Shown here: in pieces, positions 1-64,000 of the stretch
Position numbering within the stretch: position 1 is the stretch's first letter
Layout: every line of letters begins with the position of its first letter
Source: Tatumella ptyseos ATCC 33301
Lineage (GTDB): Bacteria > Pseudomonadota > Gammaproteobacteria > Enterobacterales > Enterobacteriaceae
Length of the DNA: 64,000 nt
Assembly (NCBI RefSeq): GCF_000735525.1
Contig: NZ_JMPR01000041.1
Span: 1 to 64,000, forward strand
Direction of reading: 5' to 3'
Program-made: the position numbers and the translations under genes
Notes under the pieces: generated by a model
Seen by the model: the letters and a program-made list of their open reading frames with translations, nothing else
Databases searched by the model: none
Told to the model about the DNA's origin: nothing

Positions 1-25
1 AACGATACCCTAAGGTATCGTTTTT
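1..25 (+). terminator. Hairpin with T-tract at the left window edge
   Basis: A 9-bp perfect stem (1-9 with 14-22) with a CTAA loop is followed by five T on the plus strand. It lies 16 bases beyond the ihfB stop. As written it terminates a rightward transcript entering from the left. It may also end ihfB if T follows on the minus strand, but that flank is outside the window. Confidence 0.6.
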
Positions 26-40
26 AGCATCTTCTGAAAT

Positions 41-337
41 TCAGGCTTTGGCATTAACCGCTAAATTCGCACGGTCACGTAACTCTTTTCCTGGTTTAAA
101 GTGGGGAACGTATTTACCTTCCAGTTCCACTTTGTCACCCGTTTTCGGGTTACGGCCAGTACGGGGAGCACGGTAGTGCAAAGAAAAACTGCCAAATCCC
201 CGGATTTCGATGCGTTCGCCTTGTGCCAGGGTCGATGCCATATGTTCAAGCATCTCTTTAACAGCATCCTCAACAGCCTTAGCCGGTATATGAGTTTGCT
301 GGCTGGCAAGGCGTTCGATCAACTCTGACTTAGTCAT
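41..337 (-). CDS. ihfB: Integration host factor beta subunit
   Basis: Encodes the 98-residue beta subunit of IHF, which pairs with IhfA to bind and sharply bend specific DNA sites in recombination, replication and transcription. The whole HU/IHF fold is visible: an N-terminal helical dimerisation part starting [11 protein letters not shown], then [19 protein letters not shown], which forms the DNA-gripping beta arm with its intercalating proline. The E. coli protein has 94 residues; this one has a slightly longer tail. The start ATG has a GGAGG ribosome site about 6 bases upstream. It lies 90 bp downstream of rpsA in the same direction, the usual rpsA-ihfB arrangement. Confidence 0.97.
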
Positions 338-380
338 GAATCCTCCGGTGATTTCCTTTAGGGAACTTTTTGACAGCTTG

Positions 381-423
381 CCTGAACAGACAACAGCATT
401 ACACCGTTGTCTGTCTCTTCAGG
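381..423 (-). other. Inverted repeat just after rpsA
   Basis: Two stem segments (381-386 with 418-423, and 387-394 with 406-413) form one long hairpin with a 4-base bulge, beginning 5 bases after the rpsA stop. No run of T follows in the direction of transcription, so it is more likely an mRNA 3'-end or processing structure between rpsA and ihfB than a strong intrinsic terminator. Confidence 0.5.
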
Positions 424-427
424 GCAA

Positions 428-2107
428 TTACTCGCCTTTAGATGCTGCTTTGAATGCTTCAGCCATCGCATTAGAGAAGGTGCTTTCGTCTTGCTGTTTG
501 TTGTTAACAGTAGCAATTGCATCTTTCTCGTCAGCTTCGTCTTTCGCACGAACAGACAGGCTTACAACGCGGTTCTTACGATCAACACCGGTGAACTTAG
601 CTTCAACATCGTCGCCTACGTTCAGAACCAGAGTCGCATCTTCGATACGGTCGCGTGAAGCTTCAGAAGCGCGCAGGTAACCTTCAACGCCGTCAGCTAA
701 TTCAACTGTAGCACCTTTCGCGTCAACTGCAGTAACTTTACCAGTTACGATCGCACCTTTTTTGTTCAGTGTGATGTAGTTGTTGAAAGGATCTTCAGCC
801 AGCTGCTTAACGCCTAAAGAGATGCGCTCGCGCTCTGCATCAACCTGCAGTACAACGGCAGCGATTTCGTCGCCTTTTTTGTACTCACGAACAGCTTCTT
901 CGCCGGTCGCGTTCCAGGAGATGTCTGACAGGTGAACCAGACCATCGATGCCACCGTCCAGGCCGATGAAGATACCGAAGTCAGTGATTGACTTGATTTT
1001 ACCTTCAACACGGTCGCCCTTGTTGTGGGTTTCTGCGAACTGCTGCCATGGGTTAGATTTGCACTGCTTCAGACCCAGGGAGATACGACGACGTTCTTCG
1101 TCGATGTCCAGAACCATAACTTCAACAACATCGCCCACGTTAACAACTTTAGATGGGTGAATGTTTTTGTTAGTCCAGTCCATTTCAGAAACGTGTACCA
1201 GACCTTCAACGCCTTCTTCGATTTCAACGAAGCAGCCGTAGTCAGTCAGGTTGGTTACACGGCCGGTCAGACGAGTGCTTTCCGGGTAACGCTTAGCGAT
1301 AGCAACCCAAGGATCTTCGCCCAGCTGTTTCAGGCCCAGAGATACACGGGTACGTTCGCGGTCGAATTTCAGTACTTTAACTGTAATTTCGTCGCCAACG
1401 TTAACAATTTCGCTTGGATGTTTAACACGTTTCCACGCCATATCAGTGATATGCAGCAGACCGTCAACACCACCCAGATCAACGAATGCACCGTAGTCAG
1501 TCAGGTTCTTAACGATACCTTTGACTTCCATGCCTTCCTGCAGGTTTTCCAGCAGCTGATCACGTTCAGCACTGTTTTCAGATTCGATAACCGCGCGACG
1601 TGAAACGACGACGTTGTTACGTTTCTGATCAAGCTTGATTACTTTGAATTCAAGCTCTTTGCCTTCCAGGTGCAGAGTATCACGAACCGGACGTACATCT
1701 ACCAGTGAACCTGGCAGGAACGCACGAATACCGTTCAGCTCAACAGTGAAGCCGCCTTTGACTTTGCCATTGATAACACCGGTAACAGTTTCAGCTTCTT
1801 CGTAAGCTTTTTCCAGCGTGATCCACGCTTCGTGACGCTTAGCTTTCTCACGGGACAGCAGAGTCTCACCGAAGCCGTCTTCGACAGCGTCCAGGGCTAC
1901 ATCAACTTCGTCACCTACCTGGATTTCCAGTTCGCCGGCTGCGTTTTTGAACTGCTCTGCAGGAATTGCAGATTCAGATTTCAGGCCCGCATCAACCAGG
2001 ACGATGTCTTTGTCGATAGCAACAACAACACCACGAACAATGGAACCCGGACGGGTTTCGATTTCATTCAGCGACTCTTCAAAGAGTTGAGCAAAAGATT
2101 CAGTCAT
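428..2107 (-). CDS. rpsA: 30S ribosomal protein S1
   Basis: Encodes 559 residues (E. coli 557). S1 binds mRNA on the 30S subunit, melts structure and is needed to start translation of most messages. Six S1/OB-fold repeats can be followed along the protein, with recurring motifs such as [33 protein letters not shown] and [17 protein letters not shown]. The two N-terminal repeats are the diverged ones that bind the ribosome via S2. The cmk-rpsA-ihfB order is conserved in enterobacteria. S1 usually represses its own translation through structure in the 125-base leader upstream; that is family knowledge and not tested here. Confidence 0.98.
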
Positions 2108-2232
2108 ATTGATAATCTTCAGGATTCTTCAATTTAACGTCCATCTGACATCATGTCGGATGGGGTTGTTTCACATTCTTCGCCTCATCCATGAAACGAA
2201 GGTAAAGCATTCTGTACGGTGTTCCCCGGGAA

Positions 2233-2916
2233 TTAATCGAAACTCTTCAGCAAGGACTTCGCATAATTCAGAGATTTTTCAATCACCTGGTCGATAGTCA
2301 TGCCGGTCGAATCAATCACCAGCGCGTCCGCTGCAGGAACCAAAGGTGCCACTGCACGATTGCGGTCCCGATCATCCCGTTCTTTTATCTCGGATAAAAG
2401 GCGCTCAAAGTTAACATCAAAGCCCTTCTCCTGCAACTGTAGCATGCGTCGTTGCGCTCTTTCTTCTGCACTTGCATCGAGAAATATCTTCACCGGGGCC
2501 TCCGGAAAGACCACGGTGCCCATATCACGGCCATCCGCAATCAGGCCTGGTGCTTCTTTAAATCCGCGCTGGCGACGCAGTAATGCCTCACGAACGCGCG
2601 GGAAAGCGGCGACTTTAGATGCGGTATTGCTGACTTCCTGGGTACGGATTTCGTGGGTGACTTCCTCACCTTCGAGGATCACCTGCAACTCGCCCTCTAC
2701 CGACACAAAGCGGACATCCAGATGGGCAGCGATAGGAACTAATGCTTCTTCGGAACTGATATCCACCTGATGATGCAAAGCGGCCAATGCGAGCACCCGA
2801 TAGATAGCCCCTGAATCAAGTAAGTGCCATTGCAATGTTTCAGCCAGGGCTTTACATAACGTACCCTTTCCTGCTCCGCTCGGGCCATCAATGGTAATCA
2901 CCGGGACTGTTGTCAT
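2233..2916 (-). CDS. cmk: Cytidylate kinase
   Basis: Encodes 227 residues, the same length as E. coli Cmk. It phosphorylates CMP and dCMP to the diphosphates with ATP in the cytoplasm, recycling nucleotides from RNA turnover and lipid synthesis. The P-loop is visible near the start as GPSGAGKGT (residues about 12-20). The [11 protein letters not shown] motif of the CMP-binding region and the lid arginines (ERAQRR) follow. It lies upstream of rpsA with a 125-bp gap, as in other enterobacteria. The start ATG overlaps no other gene. Confidence 0.97.
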
Positions 2917-3116
2917 CGTTATCTCCTTGTCACTTTACTGAATTCAGCCTGTAAAAACGCCATCAGCTATCAGTATACCTTCTCTTAAACGTAATAAGTA
3001 GCAGAGGCTTATGCTGTCAGTCAGCCAGGAAAACAACATTTTCAGCTAATCTCTCAACACCGGTGTCCCGGTGCTGAGAATAAACATAGACGATAATTTA
3101 TCATCGCGGGCAATTT
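2917..3116. other. Gap between cmk and aroA
   Basis: A 200-bp gap. In E. coli the membrane protease gene ycaL sits here; no remnant is visible. A GC-rich palindrome near 3057-3076 (ACACCGGTGTCCCGGTGCTG) lies downstream of aroA and could take part in ending its transcript, but there is no clear T-tract. Confidence 0.4.
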
Positions 3117-4397
3117 TTACTGACTCAATGCCGCAAACTGCCGGAAATAATCAGGGAATGTTTTCGCCGTACAGCCCGGATCAAGAATAGTCACCGGCGT
3201 GTCTGAAAGTGCCACCAGCGAGAAACACATCGCAATACGGTGGTCATTGTAGGTCGCGATATCCGCATGCTGAAGCTTTTGCGGTGGTGTGATTTCGATG
3301 TAATCATGGCCTTCTTCAACCACCGCACCCACTTTACGCAGTTCCGTTGCCATCGCCGCCAGACGATCGGTCTCTTTCACACGCCAGTTATAGATATTGG
3401 TCATCCGCGTAGTGCCTTCAGCAAACAGCGCGGTCGTCGCAATGGTCATGGCCGCATCAGGGATATGGTTCATATCCATATCGATACCTTTCAGACTGCC
3501 ACGGCGACAGGCAATATAATCGTCACCCCATTCGACCTCCGCGCCCATATTCTGCAGCACATCCGCAAAACGGATATCACCCTGAACGCTGTTCCGGCCA
3601 ATGCCGGTCACCCGCACGGTACCGCCACGAATGGCCGCTGCCGCGAGAAAATAAGAGGCGGAGGATGCATCTCCCTCGACCAGGTAATCACCGGGAGACA
3701 GATATTGCTGCCCTCCTTCGATAACAAAACGCTGATAGGCCTGATTTTCTACCGTAACACCAAAGCATTTCATCAGGTTAAGCGTAATGTCGATATAAGG
3801 TTTCGAGACCAAATCACCCTTGATAGTAATAACCGTCTGTTGCGGGGCCAGAGGTGCCGCCATCAGTAACGCCGTCAGAAACTGGCTGGAGACGCTGCCA
3901 TCCACACTGATCTCGCCCCCGGTGAAACCTCCCCCAATACGCAGTGGCGGATAGTCTTCATTTTCCAGGTAAGTAATCTCCGCGCCGCCCTGACGCAAAG
4001 CATCGACCAGATGGCCAATCGGCCGTTCTTTCATGCGAGGCTCACCGGTCAGGATGATATCATTGCCGGCCAGACTTAACGCCGCGGCCAGCGGACGCAT
4101 TGCGGTACCGGCATTCCCCAGAAACAGTTCAACCGCGCCCGGGGAGCGTAATGCGTCCCCGGTCCCGGTCACAACACATTCGGTACGGTCGTCAGAAAGT
4201 GAATACTGAACCCCGAGCAGGGACAATCCGTTCAGCATATGTTTAATATCATCGCTGTCCAGGAGGTTGGTCAGGCGTGTCGTACCTTTCGCCATGGCAG
4301 CAAGTAACAGGGCCCGGTTTGAAACACTTTTAGAACCCGGCAGGTTTACGGTGCCCTCAACATGGGCAACAGGTTGTAAGGTCAGAGAATCCGACAT
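3117..4397 (-). CDS. aroA: 3-phosphoshikimate 1-carboxyvinyltransferase (EPSP synthase)
   Basis: Encodes 426 residues (E. coli 427). It joins phosphoenolpyruvate to shikimate-3-phosphate, the sixth step of the shikimate pathway to aromatic amino acids and folate. Family signatures are visible: [16 protein letters not shown] near residue 20 with the substrate-binding Lys-Ser, [17 protein letters not shown] near residue 90, and [19 protein letters not shown] near residue 340. The [11 protein letters not shown] loop is the class I, glyphosate-sensitive type. It is downstream of serC in the same direction, but an intercistronic terminator-like hairpin separates them. Confidence 0.97.
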
Positions 4398-4420
4398 GTA
4401 AAATCACTCTTTTTAAAAGA

Positions 4421-4443
4421 CAAAAACCCCGTCCATGACGGGG
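4421..4443 (-). terminator. Terminator-like hairpin between serC and aroA
   Basis: A 7-bp GC-rich stem (CCCCGTC/GACGGGG, 4427-4443) is followed on the minus strand by five T at 4422-4426. It lies inside the serC-aroA operon, so part of the serC transcription should stop before aroA. Confidence 0.75.
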
Positions 4444-4473
4444 TAAACACAAAAACCGGCATCCCCGGGGGTA

Positions 4474-5559
4474 TCAGCCGTGGCGACGTTCAAAGTCCAG
4501 CATAAAATCAGTCAGGGCCTGTACGCCAGCCAGTGGCATAGCGTTATAGATGGAAGCACGCATTCCGCCGACCACACGGTGGCCTTTCAACGCATGCAGT
4601 CCCTGACTCAGAGACTCTTCCAGGAAAAGTTTATCCAGCGCAGAATCCGCCAACTGGAAAGGCACATTCATCTGTGAACGGTTGGCTGCTGCCACATTAT
4701 TCCGGTAGAAGTCACTGTTATCAATGGTGCTGTACAGGAGATCCGCTTTCTGCTGGTTACGTTTTTCCATTGCAGGTACCCCCCCCTGCTCTTTCAGCCA
4801 TTGGAACACTAACCCTGAGAGATACCAGGCAAAGGTCGGTGGGGTGTTAAACATCGAACCGTTGTCTGCCAGCACGGAATAATTAAAGACTGACGGTAAA
4901 TCGGTACGGGCTTTGCCGAGCAAATCTTCACGGACGATCACCAGTGTCAGCCCGGCCGGACCGATATTTTTCTGAGCACCCGCGTAAATCACACCATAAC
5001 GGCTGACATCAATTTCATGGGACAAAATGGTGGACGAAAAGTCAGCCACAACCACTTTATCGCCGAAATCCGGTTGTTCGAAAATCGCCGTGCCATCAAT
5101 CGTTTCATTCGGGCAATAGTGAACATAAGCCGCATTATCATTCAGTTTCCACTGGCTCATCGGCAGAAGCGCCGTTTTGCCCTCTTCACTGACTTTGATA
5201 TCGATAGTGTTTGGCGTACAGAATTTTTCAGCTTCTTTGATGGCGCTATGTGCCCAGTAACCCCCGTCGACATAATCCGCATGGCTTGCACCGTTGAGCA
5301 GGTTGCCAGGGACAGCAGCAAATTGCCCGCGCCCGCCACCATGGCAGAACAGTACTTTGTAATTCGAAGGGATTTTCAACAGATCACGAAAATCCTGCTC
5401 AGCCGTTTCCGCCACCTGGATGAATTCTTTACTGCGATGGCTGATTTCCATTACAGACGTGCCAAGTCCCTGCCAGTTGGTCAGTTCCTGCTGTGCACGA
5501 CGAAGTACTTCTGCTGGCAACATTGCGGGGCCAGAACTAAAATTATACACCTGCGTCAT
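4474..5559 (-). CDS. serC: Phosphoserine/phosphohydroxythreonine aminotransferase
   Basis: Encodes 361 residues (E. coli 362). This PLP enzyme transaminates 3-phosphohydroxypyruvate in serine synthesis and also acts in pyridoxal phosphate synthesis. It starts with the family hallmark [12 protein letters not shown]. The PLP-binding lysine is in [16 protein letters not shown] near residue 195-200, and [19 protein letters not shown] follows. It is the first gene of a serC-aroA operon. The ycaP gene found next to serC in E. coli is absent, and ycaO is the divergent neighbour. Confidence 0.97.
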
Positions 5560-5850
5560 TTATACTCACCATGGTTACAACGAATGATTATCCGGTACTT
5601 ACCGGTTTTATCACTGCGGCAATAACGCTGCAATAATAAATCTCTGCCGGAGATGATTTTAAAGGATATCCCCCTGTTCCTTCATGGCGTTGGTGTTTTA
5701 TCCTGCCACCGTTTACAGGCCTGCAGGCTCCCTCAGCCGCCGCATTCTGTGCGGGTAAGAATTTTCATTCATCCTCATAGCGATAGAGAAAGAAAATCCG
5801 TATCATTGCCGGCAACTCAATTACTCATGATCCCCGGGAGAACGCGGCCC
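5560..5850. promoter_or_regulatory. Divergent serC / ycaO promoter region
   Basis: A 291-bp region between divergent genes with no supportable ORF of its own. An open frame runs in phase upstream of ycaO but shows no similarity to known YcaO N-termini. Promoters for both genes must lie here; I cannot place -35/-10 pairs with confidence. Confidence 0.4.
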
Positions 5851-7614
5851 ATGACACAAACATTTATACCTGGCAAAGATGCTGCACTGGAAGATTCCAT
5901 TACCCGGTTCCAGGACAAATTACAGGCACTTGGCTTCAATATTGAAGAAGCCTCATGGCTGAACCCTGTCCCCAATGTATGGTCAGTACATATCCGCGAT
6001 CGCGATTGTCCGCTCTGCTTTACTAATGGTAAAGGCGCAAGCCGCAAAGCGGCACTGGCCTCGGCGCTGGGTGAATACTTCGAGCGTTTATCCACTAACT
6101 ATTTCTTTGCCGATTTCTGGCTGGGCAACCGTATCTCAGAAGGTGATTTTGTACATTACCCGGACGAAAAATGGTTCCCGTTGACGGAAGATGACAGCCT
6201 GCCGGAAGGGCTGCTCGATGAAGGTTTACGTAAATTTTATGACCCGGATGATGTTCTGGGGGCCAGCCTGCTGATCGATTTACAATCCGGCAATGATGAA
6301 CGCGGGATCTGCGCCCTGCCGTTCACCCGACAGTCGGACAACAAAACGGTCTATATTCCGATGAATATCATCGGTAACCTGTATGTTTCTAACGGCATGT
6401 CGGCAGGGAATACCGCGAGTGAAGCCCGTGTACAAGGGCTTTCTGAAGTCTTCGAGCGTTATATCAAAAACCGCATTATTGCTGAGTCCATCAGTCTGCC
6501 GGAAATTCCTGATGCGGTGATGGCGCGTTATCCTGCCGTGACTGAGGCTATCGGTCAGTTGGAAGCCGAAGGTTTCCCTATTTTTGCTTATGATGCATCG
6601 CTGGGTGGCAAGTATCCGGTGATCTGTGTCGTGCTGTTTAATCCCGCGAATGGCACCTGTTTTGCCTCATTCGGCGCACACCCCGACTTTGGTGTGGCTC
6701 TGGAGCGTACCGTCACCGAACTGTTACAGGGCCGTAGCCTGAAAGATCTCGACGTCTTCACACCGCCAACATTCGATGATGAAGAAGTCGCTGAACACAC
6801 CAATCTGGAAACGCACTTCATCGATTCCAGCGGCCTGATTTCCTGGGATATGTTCAAAGACACGCCTGATTATCCGTTTGCTGACTGGTCTTTCTCCGGC
6901 ACGACTGGCGAAGAATTTACGACGCTGATGAATATCTTTAAAGCGGAGCAGCAGGAAGTCTATATTGCGGACTACGAACATCTCGGGGTTTATGCCTGCC
7001 GTATTATCGTCCCTGGCATGTCAGATATTTATCCTGCAGAAGACCTGATGCTGGCTAATAACAACATGGGGGCAGATTTCCGTGATCTCTTCCTGAGTCT
7101 GCCTGACAGTGAGTGGGAGGCTCAGGATTATCTGGATCTGATCACGCGGATAGATGATGAAGGTCTGGATGATTTCACCCGGGTGCGTGAACTGCTCGGT
7201 CTGGCAACCGGTAAAGACAGTGGCTGGTCTACCTTGCGTGTCGGTGAGCTGAAAGCCATGCTTGCCCTGGCCGGAGGTGATACAGAGCAGGCCCTGATCT
7301 GGACAGAGTGGACCATTGAGTTTAATGGTTCTGTCTTCAGTGCTGAACGGGCAAATTACTACCGCTGTCTGCAGACATTACTGTTACTGGCTCAGGAAGA
7401 TGAACGTACTGCGGTGGAATATCTGAACGCGTTTAACCGGATGTACGGCAGTGATACCGTTGAAGCCGCCTCTGCCGCCCTCAGCGGTGAAGCGCCTTTC
7501 TATGGATTACATCCTGTGGATACCGATCTGCAGGCCTTCCCTGCACATCAGTCATTGCTGGCAGCTTATGAGAAACTCCAGAACGCCAAACGTGAGCACT
7601 GGAAAACACGCTGA
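5851..7614 (+). CDS. ycaO: YcaO-domain protein, ribosomal protein S12 methylthiotransfer accessory factor
   Basis: Encodes 587 residues (E. coli 586) from the ATG followed by TQTFIPGKDAALEDS, which matches the known N-terminus. The frame is open 198 bp further upstream, but that part does not look coding. YcaO-fold proteins use ATP to activate amide backbones; E. coli YcaO is linked to RimO-dependent methylthiolation of S12. The N-terminal YcaO domain covers about residues 45-400 (motifs GKGASRKAALASALGEYFER and SGNDERGICALPF); the C-terminal third is helical and TPR-like (KAMLALAGGDTEQALIWTEW). No thiopeptide or TOMM precursor gene is adjacent, which argues against a natural-product role. 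It lies just upstream of focA, as in E. coli. Confidence 0.95.
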   Translation: MTQTFIPGKDAALEDSITRFQDKLQALGFNIEEASWLNPVPNVWSVHIRDRDCPLCFTNGKGASRKAALASALGEYFERLSTNYFFADFWLGNRISEGDFVHYPDEKWFPLTEDDSLPEGLLDEGLRKFYDPDDVLGASLLIDLQSGNDERGICALPFTRQSDNKTVYIPMNIIGNLYVSNGMSAGNTASEARVQGLSEVFERYIKNRIIAESISLPEIPDAVMARYPAVTEAIGQLEAEGFPIFAYDASLGGKYPVICVVLFNPANGTCFASFGAHPDFGVALERTVTELLQGRSLKDLDVFTPPTFDDEEVAEHTNLETHFIDSSGLISWDMFKDTPDYPFADWSFSGTTGEEFTTLMNIFKAEQQEVYIADYEHLGVYACRIIVPGMSDIYPAEDLMLANNNMGADFRDLFLSLPDSEWEAQDYLDLITRIDDEGLDDFTRVRELLGLATGKDSGWSTLRVGELKAMLALAGGDTEQALIWTEWTIEFNGSVFSAERANYYRCLQTLLLLAQEDERTAVEYLNAFNRMYGSDTVEAASAALSGEAPFYGLHPVDTDLQAFPAHQSLLAAYEKLQNAKREHWKTR

Positions 7615-7638
7615 TCCCCTGCCTTTTAGCATTCCCGA

Positions 7639-7665
7639 CAGCGCCGTGAGAACGGCGCTGTTTTT
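7639..7665 (+). terminator. Intrinsic terminator of ycaO
   Basis: A perfect 9-bp stem CAGCGCCGT/ACGGCGCTG with a GAGA loop is followed by five T, 25 bases after the ycaO stop. Confidence 0.92.
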
Positions 7666-7945
7666 CTTTCTGCCCCCCGCTTTTCTTCTTTTAATGACGA
7701 GCCTGTTTTCCGGCACAGCTCTCCCGGTAAAACAACTACCGTACGGTAGGGCGATAGCACAAAAATCAAAAATAAGGATATTTTTTAAAATAAATTTTAT
7801 CATTTTATTTCAATGAATTAACCTAAAAACACCTCTAAAACCCCCCCTTTTACTCTGCCTGCAGAGGTGAATGATGATCCATATCAAGTTGCCTTCATAG
7901 CCGTTTTGTTACGCTTAATTCAGCGAAATACCCGGAGGGGTTAGT
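7666..7945. promoter_or_regulatory. focA-pflB upstream control region
   Basis: A 280-bp gene-free stretch. Positions 7755-7830 are very AT-rich, followed by a C-run and an FNR site. In E. coli the region upstream of focA carries several promoters and FNR, ArcA and IHF sites; only the FNR site can be supported directly here. Confidence 0.5.
7874..7887 (+). promoter_or_regulatory. FNR-binding site upstream of focA
   Basis: ATGAT-CCAT-ATCAA matches the FNR consensus TTGAT-N4-ATCAA in 9 of 10 specified bases. If it acts as a class II site centred at -41.5, transcription would start near 7922, about 24 bases before the focA start codon. This fits oxygen-regulated pyruvate formate-lyase expression. 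Confidence 0.8.
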
Positions 7946-8806
7946 GTGAAAACTGACAATCCTTTTGATTTACTGATGCCGGCAGCCATGGCTAAAGTTG
8001 CCGAAGATACCGGGGTGTATAAAGCCTCGAAACATCCCTTAACCACGTTCTTGTTGGCTATCACTGCCGGCGTATTTATCTCCATCGCGTTTACCTTTTA
8101 CATCACCGCGACGACCGGGAGTGCTGTTCTGCCTTACGGTTTGTCAAAACTGGCAGGCGGTTTCTGTTTTTCACTCGGGCTGATTCTGGTCGTGGTCTGC
8201 GGTGCCGATCTTTTTACATCAACCGTCCTTATGGTGGTCGCTAAAGCCAGTCAACGTATCAGCTGGGGTCAGCTCGCACGGCACTGGGTCAACGTCTACA
8301 TAGGAAATTTGTTTGGTGCGCTTTTCTTTGTCGGGTTAATCTGGTTTTCCGGAGAGCATATGTTGGCAAACGGAGGCTGGGGAATGAATGTCCTGCAAAC
8401 GGCTGACCATAAGATGCACCATACCTTTGTTGAGGCTGTCGTGCTGGGAATACTGGCCAATTTGCTGGTCTGTCTGGCTGTGTGGATGAGTTATGCCGGT
8501 CGTTCACTCACCGAAAAAACGATTGCCATGATTTTACCGGTCACAATGTTTGTCTCCAGCGGTTTTGAGCACAGCATTGCTAATATGTTCATGATCCCTT
8601 TAGGGATCATCATCAAAAACTTTGCGTCTCCCGAATTCTGGCAAACGGCGGGGATCTCAGCAGATCAATTCCCCTCCCTGACCCCCGGACATTTTATTCT
8701 GAACAATCTGATTCCGGTCACCCTGGGCAACATTCTCGGCGGAGGCCTGTTAGTAGGCTTAACTTACTGGATGATTTATCTGCGTAACGACGGTGTCAGT
8801 CAGTGA
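7946..8806 (+). CDS. focA: Formate channel FocA
   Basis: Encodes 286 residues (E. coli 285), an inner-membrane pentameric formate/nitrite transporter family channel that releases and re-imports formate made by PflB. It starts at GTG with a strong GGAGGGG ribosome site 6 bases upstream; the N-terminus MKTDNPFDLLMPAAMAK matches the E. coli N-terminal helix that gates the channel. Six hydrophobic segments are visible, with the FNT signatures FFVGLIWFSGE and GFEHSIANMFMIP; the latter helps form the pore. It is the first gene of focA-pflB. Confidence 0.96.
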   Translation: MKTDNPFDLLMPAAMAKVAEDTGVYKASKHPLTTFLLAITAGVFISIAFTFYITATTGSAVLPYGLSKLAGGFCFSLGLILVVVCGADLFTSTVLMVVAKASQRISWGQLARHWVNVYIGNLFGALFFVGLIWFSGEHMLANGGWGMNVLQTADHKMHHTFVEAVVLGILANLLVCLAVWMSYAGRSLTEKTIAMILPVTMFVSSGFEHSIANMFMIPLGIIIKNFASPEFWQTAGISADQFPSLTPGHFILNNLIPVTLGNILGGGLLVGLTYWMIYLRNDGVSQ

Positions 8807-8894
8807 CCGCTCGTTACCTTACGGATTCTTTGTACCGCCAGGCACGCATAATGCTGCCAGTGCGTTCAACTCAACTTAATAAGGCAGGCATATC

Positions 8895-11177
8895 ATGACT
8901 GAACTCAACGAAAAAATGACCCTGGCGTGGCAGGAATTCACTGCGGGTGAATGGCAGGACAGCATTAATGTCCGCGATTTTATCCAGAAAAACTACACTC
9001 CTTATGAAGGCGATGAAACCTTCCTGAGTACTGCGACCGAAGCCACCACCGTGCTTTGGGATAAAGTCATGGAAGGGATTAAAATCGAAAACCGTACCCA
9101 TGCACCGGTCGATTTTGATACTGACCTTGCCTCCACAATCACTTCTCACGATGCGGGATATATTAATAAGTCCCTGGAAAAAATCGTTGGTTTGCAAACG
9201 GATGCCCCGCTCAAACGTGCATTGATCCCTTATGGCGGTATCCGTATGGTGGAAGGCTCCTGTCAGGTTTACGGCCGCCAGCTCGACCCGTCACTGAAAA
9301 AAATCTTCACTGACTACCGTAAAACCCATAACCAGGGGGTTTTTGATGTCTATACCCCCGATATCATGCGCTGCCGTAAATCCGGTATCCTGACCGGCTT
9401 ACCTGACGCCTACGGTCGCGGCAGGATCATCGGTGATTATCGTCGTGTGGCACTGTATGGTATTGATGCCCTGATGAAAGACAAACTTGCACAGTTTGGT
9501 TCTCTTCAGAGTGATCTTGAAAGCGGTAAAAATCTGGAAGATACCATCCGCCTGCGGGAAGAAATCGCGGATCAATATCAGGCATTAAAAGACATGAAAG
9601 AGATGGCCAGCCGTTACGGTTGTGATATCTCTGTACCGGCGGCAAACGCCCGGGAAGCCGTTCAGTGGACTTATTTCGGCTATCTGGCCGCCGTAAAATC
9701 ACAGAACGGTGCGGCCATGTCTTTTGGCCGCGTCTCAACGTTCCTCGATATCTATATTGAACGCGATATCCGTGCAGGAAAACTCAGTGAAGATGAGGCT
9801 CAGGAACTGATTGACCACCTGGTCATGAAATTACGTATGGTTCGTTTCCTGCGGACACCGGAATATGATGAACTGTTTTCCGGGGATCCTATCTGGGCAA
9901 CAGAATCACTGGCCGGGATGGGGCTTGACGGCCGGACACTGGTCACCAAAAGTACCTTCCGCTTCCTGAATACCCTCTACACCATGGGACCTTCACCGGA
10001 ACCTAACATGACCATCCTTTGGTCAGAACACCTGCCGCTGAATTTCAAAAAATTTGCGGCAAAAGTTTCTATCGATACCTCGTCTATCCAGTATGAAAAC
10101 GATGACCTGATGCGTCCGGATTTCAACAGTGACGACTATGCAATTGCCTGTTGTGTCAGCCCGATGGTGATCGGTAAACAAATGCAGTTCTTCGGCGCCC
10201 GTGCTAACCTGGCGAAAACGATGCTCTATGCCATCAACGGGGGCATGGATGAGAAACTGAAAATCCAGGTCGGTCCGAAAGAAGCGCCAATGACCGATGA
10301 GGTGCTGGATTTTGATAAAGTGATGGACCGGATGGATCACTTTATGGACTGGCTGGCGACTCAGTATGTCACTGCGCTAAACATTATCCATTACATGCAT
10401 GATAAATACAGCTATGAAGCTGCCCTTATGGCGCTACACGACCGTGATGTTTACCGCACTATGGCGTGTGGTATCGCCGGGTTATCTGTCGCTGCTGACT
10501 CACTTTCCGCCATTAAATACGCAAAAGTAAGGCCGGTGCGTGATGAGAATGGCCTGGCCATCGACTTTGATATCGAAGGGGAGTATCCGCAATTCGGTAA
10601 CAACGATTCACGTGTTGATGACCTCGCGTGTGACCTGGTAGAACGTTTTATGAAAAAAATTCAGAAACTGAATACCTATCGCAATGCGGTGCCAACGCAG
10701 TCTGTCCTGACCATTACGTCCAATGTGGTTTATGGTAAAAAAACCGGGAATACCCCGGATGGTCGCCGGGCTGGCGCACCTTTCGGTCCGGGGGCTAACC
10801 CGATGCATGGACGTGACCAGAAAGGTGCTGTTGCATCACTGACTTCCGTCGCGAAATTACCGTTTGCCTATGCGAAAGATGGCATCTCTTATACCTTTTC
10901 CATTGTGCCTAACGCGCTGGGTAAAGATGATGATGTGCGTAAAGCAAACCTGGCAGGTCTTATGGATGGCTACTTCCACCATGAATCAGCAATTGAGGGT
11001 GGACAGCATCTAAACGTAAATGTTATGAATCGTGAAATGTTACTGGAAGCGATGGAAGATCCGGAAAAATATCCGCAACTGACTATTCGTGTCTCAGGTT
11101 ATGCCGTTCGCTTCAACTCTCTGACGAAAGAACAGCAACATGATGTCATTACCCGTACGTTTACTCAGTCTATCTGA
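8895..11177 (+). CDS. pflB: Pyruvate formate-lyase (formate C-acetyltransferase)
   Basis: Encodes 760 residues, the same length as E. coli PflB. This glycyl-radical enzyme splits pyruvate with CoA into formate and acetyl-CoA during anaerobic growth. The catalytic adjacent cysteines are codons 419-420 (ACCVSPM). The radical glycine is residue 735 within RVSGYAVRF, 25 residues from the C-terminus. It lies 88 bp after focA, follows an AAGGCAGG ribosome site and is ended by a strong terminator. PflA, which installs the radical, is encoded next. Confidence 0.98.
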
Positions 11178-11199
11178 AGCCACTGAGTCATGACCGATT

Positions 11200-11225
11200 A
11201 AGGCTCCTTAAAAGGAGCCTTTTTA
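11200..11225 (+). terminator. Intrinsic terminator of focA-pflB
   Basis: A stem of about 10 bp, AAGGCTCCTT/AAGGAGCCTT, with a run of T after it, 20-odd bases after the pflB stop. Confidence 0.92.
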
Positions 11226-11326
11226 CTTGCGTTGTTTTATTATCGGTTAGATAACAATACGACCATCGTAGCCTGTTGAATACCCGCCCTGCATACACCG
11301 TTGCAGGTAAAAAGAGGAGCCATTCC

Positions 11327-12067
11327 ATGTCAGTGACTGGTCATATTCATTCTATTGAATCCTGTGGAACCGTTGACGGACCGGGGATCCGGTTTATCGT
11401 CTTTTTTCAGGGATGCCTGCTTCGCTGTCTCTATTGTCATAACCGGGATACATGGGATATCCATGGCGGTAAAGAGGTATCAGTTAAGGAACTGATGGAT
11501 GACCTTCTCTCTTACCGTCACTATATTAAGGCTTCCGGCGGTGGAGTGACGGCATCAGGCGGTGAGGCAATTTTGCAGGCAGAGTTTGTTCGTGACTGGT
11601 TCCGGGCCTGCAAAGAGGCAGGCATTGATACCTGTCTGGACACCAATGGCTTCGTTCGCCGTTATGATAAAGTGATCGACGAACTGCTTGATGTGACAGA
11701 CCTGGTTATGCTGGATCTGAAACAAATTAATGATGAGATCCACCAGAAACTGACCGGTGTGCCAAATCATCGGATGCTGGAATTTGCAGAGTATTTACAC
11801 AAACGTGGGCAGAATACCTGGATACGTTACGTGGTCGTGCCGGGGTACAGCGATGATGATGCATCAGCCCATCAACTGGGACAGTTTATCGCGCCGATGG
11901 ATAATATTACGAAGGTTGAACTGCTGCCCTATCATGAGCTGGGCAAACATAAATGGACGGCCATGGGTGAAGACTATCAGCTCGAAGGCGTCCGGCCTCC
12001 ACCGAAAGAAACAATGGAAAGAATTAAGGCCATTATTGCCGGTTATGGTCATAAGGTCATTTACTGA
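11327..12067 (+). CDS. pflA: Pyruvate formate-lyase 1-activating enzyme
   Basis: Encodes 246 residues from the ATG preceded by AGAGGAG; the E. coli protein has the same length. A radical-SAM enzyme: the [4Fe-4S] cluster cysteines are C30, C34 and C37 in the CLLRCLYC motif. It generates the glycyl radical on PflB under anaerobic conditions. The GGE-type SAM contact is visible in [13 protein letters not shown]. It has its own upstream gap of 150 bp after the pflB terminator, so it may have a separate promoter, as in E. coli. Further in-frame codons upstream (from 11276) lack homology. Confidence 0.97.
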
Positions 12068-12074
12068 TCTCCGG

Positions 12075-12103
12075 ACAAAAAAGGGCCAGCAGCCCTTTTT
12101 TGT
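12075..12103. terminator. Bidirectional terminator between pflA and ycaD
   Basis: A symmetrical hairpin, A6GGGC/GCCCT6 with a CAGCA loop, has A- and T-runs on both sides. It sits between two convergent genes and can serve both. Confidence 0.9.
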
Positions 12104-12117
12104 CGTTAGTCTGAGAG

Positions 12118-13269
12118 TCAGGCATGTGCTACCGGGGTCGTCTGGTGGTCTGCTTTTCGCAGTAACATCACCAGATAAACAAAAGACACGGCTGCAATCA
12201 TAGTAAACAGAATATTGTCCGAGTAGTGTTCCATCAGCAATGAGGTCATTACCGGCCCCAGCAGGCTGCCAATGGTATAACTCAGCAGCAAAGCCTGGTT
12301 CATAGCAATCAGTTCATGATGTGCCACTTTCTCACAAGCCCATGACATGGCCACCGGATAGAGCGTAAAACAGGAGCATCCCAGAATAAACAACGCCGGT
12401 ACCATTGCCATTTGAGATAACATGGCCAGAGCGCCCAGTATCACCATAAATACCTGGATCCGTAACACCATCAGACGCCCGAAACGATCTGCAAGCCGAC
12501 CGATCGGCCACTGCCCGAGGATCGCAGCACTGACCAATAATGCCATCCAATAGCCTACATTCGAGTCACTCATGCCACGATGTGAAAGGTATAAGGGGAG
12601 TAAGCCATACAATGAACCCAGCACCACACCGGACAGGATGCAGCCATTGATCCCTAAGCGAGAAGAATGACGGCTGAACATCTCACGAACATTAGGCGTT
12701 TCAGCTTCATCCGCGATTTCAGGGGTGTTAATACGGGTAAACAGTAATGGCAGGAAGGCTACGATAATCAGCATCACCAGCATAGGCAGTACATAACCTG
12801 CTTTATCGGAAACGAAGCTGACCAGTAACTGCCCCAACACCGTAGCAATATAATAAACGATCATATACGCTGCCAACAGGCGTCCGCGGTTGCGCGGTGT
12901 ACCTGAACACAGTAAAGCACTCTCGACAACAACCCAGATTAATGCACAGCCGGTCCCTGCCAGGAAACGCCACAACGTCCAGCCTGCAAAACCGCCAGCG
13001 ATGAGCAAAGCCCCGGTCGCCATTGCAAACAGCGCAGCAGCAAAGTAATAACTGCGGTTAAAACCGAGCCGGCGAATCACTTTGCCGGCAATGATCGTAC
13101 CGAGTAAGTTACCGGAGAAATAAGCGGAACTGACGACGCCAACCTGCCAGGTCGCAAACCGGTCATGAGCCAGCCACAAAGGCACAAGCGTATTTAACAC
13201 CGCAATCGCAATGGTTAATAACAATAAACCACTAAGTAAAAGCAATACGGGACGGGACCATGCAGACAT
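12118..13269 (-). CDS. ycaD: Major facilitator superfamily transporter YcaD
   Basis: Encodes 383 residues from the ATG at 13269 ([16 protein letters not shown]), matching the E. coli YcaD N-terminus (382 residues). A TTG at 13329 and an ATG at 13275 are also in frame, none with a convincing ribosome site. Twelve hydrophobic segments are visible, with MFS motif A variants [11 protein letters not shown] after helix 2 and [14 protein letters not shown] in the second half. It belongs to the YcaD/YfkF-type MFS family; no substrate is established. It is convergent with pflA and upstream of the pilus cluster; the ycaMN/ycaK genes of E. coli are not present. Confidence 0.92.
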
Positions 13270-13525
13270 AGCCATAACCACAGAAGGAAATAATGTGGCG
13301 AATAATGGCACCAACAATTTTAAAGTCAATTAACAAAAATAAGCAGAGCATTTTTTGCTGTCGTACAGGGAAATTGATGAGAAAACGGGAAAGGCAGGGT
13401 CTGTGTAAATTAACAGTTTAATCACTTCAGGGCATAAAGATAGGTAGCAATATCGGGCAGGACATAGAAGCTCTGCCACGGATACATCCTCTGATAGCGT
13501 CAGATTTTCCTTTTTATATATCTTT

Positions 13526-13795
13526 TTAGTAACTCACCACCACACGGTTCATACCATCCACATTCACCACATCCGGACGAACAGAAATCCTATAGGCTAC
13601 GTGTCTGTTGCAATGCACTGAGATATCACCTGCTGAGGCTTCTAGTAACATTGCACAGCGGTTAACCACCTGCAAATGTACTCCCAAAGAGGCCTCAACT
13701 ATCTGACTCGATGCCGGAAAAGCTACCATCAGACTCATTGCTGAAAAAATAGCTGAAAAAACTAAAACTCTGATACTTCTGTATGGATATCGCAT
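13526..13795 (-). CDS. Small secreted SCPU-like (half-domain) protein
   Basis: Encodes only 89 residues. A signal peptide is clear (basic MRYPYRSIR, a hydrophobic stretch, then a likely cut after FPASS). The mature part resembles the first strands of a spore coat protein U (SCPU) domain: LQVVNRCAML, a second cysteine in ISVHCN, then YRISV, and it ends VVVSY like the C-terminal strand of the neighbouring pilins. Normal SCPU subunits have about 130-150 mature residues; the middle of the domain is missing here. It has a strong AGAGGGGGT ribosome site and an ATG, with no frameshift remnants around it. It is 303 bp downstream of the tip subunit gene and could be a terminal or minor pilus subunit, a regulator of assembly, or a shrunken relic. 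Confidence 0.65.
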   Translation of the reverse strand: MRYPYRSIRVLVFSAIFSAMSLMVAFPASSQIVEASLGVHLQVVNRCAMLLEASAGDISVHCNRHVAYRISVRPDVVNVDGMNRVVVSY

Positions 13796-14098
13796 TTACC
13801 ACCCCCTCTTGCAATAAATGCAGCAGGCTAATGCTTTCCGCCCTGGTTAAATGTTTAAAATATAAAACTACTTTAGGTAATCTCTGTTACCTGTTGTCTT
13901 AGATATACAAGAGGGTGCGAATATTTACAAATGAAATTAATATTTTTTATGATTTTAATCAGTTTTAAGAAAATCATCTGTTTTAACAGAACAAGGGATG
14001 AGCAGAATTTGGGTGAAGCGGGGGAAAATACATCAGGTGTTACTGAAGCCGGCTTGTAAAACGCCCTGAGTCGGGCAGAGTACAAGCCGGAAAGCAGA
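13796..14098. other. AT-rich gap inside the pilus cluster
   Basis: About 300 bp without a convincing gene; the only open frame (70 codons, minus strand) starts inside a hairpin and has no recognisable features. Bases 13850-13985 are strongly AT-rich and could contain a separate promoter for the small SCPU-like gene. Confidence 0.4.
14049..14090 (-). other. Long hairpin after the tip-subunit gene
   Basis: A perfect 10-bp outer stem (14049-14058 with 14081-14090) encloses a GCCC/GGGC inner stem. It starts 8 bases after the tip-gene stop. There is no T-tract, so it is more likely an RNA 3'-end stabiliser or a Rho-assisted stop than a classical terminator. Confidence 0.5.
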
Positions 14099-15055
14099 TT
14101 AATAATTTAGTGTCACGGTCACTGTATCATTATAGCTGCCAGGCGTTGGCCAGCTTTGGGAAGGGACCACACCATAAACGGTCATACTTTGGCTGGAACC
14201 GGTTGCTGAAGAGAACGTTTGAGTATTGGTGTTATCCCATACCTTACTGTGTGCAGCATCCTGATACAGCTTATAAGACACACACTGATTATCTGAACTG
14301 TTACACAAATAACGGGTTGATTGCTGGCTATGAAGCCCGCTACCAAGCCCTACTGAGAAAGATGTATTCACAGGGCAGGTCACCGTGATTGTTGAGGTGG
14401 AAGTTGTCGACAATGTGGATGAAGCCGCCGGGCTTTGTTCACCGAAGCTCAGGTCACTGACATTGTTTATCTGACAACCATTTTTGATCACTGCACTGGC
14501 CCCACTGGATGCCTGATACACTTTTGTGGCGGGCATTGACGCACAGGAAGGCAGTTGAGACGCGCTGCTGGCATAGCTGTACTTAGTAATCGTTGTGAAA
14601 TTATAGTTATAGTAGTCACCTGCCGAAAGCTTACTCTGTCCGGCGATAATCTTTGCAATCAAAGGAATATTTAACCCTGATTGCTGTCCTGAAGCGAGCA
14701 CCAGATCTTGCTGAGCATAGACAGTGCTGCTTGCACTTAACGGCGAATCGGGATCAGTCGTTGGATACAAATTAAAATACAACGGATAGCCATTATCCGG
14801 ATTGAGATGCATAGACAATGGCGCATTATCCTGCAATGTCAGACATGCTCTGATATAGGTCGGGGCTGAAGTATAATTCTGGCATGACAGGGGAACCTGA
14901 GCCGACGTCGATGCCGACTGCCCCGCTGTCACTGTACCAAAAGCGAAACTCGTCCCGCCATTTGTCCAGCAATACGGATCGGCAGAAGCGCCGGAAGAAA
15001 AACTGAATCCGATCCCGGCAACGATTATTAACAGAATAACTCTGATCACTGGCAT
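14099..15055 (-). CDS. Two-domain SCPU tip subunit of an archaic chaperone-usher pilus (CsuE-like)
   Basis: Encodes 318 residues from the ATG at 15055, which has GGAGG just upstream and overlaps the usher stop by 10 bp; a longer frame to 15118 has no signal at its start. A signal peptide (MPVIRVILLIIVAGIGF, cut near GASA-DP) is followed by two SCPU domains. The N-terminal one has cysteines in DPYCWTNG, LSCQNY and RACLTL. The C-terminal one runs from KNGCQINNVSDLSFG to the terminal strand DTVTVTLNY. The two-domain plan and last position in the operon match tip adhesins such as CsuE of Acinetobacter. Binding specificity cannot be read from sequence. Confidence 0.85.
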   Translation of the reverse strand: MPVIRVILLIIVAGIGFSFSSGASADPYCWTNGGTSFAFGTVTAGQSASTSAQVPLSCQNYTSAPTYIRACLTLQDNAPLSMHLNPDNGYPLYFNLYPTTDPDSPLSASSTVYAQQDLVLASGQQSGLNIPLIAKIIAGQSKLSAGDYYNYNFTTITKYSYASSASQLPSCASMPATKVYQASSGASAVIKNGCQINNVSDLSFGEQSPAASSTLSTTSTSTITVTCPVNTSFSVGLGSGLHSQQSTRYLCNSSDNQCVSYKLYQDAAHSKVWDNTNTQTFSSATGSSQSMTVYGVVPSQSWPTPGSYNDTVTVTLNY

Positions 15056-17397
15056 ATCGCCTCCATCTGCACCACATTTTGCTCTGCGGGCAACTGTGCT
15101 GGTAATTTTATCCGGCAATCTCCGCCGGTACGGTGGACAACGACGTCACCACTGGCCGGAGGATCTTCCAGATAGATATTGCCTTCATAGCCAACTACCG
15201 TATGGGTTGTCCCTTTATCGGCAGTCAGCCCCTCGGCGTTTGTTACATCAACCGCGGCTGCAAAAGGTAACGCCGTCCCGTTTGCCTGTTTACCGATAAT
15301 CAGTAATGCATGCGTGCGATAAATCGAGAACGATGCTATCGCCCCGCCTCCCCCTTTAGGGATGATCTCCTGCTCGGTATAAAGTGCGCGGTAGTCGAGC
15401 GGCAGAGACAGCACATCAATCGTAATATCATTTTTGAAGTAAGGATCCAGATCATTCAGGAACAATGTCCCATGCTTATCCGTCTTACCTGCCGGTCGGT
15501 GCTGAAGATATACAGGAATATTCGGTACCCCTGCAGTATCAACAATAGCGAACGCATCACCCAGTTCCCGGGTGGCATAGAAATGCCCCATAAAGAACCC
15601 AACAGCTCCGGTCATAGATGCGTAATAATTATTCTGCTGGTTGTACCGGTTATAGCCGAGCTCCAAATCACTCCAGGTAGTCCGCTGACGATAGTCTGCA
15701 TGGGTATTCGGGTTATCCCCGTTTTGCACCGACAGATTGCCCCCCCAGCCTGGTTTATTAGAGTCCAGAGAACGTGACCAGCTAAGCTGGTTATACGTCG
15801 ACTGACTTCCCTGCGACCGCTGAATCGATACATACTGATGATCTGTCAGCGGGAACGACAGATTGATATATACCGTCTTATCGTGTGTATCCTCCATCGA
15901 TTGCGTCAGGCTGGTCGCGATATTAAAACGCTGACCGAACGTCTTAAACCATGAAAAACCTGCATATTGCTGATGTGTTTCCGGATACTGACGGTTAATC
16001 CAGCTCATACCGACGGTACCGATATGCCTGAAAGACCAACTGATAAATGCATTATCGGAATGTGTGGCTAAGGTGCTATCTGACAGCGCTGACATATCAC
16101 GATAAGCCGTACTGCGCCGCGTTTGCGACACGGAAGCACTAAAGCGCTGATCCGACCATTGCCAGCCCATCCCCCATTGCTCGCCGGAATCTCCGTCATG
16201 GCGGCTGACAGAAAAATCACTATGAACAATCCCCAGTTCCGGGGAGAGCAAATAGTTAAATCCTAAGCCACCGTTCTGAAGAGGTTGCCCCTGTTCCGTA
16301 TGCCCCTCAAGAGTAAGGTTATCGGCCAGTCCATAACGCCAGTTGCCTGTTGCCATCAAATCAGGATCGTAACTGAACGATCTGTAGCTGTAATTCTCAC
16401 GGATCCAGCCTGCGTTCAGACTCCAGGTATTCAACCCTTTAGTCAGTAACAGGTCAGAACCATAAAGATTGAGATTGATGACGCGTTGCTGACCATTAAT
16501 ATCGGTGATCACGACCTGAGCCGTATTACTACCGGTAAAAAATGGTGAGGTTGTCAGAGTAAACTGACCGGGATTCACATGTTCTGACGATTGTTTAATC
16601 CCCTGCACATAGAGATCGACAGTCGACGGTAATGCTGTCGTATCTGATAATACATCCTGTGTTGAGGTATTAAAGTTTGGCTGCAAACTATAGTTATGAG
16701 AAATGCTGAGTCCGCCGAAACGGACGCTGTTAGTCCATGATTGCGAACCGGTATAACTATCGCCCAGGGTGACACTCAGCAGTTTTTCCGGATTGTCATA
16801 ACTCCAGCTTGTCATAAGACGCTGTGTGTCATTCTCCGTATTCCCCTCCAGGTCCTCAAAACGACTGTTAAAGGAACTGCTGAAATTCCCCGGGCCGATG
16901 CCAAAAGAACGTAACTGCGTATAAGCGGTTAAGTCCTGCCCTGAAATATCCTGGCTGGCATAGAGGTCATAATTCAGAGCCATCCCTTTCACTGCCGGAG
17001 AGAATTGCTGGCTGGAAATAAAGCCGGAATGCTGCTGGCTATTGAGCTTTTGATCCCCCCCCAGCCAGTGCTTATCTGCTTTTATTTCCAGGATCTGATT
17101 TAAGGCATCATAATTGATCACGAGTCCGGGCTGACTGCTCAGATCTAAATGATTATTTTTTAATGGTAACTGCTGAGTATTAATATTTAATTTTTTCGCA
17201 TCTTCAGCAGAAATATAAAAATTATTACCATTTTTTGAAATCTGAAACAGACCAGGAATGGATGCTCCATTGACAGAAATATTCAGATATAGCATTTCAT
17301 CCGGAGCAGCAAAAACAGACGAAGAAACGATAAGCGATGTATATAAAAAATATTTACTGGATAGTGATCGGGACTGTTTTTGTTGTCGAATCATCAT
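15046..17397 (-). CDS. Outer membrane usher of an archaic (SCPU-type) pilus
   Basis: Encodes 783 residues. After a signal peptide (ending near SVFAA) comes a short N-terminal domain (LYLNISVNG), then a long region of alternating beta strands for the 24-strand barrel, including the plug region around VDLYVQGIKQ and VVITDINGQQRVINLNLYGS. A C-terminal domain follows, with GKTDKHGTLFLNDLDPY and a last part rich in short strands. It secretes and assembles chaperone-bound subunits across the outer membrane. The start overlaps the chaperone gene by 44 bp and lacks a clear ribosome site, suggesting translational coupling. Length and the absence of a typical FimD-like N-terminus fit the sigma/archaic usher class. 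Confidence 0.9.
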   Translation of the reverse strand: MMIRQQKQSRSLSSKYFLYTSLIVSSSVFAAPDEMLYLNISVNGASIPGLFQISKNGNNFYISAEDAKKLNINTQQLPLKNNHLDLSSQPGLVINYDALNQILEIKADKHWLGGDQKLNSQQHSGFISSQQFSPAVKGMALNYDLYASQDISGQDLTAYTQLRSFGIGPGNFSSSFNSRFEDLEGNTENDTQRLMTSWSYDNPEKLLSVTLGDSYTGSQSWTNSVRFGGLSISHNYSLQPNFNTSTQDVLSDTTALPSTVDLYVQGIKQSSEHVNPGQFTLTTSPFFTGSNTAQVVITDINGQQRVINLNLYGSDLLLTKGLNTWSLNAGWIRENYSYRSFSYDPDLMATGNWRYGLADNLTLEGHTEQGQPLQNGGLGFNYLLSPELGIVHSDFSVSRHDGDSGEQWGMGWQWSDQRFSASVSQTRRSTAYRDMSALSDSTLATHSDNAFISWSFRHIGTVGMSWINRQYPETHQQYAGFSWFKTFGQRFNIATSLTQSMEDTHDKTVYINLSFPLTDHQYVSIQRSQGSQSTYNQLSWSRSLDSNKPGWGGNLSVQNGDNPNTHADYRQRTTWSDLELGYNRYNQQNNYYASMTGAVGFFMGHFYATRELGDAFAIVDTAGVPNIPVYLQHRPAGKTDKHGTLFLNDLDPYFKNDITIDVLSLPLDYRALYTEQEIIPKGGGGAIASFSIYRTHALLIIGKQANGTALPFAAAVDVTNAEGLTADKGTTHTVVGYEGNIYLEDPPASGDVVVHRTGGDCRIKLPAQLPAEQNVVQMEAICQ

Positions 17398-18067
17398 TAG
17401 TGGTAAAAGTAAGTGTTGAACCGGAGTACCTGCCTTTCGGCAAAGACCATGAACGGGTACTATGTGCTAAAACATACCCCATTAACCCCTGGTTAATCGT
17501 TACCTGATGCTTACCTGAAGATAAAATTACATTACTCAGTTTCAAGTGTTCCGGCCCATTATTTACGATGCGCAGTTTTTCAGGAACAGAATGAGTATCC
17601 AGATAAAAATTAATGTTACTTAAATTTGGCACGCTCTGAGGCGTATTAATAAATACCGGAAGTGTGTAACGCAGTAAGAATCTTACAGCACGCTTTCCGC
17701 TAGTATCTGCAGCTCCGGGCAATTCATCTACAACCAGTTTGTAAGTTTGCTCAGATGGCCCTGCCGGGACAGGAAGGATAATACGTAATAACTGCTGCTT
17801 GCCTGGCGGTATTGCTGTAATGGGCGGACTGACTATCAGAGACTGAGTTTCTGTCAGCACATCAGTTTCATTCTGCTGCGTCCATTTATAGACCCGAACC
17901 TGTGCGCTGATAGGATCGGCACCCGTATTGTTTACATATATTGCTTTGACATTTTCTCCCTGTGAAAAATTAATATTCACGGGGAAAACCTGTAAGCTGG
18001 CGGCATATGAAGAAGAAAAGACAAAAGTCGCAATCAGGATACTGAAAAAATAACAGATACGAGTCAT
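17354..18067 (-). CDS. Periplasmic pilus assembly chaperone
   Basis: Encodes 237 residues with a signal peptide (MTRICYFFSILIATFVFSSSYAA). Two immunoglobulin-like domains of the PapD superfamily are visible: SLQVFPVNINFSQGENVKAI begins domain 1, SPPITAIPPGKQQLLRIIL gives the G1/F1 region, and domain 2 ends with STTKTVPITIQ. It would hold SCPU subunits by donor-strand complementation and deliver them to the usher. The family of such proteins next to SCPU pilins is the archaic (CsuC-like) class. Gene order pilin-chaperone-usher-tip supports the role. Confidence 0.9.
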   Translation of the reverse strand: MTRICYFFSILIATFVFSSSYAASLQVFPVNINFSQGENVKAIYVNNTGADPISAQVRVYKWTQQNETDVLTETQSLIVSPPITAIPPGKQQLLRIILPVPAGPSEQTYKLVVDELPGAADTSGKRAVRFLLRYTLPVFINTPQSVPNLSNINFYLDTHSVPEKLRIVNNGPEHLKLSNVILSSGKHQVTINQGLMGYVLAHSTRSWSLPKGRYSGSTLTFTTNDDSTTKTVPITIQ

Positions 18068-18091
18068 ATACCTTACCAGCCAGGAAAATAA

Positions 18092-18571
18092 TTAATAATC
18101 TACAGTCAGCATTACTGTATCAGTATAATCGCCAGCAGGTGCAACCTGCAATGCAGCTGAACTTACCTGGCCATAAATGTTAATGCTCTGAGCAACACCG
18201 CTACCGGTACCAGTGCTACCTGTGGTAAATGGTGTCGTTGCAGTCTTATCAGTATAGAGACTATAGGCAATTTTGTCTCCGTTAGTATCTGACATTTCAT
18301 AATCATGTGAACTATCAGACGAAACCTTATACGGCGTATTTTTGGTGCAAACGACCGACGCTGTGGTTGAAACAGATAAGTCACCCGCGTTGCTGTATTG
18401 CTTACCAAAAGACATATCACTGGCAGTAATACTACATGCCTTTAATACTGTCAGCGACACATTCATATTGGCAGTTGCCTGCTCAGTATAAGCAGAAGTA
18501 TCTGCATAACTTGCAGAAGTAAAAACTAAAGATGAAGTTACAGAAATCATTAACAGTGATTTTTTCAACAT
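18092..18571 (-). CDS. Major SCPU-domain pilin (CsuA/B-like)
   Basis: Encodes 159 residues from the ATG at 18571, preceded by AGAGAAAG; an in-frame extension to 18688 is not pilin-like. A signal peptide (MLKKSLLMISVTSSLVF, cut near ASYA-DT) leads to a single SCPU domain: NVSLTVLKACSITASDMSFG, the second cysteine in SVVCTKNTPYKV, IAYSLYTD, and the terminal strand YTDTVMLTVDY. First gene of the operon and highest expected expression. In archaic pili such single-domain subunits make the zigzag rod by donor-strand exchange. Confidence 0.88.
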   Translation of the reverse strand: MLKKSLLMISVTSSLVFTSASYADTSAYTEQATANMNVSLTVLKACSITASDMSFGKQYSNAGDLSVSTTASVVCTKNTPYKVSSDSSHDYEMSDTNGDKIAYSLYTDKTATTPFTTGSTGTGSGVAQSINIYGQVSSAALQVAPAGDYTDTVMLTVDY

Positions 18572-19573
18572 ATTCTTTCTCTTTTTATTTTTTTGGTTGG
18601 TATGTTCAATCAGAAGATCGCCGGAGTACCTGAATAAACAGATTAGCGATTCAAATGATTCGTAGTGCGGCAGCATTATACTCGTCAATAATAAAAATCC
18701 AACGCAGATGAATGATCAAATATAACTATCAATGAAGTTAGCATCAATAAAACCCATGATGGAGATATTTTTTAGAGTATATAACTATTAATATTCAAAA
18801 TTTTAGCACAGAACACTATATAAATAAATAATATGCAATTAAATACTCTAAGGTGCCGCCTTGCATTAATAGGGAAAAACTATTAATCAGTCATTTAATC
18901 CAGCTTATAAATCGTCTAAACACCTCTTTTCAAGACTAAAATATCGTCGTAAATTACAAATAGCCTTGATTAATATCGTTATCTTTACAATAAAATTACT
19001 CTAAAGGCATTGACCTGATTATGTATTCACCAAAATAACTCTTTTATTCATAAGTACGTATATATATTCCATACATGTTTATTTTTTAACCAGATAAAAC
19101 ACTGGGTTTTTAATGCTTTTTTGTCACTTGTCGTTTTAATCAGGGTGCTATATATTTCAGGGCTATTCTATATTTCGCGGTAAATGTTCTGGTTATTATT
19201 AATATTCTTATTTGCGATTTCGTTTCGTTGGTTAATTATTCTGAGCCTATCGAATACACGCCTTTTATTATGATATCTATTGATGCATAAACATTAGGCA
19301 GGTAACTATACGCAGTAGGGTGCGGTATATTCTTCTTCTGATTATGGCTAAGCCCATTATCCCGGGACACTGTAAGCCTGTCTGAGAAGCCCCTCACCTG
19401 CTTGCTTCACAGGAAGTCAGCAGGCATGCATAAGCATCATTCCGGAATACATACCTGCCAGTAATAGTACTGCTTTTTTAGTACGGTTTAGCTCTGTTCA
19501 TCACTGGCATGAGAAACATTCAGTGCCCGGCACGACGGTATCGAGAGCATCCTTAACAGGCTGTTTTACAGGC
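18572..19573. other. About 1 kb AT-rich non-coding region upstream of the pilus operon
   Basis: No convincing ORF, RNA gene or repeat in 1 kb. Positions 18690-19270 are much more AT-rich than the flanking backbone, with many A/T runs that would suit H-NS silencing. The final 300 bp, next to serS, returns to average composition. A plausible pilin promoter lies at its left end. The region is unusually long for this otherwise tightly packed segment and may contain insertion remnants. Confidence 0.5.
18675..18702 (-). promoter_or_regulatory. Candidate promoter for the pilus operon
   Basis: On the minus strand a perfect TATAAT (18675-18680) is preceded at 16-bp spacing by TTGGAT (18697-18702), a partial match to TTGACA. 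The start would be near 18668, leaving a leader of about 97 bases before the pilin ATG. Confidence 0.5.
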
Positions 19574-19611
19574 AAAAAAAAACCTGCCGTTCTTTCGAAA
19601 GGCAGGTTTTT
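19574..19611. terminator. Terminator of serS (T-runs on both sides)
   Basis: Stem AACCTGCC/GGCAGGTT (19581-19588 with 19601-19608), with nine T following on the minus strand and five on the plus strand. It lies 15 bases past the serS stop and can also shield the region from rightward reading. Confidence 0.92.
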
Positions 19612-19626
19612 GATCAGCATGAAGGA

Positions 19627-20937
<1,311 letters not shown>

Positions 20938-21015
20938 TTAATAATATGAAAAAATCGTCGGGAGAGATCCACAAAACGAAATAACGTTGCTACTCACCTT
21001 ACCGTAATGTTTTTA

Positions 21016-22359
21016 TCAGCGGTAGCGTTTTGTCGGGCTATTTTGATTCTGTTCAGTCAGCCATGCCAGCTTTTCTGCAATTTTCGTCTCCAGACCGCGT
21101 TCAACTGGTGAATAATAGCGCGAACCGGCCATTTCAGGCGGAAAATACTCCTCACCAGCGGCATAGCCGTTAGGCTCATCATGGGCATAACGGTAACCTT
21201 TATTGAGCCCCATTTCTTTCATTAGTCGGGTCGGTGCATTACGGAGATGATCCGGAACATCATAATCAGGATTTTCTCTGGCAGATGCCATAGCAGCATT
21301 AAAAGCCCGGTATACCGCATTACTCTTTGGCGCGCAGGATAAATAAACAATCGCTTGTGCTATCGCCCTTTCTCCTTCGGCCGGACCCACCCGGGTATAA
21401 CAGTCCCAGCCTGCCAGCGCGACCTGCATCGCTCTCGGGTCAGCATTACCGATATCTTCTGAAGCAATCGCCAGCAGGCGTCGGGCAACATACAGAGGAT
21501 CACCGCCTGCGGTAATAATACGTGCATACCAGTAAAGGGCTGCGTCCGGGGCTGAACCGCGAACGGATTTATGCAACGCTGAAATCAGATCATAAAAGCG
21601 GTCACCTTTATTATCGAAGCGGGCGGTACGTTCGCCGGCGACTTCGGTTAATAACGCCGGAGTAAGTATTCGCATCCCCCCGGCATCTGGTTCAGCCATA
21701 TCCGCCATCATCTCCAGTGTATTCAGCGCCCGGCGCGCATCCCCGTTCACTAACTCCGCTATCATCTTCCGGGTATCGTCCGGTAATTGCAGATTCTGTC
21801 CGCCGAGTCCGCGTTCACTGTCGGACATTGCCTGACTGAGCACGTCCTCAATGTCGTTAACCGTCAGTGATTTCAGCAGATAGACCCGGGCACGGGAAAG
21901 CAGTGCCGAATTAAGTTCAAAAGAGGGATTTTCTGTCGTAGCGCCGATAAAGGTAATGGTTCCGTCTTCTATATGCGGCAGAAAAGCATCCTGCTGACTT
22001 TTATTAAAGCGGTGCACCTCATCCACAAAAAGGATCGTCCTGCGACCTGCCTGTCTGCTCTGATCCGCCCTCGCAATAGCTTCACGGATATCTTTGACCC
22101 CGGAGGTAACCGCAGAAATACGCTCGACACCGGCATTCGCATACCGGGCGATAATCTCTGCCAATGTTGTCTTACCGGTTCCCGGAGGGCCCCAGAGGAT
22201 CATAGAATGCAGGTGACCGGCTTCAATGGCTCTCGGCAGGGGTTTACCTGCGGCCAGCAGATGCTGCTGGCCGCCATATTCAGCCAGTGTTCGAGGCCGC
22301 ATACGTGCGGCCAGGGGCTGAAAATCGTTTGCAGCGAAATCCAGAGAAAGTGTATCCAC
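21016..22359 (-). CDS. rarA: Replication-associated recombination protein A (MgsA-type AAA+ ATPase)
   Basis: Encodes 447 residues if started at the GTG at 22359, exactly the E. coli length; the GTG has GAGGTG upstream and sits 7 bp after the lolA stop. An ATG at 22383 in the same frame would add 8 residues and overlap lolA. RarA/MgsA is a clamp-loader-like AAA+ ATPase acting at stalled replication forks. Walker A is GPPGTGKTT and Walker B is [12 protein letters not shown]; the C-terminal tetramerisation part carries [15 protein letters not shown]. The lolA-rarA-serS order is conserved. Confidence 0.95.
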
Positions 22360-22366
22360 ATTCACC

Positions 22367-22978
22367 TCACTGACGCTGATCATCCACCGTTACCCCTTGA
22401 GGAGGAGTAAACCTGAATTTATCCGCGCTGATCGCACCATTCTGTTGGCTTTTCAGCTCATAACTGCTGCGTTGCCCGTCCTGCTCAACCGCACTAAACT
22501 GACGGATCGTGCCGCCCGGAGTCACATCAATCGTGAACTCTTTTAAATTACCGTCACTGCTCTTCGGCGTCAGTTCAAAATTATCGCCCTGCTGCTTCAC
22601 ATTATAGCGTTTCCAGTCTGATGGCTGATTACGTGCGATCAGCATAAAAGGCGTATTGCTGGTGGCATTTTTCACCCAGGTCGCCGTCACCTGTTCAACG
22701 AAAGGATTATAAAACCATAACGTTTTGCCATCGGAGATAATGGTACTTTCATCCGGGGCGGTCATGTGCCAGTTAAACAGGCTCGGACGCTGAACCCACA
22801 GTTCACCTTCACCGTTCTGCACGTTATTGCCTGAAGCATCCGTGACTTTCTGACTGAATTGCGCATGAAAACTACTCACTTTATCCAGACGTGCCTGCAG
22901 GCTGGCTGAGTCGTCGGCCCTGACAGCGGCTGAAATCATAAGACTGATAACACCTGTAGCAATCAACAATTTTTTCAT
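22367..22978 (-). CDS. lolA: Outer-membrane lipoprotein carrier protein LolA
   Basis: Encodes a 203-residue precursor (E. coli 203). It carries lipoproteins from the LolCDE complex through the periplasm to LolB. A signal peptide is present ([21 protein letters not shown], cut before DDS). The mature half-barrel is recognisable by [33 protein letters not shown] and the C-terminal [13 protein letters not shown]. It lies between ftsK and rarA as in other enterobacteria. Confidence 0.96.
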
Positions 22979-23103
22979 CTGTAATTATTCCTTATCCTTC
23001 ATTCCGGCTGTGCACTGTTAACCGTAGTCTCTGCCGGTATATTCCGACAGGAGAAAAAACTGAATTCTGAGTATTACTATGGGGATAGCGGGAGTGATAA
23101 GCA

Positions 23104-23147
23104 ATGGGCCAGAAAACTCTGGCCCATCAGGATAACAACCTGTTATC
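23104..23147 (-). other. Two consecutive hairpins after ftsK
   Basis: Two perfect inverted repeats follow the ftsK stop on the minus strand: GATAACA/TGTTATC (23131-23147, 3-base loop) and a 10-bp stem ATGGGCCAGA/TCTGGCCCAT (23104-23127, AAAC loop). Neither is followed by a proper T-tract. The second is strong enough to protect an mRNA 3' end or assist termination before lolA. Confidence 0.5.
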
Positions 23148-23152
23148 AGAAC

Positions 23153-26100
23153 TTACATTTCGTGCGGCGGGGGTGACAGCACTTCCCGGTTACCGTTATG
23201 TCCGGGTTCGGAAACTATCCCCTGAGCTTCCATCTGTTCGATGATCCTGGCGGCCCGGTTATAACCGATACGGAACTGTCGCTGAACACCGGAAATCGAG
23301 GCGCGACGTTTTTCGACCACAAATCCGACCGCCTGGTCGAACAGCGGATCCAGTTCTTCACCGTTGCCATCTGCGCCGCCCGCTCCGTTCTCACTCTCAT
23401 CACCGGCAGTGATACTGTCGATATATTGAGGTCTGCCCCGGGCTTTCCAGTCCTGAACCACAGCATGAACTTCCTGGTCACGGACAAACGCCCCATGCAC
23501 ACGTACCGGCATCGACGAGTTAGGCGGCATATAAAGCATATCCCCCATCCCGAGCAATGATTCCGCCCCGGCCTGATCCAGGATGGTACGGGAGTCAATT
23601 TTACTTGAAACGGTAAAAGCGATACGCGTAGGAATATTCGCTTTAATAAGCCCGGTGATCACATCGACCGACGGACGCTGCGTCGCCAATACCAGGTGAA
23701 TACCGGCGGCACGGGCTTTTTGTGCCAGGCGGGCGATCAGTTCTTCTACCTTTTTACCCACGGCCATCATCAGGTCAGCAAACTCATCTACCAGCACGAC
23801 GATGTAGGGCAGCTTTTCGAGAACCGGCGGTGTAGTGTCCATACTATCACCAGGTTTCCAGAACGGATCCGGAATAGGCCGGCCCATCGCTTCAGCCTGC
23901 ACGATTTTTTCGTTATAACCTGCAAGGTTACGTACGCCCAGCGCGGACATCAGCTTGTAGCGACGTTCCATCTCTCCGACACTCCAGCGTAACGCATTGG
24001 CTGCATCCTTCATGTCTGTCACAACTTCAGTCAGCAGATGCGGAATACCTTCATACACAGAAAGTTCCAGCATTTTCGGGTCAATCATAATGAAGCGCAC
24101 TTCATCAGGGGTTGCCTTATACAGCATACTGATGATCATGGCGTTCACGCCGACAGATTTCCCTGAACCGGTGGTACCGGCGACCAGCAAATGGGGCATT
24201 TTAGCAAGGTCTGCCACCACTGGCTGACCGGCAATATCTTTCCCCAGTACAATCGCCAGCGGCGACGGATTGTCCCTGAACTTTGCGCAGTCCAGCACTT
24301 CACGCAAATAAACGGTCTGGCGATGTTTATTCGGTAATTCCAGCCCGACATACGGCTTGCCCGGAATGACCTCAACAATACGAACCGCAACGGCGGATAA
24401 TGAACGGGCCAGGTCGCGGGAGAGATTAGAAATTCTGGCGGCTTTCACCCCTGGCGCCAGGTCCAGCTCAAAACGGGTGATCACCGGTCCCGGTGAAATA
24501 CCGACAACTTCTGCTTTGACTCTGAAGTCATTCAGTCTTGCCTCAACCAGTTTACCTGTTTGTTCCAGTGCAAACATATCCACCGGCTCTTCTTCCACCG
24601 GAGGTGGCGTCAGTAAATCCATGGTCGGAAGAGGTGTTGATGGTTTTTCCAGTGGCTGTTCATGACGAACCAGGAACGGGTGGAACAGACTCTGCTGTTC
24701 CTGAGCAGCCTGCGGTTGAGAAACCGTTTCCTGCGGGGCCGCGTATTGCGGCTGCCCCGGTTGTGCAGTGGCGCCCTGCGGCTGCGAATACTGCGCTGAG
24801 TTAACCCCTGAGGCAGAAGACGGTGACTGTGCCGGTGCTTGCTGAGCCGCGTATTGCGGCTGCCCCGGCTGTGCAGTGGCGCCCTGCGTCTGCGAATGCT
24901 GCGCTGAGTTAATCCCTGCGACAGAAGACGGTGACTGTGCCGGCGCTGCAGTTTCAGCCCCCGGAGCAATCGTAAACAGAGGCTCTGCCGGATTGTCATC
25001 CACCAGTTCTTTCATCGGTGAGAAATCAAACGCAGAGATAGCCTCTGAAGAGAGTGGCGCAGAGGTCGCTACATGGTCAGCACTGACTTCAGTAACATCC
25101 TCTGCCGTCGTCTGATACCGCTGTTGTTGCTGTTCGGAGAACTGTCGCGCCAGCATCGCCTGTTGCAGCTCATCTTCTTCTTCAGGTGTCACAGTGACAT
25201 GATCCTCGCCATACCGTGCCTTTTGCTGCATGGTAAACGCCTGGCGCAGCGCCGCCTGGTCGAATTCATTTTCTTCGGCCGAAGACTCGCTTGTCTCCGT
25301 CATCTGAGAATTCAACTGACGCTGTAACTCCTCTTCACGTGCTTTTTCTTCCGCAATACGTTGTGAAGGTAATTTAATACCATAAGAGGCCATTTCACGG
25401 CGGGTCGGCAAACGGACAGGATTCGGACGTGGCAGTTCCGGCCCCCCAATCCCGCGTTTTACCTGAGGGTTACCACTACGCTGTACAGGTTCCGTCACCG
25501 TCGGAGGGGTCTGTAATTTACCCATACTGGCTGCCACAGCAAACGGTGACTGCCCGGCCGGTTTTACTACGGTGGCAGCCACGGTCTGAGCATTGACTGC
25601 AGCAGGCGTCGCCGCCGCAACCCGGGTCTGAGGTACCGCCGACGACGACGTCTGAGGGTCAGACCGGGATGTCTGAACCTGCGGAGCTACCCCGGAGGCC
25701 CGTGATGCCGGTGACGGCGGAGCTTCAGGCGTCGGCTGAGACGCAACCGTCTCCGGTACATCGAAACGGTAAAGCGGTGGCTCTGCGGCCTGCGTTGTTT
25801 TCACCTGTGCCGGTGCTCTGTAAGCATCGGCTGCGACGACCGGCGTCGGGCGGTTTTCCGGTACCCCGGATTGAACCGATGCAGGTTGCGGGGTTACCGG
25901 TGCAGCGGTTTCCGGTGCCGTTCCAAACGCTGGCGCACTGAATAATGGATCGTTGTCATCCTCCGCCGTGACTGAAGCAAAGGTTGATGGGCTCAATAAG
26001 GGGTCATTATCATCCGTTTTCGGAGCAGACACTGGCGTTGAAAACAGCGGGTCATGTTCTTCGTTCTCTGACGGATGTGCGGTATTTCCGTGTGCCGATG

Positions 26101-26869
26101 GCTCGTTTGCCGCAGCATCTGTCGAACGGAACAGAGGATCATCTTCTGTGACTTCCTGTGAGGTTTCTTTGCGGGAAACCGACTCAGGCGCGTCATCCTC
26201 ATCCTCATATTGCCAGCGATCATCACCCCGGGAGCGATTGCTCGCGAAGGTAAGAACGGTCATTACTGCCCCGCCGATCTTCTCTGCAATTGTCAGCCAT
26301 GACCACCCGGTATACAGAGTGATCCCGGCCGCCCAGACAAACAGCAGGACCAATGTCCCTGTCATCTGATTGAGATAAGGTGCCATCGCACTACTGACCA
26401 GGCTGCCAATCACGCCTCCGGAGGCGAAATACCAGATATCATCAGCATTGATTGCGGCCAGACCACAGGTAGTGACCACCAGCGCCAGCACGCCTATCAG
26501 ACGCAGGCCGATAGCAAAGCAATCGATGTATTCATTGCGGTTGCGATGACGGAAGGAAATCCAGCATAAACCAATGATCACCACCGGAATGGCGTAAGCC
26601 ATCACCCCGAAGATAAAGAACAGGGTATCAGCCAGCCAGGCTCCGGGCCGGCCACCTAAATTATGGATGGGCTCATGCCAGGCGGTTTGTGACCAGCTCG
26701 GGTCAGAAGGATTAAAACTGACCAGGGAGACCATTAAATAAACGGCAAAAAGTGCCACCAGAATCAGTAATGCTTCCAGCAGCCGTTGTCCACTACTCAG
26801 TGGCGTTAAAGATACATCTTTATCTTCTGTATATTCCTGGCTCAAGAGATCTCTCCAGGTGCCTGTCAA
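23153..26869 (-). CDS. ftsK: DNA translocase FtsK
   Basis: Encodes 1238 residues (E. coli 1329; the linker is shorter). It links cell division to chromosome dimer resolution. Residues 1-200 hold four to five membrane segments. A long low-complexity linker (about 200-740) is rich in P, Q, A, S and E, and contains four (N/D/H)DPLF-type motifs and a 36-residue tandem duplication. The motor follows, with Walker A in [16 protein letters not shown] and Walker B in [13 protein letters not shown]. The C-terminal gamma winged helix ([18 protein letters not shown]) reads KOPS sequences and activates XerD. It is upstream of lolA and downstream of lrp, as in relatives. Confidence 0.97.
24741..24951. repeat. 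108-bp tandem duplication inside the ftsK linker
   Basis: Two copies with a 108-bp period (from 24741 and 24849) are nearly identical and keep the reading frame. Each encodes about 36 residues containing AQSPSS, GVNSAQ/GINSAQ and [13 protein letters not shown]. The few differences between copies suggest a fairly recent duplication. Confidence 0.85.
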
Positions 26870-26961
26870 CGAAAGAGAGGAACAGCACCATTAGTCAGCA
26901 CTGTTCCTGTATGAATTCACAGGAGTGTACCTAATTGCCACAGGTTTTGCACCTGGCTGAT

Positions 26962-27456
26962 TTAGCGAGTTTTAATCACTAAGCGGTTACTCTGCTTCAC
27001 TTCTTCCATGACCACATACGTGCGGGTATCGTTGACGCCAGGCAGGCGTAACAGGGTTTCCCCCAGCAGCTTACGGTATGCGGACATATCCGGAACACGG
27101 GTCTTCAGCAAATAGTCAAAGTCACCGGAAACCAGATGACACTCCTGAGTTTCCTCAAGTTTCTGGACCGCGGTATTAAATTGCTCGAACACATCAGGGG
27201 TGCCACGATTCAGAGTAATCTCAACAAAAACCAGCAGTGATGCATCCAGATAGTGCGGATTAAGCAGTGCGGTATACCCCAGAATAAACCCCTGACGTTC
27301 CAGGCGGCGGACTCGTTCAAGGCAAGGCGTCGGAGACAGACCTACCCGTTTAGAGAGCTCGACATTCGAAATACGGCCATCTTTTTGTAGTTCATTCAGG
27401 ATATTTCTGTCGATACGGTCCAGATCTTTGCCAGGGCGTTTCTTATTATCTGTCAT
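26962..27456 (-). CDS. lrp: Leucine-responsive regulatory protein
   Basis: Encodes 164 residues, the same length as E. coli Lrp and almost identical in sequence. A global DNA-binding regulator of amino acid metabolism, transport and fimbriae. An N-terminal helix-turn-helix (NVELSKRVGLSPTPCLERVRR, given here as SKRVGLSPTPC) is followed by a RAM effector domain ending VVMEEVKQSNRLVIKTR. It is divergent from trxB. Lrp often controls fimbrial operons; whether it controls the one in this window is unknown. Confidence 0.98.
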   Translation of the reverse strand: MTDNKKRPGKDLDRIDRNILNELQKDGRISNVELSKRVGLSPTPCLERVRRLERQGFILGYTALLNPHYLDASLLVFVEITLNRGTPDVFEQFNTAVQKLEETQECHLVSGDFDYLLKTRVPDMSAYRKLLGETLLRLPGVNDTRTYVVMEEVKQSNRLVIKTR

Positions 27457-28926
<1,470 letters not shown>

Positions 28927-28955
28927 TTTTCCCCCTTCATTTTGAATGAGACTCT

Positions 28956-28983
28956 AAGGCGACAGCGAAACTGTCGCCTTTTT
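28956..28983 (+). terminator. Intrinsic terminator of trxB
   Basis: A perfect 10-bp stem AAGGCGACAG/CTGTCGCCTT with a CGAAA loop, followed by T. It lies 30 bases after the trxB stop. Confidence 0.92.
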
Positions 28984-29069
28984 ACTGTTCCTCATGTTAA
29001 GGTACCTGCACTTTTACAAGGGGTATTACTTTACACCTCTGGTGTCTGACATTCACTTTGCAGAATTCC

Positions 29070-30842
29070 ATGAATAAATCCCGTCAACAGTTTTTAGTTC
29101 GCTGGCTCAAAGAACAGCGTCATTACGGACGCCGCTGGTTACGCCTCTCCGTTATCACCGGTGTATTCAGTGCACTGTTAATTATCACGCAGGCCGGGAT
29201 CATCGCCCGCGTATTACAAAATTTTATTATCAGTCATCAGCCTGCCAGTGACACCCCCGGGTTACTGGTGGCACTGGCGGCCTGCTTTGCCGGGCGCAGT
29301 CTGTTGCATTATTTACGGGAAATAGCCGGTTTTCGTGCCGCTAGCGCCATTCGTGAGGCTATACGCCAGCAGATTATTTTACGCCTGGAAGCCCGGGGCC
29401 CTGCCGGAACAACGAGCCGTGCCGTCGGGAGCTGGACGACCCTGTTGCAGGAACAAATTGATAATATGCAGGACTACTATGCACGTTATCTGCCTCAGAT
29501 GAGCCTGGCAACACTGATCCCTGCCCTGATCCTGATCACGCTGTTACCCCTTAACTGGACAGCGGCGCTGATCCTGTTCTGTACCGCGCCTCTGATCCCA
29601 CTATTTATGGCGATGGTCGGTATGGGAGCCGCAGAAGCCAACCGCAGAAATTTCCAGGCACTAGCCCGTCTTAGCGGTGACTTCCTTGACCGTCTGCGTG
29701 GACTGGAAACACTACGGCTTTTTCATCGGGGTCGTGCAGAGCAAGCCGCTATCGCCGGAAGCACTGAACAGTTCCGCCTGCGTACCATGGAGGTTCTGAG
29801 ACTGGCATTTCTCTCGTCTGCGGTGCTTGAGTTCTTTGCCGCAATTTCTATTGCCGTGGTCGCCGTCTATTTCGGCTTCTCTTATCTTGGCGTACTGCAT
29901 TTCGGTGATTACCACCGCGGAGTCACCCTGTTTGCCGGCTTTCTGGCACTGATACTGGCACCGGAGTTCTTCCAGCCTCTGCGTGATTTAGGGAATTTCT
30001 ACCATGCGAAGGCTCAGGCTGTCGGTGCTGCCGACCAGCTGGAAACTTTCCTGAGCGAAACCGAAGAGGCAAACCTGAACACCGGAACACTGACACCGGG
30101 CAGGTCCGGTCCCTGTACCCTGGTCGCTCGTGACCTGGTTGTCATGACAGCCAAAGGGAAGCCGTTAACTCAGCCTCTGAATTTCACTCTTCCGGCAGGC
30201 AAACGTATTGCGCTGGCCGGGGTCAGTGGTGCCGGTAAAACGTCACTGATTAATGTCATCCTCGGCTTTCTCCCGTATCAGGGTTCCCTTACGGTTGACG
30301 GTACAGAGTTACGGGATATTCGTCCGGATCACTGGCAGAAACAACTGGCCTGGGTCGGGCAAAACCCGGTGCTGCCGGCAGAAACCGTACGCGATAACAT
30401 CATTCTGGATCGCCCCTGTGACGCACAGCAATTTCAACGGGTAATGGAATGCAGCGGTATCAATGCTTTTATTGCCGACCTGCCTGAGGGGATTGATACA
30501 CCCACCGGCGATAATGCGGTCCGGCTATCTGTCGGCCAGGCCCAGCGTGTTGCGGTTGCACGGGCCCTGTTACTGCCTTCAGCACTGCTACTGCTGGATG
30601 AGCCAACAGCCAGCCTGGACAGACAAAGCGAGCAACATGTGATGCATGCACTTACCGAAGCCTCCTTACAGCAGACAACGCTGATGATCACTCACCAGCT
30701 CGAAGGGTTACAGGACTGGGATGAAATCTGGGTAATGGCAGCCGGACAAATTATTCAGAAAGGCCGCTGGCAGGCGCTCGCCACGACAGCAGGGCCGTTC
30801 AGGGACATGTTAGCTCAGCGTGACGGGGAGATTACCTTATGA
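29070..30842 (+). CDS. cydD: Heterodimeric thiol ABC exporter CydD subunit
   Basis: Encodes 590 residues from the ATG at 29070 (MNKSRQQFLVRWL; E. coli 588). CydDC exports glutathione and cysteine to the periplasm, which is needed for cytochrome bd assembly. An N-terminal six-helix membrane domain (about 20-320, including the conserved YYARYLPQMSLA and FLALILAPEFFQPLRDLG) is followed by an ATPase domain with Walker A GVSGAGKTS, signature LSVGQAQRVAVARAL and Walker B LLLLDEPTASLD. Its TGA overlaps the cydC ATG by 4 bases, so the two are translationally coupled. Confidence 0.96.
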   Translation: MNKSRQQFLVRWLKEQRHYGRRWLRLSVITGVFSALLIITQAGIIARVLQNFIISHQPASDTPGLLVALAACFAGRSLLHYLREIAGFRAASAIREAIRQQIILRLEARGPAGTTSRAVGSWTTLLQEQIDNMQDYYARYLPQMSLATLIPALILITLLPLNWTAALILFCTAPLIPLFMAMVGMGAAEANRRNFQALARLSGDFLDRLRGLETLRLFHRGRAEQAAIAGSTEQFRLRTMEVLRLAFLSSAVLEFFAAISIAVVAVYFGFSYLGVLHFGDYHRGVTLFAGFLALILAPEFFQPLRDLGNFYHAKAQAVGAADQLETFLSETEEANLNTGTLTPGRSGPCTLVARDLVVMTAKGKPLTQPLNFTLPAGKRIALAGVSGAGKTSLINVILGFLPYQGSLTVDGTELRDIRPDHWQKQLAWVGQNPVLPAETVRDNIILDRPCDAQQFQRVMECSGINAFIADLPEGIDTPTGDNAVRLSVGQAQRVAVARALLLPSALLLLDEPTASLDRQSEQHVMHALTEASLQQTTLMITHQLEGLQDWDEIWVMAAGQIIQKGRWQALATTAGPFRDMLAQRDGEITL

Positions 30843-32614
30843 AAACTTTACTGCCCTTTTTGCGTCTCTGGAAACGTCACGGCTTCTTACTGGGGCTGGG
30901 GTTGATACTGGCCCTGCTGACACTGCTGGCAAGTATCAGTTTACTGACACTTTCCGGCTGGTTTCTGGCTGCCTCCGCAGTCGCCGGGACCGCCGGGCTG
31001 TACAGTTTTAACTATATGTTACCTGCTGCCGGAGTCAGGGGGGCTGCCATTATCCGTACCGTGGCACGGTACTTCGAGCGACTGGTCAGCCATGACGGCA
31101 CATTCCGTGTACTTCAGCATCTTCGCGTGTACACCTTCAGCAAGCTGTTCCCCCTATCCCCTGCCGGGCTGTTACCGTTTAATCAGGGCGATTTGCTGAA
31201 CCGCTTTGTTGCAGACGTTGACCACCTTGACCATCTCTATCTGCGGGTGATTTCCCCCCTGGCCGGGGCGTTATGTGTCATTATCGTCGTCACTTTCGGA
31301 CTGAGTTTCCTGAACCTGCCGCTGGCACTGGTCGCGGGCCTGGTGATGTTACTGACGCTGCTGATCCTCCCTCCCCTCTTTTACCGCCTTGGTAAAGGTT
31401 CCGGTGAGGCAATGGCTCTGACGCAGGCCAGTTACCGCCGGCAACTGACCCGCTGGCTAAGCAGTATGGCGGAGCTGAAGATTTACCAGCACAGTAAACG
31501 CTGGCAACAGCAACTGACGACCACCGGCGACGATATTTATCAGGCCGAACGGCAGCAGCAGTCGCTGACCGCCGCATCGCAGAGCCTGCTGATGTTTATT
31601 ACCGGGCTGACTGTCTGCCTTATGCTGGGGCTGGGTTCGCTGCTCCTCCACTCAGCCTCTGCCGACCCCACCTGGCTGGCACTCTTTACTTTCTGCGTTC
31701 TGGCGGCTTTTGAGTCCCTGGGGCCGGTGGCTGCCGCTTTCCTCCATATCTCAAAGGTGATGGTTTCTGCTTCACGCTTAAACGAAATTTTAGGCCAGAA
31801 ACCTGCGGTACAGTTTCCGCAAAAAGCGCTGACAGATAATCACCCGGGGATTGCCGTCCGGATCACCGGACTGGGGTTCAGCTATCCCGGACAACCCCGG
31901 GCGGTGATTAACGGACTGAACCTGACGGTTGCTCAGGGCGAAAAAATTGCTCTGCTCGGTTTTACCGGCTGCGGTAAGTCAACGCTCCTGCAACTGCTGA
32001 CCCGTGCGGCTGACCCCGGGCAAGGCGAAATTTGCTTTAACCAGTCCCCTTTGCCGCAATGGGATGAAGCGACGCTTCGTCGGCGGACCAGCGTGGTGAC
32101 TCAGCGCGTTTCGGTCTTCAACCAGACCCTGCGTGACAACCTCAAACTTGCTGCACCTGACAGTACCGATGAAGCGCTGGTCGACGTATTGCAACAGACC
32201 GGCCTCGGGCAGTTGCTGGAAAATGACGGGCTTAACGGCTGGTTAGGAGAAGGCGGCAGAACACTTTCCGGGGGGGAATTACGCCGTTTAGCCATCGCAC
32301 GGGCGCTCCTCCACCAGGGAGACCTCTGGTTACTCGATGAGCCGACCGAGGGACTGGATGCCACCACCGAGCAGCATATTCTGGCGCTTCTGGCGCGGGT
32401 TACCCGGGATAAAACCGTGATAATGGTGACACACCGCCTGACCGGACTGGCTGCAATGGATCGTGTTTGTGTGATGGAAAACGGCCATATTATCGAACAG
32501 GGTGACACGTCAACGCTTCTCAGCGCGCGTGGCCGCTACTGGCAGTTTACTCAGCGTCTGAACCCGAGTGAGGTCATCCCGGATGCCATTGATCCTGCCG
32601 CAGTTAGCGGCTGA
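30839..32614 (+). CDS. cydC: Heterodimeric thiol ABC exporter CydC subunit
   Basis: Encodes 591 residues (E. coli 573), the partner of CydD. Six membrane helices occupy about residues 15-320, with the conserved [20 protein letters not shown] loop. The ATPase domain has Walker [10 protein letters not shown], signature [15 protein letters not shown] and Walker [11 protein letters not shown]. The C-terminal tail beyond FTQRLNP is about 15 residues longer than usual and reads through the start of aat. That overlap may be why the tail exists. Confidence 0.96.
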
Positions 32615-33281
32615 TACACTCAGCTTTCCCCCGCCCTCACAAGCGCTGACAGAACCTGACGGGCTGCTGGCGTTTGGCGGGGATCTGAGCTGGCAAAGGA
32701 TGCGGGAAGCCTACCGGCAGGGTATCTTTCCCTGGTTCTCTGAACAGGACCCGTTGCTGTGGTGGTCACCGGATCCACGGGCGGTACTTTACCCTGAGGC
32801 ATTCCATCTTAGCCGCAGTATGGCCCGTTTTCATCGCCACTCACCTTATCAGGTCACCATTAATCGGGACTTCGAGGGCGTGATCCGCGGTTGCGCGGCA
32901 GAAAGGACCGGAGGGACCTGGATCACGGATGAAGTGATCGCTGCCTGGCTGACTTTATCGCAGAAAGGCTATGCGCATTCGGTGGAAGTCTGGCAGGACG
33001 GGCATCTGGCAGGTGGTTTGTATGGGATGGCGGTCGGCCAGCTATTCTGCGCGGAATCGATGTTCAGTACGCGCCCGAATGCTTCTAAAACTGCACTGAT
33101 GCTGTTTTGCCGGCACTTCAAGGCCCACGGCGGACAGTTAATTGACTGCCAGATACTGAACCCTCATACCGCCTCCTTAGGGGCGACAGAGATCCCGCGC
33201 GAAGCCTATCTGCAACAGGTCGCCGCACTACAGGTATTACCACTGGCAGACGGGTGCTGGCAAACCGGCGAGCCGGGTTAA
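32583..33281 (+). CDS. aat: Leucyl/phenylalanyl-tRNA--protein transferase
   Basis: Encodes 232 residues from the ATG at 32583, which has GAGG at a 9-base spacing; a GTG at 32568 is also possible. It adds Leu or Phe to N-terminal Arg/Lys of proteins, creating N-degrons for ClpS/ClpAP, both encoded 0.7-3 kb downstream. Family motifs: [45 protein letters not shown] and [16 protein letters not shown]. It overlaps the cydC end by about 32 bp. The cydC-aat-infA order is conserved. Confidence 0.95.
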
Positions 33282-33846
<565 letters not shown>

Positions 33847-33882
33847 GAGTCAGTAACCTGTTTTATACAGGTACAAAAAATT

Positions 33883-33906
33883 AAGGCCGGATATTCCGGC
33901 CTTTTG
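33883..33906 (+). terminator. Intrinsic terminator of infA
   Basis: A perfect 9-bp stem AAGGCCGGA/TCCGGCCTT with a TAT loop, followed by TTG and TTTT. It separates the convergent infA and clpA. In E. coli the tRNA gene serW lies between these genes; here there is no room for one. Confidence 0.9.
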
Positions 33907-33933
33907 TTTTATGACTCACGGGCGAATACGGAC

Positions 33934-36216
33934 TTAATGCACCGTTCCTGCCGCTTTACGCTGTTCCGCACTTTCAAAATGGTAGGTTAACGTATTGCTG
34001 GTTTTATCCAGCGCCACCTTCACCGATCCCCCGTCGACCAGTGAACCAAACAGCAATTCATTAGCCAGCGGTTTCTTGAGGTTTTCCTGCACGGCACGGG
34101 CCATAGGACGGGCACCCATCGCTTTGTCGTAGCCTTTTTCAGCCAGCCAGTCCCGTGCACCGTCACTGACTTCCAGAGACACGCCTTTCTGATCCAGCTG
34201 GGCCTGCAGTTCGACAATAAACTTATCGACCACCTGATGAATAACATCCGTCGACAGATGATCAAACCAGATAATATTATCCAGGCGGTTACGGAATTCA
34301 GGTGTAAAGGTTTTCCTGATTTCTTCCATCGCATCGGTCGTATTATCCTGATGGATCAGTCCGATAGATTTACGCTCCGTTTCACGTACCCCGGCGTTAG
34401 TGGTCATCACAAGCACCACATTACGGAAGTCTGCTTTACGTCCGTTATTATCCGTCAGTGTCCCGTTATCCATCACCTGCAATAACAGATTAAAGACATC
34501 CGGATGGGCTTTTTCAATTTCGTCGAGCAGCACGACCGAATGTGGATGTTTGATCACCGCATCCGTCAGTAACCCGCCCTGATCAAAGCCCACATAGCCC
34601 GGAGGCGCACCAATCAAACGACTGACGGTATGACGCTCCATATATTCCGACATATCAAAGCGTAGCAGCTCAATACCCAGAGCTTTCGCCAGCTGTACCG
34701 TGACCTCCGTCTTACCTACCCCGGTCGGCCCGGCAAACAGGAAGGAACCCACCGGTTTATGATCATGACCCAGGCCGGCACGACTCATTTTGATAGCTTC
34801 CGCCAGAGCATCGATGGCGCTGTCCTGACCAAACACCAGCATTTTCAGCCGTGAATCCAGCTGACGCAGGGTATCGCGATCCGTGGCTGAAACACTCTGC
34901 TCAGGAATACGGGCAATACGCGCCACTACACTCTCGATGTCCTGCACATTGATGGTCTTTTTACGTTTACTCTGTGGCACTAACCGTGCACGAGCCCCGG
35001 CTTCATCAATAACATCGATGGCTTTATCCGGCAGGTGTCGGTCATTAATATATTTAACCGCCAGCTCTACCGCCGCACGAACAGCTTTCGCGGTGTAACG
35101 GACATCATGGTGTGCTTCGTACTTCGCTTTCAACCCGTTAATGATACGAATGGTCTCTTCGGCCGAAGGTTCAGTGATATCAATTTTCTGGAAACGACGT
35201 GCAAGCGCACGGTCTTTTTCGAAAATAGAGCTGAATTCCTGATACGTCGTCGAGCCCATCACACGAATTTTACCGCCGGAAAGCAGAGGCTTAATCAGGT
35301 TAGCGGCATCTACCTGCCCGCCGGAAGCTGCACCGGCACCGATGATGGTATGGATCTCATCGATAAACAGGATACTGTTGACGTCCTGCTCCAGTTGCTT
35401 AAGCAACGCTTTAAACCGTTTTTCAAAATCGCCGCGATACTTAGTCCCGGCCAGCAGAGAACCGATATCCAGTGAGTAGATAGTACAGTCTTTCATCACT
35501 TCCGGCACATCGCCTTGCTCAATACGCCAGGCGAGACCTTCCGCGATCGCCGTCTTACCGACACCGGATTCCCCCACCAGCAGCGGGTTATTTTTCCGGC
35601 GGCGGCATAGCACCTGAACGGCTCTTTCCAGCTCTTTATCACGTCCGATCAGAGGATCGATACCACCGACCCGGGCCAGCTGATTCAGATTGGTGGTGAA
35701 GTTCTCCATACGTTCCTCCCCGCCAGCACTCTGCTCTTCGTTATTGGCCTGGTTTTCAGGGGCAGGCGCACTCTCACCCTCATCTTTACGTACACCATGA
35801 GAGATAAAGTTGACGATATCCAGGCGGCTCACTTCGTGCTTACGCAATAAATATGCTGCCTGAGATTCCTGTTCACTGAAAATAGCCACCAGTACATTTG
35901 CACCATTGACTTCACTACGGCCGGAAGATTGCACATGAAACACGGCGCGTTGTAATACCCGCTGAAAACTCAGTGTCGGCTGGGTATCACGTTCACCGTC
36001 AGTTTCCGGTAAAACCGGGGTTGTTTTTTCGATGAAGGTTTCGAGTTCCTGACGCAAAACCACCAGATCTACCGAGCAGGCTTCAAGAGCCTCCCGGGCA
36101 GACGGATTACTGATCAGCGCCAGTAACAGGTGTTCCACGGTCATAAATTCATGGTGGTGCTCCCGCGCTCTGGCGAAAGCCATATTTAAACTGAGTTCCA
36201 GTTCCTGATTGAGCAT
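33934..36216 (-). CDS. clpA: ATP-dependent Clp protease ATP-binding subunit ClpA
   Basis: Encodes 760 residues (E. coli 758). An AAA+ unfoldase that feeds ClpP. The N domain (1-140) binds ClpS. D1 has Walker [16 protein letters not shown] and Walker [17 protein letters not shown]2 has Walker [13 protein letters not shown] and the sensor region near [15 protein letters not shown]. The ClpP-binding loop (IGLIH) is visible in [13 protein letters not shown] charged linker ([18 protein letters not shown]) joins the N domain to D1. It is 50 bp downstream of clpS, in the same operon. Confidence 0.98.
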
Positions 36217-36266
36217 AAAGCACCTCCTCGATTCACGCTCTGATGTCTGCCTACAGATATGGTGGC

Positions 36267-36590
36267 TTAATCAGATTTTTCCAGAGTGCAGAGCAAAGGA
36301 TGTTCATTTTCTCTGGCATACTGATTGATTCTGACAACTTTTGTTTCTGCCACTTCGGCAGTAAACACTCCGCAGATGGCTTTGCCATCGTAATGGACTT
36401 TCAGCATGAGTTCTGTTGCGCGTTCAATATCATAAGAAAAGAACTTTTGCAGTACGTCAATAACAAATTCCATCGGTGTATAGTCATCGTTGTTCAAAAT
36501 AACTTTATACATTGACGGTGGCTTCAGTTCCTCACGAACTGTGTTGTCAGTAAGGTGTTCAAAATTAAGCCAGTCGTTTGTATTCGCCAT
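36267..36590 (-). CDS. clpS: ATP-dependent Clp protease adaptor ClpS
   Basis: Encodes 107 residues (E. coli 106). It recognises N-terminal Leu, Phe, Tyr and Trp and delivers such N-degron substrates to ClpAP. The conserved core is visible: [20 protein letters not shown] (substrate pocket with the Asp-Asp) and [20 protein letters not shown]. The flexible N-terminal tail is about 25 residues. It is first in clpS-clpA and divergent from cspD, as in E. coli. Confidence 0.97.
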
Positions 36591-36891
36591 AATATTCCAC
36601 TGAAGTGTGCCTGTGACTCTGTAGAGAATTCTTCAGTTAAGTCTATCATGCCGCCAAAATGATGCGCAGTCTGCATTATCCTGATTACGGAGGTTCTCTG
36701 TGATTTTGAAATACGGATAGCGTTAACTGCTTCAAAGTTTGAGAAATTATCCCTGTGATACCTGTGGTAATTTCTTGACGATCATTACCGGTGAAGAGAT
36801 AGTCTTAATGACAGAGTTGTCTGTTTTTTCATCAGGTGGCTCTCCGGCCACCCTCATTCATTTTTGCAATTCAGGTGAGAGGCATCATCAC
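36591..36891. promoter_or_regulatory. Divergent clpS / cspD control region
   Basis: A 301-bp gene-free stretch. A reading frame is open in phase upstream of cspD but is not conserved in CspD proteins. Promoters of both genes are expected here; no element could be placed with confidence. Confidence 0.4.
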
Positions 36892-37119
36892 ATGGAAACA
36901 GGATTTGTAAAATGGTTTAACAATGCCAAGGGATTCGGTTTTATTTGCCCGGAAGCCGGAGGTGAAGATATTTTCGCGCACTACTCCACCATTCAGATGG
37001 AAGGGTATAAAACACTCAAGGCAGGCCAGAAGGTAAGCTACAATGCCAGTGAAGGTGAAAAAGGTAACCAGGCCAGCCTTATCGTTCCTGTCAACGACCC
37101 TATGGCCAATCTGTCATAA
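36892..37119 (+). CDS. cspD: Cold shock-like protein CspD
   Basis: Encodes 75 residues from the ATG followed by ETGFVKWFNNAKGFGFI; E. coli has 74. A single-stranded nucleic-acid-binding OB-fold that inhibits replication in stationary phase, induced by starvation rather than cold. RNP1 (KGFGFI) and RNP2 (DIFAHYS) are intact. Its place next to clpS marks it as CspD; the cold-inducible Csps sit elsewhere. E. coli CspD is degraded by Lon. Confidence 0.96.
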   Translation: METGFVKWFNNAKGFGFICPEAGGEDIFAHYSTIQMEGYKTLKAGQKVSYNASEGEKGNQASLIVPVNDPMANLS

Positions 37120-37126
37120 TGACGTC

Positions 37127-37153
37127 TGCTGTGCAAGCCCGTCTCGCACAGCA
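37127..37153. terminator. Weak hairpin between convergent cspD and ybjD
   Basis: A perfect 8-bp stem TGCTGTGC/GCACAGCA with an 11-base loop lies 7 bases after the cspD stop. T-tracts are poor on both sides, so termination would be inefficient or Rho-assisted. Confidence 0.4.
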
Positions 37154-37169
37154 TGTTAAATGTCTGATG

Positions 37170-38774
37170 TTAACCGAAACGGCCCCTGGCAAGCCCCCGT
37201 ACCCGGCCCATCATTTTACGGAGTAACAGCGGAATCGACTGGCTGCCCCGCTCTGCAACTTCATTCGCAACCGCAATCGCCAGCGAAGGTTTGGAGCTGT
37301 GCTGTATTGCACGAGTGATCACTCGATTCATCCCTCCCGGCCCATGCTCCGGGAGTTGAGCTGCCTGCCGGTAAACCTCAGCAAATCCGTTGCGGTAGAA
37401 GTAATGTTCGATATCTGCCGCCGGAAAACGGGTAAGATGATGCCGTTCCGTCTGTTTCTCTGTCAGGTGACTGGTCGCGATGGCGGCGTATTTCGCGCCT
37501 GCTTCATCTCCGTCCGTCAGAACATGCCAACGGATCCCCATATGAGCGGCAAACCGTAATAACGGTTTCAGTCCGGACTGGGCAAATTCAACCACACGTA
37601 TCCCTTCAGAAGCCAGAGAAAACCCTGTCTGCCGGGCCAGTTCGTTAATCAGCCAGACTTCTGTTTCTCCCTCCACCAGAAGCCAGCAACGGGCAAATAA
37701 CGCCGACGGTCGACTCACCTGAATATGGAAGGTCACTTTTCTCAACTCATCGTGGGACATCCCCTCATCAGGAATATGCCAGCAGCGGGTGATTTGCTGA
37801 TATCGATCAAGACGGTAAACACTCTCCAGCGGGACCATAGAGACCAGATCTGACGAGTTAGTGGTCACCACTTTTTGTGCCGGTAACAGCGCCAGAAACT
37901 GCCATATCATCGATAACATCATCGGATGCAGACGGGTTTCCGGGTCTTCAAACAGGATCAACGGGCTGGCCTCGTCCGGAAGGGTTCCGGCGAACGGCGG
38001 GCGGGCGAGTAACATCAGCAGGGCGCGCAATACCGGCGCCCGCTCCGGGCGGGCTGTTTTTGCCAGTTTCCGGTTCAGTTCATTCAATTGCTGCCAGAGA
38101 AGATCGTTTTTCTCCTCTGACACAGGCAGTTCTGATAGTGCTCCGCCTGCACGGATATGGAAATAGTGTCCGGATAACCGGCATAACAGCGTAAGAGCCT
38201 GTTGCAGAACGTCTTCTCCCTGCAGCGTATTCTGCTGCTCAGTCCCCGCCATGAGTACCTCACCCGTCTGACGGCTACCCTCCGCCGTTGACGCCATCAC
38301 TTCCGGTGAACTGAACCGCGCATCGCGCAGTCGCAGCACCGGACAGAGGACCCGTAAAGCGTGTATTAACTGAGATACCACTGGCTGCGTTAAGTGAGGA
38401 TAGTCCGGAAAGGAAAAATCCTGAGAAATCCCCTGCGTTGTCCTGCGGGCACTGAAGCTGAAACGTAGCCCGCGAGCGCCGGGAGCCGCAGGCAGCAGTG
38501 CTGCGATGGCTGCCGGAAGCTTCCCTGCCGGGGAGTCCGGACCGAAGGTCAGTTCAATCAGACAGGCCCCTGCGGGCTTATCGTCCTGCGTGCGAAAGAA
38601 ATCTGTCTCTGTCAGGCGGAAACTCTCAGCCGCAGGCGACATCATCAGGGTCAGCGCATCCAGTAAACTGGATTTCCCCCAGGCATTTTCCCCAATCAGC
38701 AGGGACACCTGGCGGAACGCGAGTGACAGAAACGCTATACCGCGAAAATTTCTGATCTCGATCTGTTTTAGCAT
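37170..38774 (-). CDS. ybjD: OLD-family ATP-dependent nuclease-like protein YbjD
   Basis: Encodes 534 residues from the ATG giving MLKQIEIRNFRG; ATGs at 38777 and 38795 are also in frame. An SMC/RecF-like ATPase with Walker A GENAWGKSS (near residue 31), an ABC-type region ILFEDPETRLHP (Walker B) and a C-terminal TOPRIM nuclease half (LLVEGETEVWLI, then the acidic DGDEAGAKYAA). It matches YbjD of E. coli over the whole length (552 residues there). The cellular role is unknown. OLD proteins are also found in anti-phage systems, but this orphan copy sits in a conserved chromosomal position without partner genes, which favours a housekeeping DNA-repair role. Confidence 0.88.
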   Translation of the reverse strand: MLKQIEIRNFRGIAFLSLAFRQVSLLIGENAWGKSSLLDALTLMMSPAAESFRLTETDFFRTQDDKPAGACLIELTFGPDSPAGKLPAAIAALLPAAPGARGLRFSFSARRTTQGISQDFSFPDYPHLTQPVVSQLIHALRVLCPVLRLRDARFSSPEVMASTAEGSRQTGEVLMAGTEQQNTLQGEDVLQQALTLLCRLSGHYFHIRAGGALSELPVSEEKNDLLWQQLNELNRKLAKTARPERAPVLRALLMLLARPPFAGTLPDEASPLILFEDPETRLHPMMLSMIWQFLALLPAQKVVTTNSSDLVSMVPLESVYRLDRYQQITRCWHIPDEGMSHDELRKVTFHIQVSRPSALFARCWLLVEGETEVWLINELARQTGFSLASEGIRVVEFAQSGLKPLLRFAAHMGIRWHVLTDGDEAGAKYAAIATSHLTEKQTERHHLTRFPAADIEHYFYRNGFAEVYRQAAQLPEHGPGGMNRVITRAIQHSSKPSLAIAVANEVAERGSQSIPLLLRKMMGRVRGLARGRFG

Positions 38775-38877
38775 CATCGGGGAATTACACTCCATAGGGC
38801 TAAACTGACAGGCCGGTGAGGGGCATCAGTATTTTATTTACTCTCCAATATCAATCAGATAACCTGATCCTTTGATC

Positions 38878-39798
38878 ATGAAATTTGCCGGACTTCTCAT
38901 GTACTCGGGTTTACTCATTGTGCTCCTTCCTCTGGTCGCGGGTTATCTGCTGCCTGTCCGACGTCGCGGTGTTCTGAAAGCCGTAAATTATTCACTGACC
39001 CGAATGGTTTACATCATTCTTTTGTTTATGGGGGTCAGTCTGGCCTTTGTGGATAATCTGACCGCGAACCTGTGGGTCATTGTCCGGATCACGCTGACCT
39101 GTGCTCTTTGCATTTTAGTCTGTAATTTTCTGGCACTGAGATTATTTGACCGCTTAGCGCCTTCGCCGACTGCCCATGCTTCCGGTCCGCTTCCCTCCCG
39201 GCTACACATGCTGCTGGATTCACTGAAAATGTGTGGTGTGGTGATTGCCGGATTTCTTATCGGGTTAACCCATTGGCAGGTGTTACACAATGCTACCCGG
39301 GCGGGGGAGTATGCCTTGTTACTGCTGCTATTACTGATTGGTATCCAGTTACGCAGCAGCGACATGAATTTGCGGCAGATCCTGTTTAATCGCCAGGGCG
39401 TGATTGTCGCTGCCATCGTGCTGGCCAGCTCCCTGCCTGCCGGAATACTCGCCGCCCTGCTCCTTGGATTACCTTTGAAAACCGGGCTGGCTCTGTCCAG
39501 TGGATTTGGCTGGTATTCTCTGTCCGGGATTTTGATGACCAATGCTTTCGGACCGGTGATTGGTAACAGCGCTTTTCTGGTAGATTTGTTGCGGGAACTG
39601 ATCGCAATGATGCTGATCCCGGTGCTTATCCGCCGCTATCGCTCGACTGCACTGGGGTTATGCGGTGCAACCTCCATGGACTTTACCTTGCCGGTACTGC
39701 AACGCGCCGGAGGGGTGGAAATTGTGCCTGCCGCGGTCGTTCACGGTTTTATTATGAGCTTGCTGGCCCCCATCATGATTGCATTCTTTTCCTCATGA
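38878..39798 (+). CDS. lysO: Lysine exporter LysO
   Basis: Encodes 306 residues from the ATG at 38878 (MKFAGLLMYSGLL); the E. coli protein starts at the equivalent of the ATG at 38899 (299 residues) and neither has a good ribosome site. Eight hydrophobic segments are visible. Conserved signatures: SGFGWYSLSGILMT, GNSAFLVDLLRELIAMMLIP and the strongly conserved end GATSMDFTLPVLQRAGG. LysO (YbjE) exports lysine and its toxic analogue thialysine. It is divergent from ybjD; aqpZ and the hcp-hcr genes that flank it in E. coli are absent. Confidence 0.93.
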   Translation: MKFAGLLMYSGLLIVLLPLVAGYLLPVRRRGVLKAVNYSLTRMVYIILLFMGVSLAFVDNLTANLWVIVRITLTCALCILVCNFLALRLFDRLAPSPTAHASGPLPSRLHMLLDSLKMCGVVIAGFLIGLTHWQVLHNATRAGEYALLLLLLLIGIQLRSSDMNLRQILFNRQGVIVAAIVLASSLPAGILAALLLGLPLKTGLALSSGFGWYSLSGILMTNAFGPVIGNSAFLVDLLRELIAMMLIPVLIRRYRSTALGLCGATSMDFTLPVLQRAGGVEIVPAAVVHGFIMSLLAPIMIAFFSS

Positions 39799-39922
39799 GC
39801 CCCCGGTAACTATCACGCTCCGGGAGCTTCCCGGCGATTGTTAATAAATACGCTACAATTTTATTCATTATCCGTGCTCATAACCGTTCCGGGCGGACCG
39901 GTTTTATTCCAGGGAGTCAGTA

Positions 39923-41644
39923 ATGAAAAATACGGTCGCGTCATTTCTTATCAAGAGTCTGGAACTTGCCGGCGTCAAACGTATCTGGGGGGTCACCGGC
40001 GACTCCCTGAATGGTCTCAGTGATAGCCTGAATAAACTGGGGACCATTGAGTGGATGTCCACCCGTCATGAAGAGGTCGCCGCCTTTGCCGCCGGTGCTG
40101 AAGCCCAAATAACCGGTCAGCTCGCCGTGTGTGCCGGCTCCTGCGGCCCGGGAAACCTGCATCTCATCAATGGGTTGTTTGACTGCCACCGTAACCGGGT
40201 ACCGGTACTGGCCATCGCCGCGCATATCCCTTCCAGCGAAATCGGCAGTGGCTATTTCCAGGAAACTCACCCGCAATCCCTGTTTCAGGAGTGCAGCCAT
40301 TATTGTGAGATGGTCTCTAATCCGGAGCAGTTACCGCAGGTACTGGCCATTGCAATGCGAAAAGCAGTTGTGGAGGGGGGCGTTTCAGTCATTGTATTAC
40401 CCGGCGATATCGCTCTGGAGCCTGCACCGGAAAATGTGACACCCGCCTGGTATCCGCCTGCCGTACCCGTTTCCGTCCCCCCGTTGTTACAACTCGATAC
40501 TCTGGCTGCAATGCTGAATCAGTCCGAAAATATCACGTTGTTGTGTGGCAGTGGCTGTGCCGGCGCACACGCAGAAGTCACCGCGCTGGCTGAAAAACTT
40601 AAAGCCCCTATCGTGCATGCTCTGCGTGGCAAAGAACATCTGGAATACGATAATCCTTATGATGTCGGAATGACCGGTTTTATTGGTTTCTCTTCCGGAT
40701 ATCAGGCCATGCTGAAAGCCGATACGCTGGTTCTGCTGGGCACCCGCTTCCCTTACCGCGCTTTCTACCCCACCGGCGCGAAAATTATTCAGCTCGATAT
40801 TTCTGCAGGCAGTCTGGGGGCACACTGCCCTGTCGATCTTCCGCTCATCGGCGATGTAAAAGCCACGCTGATGTTACTGCTTCCCCGCTTAGAGGAAAAA
40901 CAGAACCGTAAGCATCTCGACAGGGCCATCAACCATTATCAGGATGCGCGCCGGGACCTGGATGATTTAGCGATCCCTGATGATGAACAAGCTATTCATC
41001 CCCAGTATCTGGCAAGCCAGATCAGTTCGCTGGCCAGTGAAGATGCGGTATTCACCTGCGATGTCGGTACTCCGACGGTCTGGGCCGCCCGCTATCTGAA
41101 AATGAACGGTCGCCGGCGATTACTGGGGTCGTTTAACCACGGTTCGATGGCGAATGCCATGCCGCAGGCGATGGGCGCTCAGTCGGTAGACCCGCAGCGT
41201 CAGGTCGTGGCACTGTGCGGGGATGGCGGCTTTGCCATGCTGATGGGCGATTTACTTTCCATCGCGCAACATAACTTACCGGTTAAGATGATTATCTTTA
41301 ATAACAGTGTACTGGGCTTCGTCGCCATGGAAATGCAGGCTGGCGGCTTCCTGACCGACGGTACTGAGCTGGTTAATCCGGATTTCGCGGCGATTGCGGC
41401 GGCCTGCAATATCAAAGGGATCCGTGTGGAAAAATCGTCTGCCCTGCCCGATGCTCTGCAACAGGCCTTTGACCATCCGGGCCCGGTGCTGGTGGATGTC
41501 ACTACTGCCGGGGATGAGTTGGTGATCCCGCCGAAAATAAAACTTGAGCAGGCGAAAGGCTTCAGTCTGTATATGGTCCGGGCCATTATCAATGGCCGGG
41601 GGAATGAGGTGGTAGGTCTGGCGAAAACTAACTGGCTACGGTAA
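39923..41644 (+). CDS. poxB: Pyruvate dehydrogenase (quinone), pyruvate oxidase PoxB
   Basis: Encodes 573 residues (E. coli 572). A ThDP- and FAD-dependent peripheral membrane enzyme that oxidises pyruvate to acetate and CO2 and passes electrons to ubiquinone, mainly in stationary phase. The ThDP glutamate lies in [16 protein letters not shown]; the ThDP/Mg motif is [20 protein letters not shown] followed by NN. The C-terminal end ([14 protein letters not shown]) matches the lipid-binding peptide of E. coli PoxB. An AGGGAGT ribosome site precedes the ATG. It is followed by ltaE in the same direction. Confidence 0.97.
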
Positions 41645-41708
41645 AAGAGTAAGGCCGGCTATGGACAATGGCCGGTCTGCTGATCCTTTACTGACAACGG
41701 AGCCTGAT

Positions 41709-42710
41709 GTGATTGATTTACGAAGTGATACAGTGACCCAACCCGGGGCTGAAATGTTGCGTAAAATGACCTCCGCACCGACCGGAGATGACGTTTACGG
41801 CGATGACCCGACAGTAAACGCACTACAGGAAAAAGCCGCGGCGATGAGCGGTAAACAGGCAGCCCTTTTCTTTCCCAGCGGAACTCAGGCGAACCTGGTC
41901 GCGCTGCTCAGCCACTGTCAGCGGGGGGACGAATATATTGCCGGACAACATGCCCATAATTACCGCTATGAAGCCGGCGGCGCGGCCGTTTTAGGCAGCA
42001 TCCAGCCCCAGCCCGTTATGGAAAATGCGGACGGTACCCTGCCGCTGGACATTGTCCGGGAGGTCATTAAACCCCGGGATATTCATTTCGCCCGTACCCG
42101 CCTTATCAGTATCGAAAATACCCATCATGGCAAAGTGCTGCCCTCTGACTGGCTGGCAGACGTCTTTGCTTTCTCCCGTCAGCATCATCTGGCATTACAC
42201 ACTGACGGGGCGCGTATTTTCAATGCGGCTGTCGCCAGCGGTCAGCCCCTGGATGCGCTAAGCCGTTACTGCGATACACTGTCCATATGCCTGTCAAAAG
42301 GTCTTGGAGCACCCGTCGGGTCCCTGTTATGCGGCAGCCATGATTTTATTGAAGAAGCCTGTCGCTGGCGAAAAATGACCGGAGGCGGAATGCGTCAGGC
42401 CGGTATTCTGGCCGCGGCGGGGATTTATGCCCTCGACAATAACGTGGAGAGGCTGGCTGAAGATCACGAAAATGCCCGCTGGCTGGCGGCTGAATTAGCA
42501 GAACTGGGTATCGAAGTGAGTCGCAGGCAGACAAATATGATTTTTATCCGTCTGCCGGAAACACAGATTACTCCGTTACAGCAATGGATGGATGCCCGGG
42601 GTATCCGTATCAGCTTCGGCTACGGCACGCGTCTTGTGACCCACCTGGATACGCCACGCCCGGCACTTCAGAAAGTTGTCGACGCCTGGAAGGCCTTCTT
42701 ACAGCAATAG
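41709..42710 (+). CDS. ltaE: Low-specificity L-threonine aldolase
   Basis: Encodes 333 residues if started at the GTG at 41709, which has GGAG 6 bases upstream and gives exactly the E. coli length and N-terminus ([11 protein letters not shown]). An ATG 48 bp upstream is in frame. A PLP enzyme that splits L-threonine and L-allo-threonine into glycine and acetaldehyde. The PLP lysine lies in [13 protein letters not shown] near residue 197; the substrate motifs [13 protein letters not shown] and [11 protein letters not shown] are present. It sits 64 bp after poxB and probably shares its transcript. Confidence 0.95.
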
Positions 42711-42726
42711 CACCGGGCCGGCCGGG

Positions 42727-43548
42727 TCAGTGCGCGGTGCCGTATTTCTGAAGCAATGCCCGCGCAATGGCTTCGGTTTCAGCATCAGCTTTGCCGGTGA
42801 CCCGTGCCGGCCTGAAATGCATCTGAAAGGCACTAATGACACCGGCCTGTTCGCCGGGAGAGCCGGGGTCAGTGACGGGATAACCATAACGCGCCAGTAA
42901 GGTCATCAGCTCACGGGGATCCGCAGGGTCCCTGGCAGAATGTCCTGCCAGAAACTGCGCGACAGCCCCTGCATCCGGCCAGGCCCCCAGACCGGCTTTT
43001 GCCAGCAGGTGCCATGGAAAACAGGGGCCGGGGTCCTGTTTTCGTAAGGGGGCGACATCGCTGTGCCCGACAATATTCACCGGAGTGATTGCATAACGTT
43101 TCACCACCGTCTGCAGGAGATTTTCCAGCGCATCGATTTGCGCAGGCGGATACAGGGTGCAGGTCGTCCTGTCGCCTTTCCGGTAATATCCCGGATTAAC
43201 CAGTTCGATGCCTATCGAAATACTGTTCAGATGGGTATAGCCACGCCAGCCACTCACCCCGGCATGCCAGGCAACACGGGATTCAGGCACCAACTGATAA
43301 ACCGTCACGGCGGGTGAAGGCTTTCCGTCGGGAGACGTTATCAGATAATGCGCACTGACCTCCCCCTGGCTGAGAAGATGCAGTGACCTGGCATTATCTT
43401 CAGCCGTATAGTGAAGGACGACCATTTTCACCCGGGGCTCCTGGCTTCGGGCATTCAGATGATGATCGACGGTGAACACCTGGCGGTGCTCTGTGCCTGA
43501 ATGACAACCGCTTACCAACAGTGCTATCCATAACCAGTTTTTTTTCAT
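42727..43548 (-). CDS. amiD: N-acetylmuramoyl-L-alanine amidase AmiD (lipoprotein)
   Basis: Encodes 273 residues from the ATG at 43548, which has a GGCGGGA site; the frame stays open upstream but only this start gives a lipoprotein signal. MKKNWLWIALLVSGC places the lipobox cysteine at residue 15, with H at +2, so outer-membrane anchoring is expected. The amidase_2 domain has zinc ligands in VVLHYTA and VGHSDVAPLRKQDPGP; a C-terminal peptidoglycan-binding domain ends FQMHFRPARVTGKADAETEA. It cuts the amide between MurNAc and L-Ala, including anhydro-muropeptides. Convergent with ltaE. Confidence 0.93.
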   Translation of the reverse strand: MKKNWLWIALLVSGCHSGTEHRQVFTVDHHLNARSQEPRVKMVVLHYTAEDNARSLHLLSQGEVSAHYLITSPDGKPSPAVTVYQLVPESRVAWHAGVSGWRGYTHLNSISIGIELVNPGYYRKGDRTTCTLYPPAQIDALENLLQTVVKRYAITPVNIVGHSDVAPLRKQDPGPCFPWHLLAKAGLGAWPDAGAVAQFLAGHSARDPADPRELMTLLARYGYPVTDPGSPGEQAGVISAFQMHFRPARVTGKADAETEAIARALLQKYGTAH

Positions 43549-43733
43549 GCGTCCCGCCAGAACAACCAGAATAAACAGGCTAAAGCATACGCAAGCCCCT
43601 GCTGACTGACAAAATTTTGTGCTACTTTTTTGACTCTGACGCGCATTTATACAAATTTCCAGCGACCGGAATTGCATAACTATGCTGGCAACGTTACTAT
43701 TCGCTCCACTTTATTACTATTCAATTTTTGCGC

Positions 43734-44462
43734 ATGAGTATTCAACTAAACGGGATAAATTGCTTTTACGGCGATCACCAGGCACTGTTTGATATCGGAC
43801 TGAGTTGTCCGCAGGGTGAAACTATGGTTTTACTCGGCCCAAGCGGTGCGGGTAAAAGTTCGCTCCTGCGGGTACTCAATCTGCTTGAAATGCCACGTAC
43901 CGGGGAACTGTCAATCGCCGGTAACCACTTTAACTTCAGGAATAAGCCTTCTGAAGAAGCTATCCGTGAGTTACGGCGTAATGTCGGTATTGTTTTCCAG
44001 CAATACAATCTCTGGCCTCATCTGACCGTCATGCAGAACCTGACTGAAGCGCCTTGCCGTGTGCTGGGATTGAATAAAACAGCAGCTCGTCAGCGTGCCA
44101 CCGCACTGCTTGAACGTCTTAAACTCAGCTCGTTTGCTGATCGTTTTCCGCTGCACCTGTCCGGGGGACAACAGCAACGTGTCGCTATCGCCCGGGCATT
44201 GATGATGGAACCACAGGTACTGCTTTTCGATGAGCCAACCGCTGCGCTGGACCCGGAAATCACCGGACAGGTCGTCGATATTATCCGCGAGCTGGCACGC
44301 ACCAACATTACACAGGTTATTGTGACCCACGAAGTGGAGTTTGCCCGGAAAACGGCAAGCCAGGTGGTTTACATGGAAAACGGACACATTATTGAACAGG
44401 GTGATGCCGATCGCTTCACTCACCCGCAGACCCCTCAGTTCGCACATTATCTTTCACATTAA
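43734..44462 (+). CDS. artP: Arginine ABC transporter ATP-binding protein ArtP
   Basis: Encodes 242 residues from the ATG at 43734 ([13 protein letters not shown]), the same as E. coli. The ATPase of the ArtPIQM importer. Walker [10 protein letters not shown], signature [15 protein letters not shown] and Walker [14 protein letters not shown] are intact. The ribosome site is weak (only A/T-rich sequence before TGCGC-ATG). A palindrome GCATAACTATGC at 43674-43685 resembles a degraded ARG box but is not convincing. First gene of artPIQM, with 13 bp to artI. Confidence 0.97.
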
Positions 44463-44475
44463 TCCGGGACTCATT

Positions 44476-45207
44476 ATGAAAAAAATTCTTTTAGCCGCCC
44501 TGTTTGCCGGTGCCAGTCTGAGTGCTTCCGCAGCCATGACTCTGCATTTTGCGACCGAAGCGTCTTATCCTCCGTTTGAATTTGTCGGGGCCGATAATAA
44601 AATCCAGGGCTTTGATGTTGATCTGGCGAATGCTATTTGTAAAAAGATCGATGCCACCTGTGAATTCACTAATCAGTCATTTGACAGCCTGATCCCGGGT
44701 CTGAAATTCCGCCGCTATGATGTGGTGATGGCCGGGATGGATATTACGCCTGAGCGTGAAAAACAGGTGCTGTTCACCAAACCCTACTACGATAACTCTG
44801 CGCTCTTTATTGCACAGAAAGGCAAAGTTGCCAGCATTGCGGCTTTAAAAGGCTTACGCGTCGGGGTTCAGAACGGGACTACCCACCAGAAATACCTGAC
44901 CGACAAGCACCCTGAAATCACCATGGTGGCTTATGACAGCTATCAGAATGCGATGCTGGATCTGAAAAACGGTCGTCTTAATGCCGTATTCGGTGATACT
45001 GCCGTGGTGAATGAATGGCTGAAGAAAGATCCTCAGCTGAGCAGTGTCGGTAATAAAGTGACCGATAAAGACTATTTCGGCACCGGCTTAGGGATTGCCG
45101 TTCGTCAGGGGAATACCTCTCTGCAAAAATCACTGGATCAGGGCCTGGCAGAAGTGAAAGCCGATGGCACTTACCAGACCATCTATCACAAATGGTTCCA
45201 GCAGTAA
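44476..45207 (+). CDS. artI: Arginine ABC transporter substrate-binding protein ArtI
   Basis: Encodes 243 residues (E. coli 243) with a signal peptide (MKKILLAALFAGASLSASA). The mature family 3 solute-binding protein begins MTLHFATEASYPPFEFVG and has the signatures GFDVDLANAICKKI and GVQNGTTHQKYL. It delivers arginine to ArtQM. E. coli has a second binding protein gene, artJ, after artM; it is absent at this place, so ArtI may be the sole partner. Confidence 0.95.
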   Translation: MKKILLAALFAGASLSASAAMTLHFATEASYPPFEFVGADNKIQGFDVDLANAICKKIDATCEFTNQSFDSLIPGLKFRRYDVVMAGMDITPEREKQVLFTKPYYDNSALFIAQKGKVASIAALKGLRVGVQNGTTHQKYLTDKHPEITMVAYDSYQNAMLDLKNGRLNAVFGDTAVVNEWLKKDPQLSSVGNKVTDKDYFGTGLGIAVRQGNTSLQKSLDQGLAEVKADGTYQTIYHKWFQQ

Positions 45208-45213
45208 TCGCCA

Positions 45214-45930
45214 ATGAGTGAGTTATTTCCATTAGCAAGCGCCGCCGGGATGACCGTCGGCCTTGCCGTCTGCGCATTACTGCTCGGACTGTTACTGGCG
45301 ATACTGTTCGCGGGCTGGGAATCGCTGCGTTTTAAGATCCTCGCCTGGCCCGGAACATTGCTGGTGACATTATTGCGGGGACTGCCGGAGCTGCTGGTCG
45401 TACTGGGGATTTATTTCGGTTCATCCCAGTTACTGCTGACCCTCTCCGATGGTTTTGACATCCCGCTTGGCATCACCCGGCTGCATGTCCGGATGAACAT
45501 CACCGATTTCAATGTCAGCCCGTTTCTTTGCGGTGTCATTTCACTGTCGCTGCTCTATTCGGCCTATGCCTCTCAGACCCTGCGCGGAGCTCTGAAAGCC
45601 GTTCCCGAAGGGCAACGCGAGTCCGGTATGGCGCTGGGGATGAAAAAATTCACCATCTTCTACCGCCTGATTTTACCGCAGATGTGGCGCCATGCCTTGC
45701 CGGGACTGGGTAACCAGTGGCTGGTACTGTTGAAAGATACGGCGCTGGTTTCGCTGATCAGCGTTAACGACTTAATGTTACAGACTAAAAGTATTGCCAC
45801 CCGTACCCAGCAGCCGTTTACCTGGTATTTGCTGGCGGCTGCCATTTACCTGATTATCACTCTGTTCAGTCAGTTTATATTACGCCGTCTTGAACAACGT
45901 GCGACCCGTTTCGACCAGGAGCATACATAA
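45214..45930 (+). CDS. artQ: Arginine ABC transporter permease ArtQ
   Basis: Encodes 238 residues (E. coli 238). An inner-membrane permease with five hydrophobic segments. The family EAA loop that docks the ATPase is visible as [18 protein letters not shown]. The start is 6 bp after the artI stop and its TAA shares one base with the artM ATG, giving tight coupling. Confidence 0.96.
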
Positions 45931-46598
45931 TGGCAGAGTATTTTCCTCAGTTGCTGAAAGGTCTGCATACCAGTCTGTTCCTGACGCTCAGCTCTTTACT
46001 GATAGCCCTGGCGCTGGCGGTAGTCTTTACCCTGATCCTTGCGCTGAAAAAGCCGCTGGCGGGGCGGCTGGTGAATATCTATATTACCCTGTTTACCGGG
46101 ACACCGCTGCTGGTACAAATCTTCCTGATTTATTACGGCCCCGGACAGTTTCCACAGTTACAGCAGTATCCGTGGCTCTGGTCCCTGCTCTCTCAGCCCT
46201 GGTTTTGTGCCATTCTTGCACTCTCCCTGAACAGTGCCGCGTATACGACACAGCTCTTTTATGGTGCGGTCAAAGCCATCCCGAAGGGTCAATGGCACTC
46301 CTGCGCTGCGCTGGGTATGAGCCGTCATCAGACCATGAGAATACTGCTGCCCTATGCTTTTAAGCGGGCATTATCGGCATATTCCAATGAAGTGGTGCTT
46401 ATTTTTAAAAGTACGTCGCTGGCTTATACCATCACGCTAATGGATGTGATGGGCGAAGGACAATTGCTGTACGGCCGTACCTACGATGTTTCAGTATTTG
46501 TGGCTGCCGGAATTATCTATCTGTGTGTTAACGGGCTCCTGACACTCCTGTTACGTGGCCTGGAACATTACGCATTGCGTTTCGAGCGCCGTAGCTGA
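45930..46598 (+). CDS. artM: Arginine ABC transporter permease ArtM
   Basis: Encodes 222 residues (E. coli 222). The second permease of the arginine importer, forming a heterodimer with ArtQ. Five hydrophobic segments; the EAA loop is AVKAIPKGQWHSCAALGM. Its start codon overlaps the artQ stop by one base. A GC-rich inverted repeat GGGCCGG/CCGGCCC (46607-46626) follows the stop by 8 bases and may end the operon, although the T-rich stretch comes about 10 bases later. Confidence 0.96.
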   Translation: MAEYFPQLLKGLHTSLFLTLSSLLIALALAVVFTLILALKKPLAGRLVNIYITLFTGTPLLVQIFLIYYGPGQFPQLQQYPWLWSLLSQPWFCAILALSLNSAAYTTQLFYGAVKAIPKGQWHSCAALGMSRHQTMRILLPYAFKRALSAYSNEVVLIFKSTSLAYTITLMDVMGEGQLLYGRTYDVSVFVAAGIIYLCVNGLLTLLLRGLEHYALRFERRS

Positions 46599-46718
46599 CC
46601 TTGCCAGGGCCGGGGAAAACCGGCCCCGGACACTTCACTCTCTTTTCTCTTTCTCTGTGTTACCGTACCGGTCGCGCTGACTGTCAATACACTCGATATA
46701 CCCACGCCGGTACAGGCT

Positions 46719-47195
46719 TTAATGTAACAGGGGCTGTACCGTATGCGGCGAAGCTGTGTTTTCAGAGGTGACCAGTAAATGGTTAGCAGCAAGCTCCATA
46801 ATAATCATGGATAACTGCTCTTCGCTCTGCTGCATAAAGAAAGAGAATTGCGGTAAAGCCAGGCCATAGCCAATGCTGAGCGACTGACAGATGATAAGCC
46901 TGGGTAAACTGTCATCCTGAATATCCAGAAAGCATTTTGCCGTCAGTGAGCTGGCATTGATCTGAGAAATTTCCCCCACCAGCGTCAGCAGGGCTGACGA
47001 TCTGACTTCCGCACTTACGGTCACCAGGATCACATTATCGATAATGTCCAGTTTTGCATCAAACACCCCATCAATATTCTGCATTGCAGATAAGTGCAGA
47101 GCCTGACAGCTGCCACATTCAAACCAGTCAATCGTGGTTTTGTCCATCCAGTCGCGCAGCATTTCAAGGTCAGGTGTGACAAGAGCGTCCATCAT
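46719..47195 (-). CDS. ybjN: YbjN family protein
   Basis: Encodes 158 residues, the same as E. coli YbjN. A cytoplasmic protein of the YbjN (type III secretion chaperone-like) fold. It matches over its full length: WFECGSCQALHLSAMQNIDG, FDAKLDIIDNVILV, INASSLTAKCFLDIQDDSLP and QSEEQLSMIIMEL. In E. coli it has been linked to stress tolerance, motility and exopolysaccharide control; the mechanism is not established. Two ATG codons in tandem are possible starts. It lies next to nfsA; the rimK gene that separates them in E. coli is missing. Confidence 0.92.
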   Translation of the reverse strand: MMDALVTPDLEMLRDWMDKTTIDWFECGSCQALHLSAMQNIDGVFDAKLDIIDNVILVTVSAEVRSSALLTLVGEISQINASSLTAKCFLDIQDDSLPRLIICQSLSIGYGLALPQFSFFMQQSEEQLSMIIMELAANHLLVTSENTASPHTVQPLLH

Positions 47196-47355
47196 TTTTT
47201 TCCGGCTTAATCATCAGGCGCAACAGATTACGCAAAAAAACCCTGCAACGCCATGACCGGTGCATAATTTCGTAGCCGCAGACCACAACAGTTATCCTTG
47301 TTGTGATCGTTAGCACCCGGAGATAGTCTTCAGGACGGAACGGATGGGTCACACC

Positions 47356-48078
47356 TTAACGTGTTGCCCAGCCTTGCTGGTGCAGGAAATCCAGCATAAA
47401 TGGCCGGTTCTCTTTGACAAGCATACGCTGGATCATCTCGCTCCAGCTTTCCTGACGGCTATTACTGCCCCGCTGCTGATAATATTCCCGAATATGCTGG
47501 TCATAACCGGCCAGCACCTGACTATCCATAGGCTGATAACTGTTTTCATGCACCAGCAGGCTCAGTGGTAACCGGGGTTTTACCTCCGGGTCGGCGTCCG
47601 GCCAGCCGAGGCATAGCCCGAACAGAGGCAGTACGAAACGCGGTAATGAGAGTAGTTCGGTCACTTCATGGGGATGATTACGTAAGCCGCCGATAAAGAC
47701 CCCCCCCAATCCCAATGACTCCGCAGCCACCATCGCATTCTGTGCCATGAGTGACGTATCCACACACCCCAGCAGTAACTGCTCGGCAAGCCCTAACCCG
47801 GCCTCAGGGCAAATCTGCTGGTGGCGGTTAAAGTCGGCACAAAAGACCCAAAACTCCGCAGCTTCGCGGACCCAGGGCTGAGGGCCTGCCAGTTCTGACA
47901 AACGGCTACGCTTTTGCGGATCTGTCACCCGGATAATAGATGAGCACTGTAAAAAGCTGGAAGTGGAGGCGGACCTGGCTGCAGCCAGAATAGCATGACG
48001 CTCTTCATCGCTGATCTGACGGTCAGTAAACGCCCTGATTGAACGATGACGGCGTAACAGGTCGATCGTCGGGGTCAT
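47356..48078 (-). CDS. nfsA: Oxygen-insensitive NADPH nitroreductase NfsA
   Basis: Encodes 240 residues, the same as E. coli NfsA. An FMN enzyme that reduces nitroaromatics and quinones with NADPH. Conserved parts: LLRRHRSIRAFTD at the N-terminus with the FMN-contacting HRS, SSSFLQCSSIIRVTD (here STSSFLQCSSII), AEFWVFCADFNRH, AAESLGLGGVFIGGLRN and the end LHQQGWATR. An AAGGAGATC ribosome site precedes the ATG. It follows ybjC by 34 bp, as in E. coli. Confidence 0.96.
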   Translation of the reverse strand: MTPTIDLLRRHRSIRAFTDRQISDEERHAILAAARSASTSSFLQCSSIIRVTDPQKRSRLSELAGPQPWVREAAEFWVFCADFNRHQQICPEAGLGLAEQLLLGCVDTSLMAQNAMVAAESLGLGGVFIGGLRNHPHEVTELLSLPRFVLPLFGLCLGWPDADPEVKPRLPLSLLVHENSYQPMDSQVLAGYDQHIREYYQQRGSNSRQESWSEMIQRMLVKENRPFMLDFLHQQGWATR

Positions 48079-48112
48079 AAGGATCTCCTTCGTGTTGCAG
48101 TTAGAGGTTACG

Positions 48113-48352
48113 TTATTTCTTTGCCGGTGAACCTGTCAATATAGCCCTGAGCGTCCGGTACCCCAGAGTTATCACGGCCGGCAGGATAAGCAGGATGCCG
48201 ACTGTCAGGATGATTTTTGCCAGTCTCTGGCTGTCTTCCACACCGGGCAGACGACCGGTGCAGTTAATCAGCACTATCGACAACAGCACCAGAATCCCTC
48301 CGGCAAGCTCGGTAATAATCAGGTATCGCGGCAATCGTGTAGTATCAGACAT
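48113..48352 (-). CDS. ybjC: DUF1418 inner-membrane protein YbjC
   Basis: Encodes 79 residues (E. coli YbjC 95) with two hydrophobic segments, about 10-30 and 45-65 (VGILLILPAVITLGYRTL). It is short, basic at the C-terminus (SPAKK) and sits upstream of nfsA in the same direction, as ybjC does in E. coli, where it belongs to the SoxRS-induced ybjC-nfsA transcript. Sequence identity to E. coli is low (LP near the N-terminus, LLILPA in the second helix), so the assignment rests mainly on position, size and topology. Function unknown. Confidence 0.75.
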   Translation of the reverse strand: MSDTTRLPRYLIITELAGGILVLLSIVLINCTGRLPGVEDSQRLAKIILTVGILLILPAVITLGYRTLRAILTGSPAKK

Positions 48353-48519
48353 CTCATTATATTCCTGTTAACCGGGTGTGCGCCCGACATAGCCAGTCGT
48401 TCCTGATTGATAGTAACATTCATAGCAACAGGGATTTCCTGTTTTCCTTTCACCCTGAAGACAGGCATCATAGCGCTTTGTTATATGTTCTGTTTCTATG
48501 AATCGCTCAGGAGAGTGCT

Positions 48520-48783
48520 ATGTTCGCTGTTATTTTTGGTCGTCCGGGCTGCCCTTATTGTGTTCGCGCTAAAGACCTTGCCGAAAAATTAACCGAAGAT
48601 CGCGAAGACTTCAGCTACCGCTATATCGATATTCATGCGGAAGGTATCACTAAAGCTGACCTGGAAAAAACGGTCGGTAAACCTGTAGAAACCGTACCGC
48701 AGATTTTCCTCGATCAGCAACATGTGGGCGGATTTACCGAATTTGAAGCCTATGCCAAAGAGCATCTGGGTCTGTTTCAGTAA
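48520..48783 (+). CDS. grxA: Glutaredoxin 1
   Basis: Encodes 87 residues (E. coli 85). A glutathione-dependent dithiol oxidoreductase that serves ribonucleotide reductase and reduces OxyR. The active site CPYC is at residues 11-14 after FGRPG; the conserved cis-proline lies in ETVPQIFLD, followed by the GG of VGGFTEFEAY. An AGGAGAG ribosome site precedes the ATG. It is divergent from ybjC-nfsA, so both redox transcripts share a 167-bp control region. Confidence 0.97.
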   Translation: MFAVIFGRPGCPYCVRAKDLAEKLTEDREDFSYRYIDIHAEGITKADLEKTVGKPVETVPQIFLDQQHVGGFTEFEAYAKEHLGLFQ

Positions 48784-48798
48784 TCTCTCTGCAGTATG

Positions 48799-48818
48799 CG
48801 CGCCGCTTCTCCGGCGCG
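48799..48818 (+). terminator. Weak terminator-like hairpin after grxA
   Basis: A 7-bp stem CGCGCCG/CGGCGCG with a CTTCTC loop lies 16 bases past the grxA stop. Only TAATT follows; a T-run comes 16 bases later. Termination strength is uncertain. Confidence 0.45.
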
Positions 48819-48964
48819 TAATTCCCTCCCGCTGTTTTTTTCACGTTCCCGCCGTAGTCTGTTACAGAAAATATGTTTAGAATGCTGACCTTAGATCTGC
48901 CGCTGAGCGCCAGTGTTCAGAGGTATTTACTCATCTCGTTCCTTTGCGGATAAGAAGCCAATTT

Positions 48965-50650
48965 GTGAATATTAACGTCGCCAACCTCCTGAGTTCCAAT
49001 GACGTTTTGTTGTTATTTGTCGTCCTTTCTCTCGGGCTATGCCTGGGTAAACTCCGCCTCGGCAGTATCCAGATAGGCAGCTCTATCGGTGTGCTGGTCA
49101 TGTCTTTACTTCTCGGACAACAACACTTTTCGATTAATACCGATGCACTGAGCCTGGGCTTTATGCTGTTTATCTTCTGTGTCGGAGTAGAAGCCGGGCC
49201 TAACTTCTTTTCTATCTTTTTCCGTGACGGAAAAAACTACTTTATGCTGGCCATGGTCATGGTGGTCACGGCACTGGTACTGGCGCTGGGCCTTGGCCGG
49301 TTATTCCATTGGGATATCGGGCTGACGGCAGGTATGCTCGCAGGCTCGATGACCTCGACACCGGTACTGGTTGGTGCCGGGGATACACTACGACAGAGTG
49401 TTACGGATGCCAGTAAGCTGAATCTGATGCAGGATCACCTGAGCCTGGGATATGCCCTGACTTATCTGGTCGGGCTGGTCAGCCTTATTCTGGGGGCCCG
49501 CTACCTGCCGCGGTTACAGCATCAGGATTTACCCACCAGCGCACAGCAGATTGCCCGCGAACGCGGACTGGATGCAGACAGCCAGCGTAAAGTTTTTTTA
49601 CCGGTAATACGTGCTTATCGCGTAGGTCAGGAGCTGGTGGAATGGACCGGCGGTAAGAACCTCCGGGAACTGGGGATTTACCGGCATACCGGATGCTATA
49701 TAGAGCGGATACGTCGCAACGGTATTTTGGCCAGCCCCGACGGCGATGCGGTACTGCAGCAAGGCGACGATATCTCGTTGGTGGGTTATCCTGATGCTCA
49801 TGCGAGGCTGGACCCCAGCTTCCGCCACGGCAAGGAAGTGTTCGATCGCGATTTACTCGATATGCGTATTGTGACCGAAGAAATTGTGGTGAAGAACCAT
49901 AATGCTGTGAATAAAAGGCTGGGTAAATTACGGCTGACGGATCATGGCTGTTTCCTTAACCGCGTGATCCGCAACCAGATCGAAATGCCGATTGATGATG
50001 AAATCGTTCTGAACAAAGGCGATATCCTGCAGGTAAGTGGCGAAGCAAAACGTGTAAAAAGTATTGCTGATCGGATTGGCTTTATCGCCATCCATAGTCA
50101 GGTGACCGATTTGCTGGCGTTCTGTGCCTTTTTTATCGTCGGTCTGATGATAGGAATGATCACTTTTCAGTTCAGTAATTTTAATGTCAGTATCGGTAAC
50201 GCAGCCGGATTATTATTTTCAGGTATCATGCTGGGCTTTTTACGGGCTAACCACCCGACCTTCGGTTATATCCCTCAGGGCGCCTTAACTATGGTAAAAG
50301 AGTTTGGGCTGATGGTCTTTATGGCTGGCGTCGGACTCAGTGCCGGTAGCGGAATTAATCAGGGGTTAGGCAGAGACGGCCTGGAAATGCTTGCCTGCGG
50401 TTTGCTGGTCAGCCTTATTCCGGTGGTTATCACTTACCTGGTGGGGGCTTATCTTCTGCGGATGAACAGAGCCATGTTGTTTGGTGCATTAATGGGGGCA
50501 AGAACCTGTGCACCGGCCATGGAAATTATTTCTGATACCGCACGCAGTAGTATTCCGGCCCTCGGATACGCCGGAACCTATGCTATCGCTAACGTATTAC
50601 TGACCCTTGCAGGGACACTGATAGTGCTTATCTGGCCACTGATCAACTGA
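48965..50650 (+). CDS. ybjL: YbjL-type putative transporter (AAE family, two RCK_C domains)
   Basis: Encodes 561 residues from the GTG at 48965 (MNINVANLL), the exact E. coli length. About ten membrane segments are split into two halves of the YidE/YbjL duplication (aspartate-alanine exchanger family). Between them lie two TrkA-C/RCK_C domains (about 200-380; [20 protein letters not shown] and [19 protein letters not shown]). Highly conserved membrane motifs include [17 protein letters not shown] and [17 protein letters not shown]. The substrate is unknown. The GTG has only a modest AAGAAG site. Confidence 0.92.
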
Positions 50651-50676
50651 CGGCCATGCTTCCGCTTAACGTATTC

Positions 50677-50711
50677 AGGCACCCTGTTTCACTTAGGGTG
50701 CCTTTATTTTT
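50677..50711 (+). terminator. Intrinsic terminator of ybjL
   Basis: A perfect 9-bp stem AGGCACCCT/AGGGTGCCT with a 9-base loop, followed by a T-rich tail, 27 bases after the stop. Confidence 0.92.
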
Positions 50712-50865
50712 CCTGAGCCTTCAGCCCTTAACCAACTGTTTTCCTGAGTTTTTATATCTTTCAGGACAGCGACTTGTTAACGCTTTGTGCGCTGAGGATG
50801 TTAACGCACAGATACACAAGAAATAAGAACCGGATTATTTACTTTTTATGACGTTGTTTTATGCT

Positions 50866-50882
50866 GTTAAGCTAATCTTAAG
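50866..50882 (+). promoter_or_regulatory. PmrA/BasR-type box upstream of ybjG
   Basis: GTTAAG-CTAAT-CTTAAG is a direct repeat of the PmrA (BasR) half-site with the required 5-base spacing; only the first base departs from the published pattern (C/T)TTAA(G/T). It lies 95 bases before the ybjG start in a 265-bp gene-free gap. A further TTTAAG occurs near 50910. In Salmonella and E. coli, ybjG is a PmrA/BasR target. Confidence 0.75.
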
Positions 50883-50976
50883 CTATTCACAGTATGCTTG
50901 ACGTCAATTTAAGATAAATTGCCCGCGCTGAAGAATGTGATACCGCGTTGACTGCCCATAAGGATCGCACAAAACA

Positions 50977-51582
50977 ATGGAACACCTGAATCACATCCTG
51001 TTTCTATGGATTAATGCCACACCGGACTCCCCCCACGGACTTATTCAACTGGCACTGTTCTTCGCCAAAGACCTGATAGCTATTGTACCGCTACTGATCA
51101 TTGCCTTGTGGTTATGGGGGCCGGACAGCCAGGTCACCCAACAACGGATATTGGTACTGAAAACCGGAACAGCCCTGATCTACGCATTAGCCATAGCGAC
51201 AGTGGTCGCGTTTATTTATCCTCATCCCCGGCCTTTCGCCGTCGGACTGGGCTATCAGTTTCTCAGTCACAGTGCGGACGACTCCTACCCCAGTGATCAC
51301 GGCACCACTATATTCACCTTTGCCCTGGCATTTATTTTCTGGCACAGACTTTGGTCAGGGATTGTGTTAATGGCGATCGGTATCGCAATCGCATGGTCGC
51401 GGGTTTATCTGGGAGTTCACTGGCCGATGGACATGCTGGGAGGATTTCTGGTCGGAATGCTCGGTTGTCTGGCATCACAGCTGGGCTGGGGTGTTTACGG
51501 CGAACGTTTCCTGTCTTTGACCAGCGATATTTATCACCTTGTCTTCGGTCCGTTAATTAAGAAAGGCTGGGTACGTCACTGA
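50977..51582 (+). CDS. ybjG: Undecaprenyl-diphosphate phosphatase YbjG (PAP2 family)
   Basis: Encodes 201 residues (E. coli 198). An inner-membrane enzyme that dephosphorylates undecaprenyl pyrophosphate on the periplasmic side, recycling the lipid carrier for peptidoglycan and O-antigen. The three PAP2 motifs are visible: a KxxxxxxRP-like PHPRPF segment, SYPSDHGTTIF (PSxH variant with the catalytic histidine) and SRVYLGVHWPMDMLGG. Five to six membrane segments. An upstream PmrA-type box suggests induction by iron, low pH or cationic peptides. Confidence 0.94.
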   Translation: MEHLNHILFLWINATPDSPHGLIQLALFFAKDLIAIVPLLIIALWLWGPDSQVTQQRILVLKTGTALIYALAIATVVAFIYPHPRPFAVGLGYQFLSHSADDSYPSDHGTTIFTFALAFIFWHRLWSGIVLMAIGIAIAWSRVYLGVHWPMDMLGGFLVGMLGCLASQLGWGVYGERFLSLTSDIYHLVFGPLIKKGWVRH

Positions 51583-51586
51583 TAAC

Positions 51587-51620
51587 CTGGCCGGCCGACG
51601 GTAAAACGTCGCCCGGCCAG
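51587..51620. terminator. Hairpin between convergent ybjG and dacC
   Basis: A 14-bp GC-rich stem with one mismatch (51587-51600 with 51607-51620). T-tracts are poor on both sides. Position between two convergent genes suggests a shared transcription stop. Confidence 0.6.
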
Positions 51621-51625
51621 TGGGT

Positions 51626-52825
51626 TTAGCCAAACCAGCGTTTGAACAGCGTATTGAGCTGCAGACTGATAAAGTCCCAGATACGGCTGACAAAGCCGCC
51701 CTCTTTGACCTCATCCATCACTACCAGTGATTTCTGATCAATCGTTTTACCATTCAGCAGAAAATTAACCGTACCCACCACCTGCCCGCGGGCCAGCGGC
51801 GCTTCCAGTACCGGTGAGTTAAGCGTATAAGATGCTTTAAGGTTGTTGATCTGCCCACGGGGAATAGTCACGGCCGTGTTATTGATCACACCCAGATTAA
51901 CCATTCGATTATCACCGTACCAGACCCGTTTCTGCACAAAAGGTTGATCAGACTTTAGCGGAGAGACGGTTTCATAAGAACGGAATCCCCAGTTAAGTAA
52001 TTTCTCACTTTCACGGAAGCGGCTTGCATCAGTTTTCGCGCCCAGCACCACCGAAATCAGCCGCATATCACCGGCGGTAGCAGAAGCGACAAGGTTATTG
52101 CCGGCACCAGAGGTATAACCTGTTTTGATCCCATCAACATGCAGATCGGTGCTCCACAACAGGCGATTCCGGTTAGGCTGGCGAATATTATTAAACGTGA
52201 ATTCTTTTTCCTGATTTAACGCATACTCCTGAGGAACATCACGGATCAACGCCTGACCGATTAACGCCATATCCCGGGCAGTGCTGTACTGGCCGGGTTC
52301 ATCGAGTCCGTGCACCGTGGAGAAATGAGTATTCTGCAGTCCCAGTCGTTTGGCATAGTTATTCATCAGGTCAATAAATGCCCCCTGACTTCCTGCAACG
52401 TAGTCCGCCAGCGCGATACAGGCATCATTCCCTGACTGGATAACAATTCCCTTGTTCAGGTCGGAGACAGAGACCTGATCGCCGGGTTTCAGGAACATCA
52501 GTGACGAACCGCGCAACTGAGGATTCCCCGTTGCCCAGGCATCCTGGCCGATAGAGACCATATCGGTGGATTTAATTTTGCCGTCTTTCAATGCCTGACC
52601 GACCACATAACTGGTCATCATTTTGGTGAGACTGGCCGGATCCAGTCTGTCGTCAGCATGTGATTCAGCAAGAACTTTACCGCTGGCATAATCCATCAGG
52701 ATCCATGCTTTGGCGTCTAAGACGGGGGCATCTGAGGGTTGTGCAGCGTAGCCCACTACCGGTGCCAGCAGCAGCGCAACGATCACCGCACGGGATCGGG
52801 AAAAGTGACGAGTGTGATGTACCAT
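51626..52825 (-). CDS. dacC: D-alanyl-D-alanine carboxypeptidase DacC (PBP6)
   Basis: Encodes 399 residues (E. coli 400). It trims the terminal D-Ala of peptidoglycan pentapeptides in the periplasm. A signal peptide (cut near VVGYAA) precedes the serine peptidase domain with SLTK at residues 65-68 (nucleophile S65), SGN (in VIQSGNDAC) and KTG (in [11 protein letters not shown]). A beta-rich C-terminal domain and an amphipathic membrane-anchoring helix ([18 protein letters not shown]) close it. Similar to both DacA and DacC; position next to ybjG supports DacC. AAGGACGG precedes the ATG. Confidence 0.93.
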
Positions 52826-53388
52826 TAACAGTCCGTCCTTGTTTGCTCAAAAAATATAACGTATATACAGGTGACTGAACTGACCTTCGCAACCGGAACC
52901 CCAATGTTGTTAAACCGGTAAGACACTCACCAGGAGGCAAAGGCTCCTGGTCATAGCAGTGACAGGCGCCTTGCAGAACGGTGCAGATTGACAATTTAAT
53001 CTACTGATTTCGTTCCCGATACTATCAATAGCATAAGCACCCCTTCGTTGTATACTTCACCCTCTTTATTTACTTTTCACAGTGTTTCTGAGTCACACTT
53101 TAGCCGGAAAGCGCCTCAACACCCGGCAGCTTAAGGCACTAAAGGCCCCGGTATAACGTGCGCCGGGCCACTTTATCGGGTCACCGGGGTCGCTCTGACG
53201 CAAGCAGGGCCCCGGTCAGGAAGCCCTCAGGAATGCCGGGGCTATCCGCTATCCGCCCCGCCTGCCGGTACTTTTTTTGGGCCGGACGGACAGTTAACAT
53301 GCTATTCTCTCTCTTAATTCTGTTCTGATCGGCATATGACCCCGCATAGGCCGATGCTCTGATAGCACTCACTAAGGCAGGAGCCACT
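52826..53388. other. 563-bp gene-free region between dacC and moeA, hairpin-rich
   Basis: No convincing gene. From 53115 to 53285 the sequence is very GC-rich and can fold into several hairpins: GGCCCCGG/CCGGGCC (53140-53165), CCCCGG/CCGGGG (53209-53244) and GGGGC/GCCCC (53239-53265), the last followed 12 bases on by seven T. This could be a 3' end of a lost gene, an untranslated leader of moeA, or a small RNA. An 86-codon minus-strand frame here (53181-53441) overlaps the start of moeA and has no recognisable features. Confidence 0.4.
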
Positions 53389-54627
53389 ATGGAACCTTTT
53401 ACATCCGGACTTATTTCTCCGGAAGAAGCATTACAACTCATTCAACGCCCCCTGAGCCCGATACATGACAAAGTCAGTCTTGCACTGAAGGATGCCACGG
53501 GACGTATCACCGCCGGACCGGTGATCTCTCCGATTGCGGTGCCCGGTTTTGATAATTCCGCAATGGATGGTTATGCCGTCCGCCTGTCTGACCTGGTGCT
53601 GCCTGAAACCCCGCTGTCCGTGGCCGGTAAAGCGCTGGCGGGTAAACCCTTTACCGGGGATTGGCCACAAGGCAGCGTTATCCGGATCATGACCGGTGCA
53701 CCGGTACCGCCGGGAACCGATGCCGTCGTGATGCAGGAACAGACCGAAACCCGTGAAGAAGGTATCATTATCACTGCCGATGTTGCCGCAGGACAAAATA
53801 TCCGCAGGGCCGGTGAAGATATTCAGGCCGGGCAACCGGTGCTGGATGCAGGCATCCGGCTGGGAGTTTCGTCCCTTCCGTTGCTGGCCTCACTGGGGAT
53901 CGCCGAAATCAGCGTTCTGCGCCGGATCCGTGTGGCGATTTTTTCTACCGGAGATGAACTGGTCCCGGTCGGTGAACCTTTACAGGAAGGACAGATTTAT
54001 GACACGAACCGGTTTGCCATCCGCCTGATGCTTGAAAAAATGGGCTGTGAGGTTGTGGATTTAGGCATCATTGCCGACGATCCGCAATTACTCCGTCAGG
54101 CCTTCGAAGAAGCGGATCGTCAGGCGGACGTTGTTATTAGTACCGGGGGCGTATCGGTCGGTGAAGCCGACTATACACGGGATATGCTGGAGGCCCTGGG
54201 CTCCGTCACCTTCTGGAAGCTGGCGATGAAACCAGGCAAACCTTTTGCTTTCGGCCGCCTGTCGGAAAGCTGGTTTTGTGGTCTGCCCGGTAACCCGGTG
54301 TCTGCCGTGGTTACCTTCTATCAGCTGGTTCAGCCCATGTTAAATACCCTGATGGGCCTGAAGAACCACGAGTCCGGGACTTCGTTACAGGCAACTGCCG
54401 GGCGATTTATCCGCAAGACCCCGGGCCGGATGGATTTTCAGCGCGGACATTACTCCAGTGATGCTGAGGGTCGGTTACAGGTTGTTCCTGCCGGACATCA
54501 GGGGTCACATGTGTTCAGTTCATTTATGAAGGCCAACTGTTTTATTGTGCTTGAACGTGAATGCGCCGATGTTCAGCCCGGGGAAACCGTGTCGATTGAA
54601 CCTTTTAATTACCTGCTGGACGACTGA
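53389..54627 (+). CDS. moeA: Molybdopterin molybdenumtransferase MoeA
   Basis: Encodes 412 residues (E. coli 411). It inserts molybdate into adenylylated molybdopterin in the final step of molybdenum cofactor synthesis. Conserved segments: [10 protein letters not shown] near residue 60, [43 protein letters not shown], the MPT-binding [14 protein letters not shown] (Gly-Gly-Val-Ser) near 250, and [14 protein letters not shown]. It is immediately followed by moeB with no gap. Confidence 0.97.
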
Positions 54628-55389
54628 ATGGACGGGACTCTCAGCGATGAAGAAATCCTCCGCTACAACCGGCAAATCGTACTGAAAGATTTCGACTTCG
54701 AGCGACAGGAGCAGTTAAAAACCTCACGGGTTCTGATTGCCGGACTGGGTGGTTTAGGCTGCGCCGTTGCCCCTTACCTGGTCGCTGCAGGAGTCGGCGA
54801 AATGACATTATGTGACTTTGATACTGTCTCAGTATCTAATCTGCAACGACAGATCCTGCATAATGATGAAACGCTGGGGATGCCCAAAACGGCCTCAGCG
54901 CTTCTTGCACTGGAAAAGCTGAATCCCTTTGTCCGGCTCATTGCAGATAATCAGGCCTTAGCAGAAGAGAATGCCGATGAGCAGGTAAAACATCAACATG
55001 CTGTTGTGGATTGCAGTGATAATGTTGCGACCCGTGAACTCCTGAACCGTATCTGTTATCGCCATAAAGTCCCATTGATTTCAGGCGCGGCGATCCGTAT
55101 GGAGGGTCAGCTTTCGGTGTTCCGCTGGCACGACGATGAGCCGTGTTATCGCTGTATCAGTCGTTTATTTGGCGATCAGGGGCTTAGCTGTGTCGAAGCC
55201 GGGGTAATGGCTCCGCTGGTGGGGATGATAGGTACGTTGCAGGCCATGGAAACACTGAAGGTCCTGACCGGCTACGGGGAAAGCCCGCGGGGCAAGCTAC
55301 TGCTGATTGACGCCATGGTAACCCGTTTCAGGGAGTTCCGGGTCCCCCGGGATCCGCACTGTGAGGTCTGCGGCACCAAATCCGCATAA
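54628..55389 (+). CDS. moeB: Molybdopterin-synthase adenylyltransferase MoeB
   Basis: Encodes 253 residues (E. coli 249). It adenylates the C-terminal Gly-Gly of MoaD so that it can accept sulfur for molybdopterin. An E1-like fold: ATP-binding GLGGLGCAVAPYL near residue 40, SNLQRQILHNDE with the catalytic arginines, VDCSDNVATRELLN, and the zinc-binding cysteine pairs CYRC and CEVC. The ATG touches the moeA stop, so the genes are co-transcribed and translationally coupled. Confidence 0.97.
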   Translation: MDGTLSDEEILRYNRQIVLKDFDFERQEQLKTSRVLIAGLGGLGCAVAPYLVAAGVGEMTLCDFDTVSVSNLQRQILHNDETLGMPKTASALLALEKLNPFVRLIADNQALAEENADEQVKHQHAVVDCSDNVATRELLNRICYRHKVPLISGAAIRMEGQLSVFRWHDDEPCYRCISRLFGDQGLSCVEAGVMAPLVGMIGTLQAMETLKVLTGYGESPRGKLLLIDAMVTRFREFRVPRDPHCEVCGTKSA

Positions 55390-55422
55390 AAAAACGGTTG
55401 TCTGTACACAGACAACCGTTTT
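55388..55422. terminator. Bidirectional terminator between moeB and ybiT
   Basis: A perfect 14-bp stem AAAACGGTTGTCTG/CAGACAACCGTTTT with a TACA loop, with T-runs following on both strands (seven on the minus strand). It serves two convergent genes. Confidence 0.95.
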
Positions 55423-55436
55423 CACATTACAGACGT

Positions 55437-57029
55437 TTACACAATGCCCTGGCTGCGCAGGTAATCTTCGTAAGTTCCGGAGAAGTCAGTCACCCCTTCC
55501 GGTTTGATCTCAATAATACGTGTTGCCAGCGAGCTGACAAATTCACGGTCATGAGAAACAAAAATCAGCGTACCTTCGTACATTTCCAGTGCCATATTCA
55601 GGGATTCGATAGATTCCATATCCAGGTGGTTTGTCGGCTCATCCATTACCAGCACGTTCGGTTTTTCCATCATCAGTTTACCGAACAGCATACGGCCCTT
55701 TTCACCCCCGGATAAGACTTTCGCAGGCTTTTTAATATCATCCTGTGAGAACAACAACCGGCCAAGAATACTGCGCACAGCCTGCTCATCATCCCCTTCC
55801 TGTTTCCACTGGCTCATCCAGTCGAACACCGTCAGGTCATTCGCAAAATCTGCGGCATGGTCCTGAGCATAATAACCAATCTGCGAATTTTCAGACCACT
55901 TAATGCTGCCGTTATCAGGCGTCAGCTCACCCATCAGTGTTTTCAACAGTGTTGTTTTACCGATACCATTCGCACCAATAATGGCCACTTTCTCACCCAC
56001 TTCAAGTAGCAGATTAAGCTTATTGAATAGGGGACCTTTATCAAACCCTTTGGTTAATGCTTCAGTGGTCAGTGCATTTCTGAACAATTTCTTATTTTGT
56101 TCAAAACGCATAAACGGATTCTGACGGCTGGAGGCTTTAACTTCATCCAGCTTAATTTTATCCATTTGTTTAGCACGTGATGTTGCCTGACGGGATTTAG
56201 AAGCATTCGCGCTAAAGCGACTGACGAATGACTGCAGCTCTGCGAGCTGGGCTTTTTTCTTCGCATTATCAGACAGGAGGCGTTCCCGCGCCTGAGTCGC
56301 CGCGGTCATATACTCGTCGTAATTGCCGGGATAGACACGTAACTCACCATAATCCAGATCCGCCATATGCGTACACACCATATTCAGGAAGTGACGATCG
56401 TGCGAAATAATGACCATGGTACTGTTACGCTCGTTTAAGACTTGCTCAAGCCAGCGGATAGTATCTATATCCAGGTTGTTCGTCGGTTCATCCAGTAACA
56501 ATATATCCGGATTAGAGAACAGCGCCTGGGCTAATAACACACGTAATTTCCAGCCCGGAGCCACCTCGCTCATTAAACCGTAATGCTGGCTTACCGGAAT
56601 GCCTACGCCTAATAACAGTTCCCCTGCCCGTGACTCAGCAGTATAACCATCCATTTCACCATACAGCACTTCAAGATCCGCGACTTTATAACCTTCTTCT
56701 TCACTCATCTCAGGTAAAGAATAAATGCGGTCACGTTCTTTTTTTACTTCCCACAGTTCGGTATGGCCCATTATGACAGTATCGAGTACCGTAAATTCTT
56801 CGAAAGCAAACTGATCCTGGCGTAATTTACCAATCCGCTCATTCGGGTCATAAGAGACGTTACCTGCCGATGGCTGCAAATCGCCCCCAAGGATTTTCAT
56901 AAACGTCGACTTACCGCTGCCGTTGGCACCAATTAAACCATAACGATTCCCTCCGCCAAATTTTACAGAGATATTTTCAAACAATGGCTTACTGCCAAAC
57001 TGCATCGTCACATTACTGGTTACTAACAC
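55437..57029 (-). CDS. ybiT: ABC-F family ribosome-associated ATPase YbiT
   Basis: Encodes 530 residues, the same as E. coli YbiT. ABC-F proteins bind the ribosomal E site and relieve stalled or badly positioned peptidyl-tRNA; they are cytoplasmic and have no membrane domain. Two ATPase domains: Walker [10 protein letters not shown] and GANGIGKTT, signatures around [15 protein letters not shown] and [15 protein letters not shown], Walker [12 protein letters not shown] and [11 protein letters not shown]. The inter-domain linker is rich in K, R and Q ([12 protein letters not shown]), as expected for the P-site tRNA interaction motif. Confidence 0.96.
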
Positions 57030-57223
57030 GGGATAGCCTTATCAATGAATCAAACTCAGGAAAAAATATGCCAGCAGCCACAATGGCTGGCATAGCGTGG
57101 TGGAACTTGTTACATGCCCGGCAACTAAAGCATCCTTGTATGGCCTGTACGCTGGACAGGTCCCCTGCCTGTGGTGCCGGGTTCAGGCTAATTTATATAG
57201 CCTGTTACGTTACTCGTTAAAAG

Positions 57224-57253
57224 CAAAAAAGCCAGTAACAAAACGTCACTGGC
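57224..57253 (-). terminator. Intrinsic terminator of the H-NS-family gene
   Basis: Stem GCCAGTGAC/GTTACTGGC (57231-57239 with 57245-57253, one G-T pair) followed by six T on the minus strand, about 30 bases after the stop codon. Confidence 0.92.
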
Positions 57254-57282
57254 TCTCCCATTAACAAGGAGTTTACAGCGGA

Positions 57283-57681
57283 TTAGATGAGAAAATCATC
57301 CAGGCTTTTGCCTTCATCCAGTGCTTTTTTGATGGCTGCAGGTGTACGGCCCTGACCGGTCCAGGATTTAGTTTCACCGTTTTCGTCAGTGTATTTATAT
57401 TTCGCAGGACGCGGCGCACGTTTCACACGTTTTTTGCTGACATCAGCAGCACCAATTAATTCGTTAGGATCAATACCATCTGCCAGCAGCATTTCACGGT
57501 ATTTAGTCAGTTTTTCTTCTTTCTCACGATTCAGAGCTTGTTCAGCTTCAATTTCTTCGCGGCGTTCATTAACTACGACAGTCAGTTTCTCCAGAACTTC
57601 TTCCAGATCACTCAGTGCCAGGTCACGAGCCTGAGCGCGCAGAGTACGAATGTTGTTGAGAACTTTAAATGCATCACTCAT
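57283..57681 (-). CDS. H-NS family nucleoid-structuring protein
   Basis: Encodes 132 residues (E. coli H-NS 137, StpA 134). The N-terminal oligomerisation helices start [14 protein letters not shown] and continue in a K/E-rich coiled coil. The C-terminal DNA-binding domain has [27 protein letters not shown] with the AT-hook-like QGR motif (quoted here as SWTGQGRTP). The N-terminal half is closer to H-NS (VVVNERREE) but it ends SLDDFLI like StpA. It is not at the hns (galU-tdk) locus of E. coli, so it may be a paralogue; I leave the symbol blank. It probably silences AT-rich DNA such as the pilus cluster region, an inference. AAGGAAAAT precedes the ATG. Confidence 0.93.
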
Positions 57682-58321
57682 CTTATTTTCCTTGCTTAAC
57701 CGGGTACAATTAACAGTGTGGCTGAGATTACCTAATTTAAATAAAAAAATAAATAGCCTTAGCCTGATTATATAATATTAATGCTTACTTTAGCATTATT
57801 GGTTACACCTTGAATAAAAATTAACGACACCTTAACAGTGAATGATTTATCTGTGAACAACTCCAGGCGGTGATAAACACCCGAAAGCAGATACCCTTTC
57901 ATACCTCTGAAAAAAGATAATCATTACATTCACAGGCATTTAATTACTTAAATCTTCTTTTCTAATCAGATCATGACAGTATAAAAAAACCGGGATTATA
58001 ATTAGCACTCTCAGTGAACAATCTGATTTTGCAGGTAATCGTTTGCAATACTCAAAAAGTAGCGCTAACAGTCTCTTACTCACCGGGATTAAATTATTCC
58101 CCCGGGGATCACAGTGTTATTCACAGTAAAGGTGGAAGGCTTGCAGAAGGCTCCGGCATAAACGATAAAGTGTAATTATCAGTAAATCAGAGAGGTATAA
58201 ACAACCACAGGGAGTTGAGAGGGGTAATTAAAGGGAAACACTGTTTCCCCCGGCCATCATTCTGTAATAAACCGGGGTCCGTCCGCGGCTGACTCACTTA
58301 AGCAGGATCGTCATCTCTGAT
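57682..58321. other. 640-bp gene-free region upstream of the H-NS-family gene
   Basis: No convincing gene. Bases 57720-58000 are strongly AT-rich. A TATAAT on the minus strand (57767-57772) lies about 85 bases before the start codon and is a likely -10 for the H-NS-family gene, without a clear -35. A hairpin GGGAAA/TTTCCC (58233-58249), followed on the minus strand by TTTAATTA, may end the mntR transcript. Confidence 0.45.
57779..57798. promoter_or_regulatory. Inverted repeat just upstream of the -10 of the H-NS-family gene
   Basis: A perfect 7-bp inverted repeat TAATGCT/AGCATTA with a 6-base spacer. It lies 7 bases upstream of the candidate -10 element, where a -35 would be. A protein bound there would block or replace RNA polymerase contact. 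No known operator was recognised. Confidence 0.45.
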
Positions 58322-58789
58322 TCAGGTATTTTGAGTCGATGACTGATAAAAAGCTCTGAAGATCTCCAGCGTTTCATCGCTGACATGATGCTCAATACCT
58401 TCCGCATCCCGGTGAGCAATTTCGGAACTGATGCCCAGAGAAAGCAAAAAGTTTTCTACAATATGGTGCCTTTCACGGCTTTGCTCCGCCAGCTTTTCAC
58501 CTTCAGCGGTCAGAAAAACCCCCCGATAAGGTACCTGCTCTACCAGACCGGTGCCGGCCAGCTTTTTGAGCATTTTAGCGACTGTTGGCTGCGACACCCC
58601 CAGTCTGGCGGCCATATCTACCTGGCGGGCTTCACCAAATTCATGGATCAGGTCTGAGATTAATTCAACATAATCATCGATCAATTCACGGCGATGTGCC
58701 TCTCTGACCTGCCGAAACCCTTCAACATGCTCTTCGACATCTTTAATCGATCCCGGCCGGGAAACCGTTTTTTTCGCTCGATGATTCAT
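58322..58789 (-). CDS. mntR: Manganese-responsive transcriptional regulator MntR
   Basis: Encodes 155 residues, the same as E. coli MntR. A DtxR-family repressor that binds Mn2+ and shuts off manganese uptake while activating export. The winged helix-turn-helix is visible as [20 protein letters not shown], followed by a metal-binding dimer region with conserved His and Glu ([28 protein letters not shown]). It is divergent from an mntS-like gene, as in E. coli. Confidence 0.96.
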
Positions 58790-58887
58790 TCAACTTCCTC
58801 TTTATGACCCAGGCAATCACTGAATAGATGCCGGTAATCTGGTGCACATTGTAAACCAGCTGAGAAGAAGCTCAAATTTTTCCTGAA

Positions 58888-58899
58888 TAGCCATGGCTA
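58888..58899. promoter_or_regulatory. MntR-box-like palindrome 1
   Basis: TAGC-CATG-GCTA with AA before and AA after. The MntR consensus in enterobacteria has ATAGC-N4-GCTAT as its core. The centre is 19 bp from the second palindrome, nearly two helical turns. Confidence 0.55.
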
Positions 58900-58904
58900 A
58901 ATCA

Positions 58905-58920
58905 TATAGCCAATGCTATA
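58905..58920. promoter_or_regulatory. MntR-box-like palindrome 2
   Basis: TATAGC-CAAT-GCTATA, a perfect inverted repeat with the ATAGC-N4-GCTAT core seen in E. coli mntH and mntS operators. It lies 90 bases before the mntS-like gene and 115 before mntR, in their shared divergent region. Confidence 0.7.
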
Positions 58921-59009
58921 CCTGTCAGTATAGAGAAACGCGTTGATACGTTCTGACTGGTACAGATCTTCTCCGCAATACTCATGGTTTATTTCCGCAA
59001 GGGGGTTAT

Positions 59010-59219
59010 ATGAAATGCACAACGCACTGCACACACTGTCATCGTGACCTGAACACCCGCTCTGACGGATTCAGTAAAACAGCTCTGCTTGCATGCTTAC
59101 TGCGTCAGTCTCCCTTCCGGTTACGATTAATGCTGGCAGAGCTGCTTCTGAAGCGGCTAACCCGCCACACGGTGACGGACCAGGTTGCAGTTAATTTTTC
59201 CTGCCGTTTACACGAATGA
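59010..59219 (+). CDS. mntS: MntS-like small manganese-homeostasis protein with Cys/His-rich N-terminal extension
   Basis: Encodes 69 residues (E. coli MntS 42). Residues 33-46 read QSPFRLRLMLAELL, close to HSPFKVRLMLLSML of E. coli MntS as I remember it, and the position (divergent from mntR, with MntR-box-like sites between) is the same. MntS raises usable intracellular Mn2+, probably by inhibiting the MntP exporter. Unlike E. coli, there is an N-terminal extension with C3, H6, C7, H9, C10 and H11 (MKCTTHCTHCHRDL), a CxxxCxxC pattern that could bind metal. AAGGGGG 5 bases before the ATG supports this start. Confidence 0.75.
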   Translation: MKCTTHCTHCHRDLNTRSDGFSKTALLACLLRQSPFRLRLMLAELLLKRLTRHTVTDQVAVNFSCRLHE

Positions 59220-59258
59220 GGGGTTCTGAGACCACCCATCACTCATTGCCCCCACTCT

Positions 59259-59278
59259 CCCTGCAATATGCAGGGTTT
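59259..59278 (+). terminator. Terminator-like hairpin after the mntS-like gene
   Basis: A perfect 7-bp stem CCCTGCA/TGCAGGG with an ATA loop followed by three T, 40 bases after the stop. Confidence 0.6.
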
Positions 59279-59501
59279 CCATGCGATCCCATCATACCGC
59301 AGTCACATCCTTTCAGGGCTAAAAAAGCAGCAGCAACCTTTCACCCGGCTCCCCTGAACCGTCTCTGAACAGCAGAGGCTCTTTTCCGTAAAAAAGTGGG
59401 TATGATCTGGTGTTTCCGGAAGGGGTCATGAAAGGATCCAATAGACACTTCATCCGTCTCAGAAAGTTGCCGGGGCCCTTTTATTACCGGTTTTTACAGA
59501 T

Positions 59502-59529
59502 AAAAAAACGGCCCTGACGGGCCGTTTTT
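59502..59529 (-). terminator. Intrinsic terminator of ompX
   Basis: Stem AAAACGGCCC/GGGCCGTTTT with a TGAC loop, followed by a T-run on the minus strand, 28 bases past the ompX stop. T also follows on the plus strand, so it can act both ways. Confidence 0.93.
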
Positions 59530-59556
59530 GGTGTACTCTGAATGCATCGGGCGGGA

Positions 59557-60069
59557 TTAGAAGCTGTAACCGACGCCTGCGATCCAGGTACCGACGTCAA
59601 CGCTACGGATACGGCTCTGCTCGTAACCAACATCAACGGCGAAGTTATCGATTGGGTTGAACTGCAGACCTGCACCATAAGAGAAACCAACATCGCTGGT
59701 GTCTTGCTTCTGGTACTTAGACAGGTCGTTCATCTGGTATTTGCCGTAGCCGATACCAACAACACCGTAGATGCTAGCCCAGTCGTTCAGACGGTAAGCC
59801 GGACCACCGGTGAAGCCATAGTACTGACCTTTCTGGTAGTAATCACCTACATCACGGTTTTTCGCAGTGTAAGTGAAAGATCCGATCCAACCCAGTGGGT
59901 TAGAACCATCTTCGTAACGGTATTTCAGGTTGAAACCGTTAGCTTTGTTCAGGACACCCTGGTAATCGCTCTGTGCGTAACCACCAGTAATAGTGCTTTG
60001 TGCCATTGCTGAACCAGCAGATACTGCCAGAACGCAAGCCAGCGCTGAAAGACATGCAATTTTTTTCAT
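59557..60069 (-). CDS. ompX: Outer membrane protein X
   Basis: Encodes 170 residues from the ATG at 60069 (E. coli 171); in-frame codons upstream are not part of it. A signal peptide (MKKIACLSALACVLAVSAGSAMA) precedes an eight-strand barrel of the OmpX/Ail/Lom family: STITGGYAQSDYQG, GFNLKYRYED, GWIGSFTYTAK, AGLQFNPIDNFAVDVGYEQS and the outer-membrane assembly end WIAGVGYSF with a terminal Phe. Codon use is strongly biased, as for abundant proteins. GAGGTGATT precedes the start; the leader is long enough for sRNA control as known for ompX (CyaR, MicA). Confidence 0.96.
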   Translation of the reverse strand: MKKIACLSALACVLAVSAGSAMAQSTITGGYAQSDYQGVLNKANGFNLKYRYEDGSNPLGWIGSFTYTAKNRDVGDYYQKGQYYGFTGGPAYRLNDWASIYGVVGIGYGKYQMNDLSKYQKQDTSDVGFSYGAGLQFNPIDNFAVDVGYEQSRIRSVDVGTWIAGVGYSF

Positions 60070-60445
60070 AATCACCTCAAATGTGAAACGACTTCTTATT
60101 TCCTGACAACGACGAAAATATAGCAAAAAATAGTTGGAAACTCTGCCCTGATTTTATTGTCTAACAGATTGTTTGGTGTAACAGAACGTTACCAGTTATC
60201 TATAATCCTATGATTTTAGGCTGTTTTGAAGGTTTACTGCCGACGCAATTATTCTGTGCTTACCGGGGATTTTCAGGATATTCCTAAAATTAATGTGCAG
60301 GTTTTCTATATCGGCGGCCACGATCGCTTAAAAATCAATCAATAATGACGGTATTTTTCCGGGACTTCAGTGTGCGTTTTCGGATAATTCAGATAAACTT
60401 CCCCGCCGGATCACCTTTCGTTACTTTTTCACAGGATTTCTCCCG
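60070..60445. promoter_or_regulatory. Divergent ompX / rhtA control region
   Basis: A 376-bp gene-free stretch with promoters for both genes. The part next to ompX forms its 5' leader, the usual target of small RNAs. No operator was recognised. Confidence 0.4.
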
Positions 60446-61354
60446 ATGTCCCCGCACGACAATAAAAAGAATACCAGCCTGCTTTTTCCGATTGCCCTGT
60501 TATTAATTGCCATGATGTCATTACAGGGGGCTGCCTCGCTGGCAAAGTATCTGTTTCCGATTGCCGGAGCGCCCGGTGTCGCGGCACTCCGCCTGGGGTT
60601 ATCCACCCTTATGTTATGGGCTATTTTTAAACCCTGGCGTCTGCGCTTTAAGAAAGAACAGCGTCGCCCGCTGGTCTTTTATGGTCTGGCGTTGGGGGGA
60701 ATGAATATGTTGTTCTATCTCGCCTTACGCACCATCCCGTTAGGAATCGGTGTGGCGCTTGAATTTCTCGGCCCCCTGACCCTGGCGCTGGCCAATTCCC
60801 GGCGGCCGACAGATTTTTTCTGGATAGTGATAGCCGTGACCGGACTCGGTTTTCTTCTGCCGCTGGAACACGGCGTTTCCGATATCGATCCCTTAGGCGC
60901 CCTGCTGGCGATTTGTGCCGGAGCCTGCTGGGCAATTTATATTGTCTTCGGCCGGAAAGCCGGTATCGAACACGGTGCGGCCACCGTAGCTGCGGGATCA
61001 CTGATTGCTTCCGTCATTTATGTCCCCGCCGGGCTGACCTTCGCGGCCAGTGGATTGTGGCACTGGGAAATCCTCCCGCTGGCACTGCTTCTCGCCCTGC
61101 TTTCTAATGCCATTCCTTATTCCCTGGAAATGATGGCACTGACCCGTCTGCCTGCCAGACTCTTTGGTACGCTGATGAGCCTTGAGCCGGTTGTTGCGGC
61201 AATGTCGGGATTGATTTTCCTCGGAGAAGAGTTAAACCTTCCGCAATGGCTGGGATTAACCGCTATTATTATTGCCTCTGCAGGGTCGACTCTGACGATG
61301 CAACCTGCGAAAAATCGCCTGCGTCGTGTCCGGGTGAAATCAGCAAAATCCTGA
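60446..61354 (+). CDS. rhtA: Threonine/homoserine exporter RhtA
   Basis: Encodes 302 residues (E. coli 295). An inner-membrane EamA-family (DMT) exporter with ten hydrophobic segments in two repeats. Signatures: LQGAASLAKYLFPIAGAPGV in the first half, GVALEFLGPLTLAL, and the second-repeat SLEPVVAAMSGLIFLGEELN. Exports threonine, homoserine and related compounds. It lies between ompX and dps, as in E. coli. The C-terminal tail is basic. Confidence 0.95.
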   Translation: MSPHDNKKNTSLLFPIALLLIAMMSLQGAASLAKYLFPIAGAPGVAALRLGLSTLMLWAIFKPWRLRFKKEQRRPLVFYGLALGGMNMLFYLALRTIPLGIGVALEFLGPLTLALANSRRPTDFFWIVIAVTGLGFLLPLEHGVSDIDPLGALLAICAGACWAIYIVFGRKAGIEHGAATVAAGSLIASVIYVPAGLTFAASGLWHWEILPLALLLALLSNAIPYSLEMMALTRLPARLFGTLMSLEPVVAAMSGLIFLGEELNLPQWLGLTAIIIASAGSTLTMQPAKNRLRRVRVKSAKS

Positions 61355-61439
61355 TGAGCAGACTCCCCTCTCTTTTTCGCCATTGCTCAGGACGATAACA
61401 GCGATTGGTCAGGCCATCGTGCAAAGTCGTCAGCGGTTG

Positions 61440-61447
61440 CTATACTT
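61440..61447 (+). promoter_or_regulatory. Sigma-S-type -10 element of dps
   Basis: CTATACTT preceded by a G matches the extended -10 of RpoS promoters and the E. coli dps promoter. Start near 61453, leaving a leader of about 50 bases. Confidence 0.65.
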
Positions 61448-61501
61448 ATCCGCACATTCAATATCGCACTGGCAACATCGACTAAGAGAGGAAATCATAC
61501 T

Positions 61502-62005
61502 ATGAGTACCGCAAAACTGGTCAAAACTGAGGCTTCTGATCTAATCTATACCCGTAATGATGTCAGCGAAAAAGACAAACTTGCTACTATCAACGTCCTG
61601 AGCCGCGTAGTCATTGAGCTAATTGATCTGTCTCTGATCACTAAACAAGCACACTGGAACATGCGTGGGGCTAACTTTATTGGTGTCCATGAAATGCTGG
61701 ATGGTTTCCGCACGGCTATCACCGATCATCAGGACATCGTGGCAGAACGAATTGTGCAGTTAGGGGGCGTTGCTCTGGGAACGCCTCAGGTCGTGGCCGA
61801 TAAAACCCCGCTGAAAAGCTATCCGCTGAACGCTCACAGTGTTCAGGAGCATCTGCATGCACTGGCAGAACGTTATTCCGTAGTCGCCAATGATGTGCGT
61901 AAAGCCATCAGTGAAGTCCCGGATGAAGATACTGCTGATATTTTCACTGCCGCTTCCCGTGACCTGGATAAGTTCCTGTGGTTCATCGAAGCAAATATCG
62001 AATAA
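61502..62005 (+). CDS. dps: DNA protection during starvation protein Dps
   Basis: Encodes 167 residues, the same as E. coli Dps. A ferritin-like dodecamer that coats DNA and oxidises Fe2+ with hydrogen peroxide. The lysine-rich N-terminal tail ([13 protein letters not shown]) binds DNA. The ferroxidase ligands are in [12 protein letters not shown] (His) and [17 protein letters not shown] (Asp, Glu). It is expected to be RpoS-driven and, in E. coli, is also controlled by OxyR and repressed by MntR, which is encoded 2.7 kb away. Confidence 0.98.
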
Positions 62006-62019
62006 TAGCTCCGGAAAAT

Positions 62020-62051
62020 AACGGATATCACGTTTGAAAGTGATATCCGTT
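62020..62051. terminator. Hairpin between convergent dps and rlmF
   Basis: A perfect 12-bp stem AACGGATATCAC/GTGATATCCGTT with an 8-base loop. On the minus strand TTATTTTCC follows, a fair T-rich tail for rlmF. The plus-strand side lacks one. Confidence 0.7.
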
Positions 62052-62056
62052 CAGCA

Positions 62057-62992
62057 TCAGGCGGGACGGTGACGTAAGCGTTTCGCCCGCTTCTCAGGGG
62101 ACAGATAGCTCCATGCCAGTAAACGGCTCTGCTTCTGCCCCTGCCCCATCTCAATAACTCTGTAGTCTTCCACGCCGGCATCCCGTAACAGCCCGCTCAG
62201 CGGTTTTATATTTTCCTGCTTTGAAACCAGGGTACTGAACCAGATAACCTGAGATGAGAATCGCTGACTTTCGCGGATCATATTTCCGATAAAGCCACGC
62301 TCCCCCCCCTCACACCACAGTTCATGATGCTGACCTGCAAAATTCAGCCCTTTTTCCTCATCTATTCCGAGATTCTTCAGTTTACGTTCGCTTCCCTGCA
62401 ACGATTCTTCCGCCGAACGATGGAACGGCGGATTACAAAGAGTCAGATGAAAGAAATCGTTTTTCTGAATAATCCCGCCGAAAATCACTCCGGCATTCTT
62501 CTGTCGCCGCAGACGGATAAGGCGCTGTAACCCCGGGTTGGCAGCAATGAGACTGTTCGCGGCACGCAACGATTGCGGATTAATTTCCGAACCGGTGAAG
62601 CGCCATCCGTATTCTGCTGCCCCAATCAGGGGATAGATACAGTTCGCCCCGCAGCCGATATCCAGAACATCGGCGGTGGCTGGCAGCGTACCCTGCAGGT
62701 CAGAGGCTAATAAATCAGCCAGAAAATGCAGGTAATCCGCTCTTCCGGGCACCGGCGGGCAGAGGAAACCCTCAGGCAACTGCCAGTTAATATCATAGTA
62801 CTGCTTCAGCAGAGCCTGATTCAGCGCTTTTACGGCCTCCGGCTCGGAAAAGTTAACTGAGAGTGTTCCCGCCGGTGTCGTAATCAGCCACTGACTAAGC
62901 TGCGGGTTAATTTCGCACAACAAGGATAAATCATATTTTCCCTGATAGCGGTTTCGGGGATGCAGCGTAGCTTTTTTGTTTTTTTTAATCAT
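62057..62992 (-). CDS. rlmF: 23S rRNA (adenine(1618)-N(6))-methyltransferase
   Basis: Encodes 311 residues (E. coli RlmF 308). It methylates A1618 of 23S rRNA using S-adenosylmethionine. A lysine-rich N-terminus ([16 protein letters not shown]) is followed by a Rossmann methyltransferase domain: SAM-binding [16 protein letters not shown] near residue 110 and the N6-adenine catalytic motif [12 protein letters not shown] near residue 185. Convergent with dps, as in E. coli. Confidence 0.95.
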
Positions 62993-63075
62993 ACCGTTTC
63001 ATTAATTATTGCGTGACTTCATTAGCTCAGATGAAGAGAGCCATCGCCTGACCGGAGGTCCCCGGTTCACCCGGG

Positions 63076-64000
63076 TCAGTATCCGCAGGCTTGTAACCTG
63101 GCCAGCCCTTCATCCACATCGGCGCATTGTCCGCTGAGCATCAGACAGCACGCCACCTGTAAGCGCAGAGGCTGCGGGACGGGGATTTCCCCGGCCAGCA
63201 CTGCAGAGATCCAGCGGGCCGTCTCTGCTGCAGATTTAGATAATGGCAGAGAAACACTGGCCTCTGGCTGTCGTTCGGTCAGTAATTTCGGTGCCGGATG
63301 TTTACCATCCACCGAATACAGTGCCGGACCGCGTTGCGGGTTAGCATAGACTTCACCCTCGCAACCATTAAGTAATAATGCCGGTGCGTCTGACTGATGG
63401 AAAAATGCAGCCACTTTCGGAATATATTCCGGATGCGAAACAGCGGAAATACGCAGCCCTTCAGCAGGGGCAAAAGGCGTGGCCAGTTTTGCCAGCGTAT
63501 GGGCGCTGTTACGTAACCCCAGTTGCCATCGTAATGCCAACTGACCGGCTAACGCCGGGCACCATCCGTCAATGGTCATAAAGGCAACTTTGCCCTGGTC
63601 GAGCAATGATTGCGCTTCTGCCGGACTTCCGGCCGGAAGAATGCCCAGCTCAGCAAAGACAGCTTCGCTGGTGATCCGCGTGGGATCGTTACTGATACCA
63701 TGCACAAAAACCGGAAAACCTGTTTTTTCCAGTAATAAGGCCAGCAGCGGTGTCAGATTTCCCTGCCGGCGGGCACCGTTATAACTCGGTATGACCACGG
63801 GTATGGGTCTGTTTTTCGGCGGCTGTAACCGGGGAAGCTTCTCCTGCAGTGCCTGGTAAAAGCCCCGCATCTCTTCTTCACTCTCCCCTTTGATCCTCAG
63901 TGCAATTAACACTGCTCCTAGAACCAGCGGATCCAACTGGTCATTCAGCATCGCCTGATAGAGCTGATAGGCGGTTGGCTCATCCAGATCGCGGGCGTGA
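63076..64000 (-). CDS. ybiB: YbiB, anthranilate phosphoribosyltransferase-like protein (5' end cut by window)
   Basis: The frame is open to the window edge; beyond the internal ATG at 63951 the codons read HARDLDEPTAYQLYQA, matching the E. coli YbiB N-terminus, so the real start is outside. At least 307 residues are present (E. coli 320). A TrpD-like fold: VVIPSYNGARRQGNLTPLLA, VFVHGISNDPTRITSE, RNSAHTLAKLATPF and EGEVYANPQRGPAL are conserved. YbiB binds nucleic acid and is thought not to act in tryptophan synthesis. In E. coli it is SOS-regulated downstream of dinG; dinG would be expected beyond the right edge. Confidence 0.92.
   Translation of the reverse strand, partial: HARDLDEPTAYQLYQAMLNDQLDPLVLGAVLIALRIKGESEEEMRGFYQALQEKLPRLQPPKNRPIPVVIPSYNGARRQGNLTPLLALLLEKTGFPVFVHGISNDPTRITSEAVFAELGILPAGSPAEAQSLLDQGKVAFMTIDGWCPALAGQLALRWQLGLRNSAHTLAKLATPFAPAEGLRISAVSHPEYIPKVAAFFHQSDAPALLLNGCEGEVYANPQRGPALYSVDGKHPAPKLLTERQPEASVSLPLSKSAAETARWISAVLAGEIPVPQPLRLQVACCLMLSGQCADVDEGLARLQACGY

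Follow-up and report, generated by a model that had tools for sequence, protein, structure and literature searches.

The closest described counterpart of the protein considered here is MntS of Escherichia coli, which belongs to the few small proteins with a known action on a metal exporter. In the parts of PMC4361602 that bear on it, MntS is described as a protein of 42 amino acids, genetics is reported to place its action at MntP, and its Glu, Cys, Asp and His residues are reported to be dispensable for activity. The same parts state that MntS gave no help in the metallation of MnSOD, a result that the authors did not consider definitive. MntS is mentioned together with Pantoea and with Erwinia in the accessible text of PMC4676190, a paper on E. 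coli small RNAs according to its title. Among the titles retrieved, which cover part of the wider listings, a Cys-headed MntS was not found, and the pairing of MntS with Tatumella was without match.

An MntS-like gene divergent from mntR

The window, i.e., the whole stretch of 64,000 nucleotides of Tatumella ptyseos DNA that was analyzed, contains the following features around the gene of interest.

58322..58789, minus strand: mntR, the divergent neighbor (NF008273 MntR, E 1.7e-73, 245 bits, cut-off 153)
58906..58919, no strand assigned: MntR-box-like palindrome ATAGCCAATGCTAT, the sole ATAGC-N4-GCTAT within the window
58999..59005, plus strand: Shine-Dalgarno-like AAGGGGG, four bases 5' of the ATG
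59010..59219, plus strand: MntS-like ORF of 69 amino acids with an ATG start; a full-length relative in another Tatumella genome (G005) is 77% identical
59010..59102, plus strand: Cys-rich head and linker, residues 1-31, with the invariant CxxC (C7, C10) and the near-invariant C29
59109..59156, plus strand: MntS core SPFRLRLMLAELLLKR, residues 34-49, in the region matched by NF033226 (residues 33-50); core columns near-invariant
59557..60069, minus strand: ompX, the far-side neighbor (NF006917 OmpX, E 2.4e-89), its start set at ATG 60069, where the OmpX match begins

The divergent layout is that of E. coli (L074), in which mntS likewise adjoins mntR; past the MntS-like ORF, ompX and then rhtA follow. 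The palindrome, which we take to be the MntR box, is separated by 90 bases from the start codon, and the same palindrome was detected in the mntR-divergent region of 6/6 Tatumella, 8/8 Mixta, 59/61 Pantoea and 35/37 Erwinia loci. Judged by its location, the window ORF is the syntenic counterpart of mntS. An Rfam scan of positions 57600-60500 gave no family at the gathering score.

The encoded protein scored 15.4 bits (E 0.01) against the NCBIfam model NF033226 (small_MntS), for which the cut-off is 36, and five other Erwiniaceae proteins scored 16.5-26.9 bits, all below the same cut-off, versus 95.7 bits for E. coli MntS. The model misses all six of the Erwiniaceae MntS-like proteins tried. 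Nevertheless, the window ORF has the SPF-x-x-RLML core (residues 34-42), lies divergent from mntR with an MntR-box-like site, and occurs in a genome with MntP; its length of 69 residues departs from the ~42 residues expected of MntS, and the core has no start codon ahead of it inside the ORF. By the curated NCBI cut-off the protein is not MntS; its position, box, core and partners correspond to those of mntS, and it is accordingly designated "MntS-like". The window protein matched 0 Pfam families at E values up to 10. Three Pantoea and Mixta proteins likewise gave no Pfam family at cut-off, the nearest being LdpA_Fe-S-bd (E 0.018), Fer4 (E 0.067) and zf-C2H2_11 (E 0.18); by gathering score, neither a zinc finger nor a 4Fe-4S domain was recognized.

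A separate observation concerns a very hydrophobic ORF of 25-29 amino acids, similar to MNEPYLLLLMFLLFIAGLCLLLRR, which occurs between the MntR box and mntS. It lies ~178 bases from mntR in a Mixta locus (L159), and further examples were seen in Pantoea (L130, L136, L171) and Erwinia (L198). By motif it was found in 7/8 Mixta, 24/61 Pantoea, 2/37 Erwinia and 0/6 Tatumella loci, and by a looser rule in 7/8 Mixta, 25/58 Pantoea and 3/35 Erwinia. Its pN/pS was 0.10 in frame vs 0.58 and 2.82 in the shifted frames (21 distinct Pantoea segments), and 0.17 in frame vs 0.27 in one shifted frame (7 Mixta). The ORF is a candidate for a second MntR-controlled small membrane protein.

Distribution of headed and headless forms

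Loci were sampled by collecting mntR rather than mntS, and the divergent side was then read. The Pantoea set (g146) includes records named otherwise, e.g., Mixta mediterraneensis and Erwinia sp. S63; the Mixta and Erwinia sets are g130 and g119. A core match of the SPF..RL.L type was detected beside mntR in 6/6 Tatumella, 8/8 Mixta, 58/61 Pantoea and 35/37 Erwinia genomes. In the sequences from Tatumella, Mixta and Pantoea, 72 in all, the core is always preceded by CxxC, which takes the form CxxCxxC in 66; a typical headed protein of Pantoea is MSTLKCCLDCSKCFQAEKKTTTEMKSWLCLLTRSPFTLRLMLIEKLLGHKPADRRCQNLIWRG. Erwinia has a short, headless form (MKLPLLLKLFCRSPFTLRLMLLEML and similar) of 29-41 residues counted from the ATG nearest the core, and no CxxC was found in the 35 Erwinia sequences read from that ATG. 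The first-pass annotation had held that an extension missing from homologues that keep the core would be without function. Such homologues do exist, in Erwinia (35/37) and in E. coli, where the core is present and the head is absent as the annotation had stated, but the head is retained throughout Tatumella (6/6) and Mixta (8/8) and in 58/61 Pantoea. In Rosenbergiella (L054, L059, L089), the core is preceded by a longer N-terminus without CxxC, which is possibly a decayed head.

A profile of 21 headed proteins matched 167 of 392 genomes of the family. The best 12 of these 167 matches (E up to 6.9e-19, the next being 9.1e-10) all belong to Tatumella, Mixta or Pantoea, the same three genera from which the profile was built. 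One Tatumella genome (G004) matched at E 0.00172. From these comparisons of sequence, the head characterizes Tatumella, Mixta and Pantoea and is not unique to the window. On the MntR gene tree, a weak basis for counting gains and losses, the head requires four changes; the starred branches force at least two, and 0/200 bootstrap trees need only one, so that a single gain of the head is not supported by this tree.

Translation of the head

The N-terminal segment had attracted attention for its three Cys (C3, C7, C10) and three His (H6, H9, H11) and for the recognizable core SPFRLRLML beginning at residue 34, all of which are present in the translation. In-frame ATG, GTG or TTG codons occur in the window ORF at residues 1, 41 and 55 only: none was found between the head start and the core, nor upstream in the open frame. 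By ordinary initiation, therefore, the core would be made only together with the head. The claim that the AAGGGGG site ahead of the ATG marks a translated segment agrees with the wider set, in which an SD-like site (by a loose rule) precedes the head start in 72/72 headed sequences. Initiation downstream of the head was considered and set aside: an in-frame start codon downstream of the head Cys occurs in 41/72, and just three such codons have an SD-like site by the same loose rule. An extra in-frame start upstream of the chosen one was observed in 55/58 Pantoea, 3/8 Mixta and 1/6 Tatumella (L127, not the window); where upstream starts exist, the true start could lie further upstream, and the head would be translated either way.

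An open frame of this size is not rare by itself, since 6% of nucleotide shuffles were stop-free over 68 codons, and the reality of the ORF consequently rests on conservation, not on frame length. In the Pantoea head block (58 sequences), pN/pS was 0.27 with 0 stops in frame, vs 0.95 and 0.86 with 75 and 44 stops in the shifted frames; the corresponding Mixta values were 0.26 in frame vs 3.7 and 0.45 shifted. Origin of the head by chance or artefact is ruled out by its conservation and by this shifted-frame control. By the same evidence, the ORF at 59010-59219 is real.

Conserved cysteines and selection on the head

In the alignment of the 72 headed sequences, the columns of window C7 and C10 are Cys in 72/72. 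A third head Cys is present in 66/72 (all Pantoea and Mixta, no Tatumella), the C29 column, five residues before the core, is Cys in 71/72 (5/6 in Tatumella), and a C-terminal column is Cys in 65/72; the conserved Cys number five in most of the Pantoea and Mixta sequences. Which of the two Pantoea CxxC motifs the Tatumella C7/C10 pair aligns with is ambiguous, and the CxxC count is unaffected by this. The Cys codons are mixed, with TGC/TGT counts of 36/36 and 55/17 for the two invariant columns, 52/14 for the third Cys and 66/5 for C29, which indicates that the residues, and not the DNA, are conserved. The proposed conservation of three window Cys thus held for C7 and C10 and failed for C3, whose column is Cys in 28/72 (2 Tatumella, 26 Pantoea). 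In the core, P, F and two L are present in 72/72, and S and R in 71/72. G004 stands apart in having a short Cys-rich head that is quite different from the others. A single hhalign comparison of five Tatumella heads with ten Pantoea and Mixta heads gave a probability of 80% and E 1.5e-5, in an alignment that extends up to the core edge. A simple hydrophobic-moment count did not separate the forms.

In Pantoea (58 sequences), dN/dS was 0.118 for the head, 0.325 for the linker, 0.092 for the core and 0.312 for the tail, and in the three head Cys columns pN was 0 with pS 0.96. The values for Mixta (8 sequences) were 0.293, 0.219, 0.197 and 0.352, respectively. In Tatumella (5 sequences, without G004), head, linker and tail gave 0.418, 0.452 and 0.563, the core being saturated at synonymous sites; the window and G005 as a pair gave 0.447 for the head, 0.269 for the linker, 0.046 for the core and 0.604 for the tail. 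In Pantoea, purifying selection on the head comes close in strength to that on the core, and the constraint is weaker in Mixta and Tatumella. Pantoea is the only set in which the head is clearly more constrained than both linker and tail; for Mixta and the window-G005 pair its constraint does not exceed that of the linker, yet the Cys are retained.

The fast change within Tatumella, and the fact that Erwinia and E. coli manage without a head, are what would be expected if the head were a passive N-terminal extension or leader that in itself does nothing. This explanation is scarcely credible given the Cys that stay invariant across 72 sequences while their codons vary, and for Pantoea, with a head dN/dS of 0.118, it is largely refuted.

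Thiolates are poor ligands of Mn(II), and Cys-rich CxxC sites favor soft or borderline metals. Since the conserved residues of the head are thiols, Zn(II), Fe(II)/Fe-S or disulfides would be expected rather than Mn(II). The first-pass annotation had regarded the segment as the metal-binding part of a manganese chaperone, which would bind Mn(II) and pass it to client proteins, and the Cys and His ahead of the core in the window, in a gene beside an MntR-box-like site, are in keeping with that idea. The His were, however, not conserved, their columns being His in 3, 1 and 1 of 72 for H6, H9 and H11, which leaves Cys only. In the parts of PMC4361602 already cited, moreover, E. coli MntS brought no gain in MnSOD metallation (a result not considered definitive) and its ligand mutants were active. 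A manganese chaperone appears extremely improbable. As the activity of E. coli MntS needs no metal ligands, the head would be an added module and not part of the basic mechanism.

Manganese transporters and broken loci

In a selected set of 24 genomes, MntP was matched in 23 and MntH (Nramp) in all 24. The source genome (G000) has one MntP (PF02659, E 4.1e-50) and one MntH gene over cut-off, and MntR-box-like sites of a looser pattern lie near mntH and near mntP. Around its mntP, no Mn riboswitch was found at the gathering score. A fluoride riboswitch (RF01734, 47.1 bits) was observed close to mntP in this genome (contig C12, L287:1345-1422, plus strand), and another in L288 (37.7 bits, the match being incomplete at its end).

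Three Pantoea genomes lack an intact mntS. In one (G195) no MntP was matched; the second (G193) has its MntP divided between two frames and retains part of the mntS head; in the third (G172) MntP is present, the mntS head and core lie in different frames and mntR is shortened. Assembly error is possible in these cases. The broken remnants at L192 and L197, in the genomes with the split MntP (G193) or the shortened mntR (G172), have a recognizable Cys head. Two Erwinia genomes without recognizable mntS retain MntP, indicating that the losses of mntS and MntP are not strictly linked.

Of the 24 MntP loci, 22 yielded sequence by rule and two were dropped. Among these 22 sequences, no Cys column was common to all headed lineages and absent from Erwinia. 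One column is Cys in 16/16 Tatumella, Pantoea and Mixta sequences but also in 2/6 Erwinia, and two further columns are Cys in Mixta alone.

Relation of the core to SitA-like proteins

In Chimaeribacter (L099), a SitA-like periplasmic protein of the ZnuA family (PF01297, E 5.6e-88) is encoded divergently from mntR. The MntS model NF033226 matches its residues 1-40 (E 2.5e-7), and its NCBIfam matches are to other metal-binding proteins, below cut-off. SitA-like proteins that begin with the MntS core and occupy the place of mntS, divergent from mntR, were observed at L099, L101 and L102. Among the headed-profile matches listed, seventeen lie in open frames of 254-341 amino acids; in each of the six for which mntR was located (G009, G040, G059, G107, G111 and G116), the match is close to mntR on its divergent side. 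The SPF-x-x-RLML core is similar to a SitA-type signal peptide, from which it probably derives; MntS is reported to have evolved from a signal peptide, according to the title of a paper by Wright et al. SitA-like matches in Tatumella, found in 4/6 genomes, are just about 31-32% identical, so that no true SitA is shown for this genus.

The match of the core to SitA-like signal peptides, the scores below the MntS cut-off and the two Erwinia genomes that have MntP and no recognizable mntS would all suit a protein that is not MntS by function, namely a separate small Cys-rich protein belonging to the MntR regulon, with a core left over from a SitA signal peptide and no longer active on MntP. The core is, however, the most constrained part in every set with a computable dN/dS, and where Pantoea lacks an intact gene (three genomes), MntP is unmatched in one case and split in another. 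This possibility is considered improbable.

Possible role of the head

From the gene, its start, synteny, box and conservation, and the selection in Pantoea, we propose that the head, on balance, probably serves an MntP inhibitor as its soft-metal or thiol switch. At low Mn, Mn-free MntR would leave the box at 58906-58919, a mode of regulation deduced from the box, and the headed protein would then be made from the ATG at 59010, Tatumella mntS being a lineage-specific long form. The SPF-x-x-RLML core would inhibit the exporter MntP as in E. coli, so that Mn is retained by the cell. Together, the head motif (CxxC in Tatumella, CxxCxxC in the other two genera), the core-adjacent Cys and often the C-terminal Cys would most likely constitute a thiolate module, which may form disulfides or bind Zn(II), with Fe(II) or an Fe-S center as less likely ligands of the thiols. 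Soft metal or redox state could in this manner control the folding, self-association or activity of MntS.

The switch reading is favored by the synteny and box, the occurrence of the head in 72 genomes, the invariant Cys with variable codons, the selection in Pantoea, the hhalign result, the presence of MntP and MntH genes that each lie near an MntR-box-like site, the match of the MntS model to the start of a SitA-like protein and the genetics that link E. coli MntS to MntP. Against it stand the MntS scores below cut-off, the strong constraint in Pantoea only, the G004 head and the lack of the third Cys in Tatumella, together with the four changes of the head on the MntR tree and the absence of an MntP Cys column that tracks the headed lineages.

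The same Cys could instead serve a structural knuckle, in which two CxxC heads share one Zn(II) and hold an MntS dimer on MntP, with no sensing. In Tatumella, a solo Zn(Cys)4 site could not be completed by the CxxC and C29 (5/6) without the C-terminal Cys, and the Pantoea head is constrained while its linker is loose; most Pantoea and Mixta proteins have five conserved Cys, however, sufficient for an intramolecular site, and a purely structural knuckle seems rather unlikely.

The proposed switch might further act as a gate between metals or with redox, reading zinc, iron or oxidation and deciding whether the core blocks Mn export, a tentative extension that we regard as possible but doubtful. 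If true, such a gate would couple the retention of Mn in Pantoea, Mixta and Tatumella to a second signal. The invariant Cys in three genera suggest that a further level of control was added or lost, and headed MntS would represent a natural two-part protein whose core and possible switch can be separated for study.

Comparison with known systems

Zinc-knuckle and 4Fe-4S half-sites (CxxCGKxF, CxxCxxC) resemble the CLDCGKCFQ-like heads of Pantoea. This is a likeness only, as no Pfam model was matched at cut-off. The SitA-type protein of Chimaeribacter lies beside mntR as mntS does and its start fits the MntS model, but it runs on into a ZnuA-family protein and is without a Cys head. The Erwinia short form (MKxPLLLKLFCRSPFTLRLMLLEML) shares the locus, box and core of the window, and differs in its length of 29-41 residues and in the absence of CxxC from 35 sequences. 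E. coli MntS is likewise divergent from mntR, with an MntR-box-like site, the SPF-x-x-RLML core and a genome containing both MntP and MntH; it has 42 residues and no Cys-rich head, whereas the window protein has 69 residues and carries the head.
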